A program made the translations under genes and the position numbers. Below, piece after piece: positions 1-64,000 of a stretch of DNA of 64,000 bases (position 1 is its first letter; every line of letters begins with the position of its first letter). Where the stretch lies: NCBI GenBank assembly GCA_019637075.1, contig JAHBWI010000001.1:124001-188000 (forward strand), read 5' to 3'. Below the pieces are notes generated by a model. That model had not been told where the DNA came from. It saw only the letters and a program-made list of their open reading frames with translations, and did no database searches. This DNA is from Nitrospiraceae bacterium. Its GTDB lineage: Bacteria > Nitrospirota > Nitrospiria > Nitrospirales > Nitrospiraceae.

Positions 1-1
1 C

Positions 2-175
2 GCGAGCGCCGTCCTCGTGAACGCTTCAACGCGCTTGAACGACGGTTACCAGTTCGGCCTCGGAGCAGAGATCGGAATCAGCACGTCCCGTCTCCACGCG
101 CGAGGCCCAATGGGCTTGGAAGAACTAACCTGTTCCAAATTCGTCGTCCTCGGCACCGGCCAGATCCGCGAATAA
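2..175 (+). CDS. proA: Gamma-glutamyl phosphate reductase, C-terminal end (partial)
   Basis: The last 57 codons of a gene that begins before the window. The reading [20 protein letters not shown], followed by GAEIGIST and the end [15 protein letters not shown], is the conserved C-terminus of ProA. ProA reduces gamma-glutamyl phosphate to glutamate-5-semialdehyde in proline synthesis in the cytosol. The stop codon (173-175) directly abuts the next ATG, so the downstream gene may be translationally coupled. The catalytic cysteine lies upstream of the window and cannot be checked. Confidence 0.9.
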
Positions 176-1951
176 ATGTCCTCCGAGACCCAGCCAGAGG
201 TTGTGCTCCAGCGGCCGGGAGCGCTCGCGTTCCCTTCCAATCAAGCCATCGTGCGCGAACAGGGCCTGCGGCCGGGCGGGGTGGTCCGCTCACCGCAGGG
301 CGACGTTATTTACTACGGCCCGCACGGCCGTCGTATTGCCGCGACCGATCCCTCGGGGCACCCGCTCCATGAATGCGAGTGGGACACTGTCGAAGGCACC
401 CTTCGTCTGAGACGGGCACGCGTCCGCCTCGATTGGGGCCAATGGGTCGGCCTGGTGCCCGGAGGATTGGCCAATGCGACGACCCTCGACCTATCCCGCA
501 AACCTGGTTGGCAGCGCATCAGACCGGACGATCTCCGAACCATGGCGGCCCAGGCGATGCAGGTCCCGCTGGATGAAGTGCGATTCTTCTATACGGATCG
601 AGACCTGACCATTGCGCCGACCGGTATCGCCACCATTCGCCACCGCAAGGATGCGCTCTACGTCCTGCCGGACGGCACGTTCGATCGGCCGGCCTTCATG
701 GCCTGCATGGGGGCGATGAATTGGGAAGCGATCGATTTTCTTCCGGTGGTGGAACTGTTCCTGTCCCTGTTGCCGGGTACGGGCTCGGCCGTCTTGGAAC
801 TGATCCGCGCGCTCTATGACGACCAGCAACGGAGCGCGCCGTCGCCACGGCCGCTGCGGTATCGAGGCATTCCCACCTATCCTTCGGCCGCTGCCTATCG
901 GCTCTTCAGTGCCTTCTTCACCCCACACGTAGCGGGAGCCGGGGACCCGTTTCCCATTTTTATGGATCCGCCCCAATCCCATCGAGTGAGTTGGCTGCCG
1001 GCCCCGGATCCGTTGGTACGCCGATGGAACCACGACGCTCGATTGTGCGTCACCGTCCAAGGGAAGAAGATCGTCAAGGCGACAATGGCCGACGATTCGG
1101 CAGGGCTCTCGTACCATGCCCCTGATCCGAAGGGGCAGGCCCCCTGCGACCGATCCGTCGGAATCATCGACCAAGCGGTCGTGCTGCAGGACGGCGCGCA
1201 TCGCGTCACGTTCCCTCTCGATCCGGCGTGGGGCAGTTTGACTGAAACCGGCATTCCGACCACTTCCGCGACACCAGCCTGGTCTTCCGTATTCGACCGG
1301 CCCCTCGTGGTCTCCCCGCAAGAAGCCTTCTCAGCCGTGCTCTTGTATCCGCAGGATGAGCAGGAGATCGGGGAATTGGAAACGCAGCCCTTCGTCGCGG
1401 ACTACCTCCAAGATCTCTTGGAACAGAACCAGCGTTTGGGGGCGTTGGTCGCAAAGGCCGCGCACGTCGAGATCTGCCGCTTCGACGCCGCGATCACGAC
1501 ACTGATCGGTCAAGATCGTCGCCGTTCCTACCACATCCAATTCGAACAGGACGCCTTCGTGCAACGGCAAGCACAGGCGATCTGGAACCAGTGGGCTCGT
1601 GCGGGGCGCTTGGCCTGGCTTTCCGACCTTCGGATGCGTCACGCAACCCAAGAACCGAGCCAACCCGACGCCCCCTTCGACTTGCTCTACGACTGGGTGC
1701 CATACAGGATTCATCCGCAGCGGGACGCGATGTGGGCACACATCAAGGAACTGGCTCGCCGAATGACCCGCGGCGCCATCGGCTTCCTCGTGGGACCGCC
1801 TGCCATGCCTGAACTGTGCGGAGCGGCCGGACTGCAAGTGGAGGCAATGGTGGCCATCGAACAGTTGCCGACGTTTCGCATGCATCGCACGATCATCCCA
1901 AAGGCGATGCTTCGCCGCGGTGTCACCCTGTACCAAGTCATGCGCCGATGA
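176..1951 (+). CDS. Conserved hypothetical protein, 591 aa
   Basis: A long ORF with the codon usage of its neighbours, starting at the ATG that touches the proA stop with no Shine-Dalgarno sequence of its own, which suggests translation by coupling. I do not recognise the family. No signal peptide or clear membrane segment is visible. The N-terminal 150 residues are rich in short beta-like Gly/Asp turns, and the middle has an aliphatic stretch (FLPVVELFLSLLPGTGSAVL, about residues 190-210). It precedes another unknown gene on the same strand and may share a transcript with proA. Confidence 0.7.
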   Translation: MSSETQPEVVLQRPGALAFPSNQAIVREQGLRPGGVVRSPQGDVIYYGPHGRRIAATDPSGHPLHECEWDTVEGTLRLRRARVRLDWGQWVGLVPGGLANATTLDLSRKPGWQRIRPDDLRTMAAQAMQVPLDEVRFFYTDRDLTIAPTGIATIRHRKDALYVLPDGTFDRPAFMACMGAMNWEAIDFLPVVELFLSLLPGTGSAVLELIRALYDDQQRSAPSPRPLRYRGIPTYPSAAAYRLFSAFFTPHVAGAGDPFPIFMDPPQSHRVSWLPAPDPLVRRWNHDARLCVTVQGKKIVKATMADDSAGLSYHAPDPKGQAPCDRSVGIIDQAVVLQDGAHRVTFPLDPAWGSLTETGIPTTSATPAWSSVFDRPLVVSPQEAFSAVLLYPQDEQEIGELETQPFVADYLQDLLEQNQRLGALVAKAAHVEICRFDAAITTLIGQDRRRSYHIQFEQDAFVQRQAQAIWNQWARAGRLAWLSDLRMRHATQEPSQPDAPFDLLYDWVPYRIHPQRDAMWAHIKELARRMTRGAIGFLVGPPAMPELCGAAGLQVEAMVAIEQLPTFRMHRTIIPKAMLRRGVTLYQVMRR

Positions 1952-2005
1952 CAGTTGCGTGAGTAGGCCGTTTCAAGTATGGTCGCGGAGCACATAGGGA
2001 AGCAC

Positions 2006-2680
2006 ATGGGCGAGGAAACACAGGACGAGAAAATTGTCGTGTACTGGGAGCGGGAATATTCCACCGCGCTCCCGCCGGAACGGTTGAAGCTGGACTTCAA
2101 CCCGCACCGCCCGCTGTTGGGGCAGATGTCGCTCGACGAACAGCGAGCCTTGGCCGCAGGCGGCTACAAGGTGATTCCCGACGACTGCGGGCCCGTTCGC
2201 ACGATCGGGCAATATGGATGGCTGATCCGCTCGCCGGCCGACTGCCGTATCAGGCGGACGGCCGACGGAGTGAAGTGGCAGGCGCCGCCGATCTTGCCCG
2301 AGGAGAGGATTTTGGGCTACAAGTCCTTCTCCGGCACCTATGTCGACCTGATTCTGAACAGCGGCTATCCCAAACTGTGCTGCGGACTCCGGTTCTATTA
2401 CCCCAAAGGCATTGGGTTGATGATGAAGGACATTCCGAATTGCTTCCATCATTTCCCGGATCGGACATTCCAAATATGGGAAGGGATCAAGACGCAGGAA
2501 TACAAACGCACGCCCAATCTGTACGACTGGCTGCCGGACTACGACGCGTTCACGGCGAATTTTCTGTTACAACTGCACAAGCCGACGACGATCCGCCGCG
2601 GCGATCCCATCGGGTTGGTCTTGCCGGTGCTCTTACCGAAACAATTCACCCTTGAAGAATTGAAGCGTCCGAATTCATGA
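2006..2680 (+). CDS. Hypothetical protein, 224 aa (possibly DUF6065-like)
   Basis: The ATG at 2006 is chosen because AGGGA lies 5 nt upstream; an in-frame ATG at 1979 (nine residues longer) lacks a ribosome site. The segment CGPVRTIGQYGWLIRSPADC and the ending DPIGLVLPVLLPKQFTLEEL resemble uncharacterised soluble proteins of the DUF6065 type. This is recollection of a pattern, not a search result. No catalytic motif is recognised. The stop overlaps the next start by four bases (ATGA), so it is coupled to gspG. Confidence 0.6.
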   Translation: MGEETQDEKIVVYWEREYSTALPPERLKLDFNPHRPLLGQMSLDEQRALAAGGYKVIPDDCGPVRTIGQYGWLIRSPADCRIRRTADGVKWQAPPILPEERILGYKSFSGTYVDLILNSGYPKLCCGLRFYYPKGIGLMMKDIPNCFHHFPDRTFQIWEGIKTQEYKRTPNLYDWLPDYDAFTANFLLQLHKPTTIRRGDPIGLVLPVLLPKQFTLEELKRPNS

Positions 2681-3168
2681 GCGCACTGTCGTCACACCGG
2701 ACCAATTTGCTGAGGCCTGGACGACAGATCGGCCGGCGCAAGAACGAGTGCGGATTCTCCTTCATCGAGGTGATGATCGTCGTGGTCATCCTGGCCATTC
2801 TGGCCACCTTGCTGATTCCTCGAATCATGGGCCGGACGGAAGACGCCAAACGGGCCGCGGCCAAGGCGCAGATCAAGAACCTCGATAGTGCGCTGCAGCT
2901 CTACAAACTGGACAACGGCAACTTTCCGACCACGGATCAGGGGCTCAAGGCGCTGGTGGAACAGCCGACCTCCGGACCGCCGGCACCGAACTGGAAGAAG
3001 GGCGGATACATCGCCAAGGTTCCGGTTGATCCCTGGGGCGCTGCCTATACCTATGCGACCCCTTCCACCCATGGGGATTACGAGATCACCTCCCACGGCG
3101 CGGACGGCGCGCCGGGCGGGGATGGCAAGAACGCCGACATCGTCAGCTGGGATCTCGACCGCCCCTGA
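2677..3168 (+). CDS. gspG: Type II secretion major pseudopilin GspG
   Basis: A 163-residue class III signal protein: a basic leader, prepilin peptidase site G-FSFIEVM with Glu at +5, then the hydrophobic helix VVVILAILATLLIPRIMGR (about residues 29-50). The C-terminal half has the GspG hallmark LYKLDNGNFPTTDQGLKALV and the calcium-site region WGAAYTYATPSTHGDYEI...DGAPGG. GspG subunits form the pseudopilus that pushes folded exoproteins through the T2SS. No other gsp gene is nearby, so the rest of the system must be elsewhere. The start overlaps the previous stop. Confidence 0.92.
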   Translation: MSALSSHRTNLLRPGRQIGRRKNECGFSFIEVMIVVVILAILATLLIPRIMGRTEDAKRAAAKAQIKNLDSALQLYKLDNGNFPTTDQGLKALVEQPTSGPPAPNWKKGGYIAKVPVDPWGAAYTYATPSTHGDYEITSHGADGAPGGDGKNADIVSWDLDRP

Positions 3169-3307
3169 GTGACGCTCGCCCGACAGGGCACTGCTTCGAA
3201 CTCCTGCCTCCTCCGCACAATCCGCGCCGGCTCCAGTCAAGCCCTTAAGATTCACTCCCTCTCGACCGAGGAAGAACCGTACAACCAGCTCCACGGGAGA
3301 GAGCGCC

Positions 3308-4501
3308 ATGCGGAAAATTGTCTTCGTCGATGATGCCCGGGAGGTCCTGCAACACCTCCAGCGCACGCTCGCACCGATGAAAAGCGAGTGGGAGATGCAG
3401 TTCTTTCCCTCCGGGACAGAAGCGCTGCAGGCGATCAAGGCCTCGGGCTGCGACGTCGTTGTCTCCGATATGGTCATGCCGAAGATGGATGGGGCGGAAT
3501 TGCTGGCGGAGGTACAAACCGTTTGTCCCCATGCCGTGCGCATCGTGCTGTCCAGCGACCAGAGCCCCTCCAACCATGTCCGTTCCGCGACCGTCGCGCA
3601 TCGATTCCTCAACAAGCCCCTGGATATGACCACGTTGCAGGCCACGATCCAGCAAGCGGATCAGCTGCGGAGCGTGCTCGGCAACCCGGCCCTCCGAGCC
3701 CTGGTAAAAGAAATCAAAAGCCTGCCCAGCCTCCCATCGATCTATCAGGAACTGATGCAGGAGATGCGATCGCCCCACTCCTCATTGAAGAAGGTCGCGC
3801 GCATCATCGGCAAGGATCTCGCGATGATGGCGAAGATTCTCCAGTTGGTGAACTCCGCCTTCTTCGGACTGCGCACTCACGTGTCGAGCCCTGAGCAAGC
3901 CGTTGCGCTGCTTGGATTCGACGCGATCAAATCGCTTGTGCTGTCCACTCAGGTCTTTTCGCAATTCGACCGCGCCCAACTGCCGTCGTTCTCACTCGAC
4001 GCCCTCTGGCAGCATGCGATGGTAGCCGGCGGGTATGCGCGGAGCCTCGCCAAGGAAGAAGGCGTCGACCAGCCGGTCGTCGAAGCCGCCTATACGGCGG
4101 CGCTGCTGCACGATCTCGGCCGGTTGGTGCTCGCCGCCAACCGGCCTGAGGACTATGCGCGGGTCATGAACTTGGTACAAACCCAGCATGAGGCAGACTG
4201 GCAGGCGGAGCGTGAAGTGTTCGGTGCAGACCACGCCCATGTGGGTGCATACCTTCTGGGGCTCTGGGGCCTCAGCGAGCCGATCGTGGAGGCGGTCGCA
4301 TTCCACCACCACCCGATGGAGTATGTCGCCTCGGGCTTCACGGCCGTGACGGCCGTCCATGTCGGCAATTGCCTGGCCGAAGCGCAGCTCCAGGGCAAGA
4401 CCGCGGAAGACCCACTCGCAAGCTCCGACCAGGCGTACCTTCGCAGAGAAGGATTCGATGGACGTTTGGAGCAGTGGCGGACGCTCTGCCGGGCGGCTTG
4501 A
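3308..4501 (+). CDS. Response regulator with HDOD output domain
   Basis: 397 aa. The N-terminal receiver (about 1-120) has the acidic pair VDD, phospho-acceptor Asp54 in VVSDMVMPKMDG and the distal Lys in LNKPLD. An HDOD domain (about 135-340) follows, with ALVKEIKSLPSLPSIYQEL, ILQLVNSAFFG and LLHDLGRLVLA; it is related to HD phosphohydrolases but usually lacks activity and acts as a signalling scaffold. GGGAGAGAG precedes the ATG. It is monocistronic by appearance. The partner kinase is unknown. Confidence 0.9.
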   Translation: MRKIVFVDDAREVLQHLQRTLAPMKSEWEMQFFPSGTEALQAIKASGCDVVVSDMVMPKMDGAELLAEVQTVCPHAVRIVLSSDQSPSNHVRSATVAHRFLNKPLDMTTLQATIQQADQLRSVLGNPALRALVKEIKSLPSLPSIYQELMQEMRSPHSSLKKVARIIGKDLAMMAKILQLVNSAFFGLRTHVSSPEQAVALLGFDAIKSLVLSTQVFSQFDRAQLPSFSLDALWQHAMVAGGYARSLAKEEGVDQPVVEAAYTAALLHDLGRLVLAANRPEDYARVMNLVQTQHEADWQAEREVFGADHAHVGAYLLGLWGLSEPIVEAVAFHHHPMEYVASGFTAVTAVHVGNCLAEAQLQGKTAEDPLASSDQAYLRREGFDGRLEQWRTLCRAA

Positions 4502-4566
4502 CACGAACCAGTTCATCCACGCCCAACCTTGACCCGCCTCCAACCGTCGCTGTACAAACGGAATCG

Positions 4567-6671
<2,105 letters not shown>

Positions 6672-6762
6672 GTCGTTGAGCGGAACGCACCACCTGTATG
6701 CATTCGGATCTGGTGCTGCCACAGCGTGACATGACGCGGACCGTGTCCCAAGGGAGGACGTC

Positions 6763-7686
6763 GTGGGTCTCAAACGAAAAGATCTGCTGAGTCTCGCCTC
6801 GTTGTCGGCGGAAGATATCAAACTCGTGCTCGACACGGCCGATTCGTTCAAGGAAGTGTCGGGGCGAGAAATCAAGAAAGTTCCGGCCCTGCGCGGGAGA
6901 ACGGTGGTCAACCTGTTCTTCGAGCCCAGCACGAGGACCCGCACGTCCTTCGAGCTGGCCGCCAAGCGGCTGAGCGCCGACGTCATCAATTTCTCGCCAT
7001 CGTCCAGCAGCGTCGTCAAAGGAGAAACGCTGCTCGACACGGCGCGCAATATCGAAGCCATGCAGGCCGATATCATTGTGCTGCGGCACTCGGCCGCCGG
7101 AGCCGCCGAGACCCTGTCGCGGGGCGTGAAATCTTCCGTCATCAATGCAGGCGACGGCTGGCATGAACACCCGACACAGGCCCTGCTGGACCTCTACACC
7201 ATTCGCAGCCGCGGCATGCAGTTTCCGGGGTTGAAGGTCGCGATCATTGGCGACGTCGCCCACAGCCGGGTGGCGCGATCGAACATCTATGCGCTGACGA
7301 AGCTCGGCGCCGAAGTCAGGGTGGCCGGGCCCCCGACCATGATTCCTTCCCAAATCGAACGGCTGGGGGTGAAGGTCTATTACAATCTCAACGAAGCGCT
7401 TCGCGGCGTGAATGTCGCCATGATGCTGCGGCTACAGCTCGAACGGCAGGGACGGGCGATGTTCCCCACCATCCGGGAATATGCTCGGGAATACAGTATG
7501 ACGAGCGAGCGGTTGAAGTTGGCGGAGCCGGGCGCCATCGTCATGCATCCCGGCCCGATCAACCGCGGGGTGGAGATTGCCCCCGACGTGGCGGACAGCC
7601 TCTCCTCCGTCATTCTGGACCAGGTGGCAAACGGCGTCGCCGTACGAATGGGCGTCCTCTATCTCATGTCGGGAGCGAGCGCCTGA
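6763..7686 (+). CDS. pyrB: Aspartate carbamoyltransferase catalytic subunit
   Basis: 307 aa, the usual length. It catalyses carbamoyl phosphate plus aspartate to N-carbamoylaspartate, the committed step of UMP synthesis. The phosphate-binding loop [19 protein letters not shown] and the [12 protein letters not shown] motif are intact, and the C-terminal [12 protein letters not shown] is typical. Start is GTG with AGGGAGG 6 nt upstream. No pyrI regulatory subunit follows, so the enzyme is probably not the Escherichia coli hetero-dodecamer. It lies 91 nt after pyrR and 61 nt before pyrC. Confidence 0.97.
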
Positions 7687-7747
7687 CATGACAAGACAAC
7701 GTGAATCAAGCAACAGACACCATGATGGGTTTTGACTTGGAGTTACC

Positions 7748-9034
7748 GTGGCAATTTTGATCAAAGGCGGACAGGTGATTGATCCCGGGCGAGTGAACGG
7801 TCCCGCGGATGTGTTGATCGATAACGGCCGGATTGTGTCGGTAGGACAGGACCTTCAGGCTCCGGCTGGTGCGACCGTCATCCAGGCTGCCGGCCGCTTG
7901 GTCTTACCGGGCTTCGTCGATCTCCACGTCCATTTTCGAGAACCGGGATTCGAATACAAGGAAACGATCGAATCGGGAACGTCGGCGGCGGTCGCGGGCG
8001 GCTTTACGACTGTCTGTGCCATGCCCAATACCAATCCGGTGAACGACAACCAGTCGATCACGGAATTCATGCTGGAGCGGGCCCGTGCAGCCGGCAAGGC
8101 GCATGTGTTGCCCATCGGCGCGATTACCAAGGGATCGGAAGGCAAGGAATTGGCCGAGATCGGTGACCTCCGACGCGCCGGCTGCGTGGCCATTTCGGAT
8201 GACGGCCGTCCGGTGATGAATAGTCTCGTGATGCGGCGGGCGATGGAATACGCCTTGGCGTTCGACATCCCGGTCGTGGACCATTGCGAAGACCTGCACT
8301 TGTCCGAAGGCGGCTGCATGAACGAGGGGCTGGTCTCGACGGAATTGGGGCTCCCTGGCATTCCCTCCGCGGCCGAGGACGTCATGGTCGCGCGCAACGT
8401 GGCGCTGGCCGAGTTGACCGGCGCGCGGTTGCACCTGGCCCATATCAGCACCGCCGGCTCTGTTCGCATGGTCCGAGAAGCCAAGTCCCGCGGGCTGAAA
8501 GTCACGGCCGAGGCCTGCCCGCATCATTTCACGCTGACGGAGGAAATTGCCCGTGGGTACAACACCCATGCCAAGATGAATCCGCCCCTTCGGACCTGGG
8601 AAGACGTGCAGGCCATCAAGGACGGTCTGCGGGACGGCACCATCGATGTGATCGCCACGGATCACGCGCCCCATGCGGCGCAGGAGAAACAGCAGGAGTT
8701 CACGCAGGCTCCCTTCGGGATCGTGGGTTTGGAAACAGCGTTGCCCCTGACCTTGGCCTTGGTCGAGGAGGGAGTGCTCACGCTGGAAGCGGCCGTCGAC
8801 AAATTGGCCACGGCGCCGGCCAAAGCCTTCAGCCTCAATGCCGGCACGCTGGCGATGGGGGCGCCGGCCGATGTGACGATCGTGGATCCGCAGGCACAGT
8901 GGGAAGTGGATCCGTCGCAGTTCCGCTCGAAGAGCCGCAACACGCCCTTCGCCGGTTGGAAGGTGAAGGGGCGGGTCACGACGACGATCGTTTCTGGCAG
9001 GATCGTGTTCGACCTACAGCAGGCGGGGCACTGA
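7748..9034 (+). CDS. pyrC: Dihydroorotase (class I)
   Basis: 428 aa. It carries out cyclisation of carbamoylaspartate to dihydroorotate. Metal ligands are visible: DLHVHFREPG near residue 60, HCEDLHLSEGG, HISTAGSVRMVREAK and DVIATDHAPHA. This long amidohydrolase form is the type that often partners PyrB. Start is GTG with GGAG upstream. A short ORF and then carA follow on the same strand, so it is part of the pyr operon. Confidence 0.96.
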   Translation: MAILIKGGQVIDPGRVNGPADVLIDNGRIVSVGQDLQAPAGATVIQAAGRLVLPGFVDLHVHFREPGFEYKETIESGTSAAVAGGFTTVCAMPNTNPVNDNQSITEFMLERARAAGKAHVLPIGAITKGSEGKELAEIGDLRRAGCVAISDDGRPVMNSLVMRRAMEYALAFDIPVVDHCEDLHLSEGGCMNEGLVSTELGLPGIPSAAEDVMVARNVALAELTGARLHLAHISTAGSVRMVREAKSRGLKVTAEACPHHFTLTEEIARGYNTHAKMNPPLRTWEDVQAIKDGLRDGTIDVIATDHAPHAAQEKQQEFTQAPFGIVGLETALPLTLALVEEGVLTLEAAVDKLATAPAKAFSLNAGTLAMGAPADVTIVDPQAQWEVDPSQFRSKSRNTPFAGWKVKGRVTTTIVSGRIVFDLQQAGH

Positions 9035-9042
9035 GGAGCGGC

Positions 9043-9549
9043 GTGGGACAGCGAGGACTCATCGCCTGCATCACGCTCGAGCTGCTCGCCTTGGCGGTGT
9101 GGATCGGGGGGCTGGTCGTCCTCGTGGGGGCCGTGATTCCGGCCGTGTTCAATACGTTCGGAGGACAGGACAGCGGCGGTTTCTTCCTCACGCGGGCGTT
9201 CGAAGGCTATAATCGGTTAGTGCTGGGCGCAGCCCTGGTGCTTGTTGCGGGTGTCTCCTGCCGCCTATGGCTCAGCCGGCAGGGGATTTCCTCCTGTTCG
9301 GTCTCCCGGCCCGAATGGATTCTCCTGGGTGGCATGCTTCTGGTCGCAGGCGCGATCACTTTCGTGCTGCATCCCCAGGCGGCGGCGTTACAGGCCCAGG
9401 CCTTTGCTTCGAAGGGTGAGGAAGTCCGAAAGGCGGCATTTGAGGCCTTTTTTCGCATCCACAAGCCCGTAAGATATTTGTACATGTTGAACCTCGGATT
9501 GGGGATCGGGTTGCTCGCGGTGCGGGTGCGATCCTGGGTCAACGGATAA
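9043..9549 (+). CDS. DUF4149-type integral membrane protein
   Basis: 168 aa, starting at GTG after GAGGAG. About four hydrophobic helices can be seen (LIACITLELLALAVWIGGLV, LVLGAALVLVAGVSC, WILLGGMLLVAGAITFVL, YMLNLGLGIGLLAV). The loop with HPQAAALQAQAF and the ending FFRIHKPVRYLYMLNL fit the DUF4149/TMEM205-like family, whose role is unknown. It sits between pyrC and carA (8 and 9 nt gaps), so it is cotranscribed with the pyr genes for no evident metabolic reason. Confidence 0.75.
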   Translation: MGQRGLIACITLELLALAVWIGGLVVLVGAVIPAVFNTFGGQDSGGFFLTRAFEGYNRLVLGAALVLVAGVSCRLWLSRQGISSCSVSRPEWILLGGMLLVAGAITFVLHPQAAALQAQAFASKGEEVRKAAFEAFFRIHKPVRYLYMLNLGLGIGLLAVRVRSWVNG

Positions 9550-9558
9550 GGAGCGAGC

Positions 9559-10740
9559 GTGAAGAAAGCCATTTTGGCCTTAGCCGACGGAACGGTGTTC
9601 GAAGGGCGGGCCCTCGGCGCGGCCGGGGAAACGGTCGGGGAGGTCGTGTTTAACACGTCCATGACCGGCTATCAGGAAATCCTGACGGACCCCTCCTATC
9701 GCGGACAGATCATCACCATGACCTGTCCCCACATCGGCAACTACGGGGTCACTCCCGAAGACACCGAGTCCCGCCGGATTTGGGCCGAAGGTTTCGTGGT
9801 CAAGGAATCCAGCCGTCTGGCCAGCAACTGGCGGAGCAAGGCGCTCCTGCAGGAGTATCTCGAAACGGCCCACATCGTCGGCATTGAAGGGATCGACACC
9901 AGGGCGTTGACCAGGCACCTCCGCGAGAAGGGCGCGCAGCAGGGGCTCATCACCCATGTCGATTTGGACCATCGCCGGGCGGCCGAAAAGGCACGGCAGG
10001 CGCCCAGCATCATCGGACGGGACTTGGCCGCTATGGTGACCTGCGGACAACGGTACGCCTGGACCTCGGGAACCGGCGCCTGGGGACCCAAGATCGACAT
10101 GAAGACCGCCCCGGGGGAACAGGCGGCCCGAAATCCATGGCGAGTCGTCGCCTACGACTTCGGTGTCAAACAGAACATTCTCCGCCGGCTTGTCGATGTA
10201 GGCTGTGACGTCATGGTTGTGCCAGCTTCGACGCCGGCAGCCGAGGTGCTGGCTCTGCGCCCCCATGGCCTGTTTCTTTCGAACGGCCCCGGCGATCCGG
10301 AGGGTGTGCCCTATGCCATCTCCGCCGTGCGGGAGTTGATCAAGACCTTGCCGACGTTCGGGATCTGCCTCGGGCACCAAATCCTGGGCCTGGCGTTTGG
10401 TCTCCAAACCTACAAGCTGAAGTTCGGACATCATGGAGCGAATCATCCTGTGATGGACCTGCGCACGAGGAAAGTAGAAATTACGTCGCAGAACCACAAC
10501 TTCGCGGTGCGATTCCCGACGAGCGGCGCCTCATCCGCTGAACCGCCGACAGTAGAGACCCCCTTTGGGCGGGTGCGGCTGAGCCACACCAGCCTGAACG
10601 ATGACTCGGTTGAGGGCATGGTCTGTCTCGACCGACCGGTCTTCTCGGTCCAATACCATCCCGAAGCGGCACCGGGACCGCACGATTCCGCCTACTTGTT
10701 CGAAGAGTTCGTGGCGCTTATGGAGAAACATCATGCATAG
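9559..10740 (+). CDS. carA: Carbamoyl-phosphate synthase small (glutaminase) subunit
   Basis: 393 aa. The N-terminal domain has [20 protein letters not shown]. The class I amidotransferase domain has nucleophile Cys in [11 protein letters not shown] and the catalytic HPE in [12 protein letters not shown]. It hydrolyses glutamine and passes ammonia to CarB for carbamoyl phosphate, used for both UMP and arginine. GTG start with AAGGAG 6 nt upstream. Its last codons overlap the next start. Confidence 0.97.
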
Positions 10741-11701
10741 AGTGTGGCATCTCTGGACGGGGTTATTGGTCGGTATGGCGGCGCTGCTGCAGGCAGGCTG
10801 CGTCACGATCAATCTGCCGCCAGGACCCGGTGCGCTCGAAGAATACAAAGTCAGCGGCACCGGCAAAGACAAGGTGCTCCTGATCGATCTGTCGGGTGTG
10901 ATCAGTTCGGATAACAAAGACAGTTTCTACACATACCCCGGCATGGTCGCGACCATGAAGGAAGAGCTCGAGCGGGCCGCCAAGGACGAACGGATCAAGG
11001 CCGTCGTCATTCGCATCAACACGCCCGGCGGGACGGTTACCGCATCGGACATCCTGTATCATGAATTGAAAGCCTTCAAGACCGCGCGCAAGGTCCCGAT
11101 CGTGGCGTCGATCATGGATATCGGCACCTCCGGCGGCTACTACATCGCCGCGGCGGCCGATACCGTGATGGCGCATCCTTCGTCCGTCACTGGAAGCATC
11201 GGAGTCATCATGCTGACGGTCAACGCACGAGGCCTTTTGGAAAAGGTTGGCGTGGAAGCCAATGCGGTGACCTCCGGTCCACGCAAAGATATGGGCTCGC
11301 CGTTCCGCCCGATGTTGCCGGAAGAACGGGCGATCTTCCAGGGCGTGATCGATTCGTTCTATGGACGTTTCCTTCATGTGGTGCAGGAGGGACGCCCCAA
11401 CCTGCCGGCTGAGCACATTCGGAAATTGGCGGACGGCCGAATCTATTCCGGTGAACAGGCGAAGGCCGCCGGCTTGATCGATGAAATCGGGTATCTGGAC
11501 GACGCCATCCAGGCGGCGAAAACGAAAGCAGGACTGAGCGAAGCGCGGGTAGTCACCTATCGGCGCCCCGGCGAGTACCAGAACAATATCTATTCGCGTC
11601 TGGTCGGACCGAGCCCGGGGTTGGCCCAGTTTGCCAACCTGGACCTGCTATCGTTGGTGCGAGGCGGATCGCCGCAGTTCATGTATCTGTGGATGCCGTA
11701 G
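10733..11701 (+). CDS. sppA: Lipoprotein signal peptide peptidase, SppA type (S49)
   Basis: 322 aa. The start is the ATG that overlaps the end of carA; it opens a lipoprotein signal with lipobox LLQAGC, so the enzyme is probably membrane-tethered by lipid rather than by a helix. S49 signature: [19 protein letters not shown], nucleophile Ser in [13 protein letters not shown] and catalytic Lys in [14 protein letters not shown]. SppA digests leftover signal peptides in the envelope. A single protease domain is present. Translationally coupled to carA. Confidence 0.88.
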
Positions 11702-11805
11702 GAATTCATCGCAACGGTCGGGAGCACGGCTGAGACCAAGCCGATCGCAAGAGTGGGAGCGCGCACACTTCAACCTCAGCCTAGATCGAATTGGAACACC
11801 CGTCG

Positions 11806-12789
11806 ATGAAGGGACTGCTCTCAGAGCAACAGATTGAACGGCTGTTGGCAACACCGCTGGGGCGGCGTTCGGTCCTGGCCTTGGGCGCCAGGGCAGCCTC
11901 CTCACTCTGCGCGACGTTGGGAGCGGGCGCGGCACTGGGTCTGTTCCAGTCGATGACCGGTTGCCAGCGGGCCCCGGGGACCGCGCGGGAGCAGTTCATC
12001 TATATTTCCGAAGAAAAAGAAATGAACATGGGCCTCACGGCCTTTCGGGAAGTGCTCCGACAGGCACCGCTCAACGAAAACCCGGAAATCAACGATATGG
12101 TGCACCGGGTGGGCAATCGCATCGCAAAAGCCGCGAACAAGCAGGAATATCAGTGGGAGTTTGCAGTGATCCAGGACGACCGTACGATCAACGCCTTCGC
12201 ACTCCCGGGCGGCAAGGTCGCGGTCTTCACAGGCATTTTGAAAGTGACCAAGAACGAAGACGGGCTGGCAACGGTCATGGGGCACGAAGTCGCACATGCG
12301 TTGCAGCGGCACGGAGCAGAGCGTATGAGCCGTGGCCTCCTGGAACAGATCGGGCAACTGGCGGCGTTGGGAGCCGGTGCGGCGGCCGGTCGCCCGGATG
12401 CCGCCATGGCCGCCATGACCGTCTATGGCGTGGGCGTCTCACTGCCTTTCGATCGTCGGCAGGAATCCGAGGCCGATTTCATCGGGCTGCGGTTGATGGC
12501 ACAGGCCGGCTACGATCCGCGCGAGGCCGTGGCGTTCTGGGAACGGATGAGCGGCTGCCCGCGGGCCATGATCAACAAACTGTGCTTCCGGTCGCAACAG
12601 GCGATACCGGAGTTCCTGTCCACGCACCCGTCCGACGTGACCCGAATCAATCAAATTGAGGCATGGATTCCGGACGCGCTCAAATACTATCATCCGCCGA
12701 CCCAGAGCCCGGCCCATCCATTGGGTCCGATCCAGCCCTACCGTCCTCCGGTCGGGCCGATGCCGGAGGCGCCGTTACCAACCGGGTGA
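11806..12789 (+). CDS. Exported M48-family zinc metalloprotease (BepA/LoiP-like)
   Basis: 327 aa. The N-terminus has twin arginines ([15 protein letters not shown]) followed by a hydrophobic stretch ending MTGCQR, which looks like a Tat-type lipoprotein signal. Zinc motif [10 protein letters not shown] and third ligand Glu in [12 protein letters not shown] are intact, with [11 protein letters not shown] before them as in periplasmic M48 proteases that act on outer-membrane assembly. ATG 11806 is chosen; a TTG 15 nt upstream is possible. The envelope role fits its position next to sppA. Confidence 0.85.
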
Positions 12790-12818
12790 GCGGGGCAACC
12801 CGCCGAACGGAGACAGAT

Positions 12819-12956
12819 GTGAACCATACGACACAGCCGGGTTATTCAATAAGACCCTCCATGACGCTGGCGGAAGCAGTCGGAGAGTCTTTTTCAATAT
12901 CCTGCCAAAGGGGTTACGCGTGCCACGACGTACTGACATTCGCTCCATTCTGCTGA
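12819..12956 (+). CDS. Possible leader ORF of carB, 45 aa
   Basis: GTG with GGAG 6 nt upstream opens a 45-codon frame ([20 protein letters not shown] at the N-end) that passes through a terminator-like hairpin and overlaps the first 37 nt of carB in another frame. The layout resembles the pyrR leader ORF. No protein homology is expected, and the overlap could be chance. Confidence 0.3.
12852..12894 (+). terminator. Terminator-like hairpin in the carB leader
   Basis: AGACCCTCC (12852-12860) pairs with GGAGAGTCT (12882-12890) with one mismatch, and T residues run to 12894. The 21-nt loop can form a small inner GCT/AGC stem. It lies 26 nt before the carB GTG, so it may attenuate carB or end transcripts from the protease genes. 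No PyrR consensus is seen in this leader. Confidence 0.45.
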
Positions 12957-15900
12957 TCGGTTCCGGCCCTATCATCATCGGCCAAGCCTGCGAGTTCGAC
13001 TATTCCGGAACGCAAGCCTGCAAGGCGCTGAAGGAGGAAGGCTACCGGGTCATCCTGATCAACAGCAATCCGGCCACGATCATGACCGATCCCGACTTCG
13101 CCGACCGCACCTACGTCGAGCCCATTACGCTGGACGTGGTGGAGAAGGTCATCGAATGCGAGCGACCCGACGCACTGTTGCCGACGATGGGCGGACAGAC
13201 TGCGCTGAATACGGCCATCGGCCTCGCCAAGCGGGGGGTGCTGGCCAAGTATGGCGTCAGGCTCATCGGCGCCTCGGTCGAGGCCATCCACAAGGCCGAG
13301 GATCGCGACGCGTTCCGCCAGGCCATGTGGAAGATCGGACTGAGAGTGCCGGATAGCGGAGTCGCAACGTCTCTCGCGGAAGCCGAGGAACAACTCAAAC
13401 GCATCGGGTTCCCCGCGATCGTCCGGCCGTCATTTACCCTGGGCGGCACCGGTGGGAACATCGCCTACAACGTCGAGGAATTCCGCAAACACGTCGAGTG
13501 GGGCCTCGCCATGAGCCCGGTCCGGCAGGTGTTGATCGAACAATCGGTCATCGGCTGGAAAGAGTTCGAGTTGGAGGTCATGCGCGATCTCAAGGACAAC
13601 GTGGTCATCGTCTGCCCGATCGAGAACCTCGATCCGATGGGCGTGCACACCGGCGACAGCATCACGGTCGCGCCGGCCATCACCTTGACCGACCGGGAGT
13701 ACCAGCGGCTCCGCGACGCCTCGGTGCGGATCATTCGCGAGATCGGCGTAGATACCGGGGGCTCCAACATCCAGTTCGGTATCAATCCCGCCAATGGCGA
13801 GATGGTCGTCATCGAGATGAACCCGCGGGTCTCGCGCAGTTCGGCCCTGGCCTCGAAGGCCACCGGATTCCCCATCGCCAAGATCGCGGCGAAGCTGGCG
13901 GTCGGCTATACGTTGGATGAGATTACCAACGATATTACCGGGGTGACGAAGGCCTCCTTCGAGCCGACGATCGACTATGTCGTCGTCAAGATCCCGCGGT
14001 TTGCCTTTCAGAAGTTCCCCGGCGCCGATCCCACATTGACGACGCAGATGAAGTCGGTCGGCGAGGTCATGGCGATCGGCCGAACCTTCAAAGAATCGCT
14101 TCAGAAGGCGATCCGTTCGATGGAAGTCGATCAGTTCGGTCTGATGTCCAAGATGAACCTCGACGGCGGGGTCCCGGCCGACCTCGATCGGGAAGCGGCC
14201 ATGACGCAAGTGCGCAACGCAGTCCGCACCCCGCTGCCGGATCGCCTCTGGCGGCTTGCCGACGGAATGCGGCTCGGTATGACGAACGACGAACTATTCG
14301 GGCTGACGAAAATCGACCCCTGGTTCCTCGGCCAGATTCGGGAGATCGTGGAATTCGAATCGAAGCTTGTGGCCTGCCGGCCTCAGGCACGGACACAGGG
14401 GCTCGAGCCGGTACTCCTCACGGAGGCCAAGACACTCGGCTTCTCGGACGAGCGGATTGCCCAGTTGGTCGGTGTGGATCAGGCGACCGTGCGAGGCTGG
14501 CGATTGGCTTTCGCGGGCGGGCCGGCCGGGCGAGGCGTCACCTATAAACGGGTCGACACCTGCGCGGCGGAATTTGAGGCTCACACGCCGTATCTCTATT
14601 CGACCTATGAGCAGGAATGCGAATCGCGGCCGACCGATAAAAAGAAAGTCATTATCCTGGGCGGCGGCCCGAACCGGATCGGGCAGGGGATCGAGTTCGA
14701 TTACTGTTGTGTCCATGCCGCCATGGCGCTGCGGGAAGAGGGGATTGAGACCATCATGGTCAACTGCAATCCCGAGACCGTCAGCACGGACTACGACACG
14801 TCCGATCGACTGTACTTCGAGCCGCTGACCGAGGAAGACGTGCTCAACATCGTGCAGCGCGAACAGCCGATGGGCGTCGTCTTGCAATTCGGCGGGCAAA
14901 CGCCCCTGAAGCTCGCGCTCTCGCTTTCACGAGCCGGCGTGACGATTCTCGGCACCAGCCCGGATGCGATCGACCGTGCCGAGGACCGCGAGCGGTTCCG
15001 CGACTTGCTCAACAAGCTGGGCCTTCGCCAGGCAGAGAGCGGAACGGCGCGCTCCGTCGAAGAAGCGGTGGCCATCGCCTCGCGCATCACCTATCCGGTG
15101 ATGGTACGCCCGTCCTACGTACTCGGCGGCCGAGCGATGCAGATCGTCTACGACGAGACCGGGTTGTTGGCCTACATGGGATCCGCCGTCAAAGCCTCCG
15201 ACAAACACCCCGTGTTGATCGATAAATATCTGCGCGATGCCATCGAGGTCGACGCCGACGCCATCTCCGACGGCAAGACGGTGGTCGTGGCCGGCATCAT
15301 GGAGCATATCGAAGAGGCGGGCGTCCACTCGGGCGACTCGGCCTGTTCACTCCCGCCGTACACGCTGCAGCCCTCGACGATCGAAGAGATCCGTCGCCAA
15401 ATGACTGCTCTGGCTTTGGAACTGGGCGTGATCGGACTGATGAATGCGCAGTTTGCCGTGAAGGATGACGTGATTTACGTACTCGAAGTGAACCCGCGCG
15501 GATCCCGCACCGTGCCTTTCGTCAGCAAGGCCATCGGCAAGCCCCTGGCCAAGTTGGCCATGAAGGTCATGGTCGGCAAATCGCTGCAACAGCAGGGGTT
15601 CACGACCGCTCCGGCCCCAAGACACCTGTCCGTGAAAGAAGCGGTCTTCCCGTTCACGAAATTTGCCGGCGTCGACGTCTTGCTCGGTCCGGAAATGAAG
15701 TCGACCGGCGAGGTCATGGGCATCGACAGCGATTTCGGCTGGGCTTTCGTGAAATCGCAGGCGGGAGCCGGCGCGATGCTTCCCACGGGCGGCACCGCCT
15801 TCATCAGCGTCAAACAGGAAGATCGGGAACTGGCGTGCGATGTGGCGCGCCGCCTCACCAAATTGGGATTCCGCATCACCGCCACGTCCGGTACCGCCGA

Positions 15901-16186
15901 GTATCTGAAAGAGCAGGGGATGGCCGTCGAGACCGTCAATAAAGTGCATGAGGGGCGGCCCCATGTGGTAGACCACATCAAGAACGGCGAAGTGGCCCTG
16001 GTCGTCAACACGGTACGCACCGCCACGGCCCAGGCCGACTCCCTGTCGATTCGTCGGGAAGCCCTGCATAAGGGCGTCCCTTACTATACGACCATGCGCG
16101 GCGCCTTGGCCGCCACGATGGGCATTGAGGCGCTGGTAAAAAAGGGGCTTGCGATTCGGGCGTTGCAGGAGTATCACCGAGTGTGA
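12920..16186 (+). CDS. carB: Carbamoyl-phosphate synthase large subunit
   Basis: 1088 aa, full length. Two homologous ATP-grasp halves are present: the first from [20 protein letters not shown] with the carboxyphosphate domain, the second from [20 protein letters not shown] with the carbamate kinase domain. The C-terminal MGS-like allosteric domain ([20 protein letters not shown]) is where UMP or ornithine normally bind. The GTG start has AAAGGGG 6 nt upstream and gives the canonical N-terminus. It works with CarA, from which it is separated by two envelope proteases; greA follows after 18 nt. Confidence 0.97.
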
Positions 16187-16204
16187 CGGAGGGGTGAGGA
16201 CCGT

Positions 16205-16681
16205 ATGCCGACACCGATTACGAAGAAGGGCTATGAGGCACTGAAAGCGGAATTGGATCGCCTGCGCAAGGTAGAACGGCCGCGGGTGATCGAAGCGATT
16301 GCGGAGGCGCGCGCACACGGTGATCTGAGCGAGAACGCGGAATACGATGCCGCGAAGGAACGCCAGGGGTTCATCGAAGCTCGTCTCGCAGAGCTTGAAG
16401 GCAAACTGGCCGACGCGCGAATCATCGAAACCGCCGGCCGCGTGAGCGAGACCGTCGTGTTCGGCGCGACCGTAGTGTTGATCGAACAAGAGGCGCAGGA
16501 AAAACGGCAATACACGCTGGTCGGTCAGGATGAAGCCGACCTGAAATTTTCCAAGATCTCCGTGCAGTCCCCCGTGGGCCGGGCCCTCATCGGCAAACGG
16601 GTGGGGGATTTCGTCGAGGTGAAAACGCCGGCCAAGCTGGTGGAATATGAAGTCGTGGAAATCCGGTTCGACGAAATCTGA
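16205..16681 (+). CDS. greA: Transcription elongation factor GreA
   Basis: 158 aa, standard length. The N-terminal coiled coil carries the tip acids in [17 protein letters not shown], which stimulate RNA polymerase to cleave backtracked RNA; the C-terminal FKBP-like domain includes [21 protein letters not shown]. Cytosolic. It lies directly behind carB, which it accompanies in several bacterial phyla. Confidence 0.97.
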
Positions 16682-16757
16682 CCGGTCCGCCGGTTCCGTC
16701 TCCCTGTGCCGCTCGCCGCGGTCATCCTGATCCGCGCGTCCGTCGCCCTCACTTGTC

Positions 16758-17558
16758 ATGCCCACTGCCTTGTCTCTGATCACGTTGCTGACGGATTTCG
16801 GCGATCGCGATTATTTTGTCGCGAGCATGAAAGGCGTCATTCTCGGCATCAACCCGCAAGCACAGCTCATCGACCTCTCTCATCAGGTCACGGCGCATGA
16901 TGTTCAGGAAGCGGCCTACCTGCTGAAGTCCTGCTATCGGTACTTTCCGGATGGAACCGTCCATATGGTGGTCGTCGATCCCGGAGTAGGGACCACGCGT
17001 CGGCCGATTCTGGTCGCCACCGAACGCCACTATTTCATTGGGCCCGACAACGGACTCTTCACCCACATTTATGCCGAGGCAAACCGGGTCGAGGTTCGCG
17101 AGATCGAAAACCGGCAGTTTCGACTGGATGCGGAGGGCGCGACGTTCGACGGACGGGATTTGTTCGCACCGGCCGCCGCCTGGCTCACAAGGCGGCAGCC
17201 GCTGAGCGCATTCGGTCGAATCATCGAAGATTATGAGCGGTTCGCCCTCCAGGAACCGCGCTGGACACGGCAGGTCCTGCAGGGCGCAATTGTTCATGTC
17301 GATCGATTCGGCAACCTGATATCCAACCTCACGGCTGCCCATGTGCAGGAAGTCCTCAGCGTGACCAAGCGCGAGACTCCGGAGATTCGACTCGGCGGAT
17401 CCTCGATTTACGGGCTCGTCAGGAGTTACGGACAGGCGCCGCTCAATGGGATCGGCGCGTTGATCAACAGCAATGGGCAGGTGGAGGTCTTCTGCCGGGA
17501 AGGGCGTGCGAGCGACCGACTGGGCCTCACACGGGGCGCTGTGATCAAGCTGGCCTGA
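16758..17558 (+). CDS. S-adenosylmethionine hydroxide adenosyltransferase (DUF62)
   Basis: 266 aa. LLTDFGDRDYFVASMKGVI is the N-terminal signature with the catalytic Asp of the DUF62/SAM hydrolase family. HMVVVDPGVGT, FIGPDNGLFTHI and the C-terminal barrel with INSNGQVEVFCREG also fit. The family splits SAM to adenosine and methionine with activated water; the physiological reason is unclear. Related enzymes fluorinate or chlorinate SAM, but nothing here suggests halogenase activity. Confidence 0.9.
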   Translation: MPTALSLITLLTDFGDRDYFVASMKGVILGINPQAQLIDLSHQVTAHDVQEAAYLLKSCYRYFPDGTVHMVVVDPGVGTTRRPILVATERHYFIGPDNGLFTHIYAEANRVEVREIENRQFRLDAEGATFDGRDLFAPAAAWLTRRQPLSAFGRIIEDYERFALQEPRWTRQVLQGAIVHVDRFGNLISNLTAAHVQEVLSVTKRETPEIRLGGSSIYGLVRSYGQAPLNGIGALINSNGQVEVFCREGRASDRLGLTRGAVIKLA

Positions 17559-17614
17559 CCTCGGGGAGTAAGGGAAAAGCTCTACCTGCGGGACTGCCGG
17601 CATTGCCTCCTGAA

Positions 17615-17644
17615 TTGACAGGTCTCGGAACTCGGTGGTGTAAT
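17615..17644 (+). promoter_or_regulatory. Possible sigma70 promoter
   Basis: TTGACA (17615-17620) and TGTAAT (17639-17644) with an 18-nt spacer, 32 nt before the next start codon. It would serve the small exported protein and the efflux adaptor. Confidence 0.5.
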
Positions 17645-17676
17645 ACCAACAAATAGGCGATTCGGCAGAGGGAACG

Positions 17677-18030
17677 GTGCCCCAGTCCATACACATGACC
17701 ACACACACCAGCGCACTTGGCTTCTTCGCGTGGGGAGCCCTATGCCTGCTCTTGTGCCTCTGCCTCTTCTCGGCGGCGGACGCCGCGGCTCATCTTGATC
17801 AGAATGAGTTGCTCGCCTGGTCTGAAGAGCTGGTCGATGGGGAGAACGGGGATTGTAAGGCCGACATCGACAGGGATAGGCTCACTGCAGCCCTGCCGCC
17901 GGCGTTCGACCAGCCAGCCTCTCCTACAGCGGCTGCTTCGAGTGTCTATCATCACATCCACGGTCATTGCCCCCTTTCGGACACGTTTGGATTCCATGCC
18001 ACCAGACCGCCGCCCCCGATCGGATCCTAA
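17677..18030 (+). CDS. Small exported hypothetical protein, 117 aa
   Basis: GTG start with AGAGGGAA just upstream. The hydrophobic core LGFFAWGALCLLLCLCLF followed by ADAAA is a signal peptide. The mature part is acidic and then has HHIHGHCPLSD, a His/Cys-rich patch that could bind metal. Small proteins of this kind often precede CzcCBA-type metal efflux genes, and an adaptor follows here. Function not recognised; ATG 17695 is an alternative start. Confidence 0.55.
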   Translation: MPQSIHMTTHTSALGFFAWGALCLLLCLCLFSAADAAAHLDQNELLAWSEELVDGENGDCKADIDRDRLTAALPPAFDQPASPTAAASSVYHHIHGHCPLSDTFGFHATRPPPPIGS

Positions 18031-18161
18031 TGCATCATAGGTCGCCGGGCGGCATGTCGCTTCAGGATTAGCCTTCCGTCGAACAAGACTCCACAGTGAT
18101 ATGCTTGCCGAGGGACAGCAGTGAAACGGTCCTCGGGAACGAGGCGAAGGCAGAAACAGCC

Positions 18162-19322
18162 ATGGTCAGTACGATGAAGCACAAGCGAGGGTGGGGCGTC
18201 CCTGTCATGGTGGCAATGGCGCTGGCGGCCTGCAGTGCACCGGATACGCCGGTCCCGCCCAAAGCAAACGCACCTGCGCCGCAGCCCGCAGCCTCGAAGC
18301 CTGACCTCAGGACGCTCGTGGTGGGCACAGACGTCCCAGCCTCGCCCCTTACCCTCTCAGCCCGATTGACTTACGCGGAGGACGGTTTTTCCCGCGTCTC
18401 CTCTCCGCTTCAAGGACCGGTGTTGGATGTCCGAGTCAAACTGGGACAGGCCGTGAAGGCCGGTGACGTCTTGGCGGTGATCGACGCCGCAGACATCGCC
18501 ACCGCCTACGCCGCCTATGTGGAGGAAATCTCCGAACTGGGGTTGGCTGAACGGAACTTCGAGTTGGCGCAGGACCTCCTGAAAGCCCAGGCCATGCCGT
18601 TGAAGGAATTCAAACAGGCGGAGAACGACCTCAATCGTGAGCGAGCGGAATTCAAGCAAGCGAAGGAGCGGCTGCTGTCGTTGAGGGTTCCGGCGGGGGA
18701 ATTGAGCAAGCCGCTGGATCAACAGCAAATCACGTCTCGCTTTGAGTTGCGCAGTCCGTTGACCGGAACCGTCGTAGATCGGACGGTCACGCCAGGACAG
18801 ATCGTGGGCCCCGGCACGGATGCGCCGCTCTTCACCATCGCAGACCTCAGCCGTCTGCAGGTCGTCGCCGACGTGTATGAGCGGGACCTCGCCGGCATCC
18901 AGGTTGGCCATGTCGCGGTCATGACCGTTGAGGCCTACCCGGGCATGGAATTTCCGTCCATCATCCGCGTGATCGGCGATGTGGTGGATCCCTCGACGCG
19001 GACGATCAAGATTCGAGCCTTGGTATCGAACGGCGACCGGCGTCTCAAACCCGACATGTTTGCGAAATTGATCCTCCCTCCGCGCAAGGGTGTCTCCCGC
19101 ATCACGCTCCCGAAGGAAGCCGTACTGCAACGCGATGGAAAATATTGGGTTGTGCTCGAGACAGGGCAGGGGCAGCGGGAGGAACGGGAAGTTCAGCTCG
19201 AAGCATCGACTCAAGAACAGGTGGTGGTGAAAGAAGGCCTTACTCCGGGAGAACGGGTCTTGCGCGCCCCTGCGTCGCTCTCCCAAGTCCCCATCGGCTC
19301 ATCGCGCCAAGACGGCGCATGA
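18162..19322 (+). CDS. Efflux RND periplasmic adaptor (CzcB/HlyD family lipoprotein)
   Basis: About 386 aa. The lipobox in VMVAMALAACSAP indicates an inner-membrane-anchored lipoprotein. Lipoyl-like halves (VSSPLQGPVLDVRVKLGQAVKAGDVL and LRSPLTGTVVDRTVTPGQIV) flank an alpha-hairpin (about residues 130-195), followed by a beta-barrel domain with RTIKIRALVSNGDRRLKPDMFAKL. This is the membrane fusion protein that links an RND pump to an outer-membrane channel. Neither pump nor channel follows; the next gene is convergent. ATG 18174 is an alternative start. Confidence 0.85.
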   Translation: MVSTMKHKRGWGVPVMVAMALAACSAPDTPVPPKANAPAPQPAASKPDLRTLVVGTDVPASPLTLSARLTYAEDGFSRVSSPLQGPVLDVRVKLGQAVKAGDVLAVIDAADIATAYAAYVEEISELGLAERNFELAQDLLKAQAMPLKEFKQAENDLNRERAEFKQAKERLLSLRVPAGELSKPLDQQQITSRFELRSPLTGTVVDRTVTPGQIVGPGTDAPLFTIADLSRLQVVADVYERDLAGIQVGHVAVMTVEAYPGMEFPSIIRVIGDVVDPSTRTIKIRALVSNGDRRLKPDMFAKLILPPRKGVSRITLPKEAVLQRDGKYWVVLETGQGQREEREVQLEASTQEQVVVKEGLTPGERVLRAPASLSQVPIGSSRQDGA

Positions 19323-19339
19323 TTGGGGCTCCGGCGGCA

Positions 19340-20566
19340 TCAGAGCGAGGCAATCAATAGACGCACGAGACCGCTGAGGTCCTCGCTATCCATCCCCCCG
19401 GCCGCGTGGTTGGTCGTATTGGTATAGGCCGCCTCAAGCGCCAGGGTGGCCTGCCTCCCGTAGATCGGATTGAGCTGGTAGGCAAACATCCCCTTGCCCA
19501 AGACCGTCTCAGTATCGATCAACCCATCGCTCGAGGTTGAACTCATATACCCGCCCATCGCGCTGACCAACAGCCGTTGACTATGTTTGTAGAGAAACGA
19601 AAGCGAAGCCATCGGGGTTTGGACATGGGCCCCGGACCAAGTTTGCGTCTCTCGGCGATAACTCATCGTGGGGGTCAGGGTCATGGTATTGAGGGGCCGA
19701 AAAACTCCCGTAAAGGTCTGGGCGAAGGCCGTGGATTCCGCTCCGCCACGCATCTCATCGTTGCTCAGCACGTAACTCGAGGCCAGCTTGGCCGTCCAGG
19801 TCAGACCGGTATAGCCCAGGGCCGCCTCGAGGCTATTGCTCTGCGTCCGCTGGGGAGCGGTCCCGCTTGGATCGAACGTACTCTGCAAGTTGCTTCGCGA
19901 ATAGGTGAGGCTCAACTCCGGCCAGGAAGGCTTTGAGAGCGCGAGCCCAATCCGGTTGAAGGTCTGCTCAATGCGCGAGCGGGCCGGGTCCAAATCGATA
20001 TTGTTCCAGAGCTGCCCCACGGAACTGCGGAGCTTTGCCAGGCCGAATCCCCACTCACCCCACACCTCACGGACCGTTTGGTCTGGCGAATTGAAGAAGG
20101 CTTTGCCGGCTGAGCGGTAGGTGGCCCCATACCGAAAGCTTCCGTTGACTCCGGTAAAGGCGAACCGCACCATGCGTTTGGATCCATCGTCACGTTGATC
20201 GATTCGGCCGGGAATGCCTGCGTCGTTCGTGGCATTGTTCGCCACTTCGCCTTCCGTCCGGAACTGTCCCTGCAACCAGCTCGAGGCGGCCACGACCCCC
20301 TTGGTCTGGGGCCGCTCGGAGTCTGGAACGAGGTCTTTGAGACGGCTCGAGGTAGTTGGCGGGGCGAAGGAAGTAGTTTGGAACGAGGTGTGGAGAATCG
20401 GGGACGCTATGGAAAACGGAATCGCAGCGGGGCCGGTCAAACGGACCGTGTCGGGGAATTGGACACGCTGGAGGAGTAACTCCGGCTGGGGAAGCGGGTC
20501 AGCCCAGGAAAGAGTCGGTAAGACCGCTAAGGCGGCAACGACCGACGCGACCCACCGAATACTCAT
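19340..20566 (-). CDS. Outer-membrane beta-barrel protein, 408 aa
   Basis: Signal peptide WVASVVAALAVLPTLSWA at the N-terminus. From about residue 120 on there are alternating aromatic/polar strands (MVRFAFTGVNGSFRYGATYR, LSLTYSRSNLQSTF, MTLTPTMSYRRETQTW) typical of a porin-like barrel. The family is not recognised. It is convergent with the efflux adaptor with a 17-nt gap, so it is unlikely to be that pump's channel. Transcribed away from the AT-rich gap below bioA. Confidence 0.75.
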   Translation of the reverse strand: MSIRWVASVVAALAVLPTLSWADPLPQPELLLQRVQFPDTVRLTGPAAIPFSIASPILHTSFQTTSFAPPTTSSRLKDLVPDSERPQTKGVVAASSWLQGQFRTEGEVANNATNDAGIPGRIDQRDDGSKRMVRFAFTGVNGSFRYGATYRSAGKAFFNSPDQTVREVWGEWGFGLAKLRSSVGQLWNNIDLDPARSRIEQTFNRIGLALSKPSWPELSLTYSRSNLQSTFDPSGTAPQRTQSNSLEAALGYTGLTWTAKLASSYVLSNDEMRGGAESTAFAQTFTGVFRPLNTMTLTPTMSYRRETQTWSGAHVQTPMASLSFLYKHSQRLLVSAMGGYMSSTSSDGLIDTETVLGKGMFAYQLNPIYGRQATLALEAAYTNTTNHAAGGMDSEDLSGLVRLLIASL

Positions 20567-20778
20567 GGTCCAGCCCCGTCAACAATTTGTCAGACGTTCG
20601 ATGAGAAGAAGTCTAGCACCCCCTCATTAGAGTGTATGTTTATGATATTTCAGTGATTTAACGGTGAATAACGGGATGAATTCGACCGGAATCGTACGGT
20701 AATATCCTAGAGCCGAATGGACTGGAGTCTCCCTAAGTTGAGGTGTTGAGGTATGGAACGGAAGACAGGTCCGACCGT
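20567..20778. other. AT-rich intergenic gap
   Basis: 212 nt between bioA and the barrel gene, both on the minus strand. The part around 20630-20710 is clearly AT-richer than its surroundings and probably holds the barrel gene's promoter, but I see no hexamer pair good enough to call and no terminator with a T-run. Confidence 0.4.
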
Positions 20779-22146
20779 TTAGACGCCAGTGACGCGAACA
20801 ATAGCAGAGTGAAGGAGGGTGACCATGCGGGTCAGCTCTTGATCGGTGACGGAGAGTGGCGGCATCAACACCATAATGTGTCCGAGCGGCCGCAAGAGCA
20901 GCCCCCCGGCTTGGGCCGCCATCGCGACGTGATGGCCGATGCGTCGTTCAGGAACATAGGCCTTTTTGCTGTGCCGGTCTTCCACGAGTTCGATGCCCGC
21001 CATGAAACCACATTGCCGGATGTCGCCGACATGCGGGAGATCACGAAGTGGGGTCAGAAGGCGGGAGAGGAGCCGTATCTTGGGCCGGAGGCGCTGAAGG
21101 GTTTTATCCCGACGAAAGATGTTGAGATTGGCCAGGGCAACGGCACAGCCCAGCGGATTGCCTGTGTAACTGTGCCCATGAAAGAAGGTCTTCCATTCAT
21201 CAAAGCGGCCCAGAAACGCGGAATAGATTTCCTCCGTGGCCAACGTCGCCGCCAAGGGCATATAGCCGCCGGTCAGTCCCTTGCTCACAGCCATCAGGTC
21301 CGGCGTGACCCCTTCCTGCTGGCACGCGAACATTTTGCCCGTACGTCCAAACCCGGTGGCGACCTCGTCGGCGATCATCAAGACCCGATACTTGGTGCAG
21401 AGGGCGCGTAACCGGGCCAGGTAGCCCGGCGGCATCGTGACCATGCCGGCCGCCGCCTGAACCAGCGGCTCGACGATCAGCCCGGCGAGTTCCGCATGAT
21501 GGTCGTGCAACAACTGCTCGATCGGTTCAACACACGCCATCCGACAGGAGGGGAAACTCAGCTTGAGGGGGCAACGGTAGCAGTAGGGCGGATCAGCCTG
21601 TTTGGTCGGGAACAGCAGCGGCGCGAAGCGCCGGTGAAACAGGTCGATATTGCCGACACTCACCGCACCCAACGTATCCCCGTGATAGGCCATCTTGAGA
21701 TGGAGAAATGTGCGTTTGGAGTCCGCACGGGGCTTTCGTTGCTGCCAGTACTGGACGGCCATCTTCAAGGCCACTTCCACCGCAGTCGACCCATCGTCGG
21801 AGTAGAACACCCTCGTCAAACCCTTGGGCGCGAGACGCACCAACTCTCGGGCGAGCCTGATGGCGGGCGGATTCGAAAGCCCCAGGAAGGTCGAGTGGGC
21901 GATCTTCGTCAACTGATCGGTGAGGGCGCGGTCGAGATCGGGCTGCCGATGGCCGTGAATGTTGACCCAAATAGAGGACGTGCCGTCGAGGTACCGATTT
22001 CCTTCCGTGTCGATCAGATAGGACCCTTTGCCGCGTTCGATGATCACGGGCATCTCGCGGACCCACTCCTCCATCTGGGTGAAGGGGTGCCACAGGTACC
22101 GGTGATCCCAGGCAGCGAGCGCCGACCTCTTGGATGATTTGGCCAT
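20779..22146 (-). CDS. bioA: Adenosylmethionine-8-amino-7-oxononanoate aminotransferase
   Basis: 455 aa from the ATG giving [20 protein letters not shown]; a longer frame exists but would start inside the promoter. The HPFTQM motif distinguishes BioA (DAPA synthase) from other class III aminotransferases. GQ-type features seen: [30 protein letters not shown] and the PLP region [16 protein letters not shown], then [17 protein letters not shown] with the Schiff-base Lys. It makes 7,8-diaminopelargonate for biotin. No other bio gene is adjacent. Confidence 0.93.
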
Positions 22147-22218
22147 AACGTGTGGAGGAAGACCGCGGGACGCATCGCGCGGAGCGACGCAGAATGCAGA
22201 AACCCGCACTGCGCGCGG

Positions 22219-22247
22219 ATTATAACGGTGGGTGATTGCTTTGACAA
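22219..22247 (-). promoter_or_regulatory. bioA promoter, overlapping the lepA -35
   Basis: Read on the minus strand: TTGTCA (22247-22242), a 17-nt spacer and TATAAT (22224-22219). RNA would start near 22212, about 65 nt before the bioA ATG. The -35 shares five of its six base pairs with the lepA -35, so polymerase could probably occupy only one of the two promoters at a time. Confidence 0.75.
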
Positions 22248-22269
22248 CATTCCGAGGCGCCACTATAAT
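22241..22269 (+). promoter_or_regulatory. Consensus sigma70 promoter of lepA
   Basis: TTGACA (22241-22246), 17-nt spacer, TATAAT (22264-22269): a perfect match to the housekeeping consensus. The start site would be near 22276, giving a very short leader (about 12 nt) that begins just before GAGGG. Confidence 0.85.
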
Positions 22270-22287
22270 GAACCGATTTTGAGGGAC

Positions 22288-24095
<1,808 letters not shown>

Positions 24096-24099
<4 letters not shown>

Positions 24100-24884
24100 A
24101 CCCGGATCCCAACCAGCCGCCGCGCGACGACGTCTCTGCGCCCCCGAGCCCCATCGTGCCGGCGACTTCTCAACAACCGGCGGGCGAATCGGGAGCAGTC
24201 ACGGCAGCGGCCGGCTCGCAAGCCGGGCGGAAATCGATCGCGCGGGAGTACGTCGAAGCGATCATCGTGGCCATGCTGCTGGCCTTTGCCATTCGCGTGT
24301 TCGTCGTGCAGGCCTTCAAGATTCCGTCTGGTTCGATGATCCCCACCCTGTTGATCGGGGATCATATCTTGGTCAGCAAGTTGTCGTATGGCTTGCAGTG
24401 GCCGACCAACTGTAAGTTCCAACCGGGATTTCCTCCGATCACCTGCTACTCTTCCCGCACGATCGTGCCCTTCGGCTCCGTGCAACGCGGGGACGTCATC
24501 GTGTTCCGTTTCCCTGAAGACGAGGACAAGGATTTCATCAAGCGCGTGATCGGACTGCCCGGCGATACGATCCAGATTCGGAACAAGGCGGTCTACGTCA
24601 ACGGGACCCCGTTCGAAGACAAAGCCTTTACGCAACGCATCGATCCCGGCGTGATCGACGGACACATCAACCCCCGGGACAATTTCGGGCCGATCACCGT
24701 ACCCGATGACGCCTATTTCGTCATGGGAGACAACCGCGACCAAAGTTTGGACAGTCGATTCTGGGGCTACGTCCGAACCGAAAAGATTCGCGGCAAGGCC
24801 TTCCGTATTTATTGGTCCTGGAGTGGACAAGGAGCGTGGACTGAGTGGGTACGATGGGAAAGATTCGGAAAGGCCATCCAGTAG
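24096..24884 (+). CDS. lepB: Signal peptidase I
   Basis: 262 aa. A Pro/Ala-rich cytosolic tail (about 1-45) precedes one membrane helix ([19 protein letters not shown]), then box B with nucleophile Ser80 in [10 protein letters not shown] and box D with general base Lys149 in [26 protein letters not shown] is box E. It removes signal peptides at the outer face of the inner membrane. Overlaps lepA by four bases, which fixes the start. Confidence 0.96.
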
Positions 24885-25909
24885 CGCGCGCGACATCATC
24901 ACGCGCCAATGCCGACGCGGCAGCGCCGATCAACGGCGCCACCTTACAACCCTACATCCAACGGTTCTCTCAGGCCAGCGTCTTGGTGCTGGGTGATCTG
25001 ATTTTGGACCATTACGTCTGGGGCCGGGTGAGTCGAATTTCTCCGGAAGCCCCGGTGCCGGTCGTCCACGTCGAATCGGAGTCCCTCAAGCTGGGCGGTG
25101 CCGCGAACGTCTTCAACAATATTCTCGCGCTCGGCGGACAGGCCGATCTCTGCGGCGTGATCGGATCGGATGAGAGCGGCCGACTCCTATTGAAGGAACT
25201 CGGAGGTCGCCGCCAGGGGCGCGGCGGCGTCATCATCGACCATGAACGTCCGACGACGCGCAAGACCCGAGTGGTCGCCCATAACCAGCAAATCGTCCGC
25301 TATGACGTGGAACGTCGCGAGGAACTCAAAGATACGCTGCAACGACGCATCCTCAGATATGTCGACTCCCGCATCAAGGAGCTCTCGTGCCTGGTGGTCT
25401 CCGACTATGCGAAGGGAGTTGTGACGGCCTCGCTGATGGCCGAGCTCACGAGAATGGCCAACCAGCGCAACATCCCGATCGTGGTGGATCCGAAGGTCGA
25501 GCACTTCAGCTTCTACAAAGGCGTCACGGTGATCACGCCCAACCACCTCGAGGCGACTCAGGCCGCGGGAGTGCACGGCGACGACGACCACACGATCAAC
25601 GAAGCCGGCACTATCCTGCGCCAGCGGTTGGGTTGCCACACCGTACTCATTACCCGCGGAGAGAAGGGTATGAGCCTGTACGAGGGAAACGGGGTGCACT
25701 GGCATATTCCCACGCGAGCCCGCCAGGTCTACGATGTCACCGGCGCAGGCGATACGGTCGTCGGCACATTGGCCTTGGCACTCTCGACCGGCGCCTCGAT
25801 GCGCGAAGCCGCCGTGCTGGCCAACCAGGCCGCGGGCGTGGTTGTGGGCATGGTCGGGACCGCCACCGTCACGGCCTCTCAATTGTCCGATGCCTTGGAG
25901 CATGGATGA
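24845..25909 (+). CDS. hldE: D-glycero-beta-D-manno-heptose-7-phosphate kinase (RfaE1)
   Basis: 354 aa, kinase domain only; the cytidylyl/adenylyltransferase half found in bifunctional HldE is missing, so the RfaE2 activity must be encoded elsewhere. PfkB-fold signatures: VLVLGDLILDHYVWGRVSRI, LKLGGAANVFNNI and ATP-site VYDVTGAGDTVVGTLALAL. It phosphorylates heptose-7-phosphate for LPS core. Start is GTG 24845 with AGGAG upstream (ATG 24854 possible); it overlaps lepB by 40 nt in another frame. Confidence 0.92.
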   Translation: MGTMGKIRKGHPVARATSSRANADAAAPINGATLQPYIQRFSQASVLVLGDLILDHYVWGRVSRISPEAPVPVVHVESESLKLGGAANVFNNILALGGQADLCGVIGSDESGRLLLKELGGRRQGRGGVIIDHERPTTRKTRVVAHNQQIVRYDVERREELKDTLQRRILRYVDSRIKELSCLVVSDYAKGVVTASLMAELTRMANQRNIPIVVDPKVEHFSFYKGVTVITPNHLEATQAAGVHGDDDHTINEAGTILRQRLGCHTVLITRGEKGMSLYEGNGVHWHIPTRARQVYDVTGAGDTVVGTLALALSTGASMREAAVLANQAAGVVVGMVGTATVTASQLSDALEHG

Positions 25910-25910
25910 C

Positions 25911-28314
<2,404 letters not shown>

Positions 28315-28325
28315 CTGCAATGCTG

Positions 28326-28431
28326 AAACAGGTCCTCAACTTTGTTCTCGGCTCGACAAGATCCTCAACGTAGCCCAGAGGCTACGCCTCCGGTCTTGTC
28401 GTCGCCTGCGGCCTCTGTGAGAATCCTGTTT
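28326..28431. repeat. Nested imperfect palindrome (REP/MITE-like intergenic element)
   Basis: Three nested arm pairs fold this gap into a long hairpin: outer AAACAGGTCCTCA with TGAGAATCCTGTTT (28418-28431), middle CGACAAGA (28354-28361) with TCTTGTCG (28394-28401), inner GTAGCC (28370-28375) with GGCTAC (28380-28385) around a CAGA loop. The segment CCTCAAC also occurs twice. Such elements are usually dispersed non-coding repeats; only this copy was noticed in the window. Confidence 0.65.
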
Positions 28432-28459
28432 GAGCATCGCGAAGGAAACACGAAGATTC

Positions 28460-29278
28460 ATGTCACACGAAGTTCAGATCGGGGATTTTACCGTCGGGGC
28501 GGGGCATCGGCCGTTTTTGATCGCGGGACCTTGCGTGATCGAGAGCGAGCAGCTCGTGATGGACACCGCGGGACGGATCGCGGAGATCGCGAAGGCGGTG
28601 GGAATGCCCTATGTGTTCAAATCGTCGTTCGACAAGGCGAACCGTACCTCCATCAGTTCGTTTCGTGGACCGGGTCTCGACAAGGGGCTGGCGGTCTTGA
28701 AGAAGGTGAAGGACCACCTGGGCCTACCGGTGTTGACCGACGTCCACACGGAAGAACAGGCGACGCAGGCCGGGAAAATCGTCGATGTGCTCCAGATTCC
28801 GGCGTTCCTTTGCCGACAGACCGACCTGCTCATTGCGGCGGCGAAAACCGGCAAGGTCGTCAACGTGAAGAAGGGACAGTTTCTCTCCCCGCCGGAAATG
28901 AGCCATGCCGTGAAAAAAGTGGAGGAGTCCGGCAACCATCGCATCGTGCTGACCGAACGCGGTTCCTCCTTCGGTTACAACAACCTCGTCGTGGACATGC
29001 GCAGCTTCCCGATCATGCGCCGCTTCGGCTATCCCGTCGTCTTCGATGCCACCCATAGCGTGCAGTTGCCCGGTGGGGGCGGAAGCAAATCCAGCGGCCA
29101 GCGCGAGTTCGTCGAACCGTTGGCCTGCGCGGCCGCAGGCGCCGGCGTGGACGGTTTCTTCATGGAGGTCCATCCCGATCCCGATGCCGCCTTGTCGGAT
29201 GGCCCGAACATGGTTCCACTCAAACAACTTCAACTCTTGCTCGAACGGGTGCTTCGTATATGCGACGCCGCACGGTGA
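28460..29278 (+). CDS. kdsA: 3-deoxy-8-phosphooctulonate synthase
   Basis: 272 aa. [19 protein letters not shown] and [12 protein letters not shown] are the PEP-binding signatures, with [32 protein letters not shown] and [17 protein letters not shown]. It condenses PEP with arabinose-5-phosphate to Kdo-8-phosphate, the step after KdsD. ATG 28460 is used; a TTG in frame 30 nt earlier lies inside the palindromic element. Confidence 0.96.
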
Positions 29279-30297
29279 AACAGCCGACAGCAGTCCGACG
29301 CACTCGGCCCCGTCCCCGTGGAACCGAGCGGACCGGCGGAAGCCTGGCCGAGGGAAAACGCGTCCTCGAAATCGAAGCGCGGGCCGTCCTGGCATTGATC
29401 GACCGGCTCGATACCCATTTTGCGAAGGCGGTGGACATCCTGTACGGATGTTCGGGAAAAGTGGTGGTTTCGGGGATGGGCAAGTCCGGCCTGATCGGGC
29501 AGAAAATCGCGGCCACATTGGCCAGTACCGGCACTCCGTCGTTTTTCCTGCATCCTGCGGAAGGCGTCCACGGCGATCTCGGCATGCTGACGCGCGGCGA
29601 CGTCATGATCGGGATTTCGAACAGCGGTGAGACGCAGGAGGTCTTGCAACTGCTGCCGTTCGTCAAGCGCATGAACATCCCGTTGGTCGGCATGACCGGC
29701 AACACGGCGTCTGCCCTGGCCAAGAACAGCGACGCGGTCCTTGACGTCTCAGTGAGCGAGGAGGCCTGTCCCATGGGATTGGCCCCGACGGCCAGCACGA
29801 CGGCGACGCTGGCAATGGGAGACGCGTTGGCGGTAGCCTTGCTGCAACGGCGCGGCTTCAAGCCGGACGACTTCGCCCAGTTTCACCCAGGCGGGTCCTT
29901 GGGCCGTCGGCTCCTGGTCAAGGTGCGCGATCTGATGCACCATGGGGACAGCATTCCCCGCGTGAAGGCATCGCATCGGGCGACGGACGCCTTGCTGGAG
30001 ATGACGGCGAAGAAGCTCGGTATGACGACGGTAGAGGACGACGGCGGCAAGCTCCTCGGCATCATCACCGACGGCGACCTGCGGCGCTTCATTCAACAGG
30101 GCGGCAACTTTGCCACGATCAAGGCCGGTGACCTGGCGAGCCGTAACCCGAAAACCATTCACCCCGACGAGTTGGCGGCTCGGGCAGTCGAACTGATGGA
30201 GCGCTTCTCGATCACGTCGCTGGTCGTGGCCGAATCACCGGGAACGGCGGTCGGCGTCATTCACTTGCATGATTTGCTGAAAAGCGGCATTGTGTAG
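29260..30297 (+). CDS. kdsD: Arabinose-5-phosphate isomerase (KpsF/GutQ)
   Basis: 345 aa. A SIS domain (about 40-190) with [20 protein letters not shown] and [16 protein letters not shown] is followed by paired CBS domains (about 225-345) with [15 protein letters not shown]. It converts ribulose-5-phosphate to arabinose-5-phosphate, the KdsA substrate. Starts 19 nt before the kdsA stop, so it is probably coupled. The first 25 residues are very basic and not part of the fold. Confidence 0.93.
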
Positions 30298-30330
30298 CAT
30301 CACAGTCTTGAGGGGAGGCGAGGGGTAGGG

Positions 30331-30945
30331 ATGGCCGGAGGTTGGAAAGAAACCGGATTGGTGCTGATGCGGTCGGCGGTGCAGGAAGGCAACATCAACC
30401 TGCCCAACGTCCTGACGCTCATCCGAATCCTGCTCATTCCGGTATTCGTGATGCTGATGATCGATCCGGCCCCGGATCGTTCGTTGTCCGCCGCATTGGT
30501 CTTCGTGGTCGCCGCCATGACCGACCTCCTGGACGGATACCTGGCCCGCAAGACCGGACAGATCACCAAACTCGGACGCCTGCTCGACCCCATTGCAGAC
30601 AAGCTGTTGGTGCTGTCGGCGTTGATTCTCTTCGTCCAGTTGGACCGGGTCACCGCGCTGGTCGCCATTTTGATCATCGCGCGTGAAGTGGCCGTCACGG
30701 GCATCCGCGCCATCGCCGCAACCGAAGGCATGATTATTTCAGCGGAGACCACCGGCAAATACAAGATGGCGTTGCAGGTCATCGCGATCGTGCTCCTGAT
30801 TCTCGAAGGGACCGTGCTCAACGAGATCGGCAACCTCCACCTGGCCGGCATCGTAACGTTGTATTTTTCGCTGGTCCTGGGGTACATCTCCGGCGCCCAA
30901 TACGTGTGGAGCTTCTGGCGTCAGGTGGCGGCCAAGGGACTCTAG
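30331..30945 (+). CDS. pgsA: CDP-diacylglycerol-glycerol-3-phosphate 3-phosphatidyltransferase
   Basis: 204 aa, about five membrane helices. The CDP-alcohol phosphotransferase motif is complete: TDLLDGYLARKTGQITKLG then RLLDPIADKLL. INLPNVLTLIRILLIPVFV is the usual N-terminus. It makes phosphatidylglycerol phosphate in the inner membrane. GGGGAGGCGAGGGG precedes the ATG; ATG 30367 inside the frame is a less likely start. Confidence 0.92.
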   Translation: MAGGWKETGLVLMRSAVQEGNINLPNVLTLIRILLIPVFVMLMIDPAPDRSLSAALVFVVAAMTDLLDGYLARKTGQITKLGRLLDPIADKLLVLSALILFVQLDRVTALVAILIIAREVAVTGIRAIAATEGMIISAETTGKYKMALQVIAIVLLILEGTVLNEIGNLHLAGIVTLYFSLVLGYISGAQYVWSFWRQVAAKGL

Positions 30946-30985
30946 CACTCGCACTCCGCGCCGTTCACACGCTTCCACGACGTCC

Positions 30986-31609
30986 ATGGACAGTTCCTCG
31001 CTCATCATCGTCCTCGCCCTCCTCGGCTACCTCATCGGGTCCATTCCTTTCGGCGTGGTCGTCTCGCGGTTCCTCGGGGCACCGGATCCCCGCACTGCTG
31101 GCAGCCACAACGTGGGATTTACCAATGTCCTCCGAGTCAGCGGCAAGAAAGCCGGCATCCTGACCCTCCTCGGTGACATCGGCAAGGGTTGGTTGGTCGC
31201 CTGGATCGGGACGTTGGTCCTGTCCCAGGAATCTTCCATCCTGTTCGTGGCGCTCGCGCCGATCATCGGTCATCTCCACTCCTGCTTCCTCGGATTCAAA
31301 GGCGGGAAGGGGGTCGCCACGGCATTAGGGTCTGTCCTGGGCGTCGCCCCGCTGCTTGGACTCACGCTGATGGGGCTGTGGATCGGAGCCGTTGCAGCCT
31401 GGCGCTATTCCTCAGGCGGCGCGCTCGTGGCGTTCGCGCTGTTTCCTCTGGTTGCGTTGCTATTTCACCGATCCTGGCTCTTCGTCGGTTTCGCTCTCCT
31501 GGTGTCGATCCTGATCTGGACGAGACACAAGGACAATCTGATTCGCCTCTGGAAGGGAACCGAACGCCGAATCGGCGAACGAACTCCGGATCAAACCGCC
31601 ACGGTGTAA
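30986..31609 (+). CDS. plsY: Acyl-phosphate glycerol-3-phosphate acyltransferase
   Basis: 207 aa integral membrane enzyme. The PlsY motifs are present: GSIPFGVVVSRFLG, SHNVGFTNVLRVSGKKAG, and FLGFKGGKGVATALG. It makes lysophosphatidate, the first step of phospholipid synthesis, next to pgsA. The C-terminal tail (ERRIGERTPDQTATV) is soluble. It ends the co-directional housekeeping block. Confidence 0.94.
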   Translation: MDSSSLIIVLALLGYLIGSIPFGVVVSRFLGAPDPRTAGSHNVGFTNVLRVSGKKAGILTLLGDIGKGWLVAWIGTLVLSQESSILFVALAPIIGHLHSCFLGFKGGKGVATALGSVLGVAPLLGLTLMGLWIGAVAAWRYSSGGALVAFALFPLVALLFHRSWLFVGFALLVSILIWTRHKDNLIRLWKGTERRIGERTPDQTATV

Positions 31610-31988
31610 GCACCGGTTCCATCCGCTTCGCCTGCACGCTGCCTCCCTCAGCCGCCGCATTCAATATCACCGCTGAACGACGCCTTCGTATGACGCGCCT
31701 TTGCGCTCCACTCGACAATCCTTCTTGTTCCACAACATGCTCAGCGCTCCCGAGCTAGACCTACCGCACGCGCAAGCGATTTTCCTAGTACGACGATCGG
31801 ATACCCGGCGATAGGTTGGAGAAGAGCCGCGGAATCGCCGACCCCCCGTTTGCACTCACGCAGCATCGTCCCGCGGCATCTGGACGACGCAGCGGCAGCA
31901 CGGAGGCCTGAGTTCGTCGGTGGAAGCAGGCCCCGACGCACAGGTGATTGTCGGGCCGTGGCACACACACTCGCACAGGGAGGCGCAA
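31610..31988. other. Intergenic region between housekeeping block and stress region
   Basis: 379 nt with no convincing gene and no T-tailed terminator behind plsY. The only signal I see is the weak dyad/-10 pair upstream of the superoxide dismutase gene. From here onwards the gene content changes to accessory stress functions. Confidence 0.5.
31773..31817 (+). promoter_or_regulatory. Dyad site plus -10 (regulon site 1, weak)
   Basis: CAAGCGATTTTCCTAG, then 23 nt, then TAGGTT. The upstream half is degenerate, but the spacing matches the other sites. It would drive sodB with a leader of about 165 nt. Confidence 0.35.
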
Positions 31989-32633
31989 ATGCTGAACAGC
32001 CAGACATACGAGGTCAAACACTTCGACCTGAGCGATCTCGACGGAATTTCCGACCGGACGCTGCACATGCACTTCGGACTGTACGAAGGGTACGTCAAGG
32101 CGGCCAACCAGCTTCACGCACAGTTGGTCGAATTCATGCGCGACGGTCGAGTCGACCAGGAGGAAATGCCGGCCTACTCCGAGCTCAATCGGCGGCTGGG
32201 GTTTGAATACAACGGGATGATTTTGCACGAACACTATTTCGGCAACCTGAGCCGAAGGGACTCGGAACCGCCCGGCTCGGTTTCGGCGTTTCGGCAAGCC
32301 GTGGAAGCGAGTTTCGGAACATTCGAACGCTGGAAAGCGGACTTCAGCAGCGTGGGCATGCTTCGCGGGATCGGATGGGCCATCTGCCACCTCGATCCTT
32401 CCAGCGGGCGCATGTCCAATCACTGGGTATCCCTGCATGAGCATGGAAACGTCACGGGTTTTATTCCCCTGCTGGTGATGGATGTATGGGAACACGCGTA
32501 TCTCTTAGACTATTCGCCGGCAGAGCGAAAACAATACATCGAGGCATTCTTCCGGAACATCGATTGGGAGTGTGTCGAGGATCGCCTACAACTCGGACTC
32601 CTCACCGGCACACACGGGCATCGACGCATGTAA
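31989..32633 (+). CDS. Iron/manganese-type superoxide dismutase, divergent subgroup
   Basis: 214 aa, ATG with GGGAGG upstream. The Fe/Mn-SOD ligands can be placed: His28 in LHMHFGLYEGYV, His in ILHEHYFGNL, and Asp and His in VMDVWEHAYLLDYS. In the first helix the usual HHxxYV is replaced by LYEGYV, so the second-sphere His (His30 in E. coli numbering) becomes Tyr. This is a known divergent subgroup, and the active metal cannot be told. Removes superoxide in the cytosol (no signal peptide). Confidence 0.85.
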   Translation: MLNSQTYEVKHFDLSDLDGISDRTLHMHFGLYEGYVKAANQLHAQLVEFMRDGRVDQEEMPAYSELNRRLGFEYNGMILHEHYFGNLSRRDSEPPGSVSAFRQAVEASFGTFERWKADFSSVGMLRGIGWAICHLDPSSGRMSNHWVSLHEHGNVTGFIPLLVMDVWEHAYLLDYSPAERKQYIEAFFRNIDWECVEDRLQLGLLTGTHGHRRM

Positions 32634-32671
32634 CTCGTCCGGCTCACTCAGAACCCAGGAGGGAAGTCACC

Positions 32672-32839
32672 ATGAGGACGCTCGCCAAAATCCTGACCCG
32701 CGAAGGCCCGAGCCCGATCCTTTCCCTTCGCCCCGGCCGCCACCGACTCCGCCCGATCCGTTTCTTCCCCCAATCCCCCGACTCCGGATCATGCCGTACG
32801 CCCGCCGCACCCGAGCGGCTTGCGCCACTCGAGCGGTGA
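32672..32839 (+). CDS. Small hypothetical protein, 55 aa
   Basis: ATG preceded by AGGAGGGAAG, one of the best ribosome sites in the region, encoding MRTLAKILTREGPSPILSLR and then a Pro/Arg-rich tail. 38 nt behind the sodB stop, so likely cotranscribed. No domain recognised; the composition of the second half could also be non-coding. Confidence 0.4.
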   Translation: MRTLAKILTREGPSPILSLRPGRHRLRPIRFFPQSPDSGSCRTPAAPERLAPLER

Positions 32840-32849
32840 TGCCTCAAGG

Positions 32850-32894
32850 CTAGGGTCTTTGCCAGTCGGTTGAGCACAAGCTTGCTGCTAAGAC
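32850..32894 (+). promoter_or_regulatory. Dyad site plus -10 of csbD (regulon site 2)
   Basis: CTAGGGTCTTTGCCAG, 23 nt, TAAGAC. The csbD ATG follows 47 nt after the -10. Confidence 0.65.
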
Positions 32895-32941
32895 TACGGA
32901 TAGAGCGAGTCGGCACACCTATTCAACCAGGGAGGCGATCA

Positions 32942-33181
32942 ATGAACGCTGATCAATTCAAGGGCAAGTGGATCCAGTTCAAAGGGGAGGTCAAGAAACA
33001 GTGGGGCAAAATCACGGACGATGATCTCCTGCAAATCGAGGGCGATTACGACAAGTTCCTCGGCCGCGTTCAGGAGCGCTACGGCGACAAGAAAGATGAC
33101 GTGGTTCGGTGGGCCGACGATTGGTATCGCAGCCACGGACGCACCGAACCGGGACGTTTCCAATCACAGACCACACGGTAG
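32942..33181 (+). CDS. CsbD family stress protein (cytosolic)
   Basis: 79 aa, ATG with GGGAGG. The full domain is MNADQFKGKWIQFKGEVKKQ, then WGKITDDDLLQIEGDYDKFL and RVQERYGDKKDDVVRWADDW, the CsbD-like fold induced by general stress in many bacteria. Biochemical role unknown. A second copy with a signal peptide is encoded at 45048-45422 on the other strand. Preceded by its own regulon site. Confidence 0.9.
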   Translation: MNADQFKGKWIQFKGEVKKQWGKITDDDLLQIEGDYDKFLGRVQERYGDKKDDVVRWADDWYRSHGRTEPGRFQSQTTR

Positions 33182-33240
33182 CCTCCCGCGGGAGCTGCTA
33201 AGTCCCGAGTCACGGTCAACGAGACAAAAGGAGACGCTGC

Positions 33241-33610
33241 ATGACTCACACACGAATACCACGCGCATCTCGCTGCTGCTCATACCCGTGCTCGGACTTG
33301 TCGCAAGCCGCGCTTGGACGCTGTTGGAGATGAACAACCAACTCGCCTCGAGCGCGACGATCACGCCGGAGGAAGCGGTCCATCATGCACTGACAGCGGT
33401 TCCGGGGAAGGCCGCCGAGGCTGAGATGGAAAACAAGGACGGCCGCACCGTGATGTCGTGGACGGTATCGACGCATCGGACACATCACACACAGTCTGGG
33501 TCGATGCTCAGAATGAGCAGACCAAGATCGATCGATGCCCCAGGCGCACCGCGTGGAGGGACGCCGGTCCGTCCACGCGATGCGGGCCAATGACCCGACA
33601 TATCCGCTGA
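33241..33610 (+). pseudogene. PepSY-domain exported protein broken by two frameshifts
   Basis: Three consecutive frames make one protein. ATG 33241 with AAAGGAG reads MTHT; a one-base slip in the ACACAC run is needed to enter the frame NTTRISLLLIPVLGLVASRA (signal peptide) and ITPEEAVHHALTAVPGKAAE (PepSY). A second one-base slip near 33468 gives DASDTSHTVWVDAQNEQTKI, the normal PepSY end. Both need one inserted base. It is either a decayed gene or sequencing/assembly error. Cotranscribed with csbD. Confidence 0.65.
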
Positions 33611-33712
33611 CCGAATCATGTCGCATCGCTGCTTCATCCGCATCGAGCCCGTCTTGTCATAATTTTTTCCGTGAGCAAGAGCTGGCAGACTCCGCAGCAC
33701 CATTCCGCTCCC

Positions 33713-33732
33713 ATCAGCCAGACCCGGCTGAT
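33713..33732. repeat. Small hairpin
   Basis: ATCAGCC and GGCTGAT around a 6-nt loop (AGACCC). No T-run follows on either strand, so it may be a weak terminator or nothing. It lies between the PepSY remnant and the convergent zinc-site gene; the rest of this 158-nt gap shows nothing. Confidence 0.35.
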
Positions 33733-33768
33733 AGGACGGTGGTTGGAATCAGCACCTCCGTGGGGAGG

Positions 33769-34029
33769 TCATGAAACGGCTTGATAGACCTGGGCGAGGA
33801 AGGCCCGGCCCTTCCTTCGCTGTCGAATGAGTTCATCCGTGACGTCGCCGCATTGAATGCAGCGCGCGACCCAAATGCAAGACCCGGCAAAATGCTCGCC
33901 CATCTCCATGCATCGTTCTCCCACGAGAAGGCCTCCGCAGCGAGAACAGGGAGTATGGCTCGAGATGATCAGTCCAGCGGTGAATTTCACGTTTGTACGC
34001 GTTCGTTCTTGCGATCCAAAAGTCATCAT
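33769..34029 (-). CDS. Small zinc-ribbon-like protein, 86 aa
   Basis: Start MMTFGSQERT with AAGGGAGA upstream. Two CxxC pairs, HTPCSRCGGLLVGERC and ARCIQCGDVTDELIRQRR, predict a zinc ribbon of rubredoxin/knuckle type. The first 30 residues have no clear fold. A paralogue of similar length and layout lies at 37123-37395, also minus and also behind a regulon site. Function unknown; cytosolic. Confidence 0.75.
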   Translation of the reverse strand: MMTFGSQERTRTNVKFTAGLIISSHTPCSRCGGLLVGERCMEMGEHFAGSCIWVARCIQCGDVTDELIRQRRKGRAFLAQVYQAVS

Positions 34030-34085
34030 CGTCTCCCTTCTATTGTTCCTATTGTTCTGCTCCCATCGTGAAATCATCTGGTTGC

Positions 34086-34130
34086 ACGATGACAGAGGGA
34101 ATGGGCCGCGACTGCTGGTCGAACCCCTAG
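34086..34130 (-). promoter_or_regulatory. Dyad site plus -10 of the zinc-ribbon gene (regulon site 3)
   Basis: Read on the minus strand: CTAGGGGTTCGACCAG, 23 nt, CATCGT (a poor -10), about 57 nt before the start codon. Confidence 0.5.
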
Positions 34131-34221
34131 CTGAATCCTGCAACAGCCCCAGTCCGATTCGTCGCCCATCACGTGGCCGGACAAGAGGACACGCCGGCGA
34201 GGCCTCGGAAGGGATTCAAGC

Positions 34222-34266
34222 CCTAGGAGTTTTCCGAGGGCCGAATGCCGCAAGTAGCCGTGATAA
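34222..34266 (+). promoter_or_regulatory. Dyad site plus -10 (regulon site 4)
   Basis: CTAGGAGTTTTCCGAG, 23 nt, GATAAT. No annotated-size gene follows directly; a 58-codon ORF with a ribosome site begins about 100 nt downstream. Confidence 0.55.
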
Positions 34267-34369
34267 TGCCAAGAGAGAAGGGTTGCAGGGAGCGACAGAT
34301 CTAGGCCTGCCGGACAAACCTTAGCGTTGCATCGATGGCGCCGCTGAGACGAAGGAAAAAGAGGCGAGA

Positions 34370-34546
34370 ATGGATCTTCCCGTCAACCCTAGACCCCGCG
34401 GCGCACGAATCGGTGCCCCTGATCATCGGCGCCTCGGCATCGGATTACGCAACCTGGCGGCGGCTCCAGGCGGAAAAGCTGGGCTCCCCACGGGAAGGAC
34501 GGCCTTAACACAGGAACAAACGCATCTAGGGATGTTCCCAGATTGA
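34370..34546 (+). CDS. Possible small protein, 58 aa
   Basis: ATG with GAGG 5 nt upstream, encoding MDLPVNPRPRGARIGAPDHR and onward to a stop inside the next regulon site. It is the best candidate for what site 4 transcribes. An overlapping frame from 34335 (57 codons, no ribosome site) competes. No homology recognised. Confidence 0.3.
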   Translation: MDLPVNPRPRGARIGAPDHRRLGIGLRNLAAAPGGKAGLPTGRTALTQEQTHLGMFPD

Positions 34547-34570
34547 AAAACCGCTTGGAAAGCCTATCAT
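34526..34570 (+). promoter_or_regulatory. Dyad site plus -10 (regulon site 5)
   Basis: CTAGGGATGTTCCCAG, 23 nt, TATCAT (34565-34570), 46 nt before the next ATG. A TTGAAA also stands 16 nt upstream of the -10. Confidence 0.65.
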
Positions 34571-34616
34571 GGTGAAGCATTCAGCAACCCGTCGATTTCC
34601 TACCAGGAGGACGACC

Positions 34617-35111
34617 ATGGCCAGTGCACATTATATTCCGATCTGCTGCGTCTGCAGTGCCGTGCGGGATGATGCGCGAAAAAGCGGGCCGACTGACCAA
34701 TGGAGTACTCTCAATCAATACCTCGATGATCATGGGCTGAAATCCGGAGACTACCGGCTGACGCATACCTACTGTGATTTCTGTGCCGGATTGCTCAGGA
34801 ACCTGCATGGGGAACGAAAGCAGGAACGGGAGGGATTCCTGCGGTCCACCAGCGCATCGAACCTCGGGGAGCCTGGAGGCACGACCATCACCGCACGCAT
34901 CAACGACATGCTGGCCGGCAAAACCGGATGCGAACTCGACTCCTTGGTCCGGGCAATGCCGGATCTGACTTGGAATCAGGTCTTCTCTGAAGTGGATCGC
35001 CTGAGCCGGGCCGGCCGGGTCAGGATGACGTATCTTGGACGAGGCCGCTACGAAATTGAACTCGGCCGGGTTGGAGGGACCTCCGAGAGCCTCGGACCAC
35101 ATCCCAGCTAA
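34617..35111 (+). CDS. Zinc-finger and winged-helix protein, 164 aa
   Basis: ATG with AGGAGG 6 nt upstream. N-terminal IPICCVCSAVRDD ... THTYCDFCAGLL is the CxxC...CxxC module often found at the C-terminus of PAS proteins in Nitrospira and Geobacter-like bacteria (ICxxCkxIRDd). The C-terminal half LVRAMPDLTWNQVFSEVDRL SRAGRVRMTY looks like a winged helix with a beta-wing. It could therefore bind DNA, but no target is evident. Confidence 0.7.
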   Translation: MASAHYIPICCVCSAVRDDARKSGPTDQWSTLNQYLDDHGLKSGDYRLTHTYCDFCAGLLRNLHGERKQEREGFLRSTSASNLGEPGGTTITARINDMLAGKTGCELDSLVRAMPDLTWNQVFSEVDRLSRAGRVRMTYLGRGRYEIELGRVGGTSESLGPHPS

Positions 35112-35150
35112 CGCCTCAAGAGCGGACTCACCGCGCCGACAAATGCGGGA

Positions 35151-35174
35151 GCGCTGCGCGGATTACCGCAGCGC
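35151..35174. terminator. Terminator-like hairpin
   Basis: GCGCTGCG and CGCAGCGC form a perfect 8-bp GC stem around CGGATTAC, 40 nt behind the preceding stop. It is followed by CCCCCTTCT rather than a T-run, so termination strength is uncertain. The rest of the 402-nt gap to the next gene holds only regulon site 6. Confidence 0.45.
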
Positions 35175-35370
35175 CCCCCTTCTCCGTAGCACGACTCCTC
35201 CAATCAATACCCTCCGTTATCACCATTGCTTCTTCGAAATCTGTTCAAGATCATGCGAGGCAGCGACAACGAACGGCCGTTGGCGTTGCAACACTCCGTG
35301 TATCGACTGAGTCTTTGAGCTCGGGATCGCTCGACATCGGTTCACCCCCAAGGGTGGTCGCAGGGCAGAG

Positions 35371-35415
35371 CAGGGGTTATTGCTAGTCGGAACTGCAGCT
35401 GAATCCCACTACATT
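35371..35415 (+). promoter_or_regulatory. Dyad site plus -10 of the YtxH gene (regulon site 6)
   Basis: CAGGGGTTATTGCTAG, 23 nt, TACATT. The upstream half deviates from CTAGGG; spacing is conserved. Confidence 0.5.
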
Positions 35416-35513
35416 GACGTGGGCACGAGAGGCCGGCCGATGGAGGCAGCCACCGGCGCATCTTGCAAACCAAGACCTGCCGCCATCATCAACATTCCTA
35501 TGGAGGTAACGCG

Positions 35514-35861
35514 ATGAGAGACAGCGAATATCAGGATTCAGGCAACCTGTCGGCATTTCTAGCCGGCGCTTTGGTCGGCGCCGGAGTTGCACTGCTCTTT
35601 GCCCCCCAAACCGGCTCACGGATGCGGGGCATGCTGCGAGACTATGCGGCACGCGCGAAAGATGAACTGGACGGTGCGGTGGAGCAAGGTTCAGAGGCAT
35701 GGGACCGTGCGGTGGAAGGCGGACAGAGGTTCGTGCAGAAGGGACAGGACACGGTGCGCCGCGCCGGGCGTCAAGCCAAAGACTTCGTGGAATCGGCACG
35801 AGAAGAAGTGGAGAAGGCTGTGGAGGGAGTCACGCAGGACACCAGCCGGCGGCAACGGTGA
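35514..35861 (+). CDS. YtxH domain stress protein, 115 aa
   Basis: ATG with GGAGG. One N-terminal helix LSAFLAGALVGAGVALLFAP followed by QTGSRMRGMLRD is the YtxH signature; the remainder is a long amphipathic, charged helix (AKDELDGAVEQGSEAWDRAV), probably coiled coil. Such proteins are inner-membrane anchored and stress-induced. It runs straight into the YihY gene. Confidence 0.85.
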   Translation: MRDSEYQDSGNLSAFLAGALVGAGVALLFAPQTGSRMRGMLRDYAARAKDELDGAVEQGSEAWDRAVEGGQRFVQKGQDTVRRAGRQAKDFVESAREEVEKAVEGVTQDTSRRQR

Positions 35862-35865
35862 CCGA

Positions 35866-36780
35866 TTGTATTCGGCAGCGGGCAGATCGGAACGCAAAGC
35901 GGGGCGGCGGCGTCTGGGCGGGGCAGACTGGCTGGCCCTGGCCAAACGCGTCTGGTTTGAAATCGAGCAGGACGAAATGTTCGGACGCGCGGCCCAACTG
36001 GCCTACTACTTTCTCCTGGCCCTGTTTCCCGCTCTGTTGTTTCTCACGGCACTGGTCGGGCTCTTCCCTTTCAGCGCCTCGATCCCCGAGCTGATGCAGT
36101 ATATGCAAACCGTGCTGCCGGCCGACGCCTTCAGCCTCATTCAAAAGTATATCGAAAGCGTGATGCAGGGAAGCGGGGTGGATCTGATATCCATGGGTGT
36201 TCTGGGTGCTCTGTGGGCCTCGTCGAGCGGCATCACCGCCATCATGGAAGCCTTGAACGTCGCCTACGGCACGGTCGAGACACGACCGTTTTGGAAGGTC
36301 CGATTGATCGGGATCCTCTTGACGTTGGTGCTCGCCCTGTTCGTGCTCCTGTCCACTGCGCTGAGCCTCTATGGAAGCAACCTCGCGCAATGGGGAGCGG
36401 AAGCTTTGGGCTTGGATTGGGCACTGGCCATGATATGGGACGTGGTCCAATGGCCTCTCATTGCGGCGCCCCTGCTGCTGGCCGTGTCGTTGATCTACCA
36501 CGTCTGTCCCGACATCAAGCAACCGTGGCGATGGATCACGCCCGGTGCGATCTTCGCGGTCATCGCGTGGATCACGGTCTCATTCGGCTTCAAACTGTAC
36601 GTCAACCATTTCGGCACCTACAACGTCGTCTACGGCTCCATCGGCGGAGTCATCGTCCTGCTGCTGTGGTTCTACTTCACCGGGTTGATGATTCTCATCG
36701 GCGGGGAGATCAATTCGGAAATTGAGGCGGCCTGCCGCCGGGATCTCACACACTCGCACAAAGTCACGATCGTTCGCTGA
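35866..36780 (+). CDS. YihY/UPF0761 family inner-membrane protein
   Basis: About 304 aa from TTG 35866; an ATG far upstream would overlap YtxH, so the start is uncertain. Five to six hydrophobic helices; the family motifs RAAQLAYYFLLALFPALLFL, LWASSSGITAIMEALNVAYG and YVNHFGTYNVVYGSIGGVIV are present, then LMILIGGEINSEIEA. Formerly misnamed RNase BN; function unknown. Likely an operon with ytxH. Confidence 0.85.
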   Translation: MYSAAGRSERKAGRRRLGGADWLALAKRVWFEIEQDEMFGRAAQLAYYFLLALFPALLFLTALVGLFPFSASIPELMQYMQTVLPADAFSLIQKYIESVMQGSGVDLISMGVLGALWASSSGITAIMEALNVAYGTVETRPFWKVRLIGILLTLVLALFVLLSTALSLYGSNLAQWGAEALGLDWALAMIWDVVQWPLIAAPLLLAVSLIYHVCPDIKQPWRWITPGAIFAVIAWITVSFGFKLYVNHFGTYNVVYGSIGGVIVLLLWFYFTGLMILIGGEINSEIEAACRRDLTHSHKVTIVR

Positions 36781-37122
36781 TACAGCTAGGGCGGGGCCGC
36801 GACAGTGCCGGGGTACTGACTCATGCACCAGCGGACCTTCGAGCCTATAGCGCCCACCGTTTCCCGCTCAGCCGGAACGAGGCTTCTGCTGTTTCCCGAA
36901 CCGGAGCGTCACGGGCGGACCCCATACGCTTACTTTCTATTTGCCACCGACTGAGCAGCGGCCGACCCGGTCGTCAACAACCCAACCAAGTCGGCCGCTC
37001 CTCCGAAGTCCCCCGGCGCTTCATGGCTGTAAACCGGCCGACCGCGTCGTCGGTGAAGGGGCAAGGGATTCCGGAGCTCGCTCCGCCATTGTTGGTGGAT
37101 GCGATGGCTGCCCGGCTCGGTG
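36781..37122. other. Intergenic gap without recognised features
   Basis: 342 nt between two convergent genes. CTAGGG at 36787 lacks a second half-site and a -10 at the right distance. I see no gene and no T-tailed terminator. Confidence 0.5.
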
Positions 37123-37395
37123 CTACCCCTCCGCCCCAACCATCACGAGATCGGGAGCGGCATCTGCAGACTGAACGCGACACCGGTTGCGGAGGATGAC
37201 GTCATCCACCACGTCGCCGCACTGCACACAGCGTCGCACCTCACAACGGCACGCGCCTCCGTCGTTATAGAAGTCAAGACAGGGCTCAGCCACCAAGAAG
37301 CCTCCGCAACGCCGGCAGTCGTCATGGTCGATCTGAGAATCAAAGGAAGGCGGCCGATCGAGAGATGTCGGATGGTCATGGAGTGGAGACATCAT
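37123..37395 (-). CDS. Small zinc-ribbon-like protein, 90 aa (paralogue)
   Basis: Start MMSPLHDHPTSLDRPPSFDS with GGAGG upstream. DDCRRCGGFLVAEPCLDF and VRRCVQCGDVVDDVI repeat the layout CxxCGG(L/F)LV...C...RCxQCGDV of the 86-aa protein at 33769-34029. Conserved pairs of Cys predict one zinc. Behind a regulon site in the same orientation, like its paralogue. Confidence 0.75.
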   Translation of the reverse strand: MMSPLHDHPTSLDRPPSFDSQIDHDDCRRCGGFLVAEPCLDFYNDGGACRCEVRRCVQCGDVVDDVILRNRCRVQSADAAPDLVMVGAEG

Positions 37396-37455
37396 GGATA
37401 CCTCCGTCGAATATTGTGCCGTGCTAGCTGAGTGACCTTGCTTCATCATGTGTCC

Positions 37456-37500
37456 ACTGTACGCACACGGCTCCACACTCCCGACTGGAACGTACCCTAG
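37456..37500 (-). promoter_or_regulatory. Dyad site plus -10 of the second zinc-ribbon gene (regulon site 7)
   Basis: Minus strand: CTAGGGTACGTTCCAG, 23 nt, TACAGT, about 61 nt before the ATG. Confidence 0.6.
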
Positions 37501-37578
37501 TCGGCCACCCGAGCTACCCTGGTCAATCGGGACGCCGTCTGACCGGAATTCCCAATCCACTTCGTGAAGCGCCGCAGA

Positions 37579-37623
37579 CTAGGGTCTCCCCTAGTCCTCC
37601 CGAAGTCACGGTCTCTTCATACT
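37579..37623 (+). promoter_or_regulatory. Dyad site plus -10 of the sensor kinase operon (regulon site 8)
   Basis: CTAGGGTCTCCCCTAG, 23 nt, CATACT. The dyad is perfect and extends to 20 bp (GAC...GTC). The kinase ATG lies about 180 nt further down; this part of the gap has no other gene that I would call. Confidence 0.6.
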
Positions 37624-37806
37624 GTGGGGTGGTGTCCGCGGTCTCGACCGGGGACAGTATTCGGTTGGGAGCGGTCCCTGAAGATCCGAGACGGCAGAAA
37701 GCGGCGAGACCATGATGAATGCGGCGCATGACGCCTGGTACGCGAAATGGACGCATGATATTCTGGCTCACATCGCGGATCTATCCATCCCGCCCTCTGA
37801 GGGTCC

Positions 37807-40800
37807 ATGTCAGTCCACTCGGACCACATGATGCAGTTTCGTAGGACCCTGAGCTTCCTCGGCCTCGCCGCAGGAATGATCGTGCTGGTGGGCCTCGTCT
37901 GGATTGCCTACGCAGGACTCCAGGAACAGGAACAGCAACGCGACGAAGCGCGAGACTTGCGAGAGGGGCTGCGCACTGTCCGCTCGTTCTTCTCCCATCT
38001 TCAGGACGCGGAAAACGGACAGCGCGGATACTTACTCACGTCGGACCCTTCTTACCTTGGCCCGTACCAAGCCGCATTGGCCTCGTTGCCCACGTCCTTG
38101 GCACAGCTCGATCGGCTGGCGCCAAGCCTGGCTCAGGAAACGGGAACGGTTCAGTCACTCATCCAACTGACGAACGACAAACTAACCGAGCTCAACGAAT
38201 CCCTCGCGCTCGCCAAGCAGTCGCCCGCGAAGGCGCTGGAACTCATCAAGAACGGGCATGGGCAAACGGTCATGGATCGCATCCGGGGCGCCACCCTCGA
38301 GTTGGAGCAGCGCTGGTCACAGTCCCTTGCCGCCATTGAGGAGCACGAGCAACGTGTCCGCTATCGCACCGACACCAGCATGTTGGCGGGCGCCTCTTTG
38401 GCGCTGATCCTGCTCGGGGTGGGAGCGATGCTCCTGATCAGGGATCGGGCGGAGATGGAGCGAGTCGAGCAGTTGTATGCCCGCGCGCACGTCATGGAAG
38501 CCGTGCCGGTTCTCGTTCGCGATTGGCAGGGCAGGATCCGATTCTGGAGTGAGGGAATGGAGCGCGTGTTCGGGTGGTCCAAGGTCGAGGCCGTCGGGCA
38601 AGGCAGCACCGATCTCCTGCATGTGCAGAGCTCGACGGACGAACGGGAGATCCAAACCGCTCTCTGGAACCATGGCCGGTGGCAGGGTGAATTGCGCTGT
38701 CTTCGCCGGGACGGCACGGAACGGACCGTGGCGGTGCAACGGCTCTTCCGCCCAGGCGGCGAAGAACGCTCGGGGACGGTCGTCGAGGTCTTCACCGATG
38801 TCACGGACCTGCGGCACGCGCAAAACGATTTGCTGGCTGCGCAGGAGCGCTTTCGGGTGCTGGCCGACAACATGTCCCAGTTCGCTTGGATGGCCGACGA
38901 ACGCGGATACATCTATTGGTACAACCGGCGCTGGTATGAGTATACGGGAACGACGCTGGAGGACATGCAGGGATGGGGCTGGCAAAAGGTTCATCATCCG
39001 GATCACGTGAACCGCGTCGTGGAAAAGATCCGCCGCTGTTTCGACACCGGAGAACCGTGGGAAGACACCTTTCCGCTGCGAGGAACGGACGGCACCTATC
39101 GCTGGTTTCTTTCGCGTGCCGTCCCGCTGCACGACGCGCAGGGGCGGATCACCCTCTGGCTCGGGACGAACACCGATATCAGCGAACGCATTCATGGGGA
39201 ACAGGATCGGGCTCGACTGGCGGCGATCGTGACGGCCAGCGACGACGCGATCGTCGGGAAGGATTTAGAAGGAACCATCACGGCTTGGAACCCGGCCGCC
39301 GAACGGCTGTTCGGATATTCCGCCAAAGAAATCATCGGTCAGAAAATCACCCGCCTGATCCCGACGGAGCGGCTGGAGGAAGAATTCCGCATCATGCGGG
39401 AGATCCGAGCCGGCCGGAGGGTTCCGGCGTTCGAATCCCGGCGGAACCGAAAAGATGGGACGGAAGTGGATGTGTCCGTCAGTATCTCGCCGGTGTTCAA
39501 CGAAGCCGGCATACCGGTGGGCGCCGCAAAGATCGCCCGAGACATCACCGAAGAGATCGGCTCGCGGTTGGCCCTGAAAGCCAGCCAGGCCGAGCTGGCG
39601 AGAGAGCTGGCCGCGACACAGGCCCTCTATGAAATGGGATTGCGCGTCTCCAAGGCCGAATCGCTCACGGATGCCTTGCAAATCGCCCTGGAGTCCTCGA
39701 TGCAGTTGCTGGGGGCCGATTTTGGCAACATCCAACTCTGCGACGAGACGACAGGGTCGTTGCACATCGTCGCCCAACGAGGCTTCACGGATGAGTTTTG
39801 GGAGCGATTCGAACGCATTACGAGCGAAGATGACACGGCTTGCAGCCGCGCCTTGCGGCACAAAGCGCGAACGGTCATCAAGGATATCCTGGTGGATCCC
39901 GGATACGAGCCGCACAGAGCCGCGGCGGCGGCAGCCGGATTTCGGGCCGTCCAATCCACGCCGTTACTGGACTCGAGCGGAGCCCTCCTGGGGATCATCT
40001 CCACGCACTTCCGGCAGCCGCATGAACCAAGTTCGAACGAGTTGCGGCTCCTGGACCTGTATGTTCGTGAAGCCATCGATGCCATCGCCCGTACCCGTTC
40101 TGCCGAGGCCCTGCGCAACCGCGAGGAGTTCAACCGGCTGCTCTTCGACAGCAGTTCGGATTGTGTGAAGGTCCTGGACGCGGAGGGCCGCCTGTTGGCG
40201 ATGAACAAACCCGGCCTCGAGACGATGGAAATCCAGGATTTTTCCTCCTTCTCGGGGCGGCTATGGTGGGAGCTCTGGCCGGACGACGGGCAGGCGATCG
40301 TCCGCCAATCGGTCGATCGCGCTCGCGCCGGGGAGAGTACGCGCTTTTCCGGTTATTGCGAGACCGCGAAAGGATCGGCCCGCTGGTGGGACGTGGCCGT
40401 TGCTCCGGTCCGCGACGCCGCAAACCGTGTTTCGCGCGTGCTTGCGATCTCCCGGGACGTCACCGATTCCCGCCGCAGCCAGGAAGCTATCCGTCTCAGC
40501 GAGATCCGCTTTAGGACTCTGACCGAACTGATCCCTCAACTCGTATGGACTTGCACCGCCGATGGGGCCTGCGACTATCTGAGCCAACAATGGTTCACGT
40601 ATACGGGAACCACCCTGGAGGACAACATCGGCCATGGCTGGGTCCGATCCATCCACACCGAGGACCGGAACCAGACGATGGAGGCCTGGGAAAAAACAGT
40701 GGCATCGCAGGGAGAGATTCCTTTCAGCGTCGAATATCGCCTGCGGAGGCACGACGGCGCCTACCGCTGGCACCTGGCCCGGGCGCAGGCGCTGCATCCC

Positions 40801-41631
40801 CTGGGTCATGGGGCCGTTAAATGGTTTGGAACGACGACCGACATCGAGAGCCAAAAGCAGCACGAGGCCCTGTTGGCCTCCGTCAATCGCTCCCTCGAGG
40901 AGCGCAGCGAGGCCTTGGCGGCGGCGAACAAGGAGTTGGAGGCCTTCTCCTACAGCGTCTCGCACGACCTCCGGGCGCCGTTGCGCACGATGAGCGGGTT
41001 CGCCCAGGCGCTGCTCGAAGACTTCGGCCCGAGCCTGGAGGCGGAAGCCGTCCGCTACCTCACGATCATCGGCAAGGGCGCCCAGCAGATGGGCCAGCTG
41101 ATCGACGACCTCTTGGCCTTCTCCCGGCTGTCCCGACAGGAAATGGAACGGAAACCCCTGTCGTTGTCGGAGCTCCTGGATGAAGTGCGGTTTGACCTCC
41201 GTACCGACCAGGAAGGCCGCAACATCGAGTGGCAGGTGATGCCCCTGCCGCATTGCCGCGGCGACCGCGCCACCATCAAGCTGGTGCTCGCGAACCTGAT
41301 CGGCAATGCGCTCAAGTACACGCGTCCCAGACCGGTCGCACGGATCGAAATCGGATGGCGCCCGGATGAAGAGAATCCTCGGTTCTGCCTCGTCTTTATC
41401 AAGGACAACGGCGTCGGATTCGACATGCGGTATGCAGGCAAGTTGTTCGGAGTCTTCCAACGACTTCACCGCGCGGACGAGTTCGAAGGAACAGGCGTCG
41501 GACTGGCCAACGTCCAACGGATTATCCGCCGGCATGGAGGCCGGGTGGGGGCGGAAGGAATCGTGGACGGGGGAGCAACGTTATTTTTCACACTGGAGAT
41601 GATGAATGGCACACACACTGACGCACGCTGA
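37807..41631 (+). CDS. CHASE3-PAS-GAF multi-sensor histidine kinase, 1274 aa
   Basis: Two membrane helices (about 15-38 and 192-211) enclose a periplasmic CHASE3 domain. Then come PAS domains near 225-340, 345-465 and 470-595, a GAF domain near 610-760, two more PAS domains near 770-1020, and HisKA with phospho-acceptor His1053 in YSVSHDLRAPL. HATPase_c ends the protein (N-box LIGNALKYT, then DNGVGFDM and GTGVGLANVQRI). The kinase core is of the phytochrome-like type whose usual partner is a stand-alone receiver, as encoded next. The signal is unknown. Preceded by a regulon site. Confidence 0.9.
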   Translation: MSVHSDHMMQFRRTLSFLGLAAGMIVLVGLVWIAYAGLQEQEQQRDEARDLREGLRTVRSFFSHLQDAENGQRGYLLTSDPSYLGPYQAALASLPTSLAQLDRLAPSLAQETGTVQSLIQLTNDKLTELNESLALAKQSPAKALELIKNGHGQTVMDRIRGATLELEQRWSQSLAAIEEHEQRVRYRTDTSMLAGASLALILLGVGAMLLIRDRAEMERVEQLYARAHVMEAVPVLVRDWQGRIRFWSEGMERVFGWSKVEAVGQGSTDLLHVQSSTDEREIQTALWNHGRWQGELRCLRRDGTERTVAVQRLFRPGGEERSGTVVEVFTDVTDLRHAQNDLLAAQERFRVLADNMSQFAWMADERGYIYWYNRRWYEYTGTTLEDMQGWGWQKVHHPDHVNRVVEKIRRCFDTGEPWEDTFPLRGTDGTYRWFLSRAVPLHDAQGRITLWLGTNTDISERIHGEQDRARLAAIVTASDDAIVGKDLEGTITAWNPAAERLFGYSAKEIIGQKITRLIPTERLEEEFRIMREIRAGRRVPAFESRRNRKDGTEVDVSVSISPVFNEAGIPVGAAKIARDITEEIGSRLALKASQAELARELAATQALYEMGLRVSKAESLTDALQIALESSMQLLGADFGNIQLCDETTGSLHIVAQRGFTDEFWERFERITSEDDTACSRALRHKARTVIKDILVDPGYEPHRAAAAAAGFRAVQSTPLLDSSGALLGIISTHFRQPHEPSSNELRLLDLYVREAIDAIARTRSAEALRNREEFNRLLFDSSSDCVKVLDAEGRLLAMNKPGLETMEIQDFSSFSGRLWWELWPDDGQAIVRQSVDRARAGESTRFSGYCETAKGSARWWDVAVAPVRDAANRVSRVLAISRDVTDSRRSQEAIRLSEIRFRTLTELIPQLVWTCTADGACDYLSQQWFTYTGTTLEDNIGHGWVRSIHTEDRNQTMEAWEKTVASQGEIPFSVEYRLRRHDGAYRWHLARAQALHPLGHGAVKWFGTTTDIESQKQHEALLASVNRSLEERSEALAAANKELEAFSYSVSHDLRAPLRTMSGFAQALLEDFGPSLEAEAVRYLTIIGKGAQQMGQLIDDLLAFSRLSRQEMERKPLSLSELLDEVRFDLRTDQEGRNIEWQVMPLPHCRGDRATIKLVLANLIGNALKYTRPRPVARIEIGWRPDEENPRFCLVFIKDNGVGFDMRYAGKLFGVFQRLHRADEFEGTGVGLANVQRIIRRHGGRVGAEGIVDGGATLFFTLEMMNGTHTDAR

Positions 41632-42064
41632 TCAGGCCGATATCTTGCTGGTCGAGGACAACCCCGAGGACGTGGAACTGGCGGTTCGAGCGATCAGCAA
41701 GACCCATCTCACGAACAAAATCCACGTCGTCTCCGACGGAGCCGAAGCGTTGGAGTACCTGATGGCCGAAGGACGGTATGTGCATCGCAGGGACGCCGCG
41801 CTGCCGAAAGTCGTCTTCCTCGACTTGAAGCTGCCGCTGGTAAACGGCTTCGAGGTCCTCGAGCATTGCCGGTCACACGAACGCCTGCGGCGGCTCCCGA
41901 TCGTGGTGCTCACGTCGTCCAGAGAGTCGCAGGATGTGCAACGAAGTTTCGGACTAGGCGCCAACAGCTACATCGTCAAGCCGGTCGACTATCAACAATT
42001 CACCAGCGTGGTGCGGGAGTCCGGCGTCTATTGGTTGATGATCAATCAATCGGCCACCGGGTAG
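41606..42064 (+). CDS. Single-domain response regulator (Rcp1-like)
   Basis: 152 aa, receiver only. Acidic pocket VEDNPEDVELA, phospho-acceptor Asp73 in VVFLDLKLPLVNG, Thr/Ser in VVLTSS and Lys in YIVKPVD. The long loop AEGRYVHRRDAALP before the Asp is typical of Rcp1-type partners of phytochrome-like kinases. It overlaps the kinase gene by 26 nt, so the two are coupled and it is the likely phosphate acceptor. Confidence 0.92.
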   Translation: MAHTLTHADQADILLVEDNPEDVELAVRAISKTHLTNKIHVVSDGAEALEYLMAEGRYVHRRDAALPKVVFLDLKLPLVNGFEVLEHCRSHERLRRLPIVVLTSSRESQDVQRSFGLGANSYIVKPVDYQQFTSVVRESGVYWLMINQSATG

Positions 42065-42122
42065 TGCCCCGCTTCGCTCATCCCATCCTGGCCCCCATCG
42101 GCACACAAAGGAGCGCAGCGGC

Positions 42123-43871
42123 ATGGCAGATCCACTTCACATCCTGATCATCGAGGATCAGGGCACGGACGTCGAGTTGGTGGTGCGGGAGCTACGGAAA
42201 CAGGGATTTGCTCCGACCTGGAAACAGGTTGACCGCGAGTCAGAATTCCGGACCGCGCTCTTGGAGCGATTCGACATCATCCTCGCCGACGCCAACATGC
42301 CTCACTTCAGCGCGCGTCGGGCCCTCGAAATCTTGGCTGAAGCCCTCGATGCACCGCCTTGCATCATCGTCTCCGGGTCGATCGGCGAGGAAGAAGCGGT
42401 GGCGCTGGTTCGGGCCGGCGCGAGCGATTACATCCTGAAAGATCGGATGGCCCGGCTGGGCGATGCCGTGCGCGGCGTCCTGCACGAGCGAGGCCTTCGC
42501 ACGGAGGTCCAGAAGGCGCACAAGGATCTCCACCGGCTCAACCAGGAATTGGAGCGCCGTATCGCCGAACGAACCCTCGAGTTGGAACGGGCCAATCAGG
42601 CGTTGGCTCGGGAACTCGAGGAACGTCGGTTGGTGGAGGATCGCCTGCGGCAGCTCGCCAGCACCCTGGAACAACGAGTGTCGGAACGGACGCAGGAGCT
42701 CGCCGGCTCCTATGAGCGCCTCCGCGCGTTGGCCTCCGACCTCACCCTCGCCGAGCAAACCGAGCGACGCCGGCTGGCCGCTGAACTCCATGACTACCTG
42801 GCACAACTGTTGGTCGTGGCCAGAATGAAACTGGCCCAGGTGGTGCCGGCGACCGCCGACCAAGGGCGACAGGCGCAGCTCAAGGACGTCGATCAACTAC
42901 TGGTCCAATCGCTCGACTATACGCGTTCCCTCGTGTCGAAATTGACGCCGCAGGCCCTCTATGAGTTCGGCATCGGTGCCGCCATTCTTTGGCTCGCGGA
43001 TCAGCTCCGCCGTCAGCAAGGCTTCGAGGTCGTGGTTTCAGGACACGATCTGGACATCCCGCTCCCGGAGCCGGATGCCGTCTTGCTGTTCCAATCGGTC
43101 AGAGAGTTGCTGTTCAACGTCATCAAACATGGGCAGACGGACCGTGCCTGGGTCGCTCTGATGCTCGAGGGCGGCATGTTGCACCTCACCGTCCGGGATG
43201 GAGGAGTCGGATTCGATCTCCAGGCCTTCTCGCACAACACACCGGAGAAGTTCGGATTGTTCAGCATCCGTGAACGAATGATCGCCATGGGCGGAGTGAT
43301 GGATCTCGAGTCACAACCGGGCCGGGGCACCACCGTAGCGCTGCGGCTGCCGCTCTCAAGCAACCAACCGAACACAACCGCGGAGGCCGACGTCGAGGAA
43401 CGCGCGCAGGGATCTTCTTCCCATGATCATCATCAACGAGAGGACGGTGCGGAAGGCTCGCCCTGTGAGGAATCGCCTCCGCTACGCGTCCTTGTGGTGG
43501 ACGACAGCGAGATCGTGCGTGAGGGGTTATGTCGAGTGCTGGATCGGTATACTGATTTGGCCGTCGTCGGCCGTGCAAAGTCCGGGGAAGAAGCATTATC
43601 CCACATGACCTTGCTGGAGCCCGATGTCGTACTGATGGACATGCGCATGCCCGGATTGACCGGTGCCGAAGCGACCCGACGACTCTTGCGCGACCGACCG
43701 AGAACGGTGGTGATCGGCCTGTCGGTCGAGACCACGTCCGATGTCGCACAAGCCATGCTGGATGCGGGGGCCGTGGCGTTCCTGCCCAAGGACAGCATTG
43801 CCGGAAATCTCTATGCCGCCATTCGTCAGGCGGTCGGACCTCGTCGGCTGCACTCCTCCGCCGCTGAATGA
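42123..43871 (+). CDS. Receiver-histidine kinase-receiver hybrid (NarX-like kinase core)
   Basis: 582 aa. N-terminal receiver with Asp56 (IILADANMPH), then a long coiled coil (about 125-205), HisKA_3 with His223 in RRLAAELHDYLAQLL, HATPase_c with LLFNVIKHGQ and DGGVGFDLQAFS, and a C-terminal receiver with Asp506 (VVLMDMRMPGLTG). The C-terminal receiver looks like the N-terminal half of a NarL regulator whose HTH is missing. No membrane segments: cytosolic. Third gene of the kinase operon. Confidence 0.9.
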   Translation: MADPLHILIIEDQGTDVELVVRELRKQGFAPTWKQVDRESEFRTALLERFDIILADANMPHFSARRALEILAEALDAPPCIIVSGSIGEEEAVALVRAGASDYILKDRMARLGDAVRGVLHERGLRTEVQKAHKDLHRLNQELERRIAERTLELERANQALARELEERRLVEDRLRQLASTLEQRVSERTQELAGSYERLRALASDLTLAEQTERRRLAAELHDYLAQLLVVARMKLAQVVPATADQGRQAQLKDVDQLLVQSLDYTRSLVSKLTPQALYEFGIGAAILWLADQLRRQQGFEVVVSGHDLDIPLPEPDAVLLFQSVRELLFNVIKHGQTDRAWVALMLEGGMLHLTVRDGGVGFDLQAFSHNTPEKFGLFSIRERMIAMGGVMDLESQPGRGTTVALRLPLSSNQPNTTAEADVEERAQGSSSHDHHQREDGAEGSPCEESPPLRVLVVDDSEIVREGLCRVLDRYTDLAVVGRAKSGEEALSHMTLLEPDVVLMDMRMPGLTGAEATRRLLRDRPRTVVIGLSVETTSDVAQAMLDAGAVAFLPKDSIAGNLYAAIRQAVGPRRLHSSAAE

Positions 43872-44027
43872 GCGCGGCGAGGAGGCGGGGCGGTTGCGGA
43901 CGACTGGCGCAGGTCACGGATGTCGACAGCCCGATAACTGGCTGAAGAAACGGGATTCGCCTCGGCCCCGGCATCTCGTCGCGTATGAATCCCTGGCCGT
44001 TCTCCCGCGTCATACCTCAAGAGACAT

Positions 44028-44192
44028 TCACGCCGGAGGCCGCTTTCCGACGGCCCAGCCCACAACCGCCATGATGATGAATAGCAGGAACAGGACATAC
44101 GCAATATTGGTTGCAGTTCCCGCGACGCCCGACAGCCCCAACACGCCCGCAACAATCGCCACAACCAAAAAGGTAATCGACCAGCTCAGCAT
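44028..44192 (-). CDS. DUF1328/UPF0391 small membrane protein, 54 aa
   Basis: Start [20 protein letters not shown] with AAGGAGGGAG upstream. The sequence [20 protein letters not shown] and the ending WAVGKRPPA are typical of this two-helix stress-associated membrane protein. Last gene of the minus-strand run behind site 9; the gap to the convergent kinase operon shows no hairpin. Confidence 0.85.
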
Positions 44193-44353
44193 AGCTCCCT
44201 CCTTATGCGGTCGACACTTCCTCCAGTCGCTCGTATCCTCCGCCCGAGCCGGGCGGGACGCCGCCACCAGCAGGCACCAATCCTCCTAACACCCAGACGA
44301 ACCGGCGACACACAGACCGGACTCGCGCGTCACGTGGCATCTGGTCGTCCGGA

Positions 44354-44950
44354 TCAGAAGTGGAAGTTCACTCCGACGGTGATCATGTGGCCGTTGTCAT
44401 TGAACTTCTTGTCCTTGATGTTTTGATCCTTGGAAGAAATATCTTCCAACCACAGGTATCGATATGTGCTGTCGATGGAGACATGGTTGTTGAAAAAGAA
44501 CTGCAGGCCGCCGCCCGCATGGGCGCCGAAACGGTTCTGTGTATTCTCGTAGCTGCCGGGCCCCTTGACCGTGGTGTAGTACCAACCGCCGCCCCCGATG
44601 AGGAACGGAGCCAGCCTGGTTTGACCAAGCGGGTAGATCAAGGCCGACACCTGCACGGGATAGGTGTGCACCCGCGACCCGCCCTGGTCCTGCCGTCGGT
44701 AGTCCACCGATCCTTCGAAGGCGAGGTACTTGAACGGATAGAGCCGGACCTGCGCGCCTCCGAACCAGCGGGACTCTCCTTCCTTGGGGTCAAAATACGT
44801 TGCACGGCCGCCGATGGAGATCGGCCCGATCTCCATTTGCTGAAACAGATTGCCGTCGGTCGCCGAGACCGGCGGGGCAAACTCGGTCAGCCCCATCAGC
44901 ACACTCGCCGCCGCTCCGACCATCCACGCAGATACGGACTTTGTCATCAT
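44354..44950 (-). CDS. Outer-membrane beta-barrel protein (OmpW/OprF-fold size), 198 aa
   Basis: Start at the first Met of MMTKSVSAWMVGAAASVLMG, a signal peptide cleaved around SATDG. The mature protein is an eight-strand type barrel: ISIGGRATYFDPKEG, QVRLYPFKYLAFEGSVDYR, FLIGGGGWYYTT, FGAHAGGGLQFFFNNHVSID and a final strand ending GVNFHF with C-terminal Phe, the barrel-assembly signal. GAGGAG lies upstream. Follows the exported CsbD gene with a 97-nt gap. Confidence 0.82.
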   Translation of the reverse strand: MMTKSVSAWMVGAAASVLMGLTEFAPPVSATDGNLFQQMEIGPISIGGRATYFDPKEGESRWFGGAQVRLYPFKYLAFEGSVDYRRQDQGGSRVHTYPVQVSALIYPLGQTRLAPFLIGGGGWYYTTVKGPGSYENTQNRFGAHAGGGLQFFFNNHVSIDSTYRYLWLEDISSKDQNIKDKKFNDNGHMITVGVNFHF

Positions 44951-45047
44951 TGCAAGGGCTCCTCCTGTTTCGTGATCCGCTTCCTGCTCGAATCGCCCGC
45001 CGTCTGTCAACGGAGGGGCGATCCACATGTCATGCAGCGCGGGCGCG

Positions 45048-45422
45048 TCACTCGGTTTTCTCTGACTTCCGTTGTTCGAACCATTCATCGACCCATTGCT
45101 TCACCTCCTCTTTGCGATCGCCATAACGCTCTTGGATTTTGCCGTCGAGCTTATCGAGGCTCCCCTCGATGTACAGAAGATCGTCATCGGTAAACTTAGC
45201 CCATCTGCGTTTGAGTTCGCCTTTGAACTGCTTCCATTTGCCCTGGAATTGATCTTCGTTCATGGCCACCACCGGCAACGGCTCGTACGCCTGAAGCACG
45301 ACCGGAGACTCCACCGCAGAGACCGTAACAGCTGGGCCCGCAACCGCCGCGCAGGAAAGAATCCACGCGGCTCCGGCCAGATTCATACGCATGCTCGTCG
45401 TTCCTGTCCTCATTCGCACCAT
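45048..45422 (-). CDS. CsbD family protein with signal peptide
   Basis: 124 aa. An N-terminal signal (MNLAGAAWILSCAAVAGPAV after a basic start) is joined to a full CsbD domain: MNEDQFQGKWKQFKGELKRR, then WAKFTDDDLLYIEGSLDKLD and ERYGDRKEEVKQWVDEWF. The internal ATG of the domain aligns with the start of the cytosolic copy at 32942, so the export signal was added upstream. GGAGG 5 nt before the first ATG supports the long form. Periplasmic role unknown. Confidence 0.85.
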   Translation of the reverse strand: MVRMRTGTTSMRMNLAGAAWILSCAAVAGPAVTVSAVESPVVLQAYEPLPVVAMNEDQFQGKWKQFKGELKRRWAKFTDDDLLYIEGSLDKLDGKIQERYGDRKEEVKQWVDEWFEQRKSEKTE

Positions 45423-45497
45423 GATGTCCTCCTCTGTCCTTGAGCCCGGTCGGCCGGCCCCGCTGTGCCCCTCAAGCCATGGACCTGAAACTGTCGC

Positions 45498-46067
45498 TCA
45501 CTGATCGCGCAGAAGACTCACCAGGTCCTCCGCATGCTCTTCTTCCTTGGCCTGAATATCCTCCAGCAGTCGGCGTGTCGTGGGGTCATCGGTCCCGACG
45601 AACAGAATCATTTCGCGATAGCTATCGATGGCAATACGTTCAGCGACGAGGTCCTCTTTGATCATGTCTTTGAGCGAGGTGCCTTCGATGTATTCGGAAT
45701 GGCTGCGACCGGAGAGACCGTCAGGGGACAAGTTGGGCTCGCCTCCCAGCTGCACGATCCGTTCAGCCAGTTGGTCGGCATGCGCCTGTTCTTCCTGGGC
45801 ATGTTGCATAAATTCCGCCTTGACGCTGTCCGAGGCGATGCCCTGAGCCATGAAATAATGCCGCTTGTACCGCAGGACACAGACCAATTCCGTCGCCAGG
45901 GCCTCGTTCAGCAATTTGAGGACGGTGTCGACACGAGCGCCGTAGCCGGGGGTCACGGCACCTTGCTCAATGTGCCGGCGAGCCCGTTCCCGCAGCGTCT
46001 TCACATCCGTCAGGAAACCGCTGGCCTGTTCAGTATCCCGTTCCTTTTCTTTTCGATCGGTCGTCAT
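45498..46067 (-). CDS. Ferritin-like protein (bacterioferritin family)
   Basis: 189 aa, start MTTDRKEKERDTEQ with AAGGAGGAAT. Four-helix bundle with diiron ligands: LLNEALATELVCVLRYKRHY, HAQEEQAHADQLAERIVQLG, EDLVAERIAIDSYREMI and IQAKEEEHAEDLVSLL (E, ExxH, E, ExxH). An N-terminal extension of about 45 residues precedes the bundle. It oxidises and stores iron or detoxifies peroxide in the cytosol. In the same minus-strand run as the exported CsbD. Confidence 0.9.
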   Translation of the reverse strand: MTTDRKEKERDTEQASGFLTDVKTLRERARRHIEQGAVTPGYGARVDTVLKLLNEALATELVCVLRYKRHYFMAQGIASDSVKAEFMQHAQEEQAHADQLAERIVQLGGEPNLSPDGLSGRSHSEYIEGTSLKDMIKEDLVAERIAIDSYREMILFVGTDDPTTRRLLEDIQAKEEEHAEDLVSLLRDQ

Positions 46068-46083
46068 GCTGATTCCTCCTTGG

Positions 46084-46329
46084 TCATCGTCGACGCTGGT
46101 GACGGCGTCCCGACTTACTGCGGCTTTGCCCTTCGCGTTGACGACTCGACACCCAATCTCCGGCCAGGTAGGGGTGGGCGGACTCGATGCCGAGCAGCCC
46201 AGTCTTCTCGCTCTGCCGTTTTTCCCAGACCCGCCCGACCAGCGCCGCAGTCGTGGCAGCGGCGGTGACGCCCACGATGATTCCCGCCACGAGACAGGTC
46301 CGTTGAAATCCCATACGTGTGATCGACAT
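46084..46329 (-). CDS. Small membrane protein, 81 aa, probably from a leaderless mRNA
   Basis: The N-terminus MSITRMGFQRTCLVAGIIVG continues into VTAAATTAALVGRVW, one membrane helix, followed by a polar, Arg-rich tail. No ribosome site precedes the ATG; instead the -10 of regulon site 9 ends 6 nt before it, so the RNA would begin at about the first base of the codon. ATG 46314 is an alternative start. Function unknown. Confidence 0.5.
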   Translation of the reverse strand: MSITRMGFQRTCLVAGIIVGVTAAATTAALVGRVWEKRQSEKTGLLGIESAHPYLAGDWVSSRQREGQSRSKSGRRHQRRR

Positions 46330-46335
46330 GCTGTG

Positions 46336-46380
46336 ATGATACCGAGCAGGCAGGTTTGCGCGGACTGGGCTGAACCCGAG
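46336..46380 (-). promoter_or_regulatory. Dyad site plus -10 (regulon site 9)
   Basis: Minus strand: CTCGGGTTCAGCCCAG, 23 nt, TATCAT. It heads the run small membrane protein, bacterioferritin, exported CsbD, barrel, DUF1328. Confidence 0.65.
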
Positions 46381-46386
46381 TAGGAG

Positions 46387-46836
46387 CTAATCCGTACCCT
46401 GGCGGAGTTGTTGCACCGCCAGGGCGGCGGCTCGTGACAGTGCGCCGGAAATACGGCCGTCGGATGTGAGAACCGCCAAGCTCGTCTGCCCGGAACGCCG
46501 CATCGCGGCATAGGCTTCCGCCACAACGTCGTCCTCACGGCAGACGCGTGCCGAAGGAGGAAGCAGCGCCGCAATGGGCGTGTCCGCTTGAGGACAGGCC
46601 AAAGCAAGGTCCCGCTCGGAAATGGTACCGAGTAAGAGGGGCCCCTCCAACACAACGACAAGAGACGTGTCCAATGATTCCATGAGCTGGATGACCTCGT
46701 GCACCTGAGCGGCCGGAGTCGCAATGGCCAGCGCGCCGGTCATCACCTCCTTGACGCGAACGCATTCGTGCGAAAGGAGGCCCAACCGTTCCGATCGGGT
46801 GGATTCAAGGTGGATGTTGCTCACACGTGGAGGCAT
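46387..46836 (-). CDS. CBS-domain pair protein, 149 aa
   Basis: From ATG MPPRVSNIHLESTRSERLG. Two CBS motifs: VKEVMTGALAIATPAAQVHE with LLLGTISERDLALA, and IAALLPPSARVCREDDVVAE with DGRISGALSRAAAL. Stand-alone CBS pairs bind adenine nucleotides and sense energy state. GGAG upstream. Probably cotranscribed with the metallothionein gene. Confidence 0.85.
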   Translation of the reverse strand: MPPRVSNIHLESTRSERLGLLSHECVRVKEVMTGALAIATPAAQVHEVIQLMESLDTSLVVVLEGPLLLGTISERDLALACPQADTPIAALLPPSARVCREDDVVAEAYAAMRRSGQTSLAVLTSDGRISGALSRAAALAVQQLRQGTD

Positions 46837-46879
46837 GATCGATCTCCGCTCCACAGCGCGCCCTTACGAGCGATGCGTG

Positions 46880-47023
46880 TTACCGCGGACGGCGGCACCC
46901 TGCATGGCCGCAGGGGCAGGGTCGGCCACCCCGAGCGGCGTTGCGGCAAACATCGGAACAGAATTCCTTGCCGGGTTCGGCCTGACACCGGCAGGCCGGA
47001 TGTGCACAGGGTTTCAGAGTCAT
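46880..47023 (-). CDS. Small bacterial metallothionein, 47 aa
   Basis: ATG with GGAGG 6 nt upstream on the minus strand. Eight Cys and two His in 47 residues: KPCAHPACRCQAEPGKEFC, then SDVCRNAARG and PCPCGHAGCRRPR. The order CxHxxCxC...(Y/F)CSxxC...CxCGHxGC matches the SmtA/BmtA bacterial metallothionein fold that binds zinc or cadmium in a Cys/His cluster. It has no hydrophobic part: cytosolic. It lies between the CBS gene and the gene at 47092, all on the minus strand. Confidence 0.85.
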   Translation of the reverse strand: MTLKPCAHPACRCQAEPGKEFCSDVCRNAARGGRPCPCGHAGCRRPR

Positions 47024-47091
47024 GACAACCTCCGAAGGCTTGGGGATGACCGGACAGAACGGGACGAGTCACGCGCGTGGGACGGTTGTGC

Positions 47092-47502
47092 TCACGGATT
47101 GTCCGCCATCAGCTTCTCGCGGGGCTGACGAATCCCCAGCCACAACACGCCGTAACGCAGGGGCTTGTCCGGATTGCGCGTATAGCGGCTGCGATCCTCA
47201 CCCACATCGACGAGCCGCAAGGGCACCGTGCCTCGTTGGCGATGGTGCGGAAATGATGTCTCGAGTTCCAATTCCACCGTCTCGTCCGTGCAGGCCAGCA
47301 CGACGGCGTTGACGTTGACGGCGTCCTCGAAATCCACCCTGATCCGCTCGTCCGGATCGATCCACGGGCGGATCGCTTGAGCCTTCTCCCTCGATGACAT
47401 GACAGTCGACACGGTTTCGCCCGGAGGATCGTTCACTCCAAGCCCATGCTCGTTGTGTTTTGTCTCCGGATCTGCGTGGTCGCCGCTTCCTCTAATCATC
47501 AT
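47092..47502 (-). CDS. Hypothetical protein, 136 aa (PilZ-like beta-rich)
   Basis: Start MMIRGSGDHADPETKHNEHG without a clear ribosome site; ATG 47400 would give a 102-residue form. The C-terminal hundred residues (IRVDFEDAVNVNAVVLACTD, VELELETSFPHHRQRGTVPL, YGVLWLGIRQPREKL) have the strand pattern of a PilZ-like or small beta-barrel domain, but the PilZ RxxxR motif is absent. Function not assigned. Confidence 0.5.
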   Translation of the reverse strand: MMIRGSGDHADPETKHNEHGLGVNDPPGETVSTVMSSREKAQAIRPWIDPDERIRVDFEDAVNVNAVVLACTDETVELELETSFPHHRQRGTVPLRLVDVGEDRSRYTRNPDKPLRYGVLWLGIRQPREKLMADNP

Positions 47503-47555
47503 ATTGGTAGACCTCACGTCCAAAGTGTTTGACGCGACGGGGAGGCCGCGGCAGG

Positions 47556-48011
47556 CTACTCCACCGTGACGGACCCGCTGGCAGCCGGCATTCGGTCGTG
47601 ATCGTCCGACGGTTCTGTGGCCACGATGTAGCGCTTCGTACCCAGGCGGGTAAAGCACAGCCCCGCGCTTTCGTTCGGCGCAATCACGGCACTGTTGTCG
47701 ATACCCATGCCCATCGTCTTCCCGAATCCGCGCTGGCAGGAAACCGCATGGTCCAGCGGCTCTTGAAACGACACTCGCACAGGCGTGCGGCGTTGATTGA
47801 TCCAGCGCACTTCGTCGCCCGCGTGGATTGCGAGGTTGTTCGGGGTCACGCCGTCGGTGATCGCAATATTTCGCACCGCGCCGGTCCGCACCCCGACTTC
47901 CCGCTCCGGCTTGACGCTGGAGGCCGTGGGAGAGCTCGAACAACCGGCGAGGGTGAGCGCGGCAAACCCGGTCAGCATCAGGGACGCGAGGGTGGGGGAT
48001 AGACATCGCAT
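47556..48011 (-). CDS. Cupredoxin-like lipoprotein, 151 aa
   Basis: Start MRCLSPTLASLMLTGF with AGGAG; lipobox LTLAGC. The mature part has NLAIHAGDEVRWINQRRTPV, then SAVIAPNESAGLCFTRLGTK and ends with SGSVTVE, the strand order of a plastocyanin-like domain. The blue-copper set is not complete: a Cys follows AGL, but the closing His/Met is not obvious, so metal binding is unproven. Envelope-anchored. Confidence 0.7.
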   Translation of the reverse strand: MRCLSPTLASLMLTGFAALTLAGCSSSPTASSVKPEREVGVRTGAVRNIAITDGVTPNNLAIHAGDEVRWINQRRTPVRVSFQEPLDHAVSCQRGFGKTMGMGIDNSAVIAPNESAGLCFTRLGTKRYIVATEPSDDHDRMPAASGSVTVE

Positions 48012-48080
48012 GGTCTGCACTCCTGGTTGAAGGGTGGAACGGACAGCGCCCTTCGAAAAAGGGAATCGCCCTACCGCTGC

Positions 48081-48124
48081 ACGATACCAGGAGGGCCCAT
48101 AAGCGATACTGGCGGTCTCCCTAG
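48081..48124 (-). promoter_or_regulatory. Dyad site plus -10 (regulon site 10)
   Basis: Minus strand: CTAGGGAGACCGCCAG, 22 nt, TATCGT, 70 nt before the lipoprotein ATG. It may serve the lipoprotein, 47092 gene, metallothionein and CBS genes as one run. Confidence 0.65.
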
Positions 48125-48246
48125 TCACAGAACAGGAGACCCGAGTGATCGAGAACATCGCGGAGTCAGGCGGTGGCGAGGAGGGGAGAACCGGCACGGA
48201 CAACAAGGCTCTGCGGCCTGAACCAGCTACTCGGCACGGTGACTGA

Positions 48247-50391
48247 TCAACCTCGTCGGGAACTTTCCCCGAGTCGCAGCAACACGACCGTGCGGGCCGG
48301 GACTTCGTAGGAATCCCCGCCTTTCAGCATGGTGACCGGGTGCGCCGTATCCTGGTCGAAGGAGGTGTCGAGCAACGGCTGCCATCTGACCCCGCGCTTG
48401 TGCGCGGGCAGGGTGAATGAAAGGGCCTCGTGGTGCGCGTTGAGAAGAAGCAGCAGCGTGTCATCGGTAATCGCACGCCCTTGCTGGTCGGTTTCTTCTA
48501 TCGCGTCTCCGGCCAGGCGAACGCCGAGGGAGCGCACATAACCGGCGTTCCAATCCTCATCCGTCATTTCCTTTCCATCCGGTCTGAACCACGATAGGTC
48601 CTTCACTTCCGATCCGCGAAGATGGCGGCCTTGGAAAAATCGGCGACGCCTGAGCACCGGATGTTTCTTGCGGAATGCAATGAGGCGTTTGACGAATTCG
48701 AGGAAGTGCCGCTGGGCGCGATCCAGTTTCCAGTCGTGCCAGGCCAATTCGTCGTCGTGACAATACGCGTTGTTATTGCCGAGCTGGGTACGACCGAGCT
48801 CATCGCCGCCGCAGAGCATCGGCACCCCCTGGGAAAAGAACAGCAACGTGAGGAAATTGCGTTTCTGGCGTTCCCGCAAGGCTAAGACGTCAGGATCAGC
48901 GGTCTTCCCCTCGACGCCGCAATTCCAGCTCGCATTGTCGTCCGTTCCGTCTCGGTTCTCTTCTCCGTTGGCCTCGTTGTGCTTGTTGTTGTAGGACACC
49001 AAATCCTGCAGCGTGAATCCATCGTGCGCCGTGATGAAATTGATGCTGGCATAGGGTCGACGGCCGCTGACTCCGTACAGATCACTGCTGCCGGTCAACC
49101 GATAGGCCAATTCCGCTACCTGTCCGCCGTCGCCCTTCACATACCGCCTGATCGTGTCGCGGTACTTGCCGTTCCACTCGGCCCACCCTACGGGGAAGTT
49201 GCCGACCTGGTAGCCTCCTTCCCCGACATCCCACGGCTCCGCAATGAGTTTGACCTGCGACAGGATGGGATCCTGGTGAAGAATATCGAAAAACGCGCTG
49301 AGTCGATCCACGGCATGGAGTTCGCGCGCCAGCGCGGCGGCCAGGTCGAAGCGGAACCCGTCCACATGCATCTCGGTCACCCAATATCGCAAGCTATCCA
49401 TGATGAGCTGCAACGCCCGCGGATGCGTCACGTTGAGGGTATTGCCGCAGCCCGTATAGTCCATGTAATAGCGCTTGTCGTCCTCCATCAGCCGGTAGTA
49501 GGCCGCGTTGTCGATGCCGCGGAAGGAGAGGGTGGGACCGAGATGGTTCCCTTCGGCGGTGTGGTTGTACACGACGTCGAGAATCACCTCGATGCCCGCG
49601 CTGTGCAGCGTCTTCACCATGGTCTTGAATTCGCGGACGTGGCGGCCCCGCACCGGGGAAACGGCATAGCGAATGTCCGGGGCAAAAAATCCGATGGTAT
49701 TGTAGCCCCAGTAGTTGGTGAGCCCACGCTCGGCCAGATGCTTGTCCCGCACGAATTGGTGGATCGGCATCAGTTCGAGGGCGGTCACACCAAGATCCAG
49801 GAGATGATCGATCACGGCTGGAGTCGTGAGCGCGGCATACGTGCCCCGCATATGATCCGGCACATCGGGATGACGCGCGGTGAAGCCCTTCACATGCGCT
49901 TCATAGATGACCGTGCGGCTCCACGGAGTCTTCAACGGCCGATCGCCGCCCCAGGTAAAGGCTTGATCGATGACGACGCTCTTCGGGATGTTGCCCGCGT
50001 TATTCCGCTCGTCGAAGGACAGATCCAATTCGGCATCGCCGATGCGATAGCCGAACATGGCGTCGGCCCATTCGATGGTGCCGGCGATGGATTTGGCGTA
50101 GGGATCGATCAGGAGCTTGTGGGGGTTGAACCGATGACCCTCTTCCGGAGCGTAGGGGCCGTGAACGCGGTAGCCGTAATGTTGACCCGGCCAAAGCCCC
50201 GGAATATAGACGTGCCAGACTTGATCGGTCCGTTCTTCCAAACGGATGCGATGGGTCTCCTGCTCCGCGTCTGGTCCGTCGAAGAGGCAAAGCTCGACGG
50301 CGGTAGCGTTTTCGGAAAAGAGGGAAAAGTTGACGCCCTCGCCATCCCATGTCGCGCCCAGAGGATACGGACGTCCCGGCCAGGTGCGCAT
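48247..50391 (-). CDS. glgX: Glycogen debranching enzyme GlgX
   Basis: 714 aa from [23 protein letters not shown] with AAAGGAA upstream. N-terminal CBM48, then the GH13 barrel: [10 protein letters not shown], nucleophile Asp in [12 protein letters not shown], acid/base Glu in [15 protein letters not shown] and [17 protein letters not shown] with the GlgX-specific [13 protein letters not shown]. It removes alpha-1,6 branches from glycogen, delivering linear maltodextrins for TreY. Divergent from treZ. Confidence 0.94.
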
Positions 50392-50580
50392 CGCGGACCG
50401 TTCCTTTCCCGGAGCACTCGACGAATCAATCCGCCTCGCTCCGCTTTCGTCACGACCCACTCTCGACGTCTGCCGCTGCGTTGCCTTCTCTCCCTATACT
50501 GAGTTCCGGCGACCAGAATCAAGTAGCCCTCGTGAGAACCAGACTTGAGTCACAGCGCCGGCGCCGGTAGAGTACGAAGG

Positions 50581-52524
50581 ATGTTGCATGCCACACCGCA
50601 TGACGAACGCTGGACCCTCGACCTCGGGGCTTGCATCCAGCAAGACGGGGAAGTGGTGTTTCGAGTGTGGGCTCCGTTCGTAGAGAAGGTCGCCGTTCGC
50701 CTGCTCGGCGATGCGGAGGCCACTATTCCGATGACGCGGGACGAGCGCGGCTACCATACGACGGCCCCCCTGTTGGTCCGGCCCGGGACGGAATATCTGT
50801 ATCGCCTGGACGATCGCGTCGAACGGCCTGACCCTGCGTCCCGTTTCCAGCCCCATGGGGTCCATGGGGCCTCGGTCGTCGTGGCCCCGGCCGATTTTTC
50901 CTGGTCGGATCAGCAGTGGCGGGGGCTGCAGGCCAATACGTTAGTGCTGTACGAACTCCACACCGGCACGTTCACGGAAGCCGGCACCTTCGACGGCATC
51001 AGAGACCGGCTGGCCTATCTGAAGCATGAGGTCGGCATCACCGCGATCGAGCTGATGCCGGTCGCGCAGTGCCCGGGCCGGAGAAACTGGGGCTACGACG
51101 GCGCCTATCCCTTCGCGCCCCAGGCCAACTATGGAGGCCCGGAAGGGCTGAAGCGATTGGTGAATGCCTGTCACGAGGCCGGGCTCGCCGTCATCCTCGA
51201 TGTGGTGTACAACCATTTCGGCCCCGAGGGCACCTACGTGCACGAGTTCGGTCCCTACTTCACGGATCGGTACCGCACGCCTTGGGGCGCGGCGCTGAAC
51301 TATGATGGACCGGACAGCGACGAGGTCCGCCACTTCATCATCAGCAATGCCCTGTACTGGGTCACCGAGTACCACATCGACGGACTGCGCCTGGATGCCG
51401 TACACGGCATCTACGATTTCAGCGCGCGCCATATCCTCGATGAGATCCGATCGGCGGTGCATCGTCAGGCTGAGCGCCTCCGACGACAAATCCTCGTCAT
51501 CGCCGAAAGCGACTTGAACGATGCACGGCTACTTGCCCCGCCGGAATCGGGAGGCTATGGCCTCGACGCCCAATGGAATGATGATTTTCACCACGGCTTG
51601 CACGTGGCGCTGACGGGGGAACGCAACGGGTATTACCAGGATTTTGAGGGGCTCCCGGATATGGCTTCGGCCTACCGCCATGGATTCGTCTACCGGGGCC
51701 AACGTTCGCCTCTCCGTCGCCGACGGCATGGCAATGATCCTGGACAGCTCCCGCCATCAAAATTCGTGCTGTTCGCGCAAAACCATGACCAAATTGGAAA
51801 CCGGGCGGTCGGAGACCGATTGAGCACATTGGTATGCCGCGAAGCCTTGGATGTCGCGGCGGCGGCGGTCCTGCTGTCGCCCCAGATTCCGCTGTTGTTC
51901 ATGGGGGAGGAGTATGGCGAGCGGGCGCCATTTCTCTATTTCGTCGATCACGGAGACCCCGGACTGCGGGAAGCGGTCCGGATCGGCCGGCGCCGGGAGT
52001 TCGCCCCCCTCGGTTGGCCCCCCGATCACATTCCCGACCCGTCGGACCCCACTGTGTTCACGCGAAGCCGGCTGGATTGGAGCAGGGAACGCACGGCCGA
52101 GGAACGCAGTCGACTGGAGTGGACGAGGCGCCTGATCCGGCTGCGGACACAACTGTGCCTGGCCATGACCAGCGGCCCGGTGCACTGCCGGCCATCTGGG
52201 CACCCGGACGTGCTTCTGCTGGAATGGACGACCGATCTGGTCGAACCCTGCACATCGCTGCTGCTGATCCTCGGCCTGAACGCGGCACCAGCCTCGATCG
52301 ATCCCACAGGGCCGATCGGCGGGTGGACGTTGGAAACTGACTCGATTCCGACTCATTCGGGTCCGCATGGCCATGAGCCCATGCTTCCGCAACGACTGGT
52401 AATGTCCGCTCCCCATACGACGCTTCACCTTCCAGCATTCGTGGTCGGTCTGTACCAGAACCAGTCGCCCATCACTACCTCGCACACGGCGCCTCAGAGG
52501 CCAAATCCCTCGCCGCACGTCTAA
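50581..52524 (+). CDS. treZ: Malto-oligosyltrehalose trehalohydrolase
   Basis: About 647 aa from ATG 50581; a TTG 36 nt earlier is possible. N-terminal beta domain (VVFRVWAPFVEKVAVRLLGD), then GH13 regions [27 protein letters not shown] (nucleophile Asp), ILVIAESDLND (Glu) and FVLFAQNHDQIGNRAVGDR, which marks TreZ. It cuts trehalose off maltooligosyl-trehalose made by TreY. The C-terminal 40 residues are low-complexity. The 189-nt gap to glgX has no regulon dyad that I can find. Confidence 0.94.
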   Translation: MLHATPHDERWTLDLGACIQQDGEVVFRVWAPFVEKVAVRLLGDAEATIPMTRDERGYHTTAPLLVRPGTEYLYRLDDRVERPDPASRFQPHGVHGASVVVAPADFSWSDQQWRGLQANTLVLYELHTGTFTEAGTFDGIRDRLAYLKHEVGITAIELMPVAQCPGRRNWGYDGAYPFAPQANYGGPEGLKRLVNACHEAGLAVILDVVYNHFGPEGTYVHEFGPYFTDRYRTPWGAALNYDGPDSDEVRHFIISNALYWVTEYHIDGLRLDAVHGIYDFSARHILDEIRSAVHRQAERLRRQILVIAESDLNDARLLAPPESGGYGLDAQWNDDFHHGLHVALTGERNGYYQDFEGLPDMASAYRHGFVYRGQRSPLRRRRHGNDPGQLPPSKFVLFAQNHDQIGNRAVGDRLSTLVCREALDVAAAAVLLSPQIPLLFMGEEYGERAPFLYFVDHGDPGLREAVRIGRRREFAPLGWPPDHIPDPSDPTVFTRSRLDWSRERTAEERSRLEWTRRLIRLRTQLCLAMTSGPVHCRPSGHPDVLLLEWTTDLVEPCTSLLLILGLNAAPASIDPTGPIGGWTLETDSIPTHSGPHGHEPMLPQRLVMSAPHTTLHLPAFVVGLYQNQSPITTSHTAPQRPNPSPHV

Positions 52525-52585
52525 CACAGGATCTCGCCGGGACACCGGCACCGTTGTCGCAGAGTGGGATACAGTCCCATTGGAA

Positions 52586-52629
52586 CTAGGGTTCTTCCGA
52601 GCAACCTCGAGTCAGCCGGTCGCTACAAT
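52586..52629 (+). promoter_or_regulatory. Dyad site plus -10 of the treY transcript (regulon site 11)
   Basis: CTAGGGTTCTTCCGAG, 22 nt, TACAAT (5/6 consensus), 54 nt before the next ATG. Confidence 0.65.
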
Positions 52630-52683
52630 AAGCCCTTAACATCGTGGACGGGCGGGGAGCCGACGACGAAAGGAGTTCCGCCG

Positions 52684-52881
52684 ATGGGAACGCGAAACGG
52701 TTTGTCTCGACCTCAGGCCGGCACGCATCGCATGTGGCCGATCAACTCCACACGCTGGGGGTTTCGGATGCAATCGGCCCCTCAGATGGACGAAGACCAG
52801 CCCCCGCCGCAGGTCCGTAAGGTCGACAACGCGAAGGCCGATGCCTCACGCCTGAACGCGCGACGGCCACAGCAGGAATAG
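52684..52881 (+). CDS. Small hypothetical protein, 65 aa, upstream of treY
   Basis: ATG with AAAGGAG 9 nt upstream. MGTRNGLSRPQAGTHRMWPI and a Gln/Asp-rich tail; no domain seen, likely disordered. It is placed between regulon site 11 and treY, so it shares that transcript. Confidence 0.5.
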   Translation: MGTRNGLSRPQAGTHRMWPINSTRWGFRMQSAPQMDEDQPPPQVRKVDNAKADASRLNARRPQQE

Positions 52882-52989
52882 GGCGCCAATCGTGAACGTT
52901 GTGGGTGCCAGCGGCAGGAGATGTATCGATCGGGCAGGGCCGTCTGTTTAGAATTCCCCGCGAACGACCGCGCTTCCGGAGTAAGACGC

Positions 52990-55878
52990 ATGGCGAAAAT
53001 TCCCGTTTCCACCTATCGGCTTCAATTCAACCGTGCCTTTCGATTCAAGGATGCCGCAGAAGTCACCGGGTACTTGTCCGACTTAGGTATTACCGATGTC
53101 TATTGTTCTCCCTATCTCGCCTCGGTTCCAGGAAGCGCACACGGGTACGACATCGTCGACCCGGGCCGGCTCAATCCCGAACTTGGGAGCGAGGAAGAGT
53201 TCGGCCACTTCGTGCGGGCGCTCCAAGAACGCGGCATGGGCCAGATCATGGACGTGGTGGCCAACCACATGGGCATCAATTCCGAGATCAACCGCTGGTG
53301 GCAGGATGTGCTCGAGAACGGACCCGGTTCTCCCTTTGCGGCCTATTTCGACATCGACTGGACGCCGCTGAAGCCGGAATTGCAGGACAAGGTCCTGCTG
53401 CCGATTCTCGGCGCGCCCTATGGACGGGTGCTCGAGGCCAAGGAACTGCAACTGCAATACGACGAAGGCCGGATCGTACTGGCCTATTACAGTCACCGCT
53501 TTCCCATCGCGCCTGAAACCTGCTCGCTTCTCCTTACGAACGGCCTGGATGCGTTTCTCCAGCAGGAGGGAACGGAGGCCCCCCACGTCGTCGAACTACA
53601 GAGCATTCTGACGGCCCTGACACACCTTCCCTCGCGGCACATCACCCAGCCGGATGCCGTGACGGAACGGTACCGAGAAAAGACCGTCATCCGCCGACGA
53701 TTGGCCACACTGGTCGAGACGCATGCCGCCGTGCGTGCCTACGTGGCTGCCTCGCTTGAGCGAGCCAACGGCACCGTCGGGGTTCCGTCCTCGTTTGATC
53801 TCCTCCATCGTTTGCTGGAGGCGCAAGCCTATCGCCTGGCCCACTGGCGAGTCGCGGCCGAAGAGGTGAACTATCGACGCTTTTTCGACGTCAACGAACT
53901 CGCCGCCCTCCGCATGGAACTGCCGGCGGTATTCGAGCGATCGCACCGGCTGATCTTCGATCTGTTGCAGTCCGGCACGGTGACCGGATTACGGATCGAC
54001 CACGTCGACGGTCTGTACGATCCGGCGGACTACCTGCAGCGGCTTCAGGACTGGGCGGCCTCGGCATTGGCGCCGGGATCCGGCCCATGGCCCCTATATC
54101 TGGTCGTGGAGAAAATTCTGGGGACCAATGAAGAGCTGCCGGCCCCGTGGCCCGTATATGGCACCACGGGCTATGAATTTCTTTCGTTGATCAATGGGCT
54201 CTTCGTCGATCGCAACAATGAGCGGGCCATGGATCAGGCCTATGCGCGCTTTGTAGGGGAGGAGCAACCGTTCGATGAGTTGGCCTATGCCTGCAAGCGC
54301 TTGATCATGAAGGTCTCGATGGTGAGCGAGTTGAACGTGCTCGGCCATCAGCTGAATCGGCTTTCCGAACGCGATCGGGGTTCCCGGGATTTCACCTTGA
54401 ACAGCCTCATCGACGTGCTCCGGGAAATCATCGCCTGTTTCCCGGTCTACCGCACATACATCAGACCCGGCGAGGACGGCCTGCTCGATCGCGACCGCAC
54501 GTTTATCTGGCAGGCTGTCGCCAAGGCGAAACGCAGAAACCCCGCCGTCAGCGGTTTGGTCTTCGATTTCGTCCGCGATTTGCTCCTTACGCCCATCACC
54601 GCCGACGGCGCGGGCGGCGACGAGCACCGGGCATTCGTGATGAAGTTTCAGCAGCTCACCAGCCCGGTCACGGCGAAGGGAGTCGAGGACACCGCCTTCT
54701 ATCGGTACCATCGTTTGCTGTCACTCAACGAGGTCGGAGGGGACCCGCAGCAATTCGGCCTCTTCCCCCCGCTCGTGCATCAACAATTCAAAACGCGCCA
54801 GGGCAAAACTCCACACGCGCTCTCAGCCACCGCCACGCACGACACCAAGCGCGGGGAGGATCTCCGGACCAGGTTGAGCGTCCTGTCGGAAATCCCCAAG
54901 GAGTGGCAACAACAGACGCTGCGGTGGCGCAAATTGAACCGCAAGTGGAAAGCGAACGGTGAGCAGGGCGTCATGCCGGCCGCGGGTGACGAATATGCCC
55001 TGTATCAGACCCTGGTCGGCGCCTGGCCGGCAACCGGGCTGGAGGACCAACGGGAACGCGAGGAATTTCGTGAGCGGATCCACGGCTACATGGTCAAGGC
55101 GCTTCGGGAAGCGAAGTCCCGCACCAGCTGGGTGAATCCGGACGCGGAGTACGAAGACGCGATGTCACGTTTCATAAGTGCGATCTTGGATCCCGTCCGG
55201 GCGTCGGACTTCCTTGCGGACTTTGCGGCGTTCCAGCACCGGGTCTCTGCCTATGGAGTCTATTATTCGCTGGCACAGGTGCTCCTCAAAATGACCGCGC
55301 CCGGCGTCCCGGATTTCTATCAGGGGAGTGAACTGTGGGATTTCAGCCTGGTGGATCCCGACAATCGCCGCCCAGTGGATTTCAACCTGCGGCGCGCCAT
55401 TCTGGAGGAATTCCGCATGCAGGAAACCGCCGGCGCCCCACAGGCGAGATTCTTGGAGCACCTCCTGGTCAACAGGAGCGACGGACGGATCAAGATGTGG
55501 CTCATCCTGCAGACCCTGCACTTTCGGCGTCGGCATGAGCCGCTGTTCGCTGCCGGCGAATACGTGCCCCTCACCGTCGCCGGTCCGCGCCGAGAGCATC
55601 TGTTCGCGTTTGCCCGTCTCCATAACGACATGGCGACGGTCACCGTGGTCCCTCGACTACTCACGGCCATCCTTTCCGATCCGTCGCAGTTGCCGCTGGG
55701 GGAGACGGTGTGGGCCGAGACCGGTATCACCGTGCCCTCCTGGAAACCCGGATCGACCTATCGCCACGTCCTTACAGGAGCAAGGCTGCGAACGGTCTCT
55801 GATGGAGACCGACAGATCCTGCTTGCCGCGGAAGTATTTGAATCCTGCCCCATCGCGCTCCTGGAACGGGAGGGCTGA
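52990..55878 (+). CDS. treY: Malto-oligosyltrehalose synthase
   Basis: 962 aa. Start ATG 52990 with GGAG 8 nt upstream giving MAKIPVSTYRLQFNRAFRFK, the TreY N-terminus. GH13 regions: DVVANHMGI, nucleophile Asp in GLRIDHVDGLYDP, Glu in LYLVVEKILGTNEELP; then GVEDTAFYRYHRL and SATATHDTKRGED, diagnostic of TreY. It turns the reducing end of a maltodextrin into a trehalose linkage. With GlgX and TreZ it completes glycogen-to-trehalose conversion. Confidence 0.95.
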   Translation: MAKIPVSTYRLQFNRAFRFKDAAEVTGYLSDLGITDVYCSPYLASVPGSAHGYDIVDPGRLNPELGSEEEFGHFVRALQERGMGQIMDVVANHMGINSEINRWWQDVLENGPGSPFAAYFDIDWTPLKPELQDKVLLPILGAPYGRVLEAKELQLQYDEGRIVLAYYSHRFPIAPETCSLLLTNGLDAFLQQEGTEAPHVVELQSILTALTHLPSRHITQPDAVTERYREKTVIRRRLATLVETHAAVRAYVAASLERANGTVGVPSSFDLLHRLLEAQAYRLAHWRVAAEEVNYRRFFDVNELAALRMELPAVFERSHRLIFDLLQSGTVTGLRIDHVDGLYDPADYLQRLQDWAASALAPGSGPWPLYLVVEKILGTNEELPAPWPVYGTTGYEFLSLINGLFVDRNNERAMDQAYARFVGEEQPFDELAYACKRLIMKVSMVSELNVLGHQLNRLSERDRGSRDFTLNSLIDVLREIIACFPVYRTYIRPGEDGLLDRDRTFIWQAVAKAKRRNPAVSGLVFDFVRDLLLTPITADGAGGDEHRAFVMKFQQLTSPVTAKGVEDTAFYRYHRLLSLNEVGGDPQQFGLFPPLVHQQFKTRQGKTPHALSATATHDTKRGEDLRTRLSVLSEIPKEWQQQTLRWRKLNRKWKANGEQGVMPAAGDEYALYQTLVGAWPATGLEDQREREEFRERIHGYMVKALREAKSRTSWVNPDAEYEDAMSRFISAILDPVRASDFLADFAAFQHRVSAYGVYYSLAQVLLKMTAPGVPDFYQGSELWDFSLVDPDNRRPVDFNLRRAILEEFRMQETAGAPQARFLEHLLVNRSDGRIKMWLILQTLHFRRRHEPLFAAGEYVPLTVAGPRREHLFAFARLHNDMATVTVVPRLLTAILSDPSQLPLGETVWAETGITVPSWKPGSTYRHVLTGARLRTVSDGDRQILLAAEVFESCPIALLEREG

Positions 55879-55981
55879 GTCTCCTCGCGAATCGTGGGCC
55901 TGCGGGGTGGACGGGAACCGACGGCGACGTCAACACGCGGTCCATTGAGCCCTCGGGCCTCCCGGCTCCCACGCAGAGCCG

Positions 55982-56025
55982 CTAGGGTTTCACATAGCGG
56001 ACAGCGGTTGGGGGTGTGGTACGAT
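55982..56025 (+). promoter_or_regulatory. Dyad site plus -10 of a NarL-type regulator (regulon site 12)
   Basis: CTAGGGTTTCACATAG, 22 nt, TACGAT, 64 nt before the regulator's ATG. The downstream half is imperfect. Confidence 0.55.
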
Positions 56026-56089
56026 GAAACTCGCCAACCGCACGGGAGATCACTGATTGTGATCGATCGGGAACGGGACGGTACATACG

Positions 56090-56731
56090 ATGCATCCACC
56101 TCGCGTCTTTATCGCCGACGACCACCCTCTGGTGCTGGAGGGCTTCCGCCAGCTGCTGGCAAAGGATACGGTCGTCGTGGGCAGCGCACAGAGCGGGGAT
56201 GAATTGTTGGATCAGGCCCCCTCGTGCAAACCCGATATCATCCTGCTGGACGTGTCGATGGCCGATTCCAACGGATTCGACTTGGCGGTACGGATCAAGT
56301 CCCTCCTCCCTCACGTCAAAATCATTTTCGTCACGATGATGAGCGAACCGTTTTACGTCAGTGAGGGGTTCCGAAAAGGCGCGGCCGGATATGTCCTCAA
56401 GCAGTCGGCCGCTACGGAGTTGCTCTCAGCCATTAGGGCCGTGATGAGCAACCGCCGATTCATCTCGTCGGATGTCAGCCCCGATGTCCGGGAGATCATC
56501 GATCACCCCTGGATGCGCCCGGAAGGCTATCGGGTGCAACTGACGCCGCGACAAACCGAGTTCCTCAAGCTCTTTGCCAACGGCCGTTCCACCAAAGACA
56601 TTGCGTCGGAAATGTCTATCTCCGAAAAGACCGTCGAGTTTCACAAGGCGGAAATCATGAAGAAAGTCGGCGTGAAGACGGCGTCGGATCTGACGAAATT
56701 CGCGCTGTCGCAGGGACTGACCGACCTGTGA
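56090..56731 (+). CDS. NarL/FixJ-family response regulator A
   Basis: 213 aa. Receiver with FIADDHPLVLEGFRQLL, Asp54 in IILLDVSMADSNG (Asp replaces the usual Pro after SMA), and GYVLKQSAATELLSA. LuxR-type HTH at the C-terminus: LTPRQTEFLKLFANGRSTKD then ISEKTVEFHKAEIMKKVGVK. It is itself preceded by a regulon site, so it is a candidate for the autoregulated activator. No kinase adjoins it. Convergent with its paralogue. Confidence 0.92.
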   Translation: MHPPRVFIADDHPLVLEGFRQLLAKDTVVVGSAQSGDELLDQAPSCKPDIILLDVSMADSNGFDLAVRIKSLLPHVKIIFVTMMSEPFYVSEGFRKGAAGYVLKQSAATELLSAIRAVMSNRRFISSDVSPDVREIIDHPWMRPEGYRVQLTPRQTEFLKLFANGRSTKDIASEMSISEKTVEFHKAEIMKKVGVKTASDLTKFALSQGLTDL

Positions 56732-56756
56732 GCGGCGGGAAGACCCGGCAGCCGCT
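56731..56756. terminator. Hairpin between convergent regulator genes
   Basis: AGCGGC with GCCGCT and an inner GGG/CCC pair fill the 24-nt gap; it ends in the stop codon of the minus-strand gene. A short T-run is absent, so strength is doubtful, but the position fits a bidirectional terminator. Confidence 0.5.
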
Positions 56757-57451
56757 TAGTGCTGGCGCAGTTCGGTGGTCGGGGGCGTCTCGGGAGGGGA
56801 AATCAGGCCGAGGTGAATGGCCTGCTTGGTCAGTTCGGCGGTCGTCTTAGCCCCCAACTCCTTCGAGATTCGAGCCTTGTGGAACTCGACGGTCTTGAGG
56901 GTGACGTTGATGATCGACGCAATCTCTTTGTTGGACTTTCCTTCCGCAACCAACTGCAGTACTTCCCGTTGACGAAGACTCAACATCACGGCGGGTTTCG
57001 GTGCGACCGGCGGCGCAACCGGATCGGTCGCGCTCGCGACGGCCTTATCGATAAGCCCTTGCGCCACGATCGGCGAAACGTAGGTCCTGCCCTTGAGGAC
57101 TTCTCGCACCGCAAAAAGCAGTTCCTCGCCGACCGACTGTTTGAGGACATACCCGCTGACCCCGACCCGAAACGCCTCGTCGACGAAATGCGGCTCGGCA
57201 TGCATGGTCAAAATGACGATCTTCGTCTGCGGATTCGATTTCCGCAAATGCCGGCATGCATCCAGCCCGTTCAGCAGCGGTAAGGAAATATCCACGAAGG
57301 CCAGGTCCGGCTGAAGCTGTTCGGCCGCCTCGACCAGCGTGCGGCCGTCATTGGGGGTGGCGACGATCTGATATTCCTGCTCCAGCAGCTTGACAATTCC
57401 TTCCGACACGAGGCGATGATCATCCGCGATGATGATGGTGGGCTTCGGCAT
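56756..57451 (-). CDS. NarL/FixJ-family response regulator B
   Basis: 231 aa. Receiver IIIADDHRLVSEGIVKLL with Asp54 in LAFVDISLPLLNG and GYVLKQSVGEELLFA. A linker rich in Pro/Val precedes the LuxR HTH: LSLRQREVLQLVAEGKSNKE then VTLKTVEFHKARISKELGAK. Clearly a paralogue of regulator A in tail-to-tail order. It has no regulon dyad upstream that I can see. Confidence 0.92.
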   Translation of the reverse strand: MPKPTIIIADDHRLVSEGIVKLLEQEYQIVATPNDGRTLVEAAEQLQPDLAFVDISLPLLNGLDACRHLRKSNPQTKIVILTMHAEPHFVDEAFRVGVSGYVLKQSVGEELLFAVREVLKGRTYVSPIVAQGLIDKAVASATDPVAPPVAPKPAVMLSLRQREVLQLVAEGKSNKEIASIINVTLKTVEFHKARISKELGAKTTAELTKQAIHLGLISPPETPPTTELRQH

Positions 57452-57959
57452 AAGGAAGACCTATCGTGTGGTGTGAAGTTTGCTCGTTCCGGACGAGTCA
57501 GTATACGATAGGGGTGACTCTCAAGTCACGGCCGACCATACCGATCTCCTCACCGCACGCGTCGTGATCTGACGCAGCGGTCGGCCCAACGCTCCCCATG
57601 AGAAGACCGCACCGACCACGACAATCCATCTCGCATGTGCATCGACCGGCGACGCGATCGGCTCCTCGTTGTCCGATCACACATCGCGCAGCTCCTTCCC
57701 TGCGGCCGACTCCGGCTCAAAGCGCTAGGGTGAGGCCGACTCGCCTCTAGGGGCTTCCCCAGCGCGATCGATTTCGCTCGAATCGTAGGATAACTCGACG
57801 GACGAAACGGCGGCCACGAGTGGAGAGCGAATGACTCGAGGGGTCAACCCTCGCGGTTCGGACGAACTCAGCTCGCCGTTGCTCATTTCGGCAAGGTCGC
57901 TCGGACAGCACATCGCACCGGGACCGCATCACGAAGCAGGGCAGTGATCGGATTACATC
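57452..57959. other. Intergenic region, 508 nt
   Basis: Divergent spacer between regulator B and an outer-membrane gene. It holds regulon site 13; a TATACT at 57499 on the plus strand (AGTATA on minus) has no matching -35. No gene with a convincing ribosome site was found. Confidence 0.45.
57748..57792 (+). promoter_or_regulatory. Dyad site plus -10 (regulon site 13)
   Basis: CTAGGGGCTTCCCCAG, 23 nt, TAGGAT. A second CTAGGG lies 22 nt upstream (57726) without a good partner half. The next gene starts about 168 nt downstream. Confidence 0.6.
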
Positions 57960-59255
57960 ATGCTCGCCGCAAACTGGACTCTGGTCGTAGTCGTTGCACT
58001 GATGACCTGGGGCTTCACCGCGCTTCACCTCGATCCTGCGGGGGCCGAGGAGGAGAAGACTGCGGAAGCGGGAAAGGAATATCGTACGACGTTGTTCGGC
58101 GAAGAAATCTACGTGCCGCCCCGGGATCGACGAAGCGTCACCGCGATCAACTTTGGATTGCAGTACACCCCCAACGGTCCCAGCCAGATGGAGATGCTGC
58201 CGTTCGGAGCCCTGTATGTTTGGCGCAATTGGGACGGCGACAATCGGCGATTCCGGGGAACCTTCTCGGGCGTGGTCAACGACATCGATTACACGATCGG
58301 CTTGCGCTCGTTACCCAACTGGTCGCTCGTGTTTACGCTGGACAATTTCATCGCACCCTTGGGGCGGTCCGAATACGTCGAAGGCCAACGGATCAGGGGG
58401 ACCGAAATCGAATGGAACTATGTCTTCGCCGGATTCGGGGTCGGGTATCGATTTCCCTTCGTCCCCTTCGAGCAAGACAGTGCGTTGAATGTGTTTCTGA
58501 CCTATGAGCCGGGCTATCGGTGGTTCAAAGGGACCGGACATACCTCGTCCGACTACGGTGTCCCGAAGGACACCTATGAAGGTCGCATCCATGGGCGCAT
58601 CCGTTGGGATGCGCTGGTGCGCAACCTCATGGAACTGCCTCACAAGGGATTTTCAATCGGCGGGGACGTCCTGCACGGCCATCGGGCAAAGTGGGGTTCA
58701 TGGGGCGGAGAGCCGTTCGATACGCCCGACTATAAGAAGGAACAGACCTACCTCGCGGCGTCGGCCTATGCCGTGTTCGCCCATGGACTCCCCGGAATCG
58801 AGAGTGAGCGACACAGGCTCATCACGAGTTTCTACGGGGGGATCGGGAAAGACCTCGATCGGTTCAGCACGTTTCGTCTGCCAGGCCGTCCCACCGGGTT
58901 TGAGTGGGACGCGATCTCACTGCCCACCATGCCGGGTGTCGCATTCAATGAATTGTTTCCCCGCCGCTATGCCATTGCCAGCGTCACCTATCGGTATGAA
59001 GCACTCTTCTTTCTGTATCCTTACGTCACCGCGACCTACGGACTCGTGGAGCGGCCGCGGCAAACACCGCAGGGCGTCAGGAACACGACCGATTCCCTGC
59101 CGGCGCTCGGCGGAGGCTTCGTCACCGGCGCTCCCTGGAAATCTCAACTCGAGCTCAACTACAGCTACAACTTCGGGATGTTTCGAGACCCCGCCGGAGC
59201 CCCTCCCACCAAGGGAGGCCACGGGGCCTTCCTGTTTTGGGCCAAAGAATTGTGA
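57960..59255 (+). CDS. Outer-membrane protein, 431 aa, unknown family
   Basis: Signal peptide NWTLVVVVALMTWGFTALHL, cleaved near GAEEE. The mature protein alternates beta-strands (VTAINFGLQYTPNGP, ALYVWRNWDGDNRRFRGTFS, FAGFGVGYRFPFVP, YAIASVTYRYEALFFLYPYV, SQLELNYSYNFGMF) and looks like a barrel of about 16 strands with long loops. I cannot name the family. It precedes the GH15 gene on the same strand but has a separate regulon site. Confidence 0.7.
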   Translation: MLAANWTLVVVVALMTWGFTALHLDPAGAEEEKTAEAGKEYRTTLFGEEIYVPPRDRRSVTAINFGLQYTPNGPSQMEMLPFGALYVWRNWDGDNRRFRGTFSGVVNDIDYTIGLRSLPNWSLVFTLDNFIAPLGRSEYVEGQRIRGTEIEWNYVFAGFGVGYRFPFVPFEQDSALNVFLTYEPGYRWFKGTGHTSSDYGVPKDTYEGRIHGRIRWDALVRNLMELPHKGFSIGGDVLHGHRAKWGSWGGEPFDTPDYKKEQTYLAASAYAVFAHGLPGIESERHRLITSFYGGIGKDLDRFSTFRLPGRPTGFEWDAISLPTMPGVAFNELFPRRYAIASVTYRYEALFFLYPYVTATYGLVERPRQTPQGVRNTTDSLPALGGGFVTGAPWKSQLELNYSYNFGMFRDPAGAPPTKGGHGAFLFWAKEL

Positions 59256-59289
59256 CCTGACGACGCGCTATGGGCAAACCTCCGCTCGA

Positions 59290-59334
59290 CTCGGGTTTTC
59301 CCGAGGATACCAGCGCGGTGCCGGACGGGATGAT
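59290..59334 (+). promoter_or_regulatory. Dyad site plus -10 of the GH15 gene (regulon site 14)
   Basis: CTCGGGTTTTCCCGAG (perfect dyad), 23 nt, GATGAT, 70 nt before the ATG. Confidence 0.65.
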
Positions 59335-59404
59335 GGGATAGAGACGTTTCGAGCAACAATCGTATCGAACAGACCAGCTCACGGTCGCCTCGGACGCATC
59401 CACG

Positions 59405-61246
59405 ATGCCCTACAGCCCGATCGAAGATTACGGTCTCATCGGCAACCTGCGGACTGCAGCGCTGGTCAATAAGAGCGGGGGCATCGACTGGCTGTGCCTG
59501 CCGGCGTTCGACTCCCCCAGTGTCTTCGCTGCAATCCTCGATGACCAAACCGGCGGCCGCTTCGACATCAAACCGGAAACAGAGCACCTCCGCACCAAAC
59601 AGTTCTATTGGCCTGATGCCAACGTATTGGTGACCCGCTTTCTGTCCCCGGACGGGATCGGCGAAATCGAAGACTTCATGCCGGTGGGGATTGCCGACGA
59701 TTCACCCTGGTGCAACCACCTGATTCGACGAGTGAAGGTGACCAGGGGAGAGCTTCGCTTCGGACTTCGCTGTCAGCCTGCCTGTGACTATGCCAGACAA
59801 CGGCACGAACTGCATCTGTCACTTCTCGAGGCCGTCTTCGCCACACCCACGATATCGGTGGGACTCGTATCGACGGTTCCGCTCACACAGGACGCGGGAA
59901 ACGTCTGCGCAACGTTTGTCCTGGCGGCCGGGCAGGAGGCGGTGTTTGCCTTTGGCCCCGTTCGTCCCGACAGCAGGGTTCGATGCGCGCCGTCCAGCGC
60001 CGAGGCCCAGACCATCCTGCAACAGACGGTGGACTACTGGCATCGCTGGTTGTCGAAATCGACCTATCACGGTCGCTGGCGCGAAATGGTCAATCGATCA
60101 GCACTCGCACTCAAGCTGATGACCTACGAGCCGACCGGCGCGATCGTGGCGTCGCCGACCTGCAGTTTGCCCGAGACCATCGGTGGAGAGCGGAACTGGG
60201 ATTACCGTTACACCTGGCTGCGTGATGCGGCGTTCACCTTGTATGGGCTGCTGCGCCTGGGGTTTACGGAGGAAGCCCACCACTTCATGGAGTGGCTGGG
60301 ACAGCGCATGGGCGAGGTCGAACCGGACGGCGGACTGCAAAGCGTCTACGGTATCGACGGGCGCCACGATTTGACGGAGCAGCGGCTGGATCATCTGGAG
60401 GGATACCGGGGCTCCCGGCCGGTGCGGGTCGGCAACGCCGCCTTTTGCCAACTGCAGTTGGACATCTATGGGGAGCTATTCGACTCGATGTATTTGTACA
60501 ACAAGCACGTCATGCCGATCGGCTACGACGCCTGGTTGCACATCCGGCGGCAACTCGATTGGCTCGGGAAACACTGGCAGGAGCCGGACGAAGGGATCTG
60601 GGAGGTCAGGGGAGGCCGCAAGCAATTCGTCCATACCAAACTGATGAGTTGGGTGGCGATGGACCGCGGGGTCCGATTGGCGGAGAAGCGATCGTTTCCC
60701 GCCGATATCGAACAGTGGCGGCACATCCGTGACCGCGTGTATGAAGACATCATGAACAAGGGCTGGAATCACGACCGACAGGCCTTTGTGCAACAGTACG
60801 GAAGCGATCGGCTGGATGCAGCCGCGCTATTGATGCCGCTGGTCTTCTTCCTGGCGCCGAACGATCCGCGCATGCTCCGCACGTTGGACGCCATCACTCG
60901 ATCACCGGAGGAGGGGGGACTCGTGTCCGACGGCCTCGTCTATCGGTACGACAGCGCTTCCGATTCGGACGGCCTGCACGGGAAGGAAGGCACGTTTACG
61001 ATGTGTTCCTTCTGGCTCGTTGAGGCGCTCACGAGGGCGGGACGATTCGAGCCGAGCAAATTGGCGGAAGCTCGCTTACTCTTTGAGCGGATGTTGGGTC
61101 ACGCCAACCACCTAGGCCTCTACGGAGAACAAATCGGGGAGAGCGGTGAGACGCTGGGCAATTTTCCGCAAGCCTTCACCCATATTGCCCTCATCAGTGC
61201 GGCCAGCAATCTGGATCGAGCCTTAGACGACAAACGGGTCGCCTGA
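59405..61246 (+). CDS. GH15 glucoamylase / trehalase-like enzyme
   Basis: 613 aa. The N-terminal super-sandwich starts [20 protein letters not shown] and [15 protein letters not shown], as in prokaryotic GH15. The (alpha/alpha)6 barrel has [20 protein letters not shown], acid Glu396 in [11 protein letters not shown] and the C-terminal base region [20 protein letters not shown]. It releases glucose from alpha-glucans; the same family includes mycobacterial trehalase, so in this trehalose neighbourhood either substrate is possible. No signal peptide. Confidence 0.9.
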
Positions 61247-61256
61247 GCCATGCCAG

Positions 61257-61301
61257 CTCGGGAGAGGCCCAGGTTCATCACGTGATTCTCCACCTTACAA
61301 T
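61257..61301 (+). promoter_or_regulatory. Dyad site plus -10 (regulon site 15)
   Basis: CTCGGGAGAGGCCCAG, 23 nt, TACAAT. It begins 11 nt behind the GH15 stop. The start site would be near 61308, where an in-frame ATG lies, the same geometry as site 9. Confidence 0.65.
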
Positions 61302-61376
61302 GAGGCTATGGCGCGCGGACCGGAACAGGGTGCCTGTCCGTCGTTCCGCCGTCAGCACACCAACGTGGAGGGTCGC

Positions 61377-61562
61377 ATGGCACGCTACAGCCGAGGTTCA
61401 CAGAACATGGTGAAGCGAGCGCTGCACAAGCGGAAGCGGGGCACGCTCAGGAGCGGGCGCAGCGGGAGAAAAGTCACCAGCCGAGAGCAGGCCATTGCCA
61501 TCGGGCTGTCGGAGGCACGGGCCAAGGGTCTGAAGGTTCCCCGAAAGCGACGCTCTCCTTAG
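61377..61562 (+). CDS. DUF6496-type basic small protein, 61 aa
   Basis: ATG with GGAGGG 5 nt upstream: MARYSRGSQNMVKRALHKRK, then TSREQAIAIGLSEARAKGLK. Strongly basic, of the type linked to nucleic-acid binding in stress islands. An in-frame ATG at 61308 would add 23 residues and could serve a leaderless message. Convergent with the LEA-like gene. Confidence 0.8.
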   Translation: MARYSRGSQNMVKRALHKRKRGTLRSGRSGRKVTSREQAIAIGLSEARAKGLKVPRKRRSP

Positions 61563-61581
61563 CCATTGTCGATCACGACGA

Positions 61582-61611
61582 GGCGGATGGCTGACATGCA
61601 GGCCATCCGCC
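61582..61611. terminator. Bidirectional terminator-type hairpin
   Basis: GGCGGATGGC (61582-61591) and GCCATCCGCC (61602-61611) form a perfect 10-bp stem around a 10-nt loop in the gap between two convergent genes. No T-run on either side, but position and stability fit. Confidence 0.65.
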
Positions 61612-61619
61612 ATCGCGCG

Positions 61620-61898
61620 CTAATCCTTCATCTTTTCCTTCAACTCTTTGACGTTACCTTTTCCTCGTTCCACGGCGCCTTTCATCTTACCTTTCGCGCG
61701 TTCGATCTCGGCTTTCGTCTCATTTCCCTTCGCCTCTTCCATGAGGGCCTTGGCCTCCCCCTTGCCTTCCTCCATCGAACCTTTGACTTCTCCTTTAGCC
61801 TTTTCCATCTTGGCCTTCGCCTCACTGGCCTCCGACAAACCGAGACCGCCGCTGAACAGTAACGCCCCGACGACACAGGCGAACATGAACCATTTCAT
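61620..61898 (-). CDS. Exported LEA-like Lys/Glu repeat protein, 92 aa
   Basis: Start MKWFMFACVVGALLFSGGLG with AAGGAG upstream: signal peptide. The mature part is a continuous charged helix of 11-residue-like repeats (KMEKAKGEVKGSMEEGKGEA, KALMEEAKGNETKAEIERAK, KMKGAVERGKGNVKELKEKM), as in group 3 LEA proteins and related desiccation/osmotic stress proteins. A periplasmic protective role is inferred. Confidence 0.75.
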   Translation of the reverse strand: MKWFMFACVVGALLFSGGLGLSEASEAKAKMEKAKGEVKGSMEEGKGEAKALMEEAKGNETKAEIERAKGKMKGAVERGKGNVKELKEKMKD

Positions 61899-61982
61899 GA
61901 TGCGACTCCTTTCTTGAGGGATGGAACCAGGTGAGCAAGGGCAGGTGTGCGATCCCCACACATCTGCATGGTTTTGACGCTC

Positions 61983-62027
61983 ACCATAGCGCCAGCCGGC
62001 GCGTAACCATCCTAGGCCAATCCCTAG
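61983..62027 (-). promoter_or_regulatory. Dyad site plus -10 of the LEA-like gene (regulon site 16)
   Basis: Minus strand: CTAGGGATTGGCCTAG, 23 nt, TATGGT, 85 nt before the ATG. Confidence 0.65.
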
Positions 62028-62535
62028 TTTGTGGGTCCCGCAGCCCTCAATACAGAAACGCCGAGAGGAGCGACCGGAAGAGCGACCATGGACGGACGTG
62101 ATTTGCATGGATCACCGAGTCCATTGAACAGGTGCGTCATGCATTGAACCTGGCGGCAGGCGTCCGTGTTGACATGGATAGGCCGTTGGCGTAGAGACGT
62201 GACGAGGCGCAGGCACACGACGGGGAAGCGGTAGAAACTGTCCGAGGAACTAATACTCCTTACACATGAATCTCCGTAAGTCATTGTAATCTAAGCCAAC
62301 CGTTCAACGTGTCATCGCTTTTTCCTGCAAACGAATTTGATGGTAAATATACTGACAGAGGTACGGTCGGAACTGAATTTGTTGTCAACGGTTCGGCATG
62401 GCGTAATGTGTTGATATATAACAGAAACATTTTTCAGACCATGGCATATATCTGACGTCTCTCCCGAAAACGACGGCAGCTTAAAACGAGAGTAGAATGG
62501 CGGCTTCGGCGGTCCTCGACGACAGGAGTAGATCG

Positions 62536-62629
62536 ATGCAGCAGTCACGATTCTCCGAAGAATAGATCGTCTATCCCGCCTATCCCATCAGTCAAGCCGT
62601 CCAGATCGGCCGGTAGAACAAAATCCGCA
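62536..62629 (+). pseudogene. Remnant of an IS3-family orfA transposase
   Basis: ATG after ACAGGAG reads MQQSRFSEE, then TAG where IS3-type OrfA proteins have Gln, then IV; the family N-terminus is (K/Q)xxRF(T/S)EEQI. A frame change further on gives QAVQIGRPVE, like the usual RQAESGTPV. The rest is gone. Short, so only moderately certain; no terminal repeats were identified. Confidence 0.45.
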
Positions 62630-62729
62630 GTCTTCCCTCCTTACTGGCCTCCGCTTTCTCTTGGGTACCAAACCCATCGAAATTGCCATTCACCAAATTA
62701 ATTGAACCAGCACTAGATAGGGGGAGAGG

Positions 62730-62758
62730 TTGACAGGAAAGTCCTAAAACCCTAGAAA
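62730..62758 (+). promoter_or_regulatory. Possible promoter upstream of the methyltransferase
   Basis: TTGACA (62730-62735), 17 nt, TAGAAA (62753-62758). The -10 is weak and the leader would be about 170 nt. Confidence 0.3.
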
Positions 62759-62937
62759 CTCAGATTCTGAGATCTGGATTGGCTGAATAGGACAATGTAG
62801 GCTGCACTAAAACATAGGTGAGTTTTTCGAATAGAGCTACTTAAGCCCAAATATCTCACGACAATGCCAGCAACTGGTAAATGTTGGCTCAATCTTTCGG
62901 CGGCAAACGGCGCGATTACGGATAAATAAAAGACACT

Positions 62938-64000
62938 ATGCCACTGCTTCATTGGCTCACTCGCGACAAGGACATCCACACCGCCACCCAGGCCCCCTAC
63001 CGCCTGCTTGAAGAAGTGGCAAAGCATTCGCATGGCGATCGTGACGCTGGGAACATGCTCATTCAGGGCGATAATCTCGACGCATTAAAAGCTTTACAAC
63101 CTTATTACGCGGGCAAGGTGAAATGCATCTTTATTGATCCGCCCTACAACACACGTAGCGCTTTTGAGCATTACGACGACAATATTGAACACACACAATG
63201 GCTGGCGATGATGTATCCCCGCCTAGAGCTGTTGCAAAGCCTACTTACCAAGGATGGGAGCATCTGGGTCACAATCGACGACAATGAAGCGCATTACTTG
63301 AAAATCATTATGGATGAGGTTTTCGGACGAAAAAACTTCCTTGCTAAGGTTCTGTGGCAAAAACGAACATCCCCAGATGCACGAATCGAACTAGGCGCTG
63401 CTCACGACCACCTACTTGTCTATGCCAAGGATGCGGGGAAAGTTATTTTCAACAAGCTTCAGCTTTCGAGCGATCAGGCAAAGAACTTCAAGAACCCAGA
63501 CAATGATCCACGAGGTCCATGGGCGTCTACCGACTTCACTGCACAGGGTTGGCGCCCCAACCAGATGTATAAAATCACAACGCCAGCAAACGTCGTCTAT
63601 GAACCGCCAAAAGGAAGATGTTGGTCTAATATTGAAAGCGAATATACCCGTTTGCGCAAAGAAGAAAGAATCTGGTTTGGGAAAAATGGAAAATCTAGAC
63701 CTCGGGTCAAAAATTTTCTAAGTGAAACATCAGGAGTTAGTTCGTGGACCTGGTGGACGAACTCTGAAGTGGGTCATAACCAAGAAGCTAAAAAAGAAAT
63801 CAATGAACTATTCGGTGCAGATGAAGCTTTTGATACCCCTAAGCCAGAGCGCTTGATTAAGAGGATCTTGCAAATTGCCACAGACAAGAATGATCTCGTT
63901 TTGGACTCCTTCCTAGGCTCAGGGACGACCGCCGCCGTCGCACACAAAATGAACCGTCGTTATATTGGTATTGAGACGGGCGATCACGCCATGACCCATT
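62938..64000 (+). CDS. mod: Type III restriction-modification DNA methyltransferase, Mod subunit (5' part)
   Basis: 354 codons open to the window end; the gene continues beyond. MPLLHWLTRDKDIHTATQAP, then NMLIQGDNLDALKALQPYYA, catalytic motif IV DPPYNTRSAFEHYDDN and, C-terminal to it, SAM motif I DSFLGSGTTAAVAHKMNRR. The order DPPY before FxGxG marks beta-class N6-adenine methyltransferases, the Mod type of type III systems. GC content is visibly lower than in the first 62 kb, suggesting acquisition. The restriction subunit would be expected downstream. Confidence 0.85.
   Translation, partial: MPLLHWLTRDKDIHTATQAPYRLLEEVAKHSHGDRDAGNMLIQGDNLDALKALQPYYAGKVKCIFIDPPYNTRSAFEHYDDNIEHTQWLAMMYPRLELLQSLLTKDGSIWVTIDDNEAHYLKIIMDEVFGRKNFLAKVLWQKRTSPDARIELGAAHDHLLVYAKDAGKVIFNKLQLSSDQAKNFKNPDNDPRGPWASTDFTAQGWRPNQMYKITTPANVVYEPPKGRCWSNIESEYTRLRKEERIWFGKNGKSRPRVKNFLSETSGVSSWTWWTNSEVGHNQEAKKEINELFGADEAFDTPKPERLIKRILQIATDKNDLVLDSFLGSGTTAAVAHKMNRRYIGIETGDHAMTH

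Follow-up and report, generated by a model that had tools for sequence, protein, structure and literature searches.

To our knowledge, bacterial metallothioneins were long thought to be rare, and a function is known for only a few of them. The core of SmtA from Synechococcus elongatus (PDB 1JJD, family PF02069) is Zn4Cys9His2 (PMC10119931), and that of PflQ2 MT is Zn3Cys9His (PMC7387436). Zinc is bound more tightly by bacterial metallothioneins than by the animal and plant proteins (PMC10612145). The metallothionein of Pseudomonas fluorescens Q2-87 is dispensable for metal resistance and aids long-term survival; it is encoded in an operon without a metal regulator, and its promoter shows a 10-20-fold rise in stationary phase (PMC7387436). 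Mycobacterial MymT is a short, Cys-rich copper metallothionein of bacteria (PMC7387436).

In the present study, we analyzed a stretch of 64,000 nucleotides from a Nitrospiraceae bacterium (the window), in which an initial annotation had pointed to a short metallothionein gene in a stress region. The translation of the open reading frame is MTLKPCAHPACRCQAEPGKEFCSDVCRNAARGGRPCPCGHAGCRRPR; the claimed length of 47 residues, the 8 Cys, and the 2 His were confirmed (C6, H8, C11, C13, C22, C26, C36, C38, H40, and C43), as was a GGAGG sequence before the start codon (Table 1). The frame lies on the minus strand, which the initial annotation had not specified.

Table 1. Features of the metallothionein locus, in coordinates of the window
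Feature	Position	Strand	Remarks
Palindromic site CTAGGGAGACCGCCAG	48109..48124	minus	97 nt upstream of the lipoprotein gene heading the run
151-aa lipoprotein, cupredoxin-like by eye only	47556..48011	minus	First gene of the run
136-aa protein, no Pfam match	47092..47502	minus	Homologues next to CBS and ferritin genes (4 Nitrospira loci)
Shine-Dalgarno sequence GGAGG	47029..47033	minus	5 nt before the metallothionein ATG
47-aa metallothionein-like protein	46880..47023	minus	ATG at 47023, stop at 46880-46882
CBS-domain protein (PF00571)	46387..46836	minus	Next gene after the metallothionein gene, 43 nt downstream
Palindrome copy with one mismatch, CTCGGGTTCAGCCCAG	46365..46380	minus	Some 35 nt before the gene for the 81-aa protein
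81-aa small protein, probably membrane-anchored, no Pfam match	46084..46329	minus	
Ferritin-like/bacterioferritin protein (PF00210)	45498..46067	minus	
CsbD-family stress protein (PF05532)	45048..45422	minus	
Outer-membrane beta-barrel protein (PF13505)	44354..45088	minus	True start probably further in
DUF1328 small membrane protein	44028..44192	minus	

Resemblance to known metallothioneins

In the HMMER alignments, from which the residue correspondences were read, C9, C14, C16, C32, C36, C47, H49, and C52 of SmtA correspond to C6, C11, C13, C22, C26, C38, H40, and C43 of the 47-residue protein. Seven Cys and one His are therefore aligned, and the two proteins have the [YF]CSxxC knuckle and the CxHxxC end in common. 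However, C11 of SmtA is replaced by H8, H40 and C54 of SmtA are without counterpart, C36 of the 47-residue protein is an extra Cys, and 7 residues are missing from the loop that precedes the FCSxxC knuckle; the ligands number ten, against eleven in SmtA. Instead of the SmtA-type pattern of 9 Cys and 2 His (CxCxxCxC ... YCSxxCxxxH ... CxHxxCxC), the protein has CxHxxCxC at the start and CxCxHxxC at the end. A further difference from SmtA is that no SmtB-type repressor was recognised beside the gene. The Cys order is also similar to that of Pseudomonas PmtA and PflQ2 MT (PDB 6GV6, 6GV7, and 6GRV), although these have 9 Cys and 1 His, one Cys of their N-terminal CxCxxCxC is a His in the 47-residue protein, and the latter has a shorter loop and is without their long disordered tail. 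The Pseudomonas gene, like the one in the window, has no adjacent metal regulator and lies among uncharacterised genes of its operon (PMC7387436), whereas the operon partners differ. MymT is likewise short and Cys-rich, but none of the searches retrieved it.

The ligand set is highly conserved. Among 91 aligned distinct members, picked by a regular expression for the Cys pattern, the eight Cys and the second His are present without exception, and the first His in 86. In loci that were detected by tblastn only, every full-length copy has the same eight Cys and both His, and Ser23 varies.

In the Pfam search, PF02069 (Prokaryotic metallothionein) was the sole match to the 47-residue protein (E 0.073). 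The alignment is full-length and spans the ligand positions, with residues 3-43 on profile positions 4-49 of 51, but the score of 13.7 bits is far below the curated cut-off of 33. The profile search that had been proposed as a check thus gave a match in the right place at too low a score for membership. A six-frame search of the organism's own genome with PF02069 also remained below the cut-off, and none of 198 genomes of the phylum exceeded it. In a first alignment, all 15 members matched PF02069 when matches with E up to 10 were counted, and other families were less widely matched; in a broader member set, PF02069 was the commonest family (27 of 37). NCBIfam models gave no match to the 47-residue protein or to the 37 family members. 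Against the PDB, SmtA (1jjd) was the top match of the single sequence (E 0.36), and four metallothionein chains ranked first in a profile search (E 0.001-0.014), the best of them from Pseudomonas. With a broader profile, the metallothionein match fell to E 0.16, so that the Cys-rich composition explains part of the signal. The CDGSH-type and YNG1/PHD matches in the profile search were discarded as partial Cys-rich matches. Confidence in the AlphaFold model is moderate (pLDDT 76, pTM 0.47), and the best fold match of the model, Pseudomonas metallothionein 6grv, is non-significant (E 1.6, TM 0.50). By sequence, the protein resembles metallothioneins while failing the formal Pfam family test, and the bacterial metallothioneins are its only coherent known relatives. 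The identity first suggested is in this sense retained for the ligand order and the relatives, but not as membership in a curated Pfam or NCBIfam family.

The FCSxxC knuckle is also typical of treble clefs. One alternative explanation is that the protein is an SmtA-like or treble-clef zinc-finger adaptor, which would hold structural Zn, bind a protein or a nucleic acid, and serve as no metal store. SmtA-like zinc fingers have reportedly been described as a class (Blindauer et al. 2002), a few members of the present family match DUF2116 ("Probable treble clef", best E 0.0044), and there are weak matches to Zf_WRKY19. However, ten near-invariant ligands within about 40 residues exceed the need of one or two structural Zn sites, and metallothioneins are still the best matches. 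Furthermore, apart from K4, A7, P9, and S23, the non-ligand positions are mostly variable across the family, and a conserved surface for binding was not seen. We therefore regard the zinc-finger adaptor as unlikely.

The gene run and its palindromic site

The metallothionein gene is the third in a same-strand run that extends from the lipoprotein gene to DUF1328 (Table 1), with intergenic gaps of 16-75 nt as far as CsbD. No terminator-like site was found on the minus strand between 47776 and 44519, in a scan that was itself at chance level; the sigma-70 promoter scan was also at chance level, and the island contains no Rfam elements. As for the neighbours named initially, the CBS gene is indeed adjacent and the ferritin-like gene follows two genes further on, whereas the lipoprotein gene is two genes upstream, separated by the gene for the 136-residue protein. 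The beta-barrel reading frame overlaps the CsbD gene by 41 nt; translation of the beta-barrel protein probably begins at an internal ATG, after which a signal peptide is encoded (MMTKSVSAWMVG...).

A scan of named genomes, from which the organism's own genome was possibly left out, gave 103 relatives of the metallothionein, nearly all from Nitrospira/Nitrospirales or Acidobacteria, and 80 of these were kept. In the 80 loci, which were fetched by the metallothionein alone and include some near-duplicates so that the counts are not independent, we found DUF1328 in 21, the beta-barrel, CsbD, and ferritin-like genes in 13 each, the debranching enzyme GlgX in 9, and the CBS and 136-residue proteins in 4 each. 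All of the partner genes counted are on the same strand as the metallothionein. Parts of the island are kept around the metallothionein gene in about 20 Nitrospirales loci; the gene order varies, and the first island gene after the metallothionein is usually DUF1328. A MAG of N. defluvii (L082) also has this island. Relatives of the lipoprotein were not detectable in the fetched loci. The conservation of the run in relatives is stronger evidence for a stress-region setting than the initial annotation had. In the Acidobacteria members, no conserved partners were found, and these members look solitary. In one acidobacterial locus (L099, 6001-7300), about 0.6 kb separates the metallothionein gene and a ferritin-like gene that is 63% identical to the one in the window, a hint that the pair is shared or was transferred between the phyla.

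The palindrome upstream of the run (consensus CTRGGGN4CCCYAG, inner bases often degenerate) came to light on inspection of the sequence ahead of the lipoprotein gene, followed by a check of CTAGGG; an unsupervised dyad search for regulatory motifs was unsuccessful. It is probably the element numbered regulon site 10 in the initial annotation. Eight of the 12 distinct exact CTAGGGN6CYAG sites of the 4.06-Mb genome are in the 64-kb window (at 32850, 34115, 34526, 37485, 37579, 48109, 57747, and 62012; range 32850-62027, mostly its second half), and with one mismatch 18 sites were observed against 3.2 expected; as the pattern was first read from the window, the window counts are partly circular and those in relatives are not. 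In Nitrospira metallothionein loci, a stricter form of the palindrome occurs 13 times against 0.85 expected, and it was not found in 391 kb of Acidobacteria loci. Moreover, the palindrome is directly upstream of the metallothionein gene in the closest relative (L062, CTGGGGTTGTCCCCAG) and in L114 (CTGGGGATTTCCCCAG), at distances of about 99 and about 89 nt from the ATG, respectively. The claim of a regulon site is thus supported, and extended, by the concentration of the palindrome in the window, its location upstream of the run, and its position in these two relatives. The palindrome seems to mark a stress regulon with a putative regulator, the site recurring in related Nitrospira loci. The one-mismatch copy further down suggests that a separate regulated promoter may serve the ferritin-like gene as well. 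A literature search on the CTAGGG palindrome together with response regulators found no paper.

Resistance genes often travel on plasmids. The possibility that the protein is a metallothionein for resistance to toxic metals (Cd, Zn, Cu), controlled by metal as in the SmtA/SmtB system, draws on a ligand chemistry that is the same as in SmtA, on the ferritin-like neighbour, and on the possible cupredoxin-like neighbour. However, no metal-sensor gene was recognised among the neighbours with checked families, the conserved partners are general-stress genes, the palindrome present is common to other island genes, and the plasmid collection contains no match to the metallothionein. We consider metal-controlled resistance improbable, and rank it, together with the zinc-finger adaptor, below a metallothionein that buffers metal under stress. 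The phage collection also gave no match, and a plasmid- or phage-borne resistance gene was rejected on these two results.

Conservation and distribution of the gene

Since further open frames overlap the region of the metallothionein gene, conservation is needed to decide its status. When 61 related genomes, translated in six frames, were searched with the protein, many gave clear relatives, the best with 64% identity. A strict regular expression for the Cys/His signature has one match in the window, and 92 close pairs have a median dN/dS of 0.12, every pair being below 0.5. The frame proposed initially is thus a real gene under purifying selection. That the frame is open by chance in GC-rich DNA, as its shortness and the overlap by other frames might suggest, has a negligible probability and is ruled out by this selection, by some 90 homologues that share frame, length, Shine-Dalgarno sequence, and ligand set, and by the absence of any signature match in 12 Mb of Markov-simulated DNA.

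In a profile search of 198 genomes of the phylum, 20 were carriers, of which 19 are from the order of the window's organism, and single genomes had as many as 6 matches; among 199 genomes around an acidobacterium, there were 30 carriers. Copy numbers range from one to six in the genomes of the carriers, which are of the Nitrospira lineage and soil Acidobacteria; the genome of the window has a single copy. Up to six matches were seen in genome G032, and five paralogues share a stretch of about 160 kb in one Nitrospira genome (L114 and G164/G238, contig C15, 385-544 kb). An Acidobacteria-like family member is present in a record titled Nevskia soli isolate BOG_genome_mining.15 (L127), a gammaproteobacterium by its title; this is either a transfer or a mislabelled or contaminated bin.

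Proposed role

The gene, its conservation, the ligands, the synteny, and the site enrichment were observed; from these we infer which metal is bound and in what number, how the chain folds, the co-transcription of the run, and the physiological role. It is probable that the gene encodes a small cytosolic metallothionein, of a distinct branch that we call CAHP-type after its signature, in a palindrome-controlled stress operon, and that the protein buffers or stores zinc under stress or growth arrest. The eight Cys thiolates and two His imidazoles would wrap about three, perhaps four, divalent d10 ions, most likely Zn(II). A small zinc-finger-like core would be formed by C6 and C11 with C22 and C26 of the FCSxxC knuckle, and CxCxHxxC would close the cluster. 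Three Zn(II) per chain is our best guess from ten ligands against eleven in SmtA and from the Zn4 and Zn3 cores of SmtA and PflQ2 MT.

The multi-gene stress operon would comprise the genes for the lipoprotein, the 136-residue protein, the metallothionein, the CBS protein, the small membrane protein, the ferritin-like protein, and then CsbD, and would be controlled by a regulator that binds the palindrome, not by a local metal sensor. Once growth stops or stress begins, the metallothionein may buffer or store zinc and scavenge Cd, Cu, or oxidants. Because no metal-sensor gene was recognised beside the metallothionein, a buffer for stress or starvation fits better than metal detoxification; the combined handling of metal and redox suggested initially is a possible role. 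The most likely role appears to be the buffering of zinc (or Cd/Cu) under control by stress or starvation, by a protein made together with ferritin-like and general-stress proteins; the closest tested precedent is the P. fluorescens Q2-87 metallothionein. In a literature search, no paper on metallothionein in comammox Nitrospira was found, and the titles and abstracts that combine Nitrospira and metallothionein concern pollution communities and reviews.

With rather more doubt than confidence, we put forward the wider possibility that CAHP-type proteins, with 8 Cys and 2 His, are a distinct, uncatalogued metallothionein branch of Nitrospirales and Acidobacteria, which in Nitrospira is integrated into a dedicated general-stress island under palindrome control. 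This would place zinc storage under the control of stress or starvation instead of a metal sensor. Such a branch escapes the curated thresholds of Pfam and NCBIfam, and its carriers are a major nitrifier lineage and soil Acidobacteria. The interest of the finding is moderate and comes mainly from the conserved place of the gene in a palindrome-marked stress island. Its location by ferritin-like, CsbD, and DUF1328 genes near a recurring palindrome leads to a testable proposal, namely that a metallothionein takes part in the general stress response, and the role of non-detoxifying bacterial metallothioneins becomes testable in a second lineage besides Pseudomonas.
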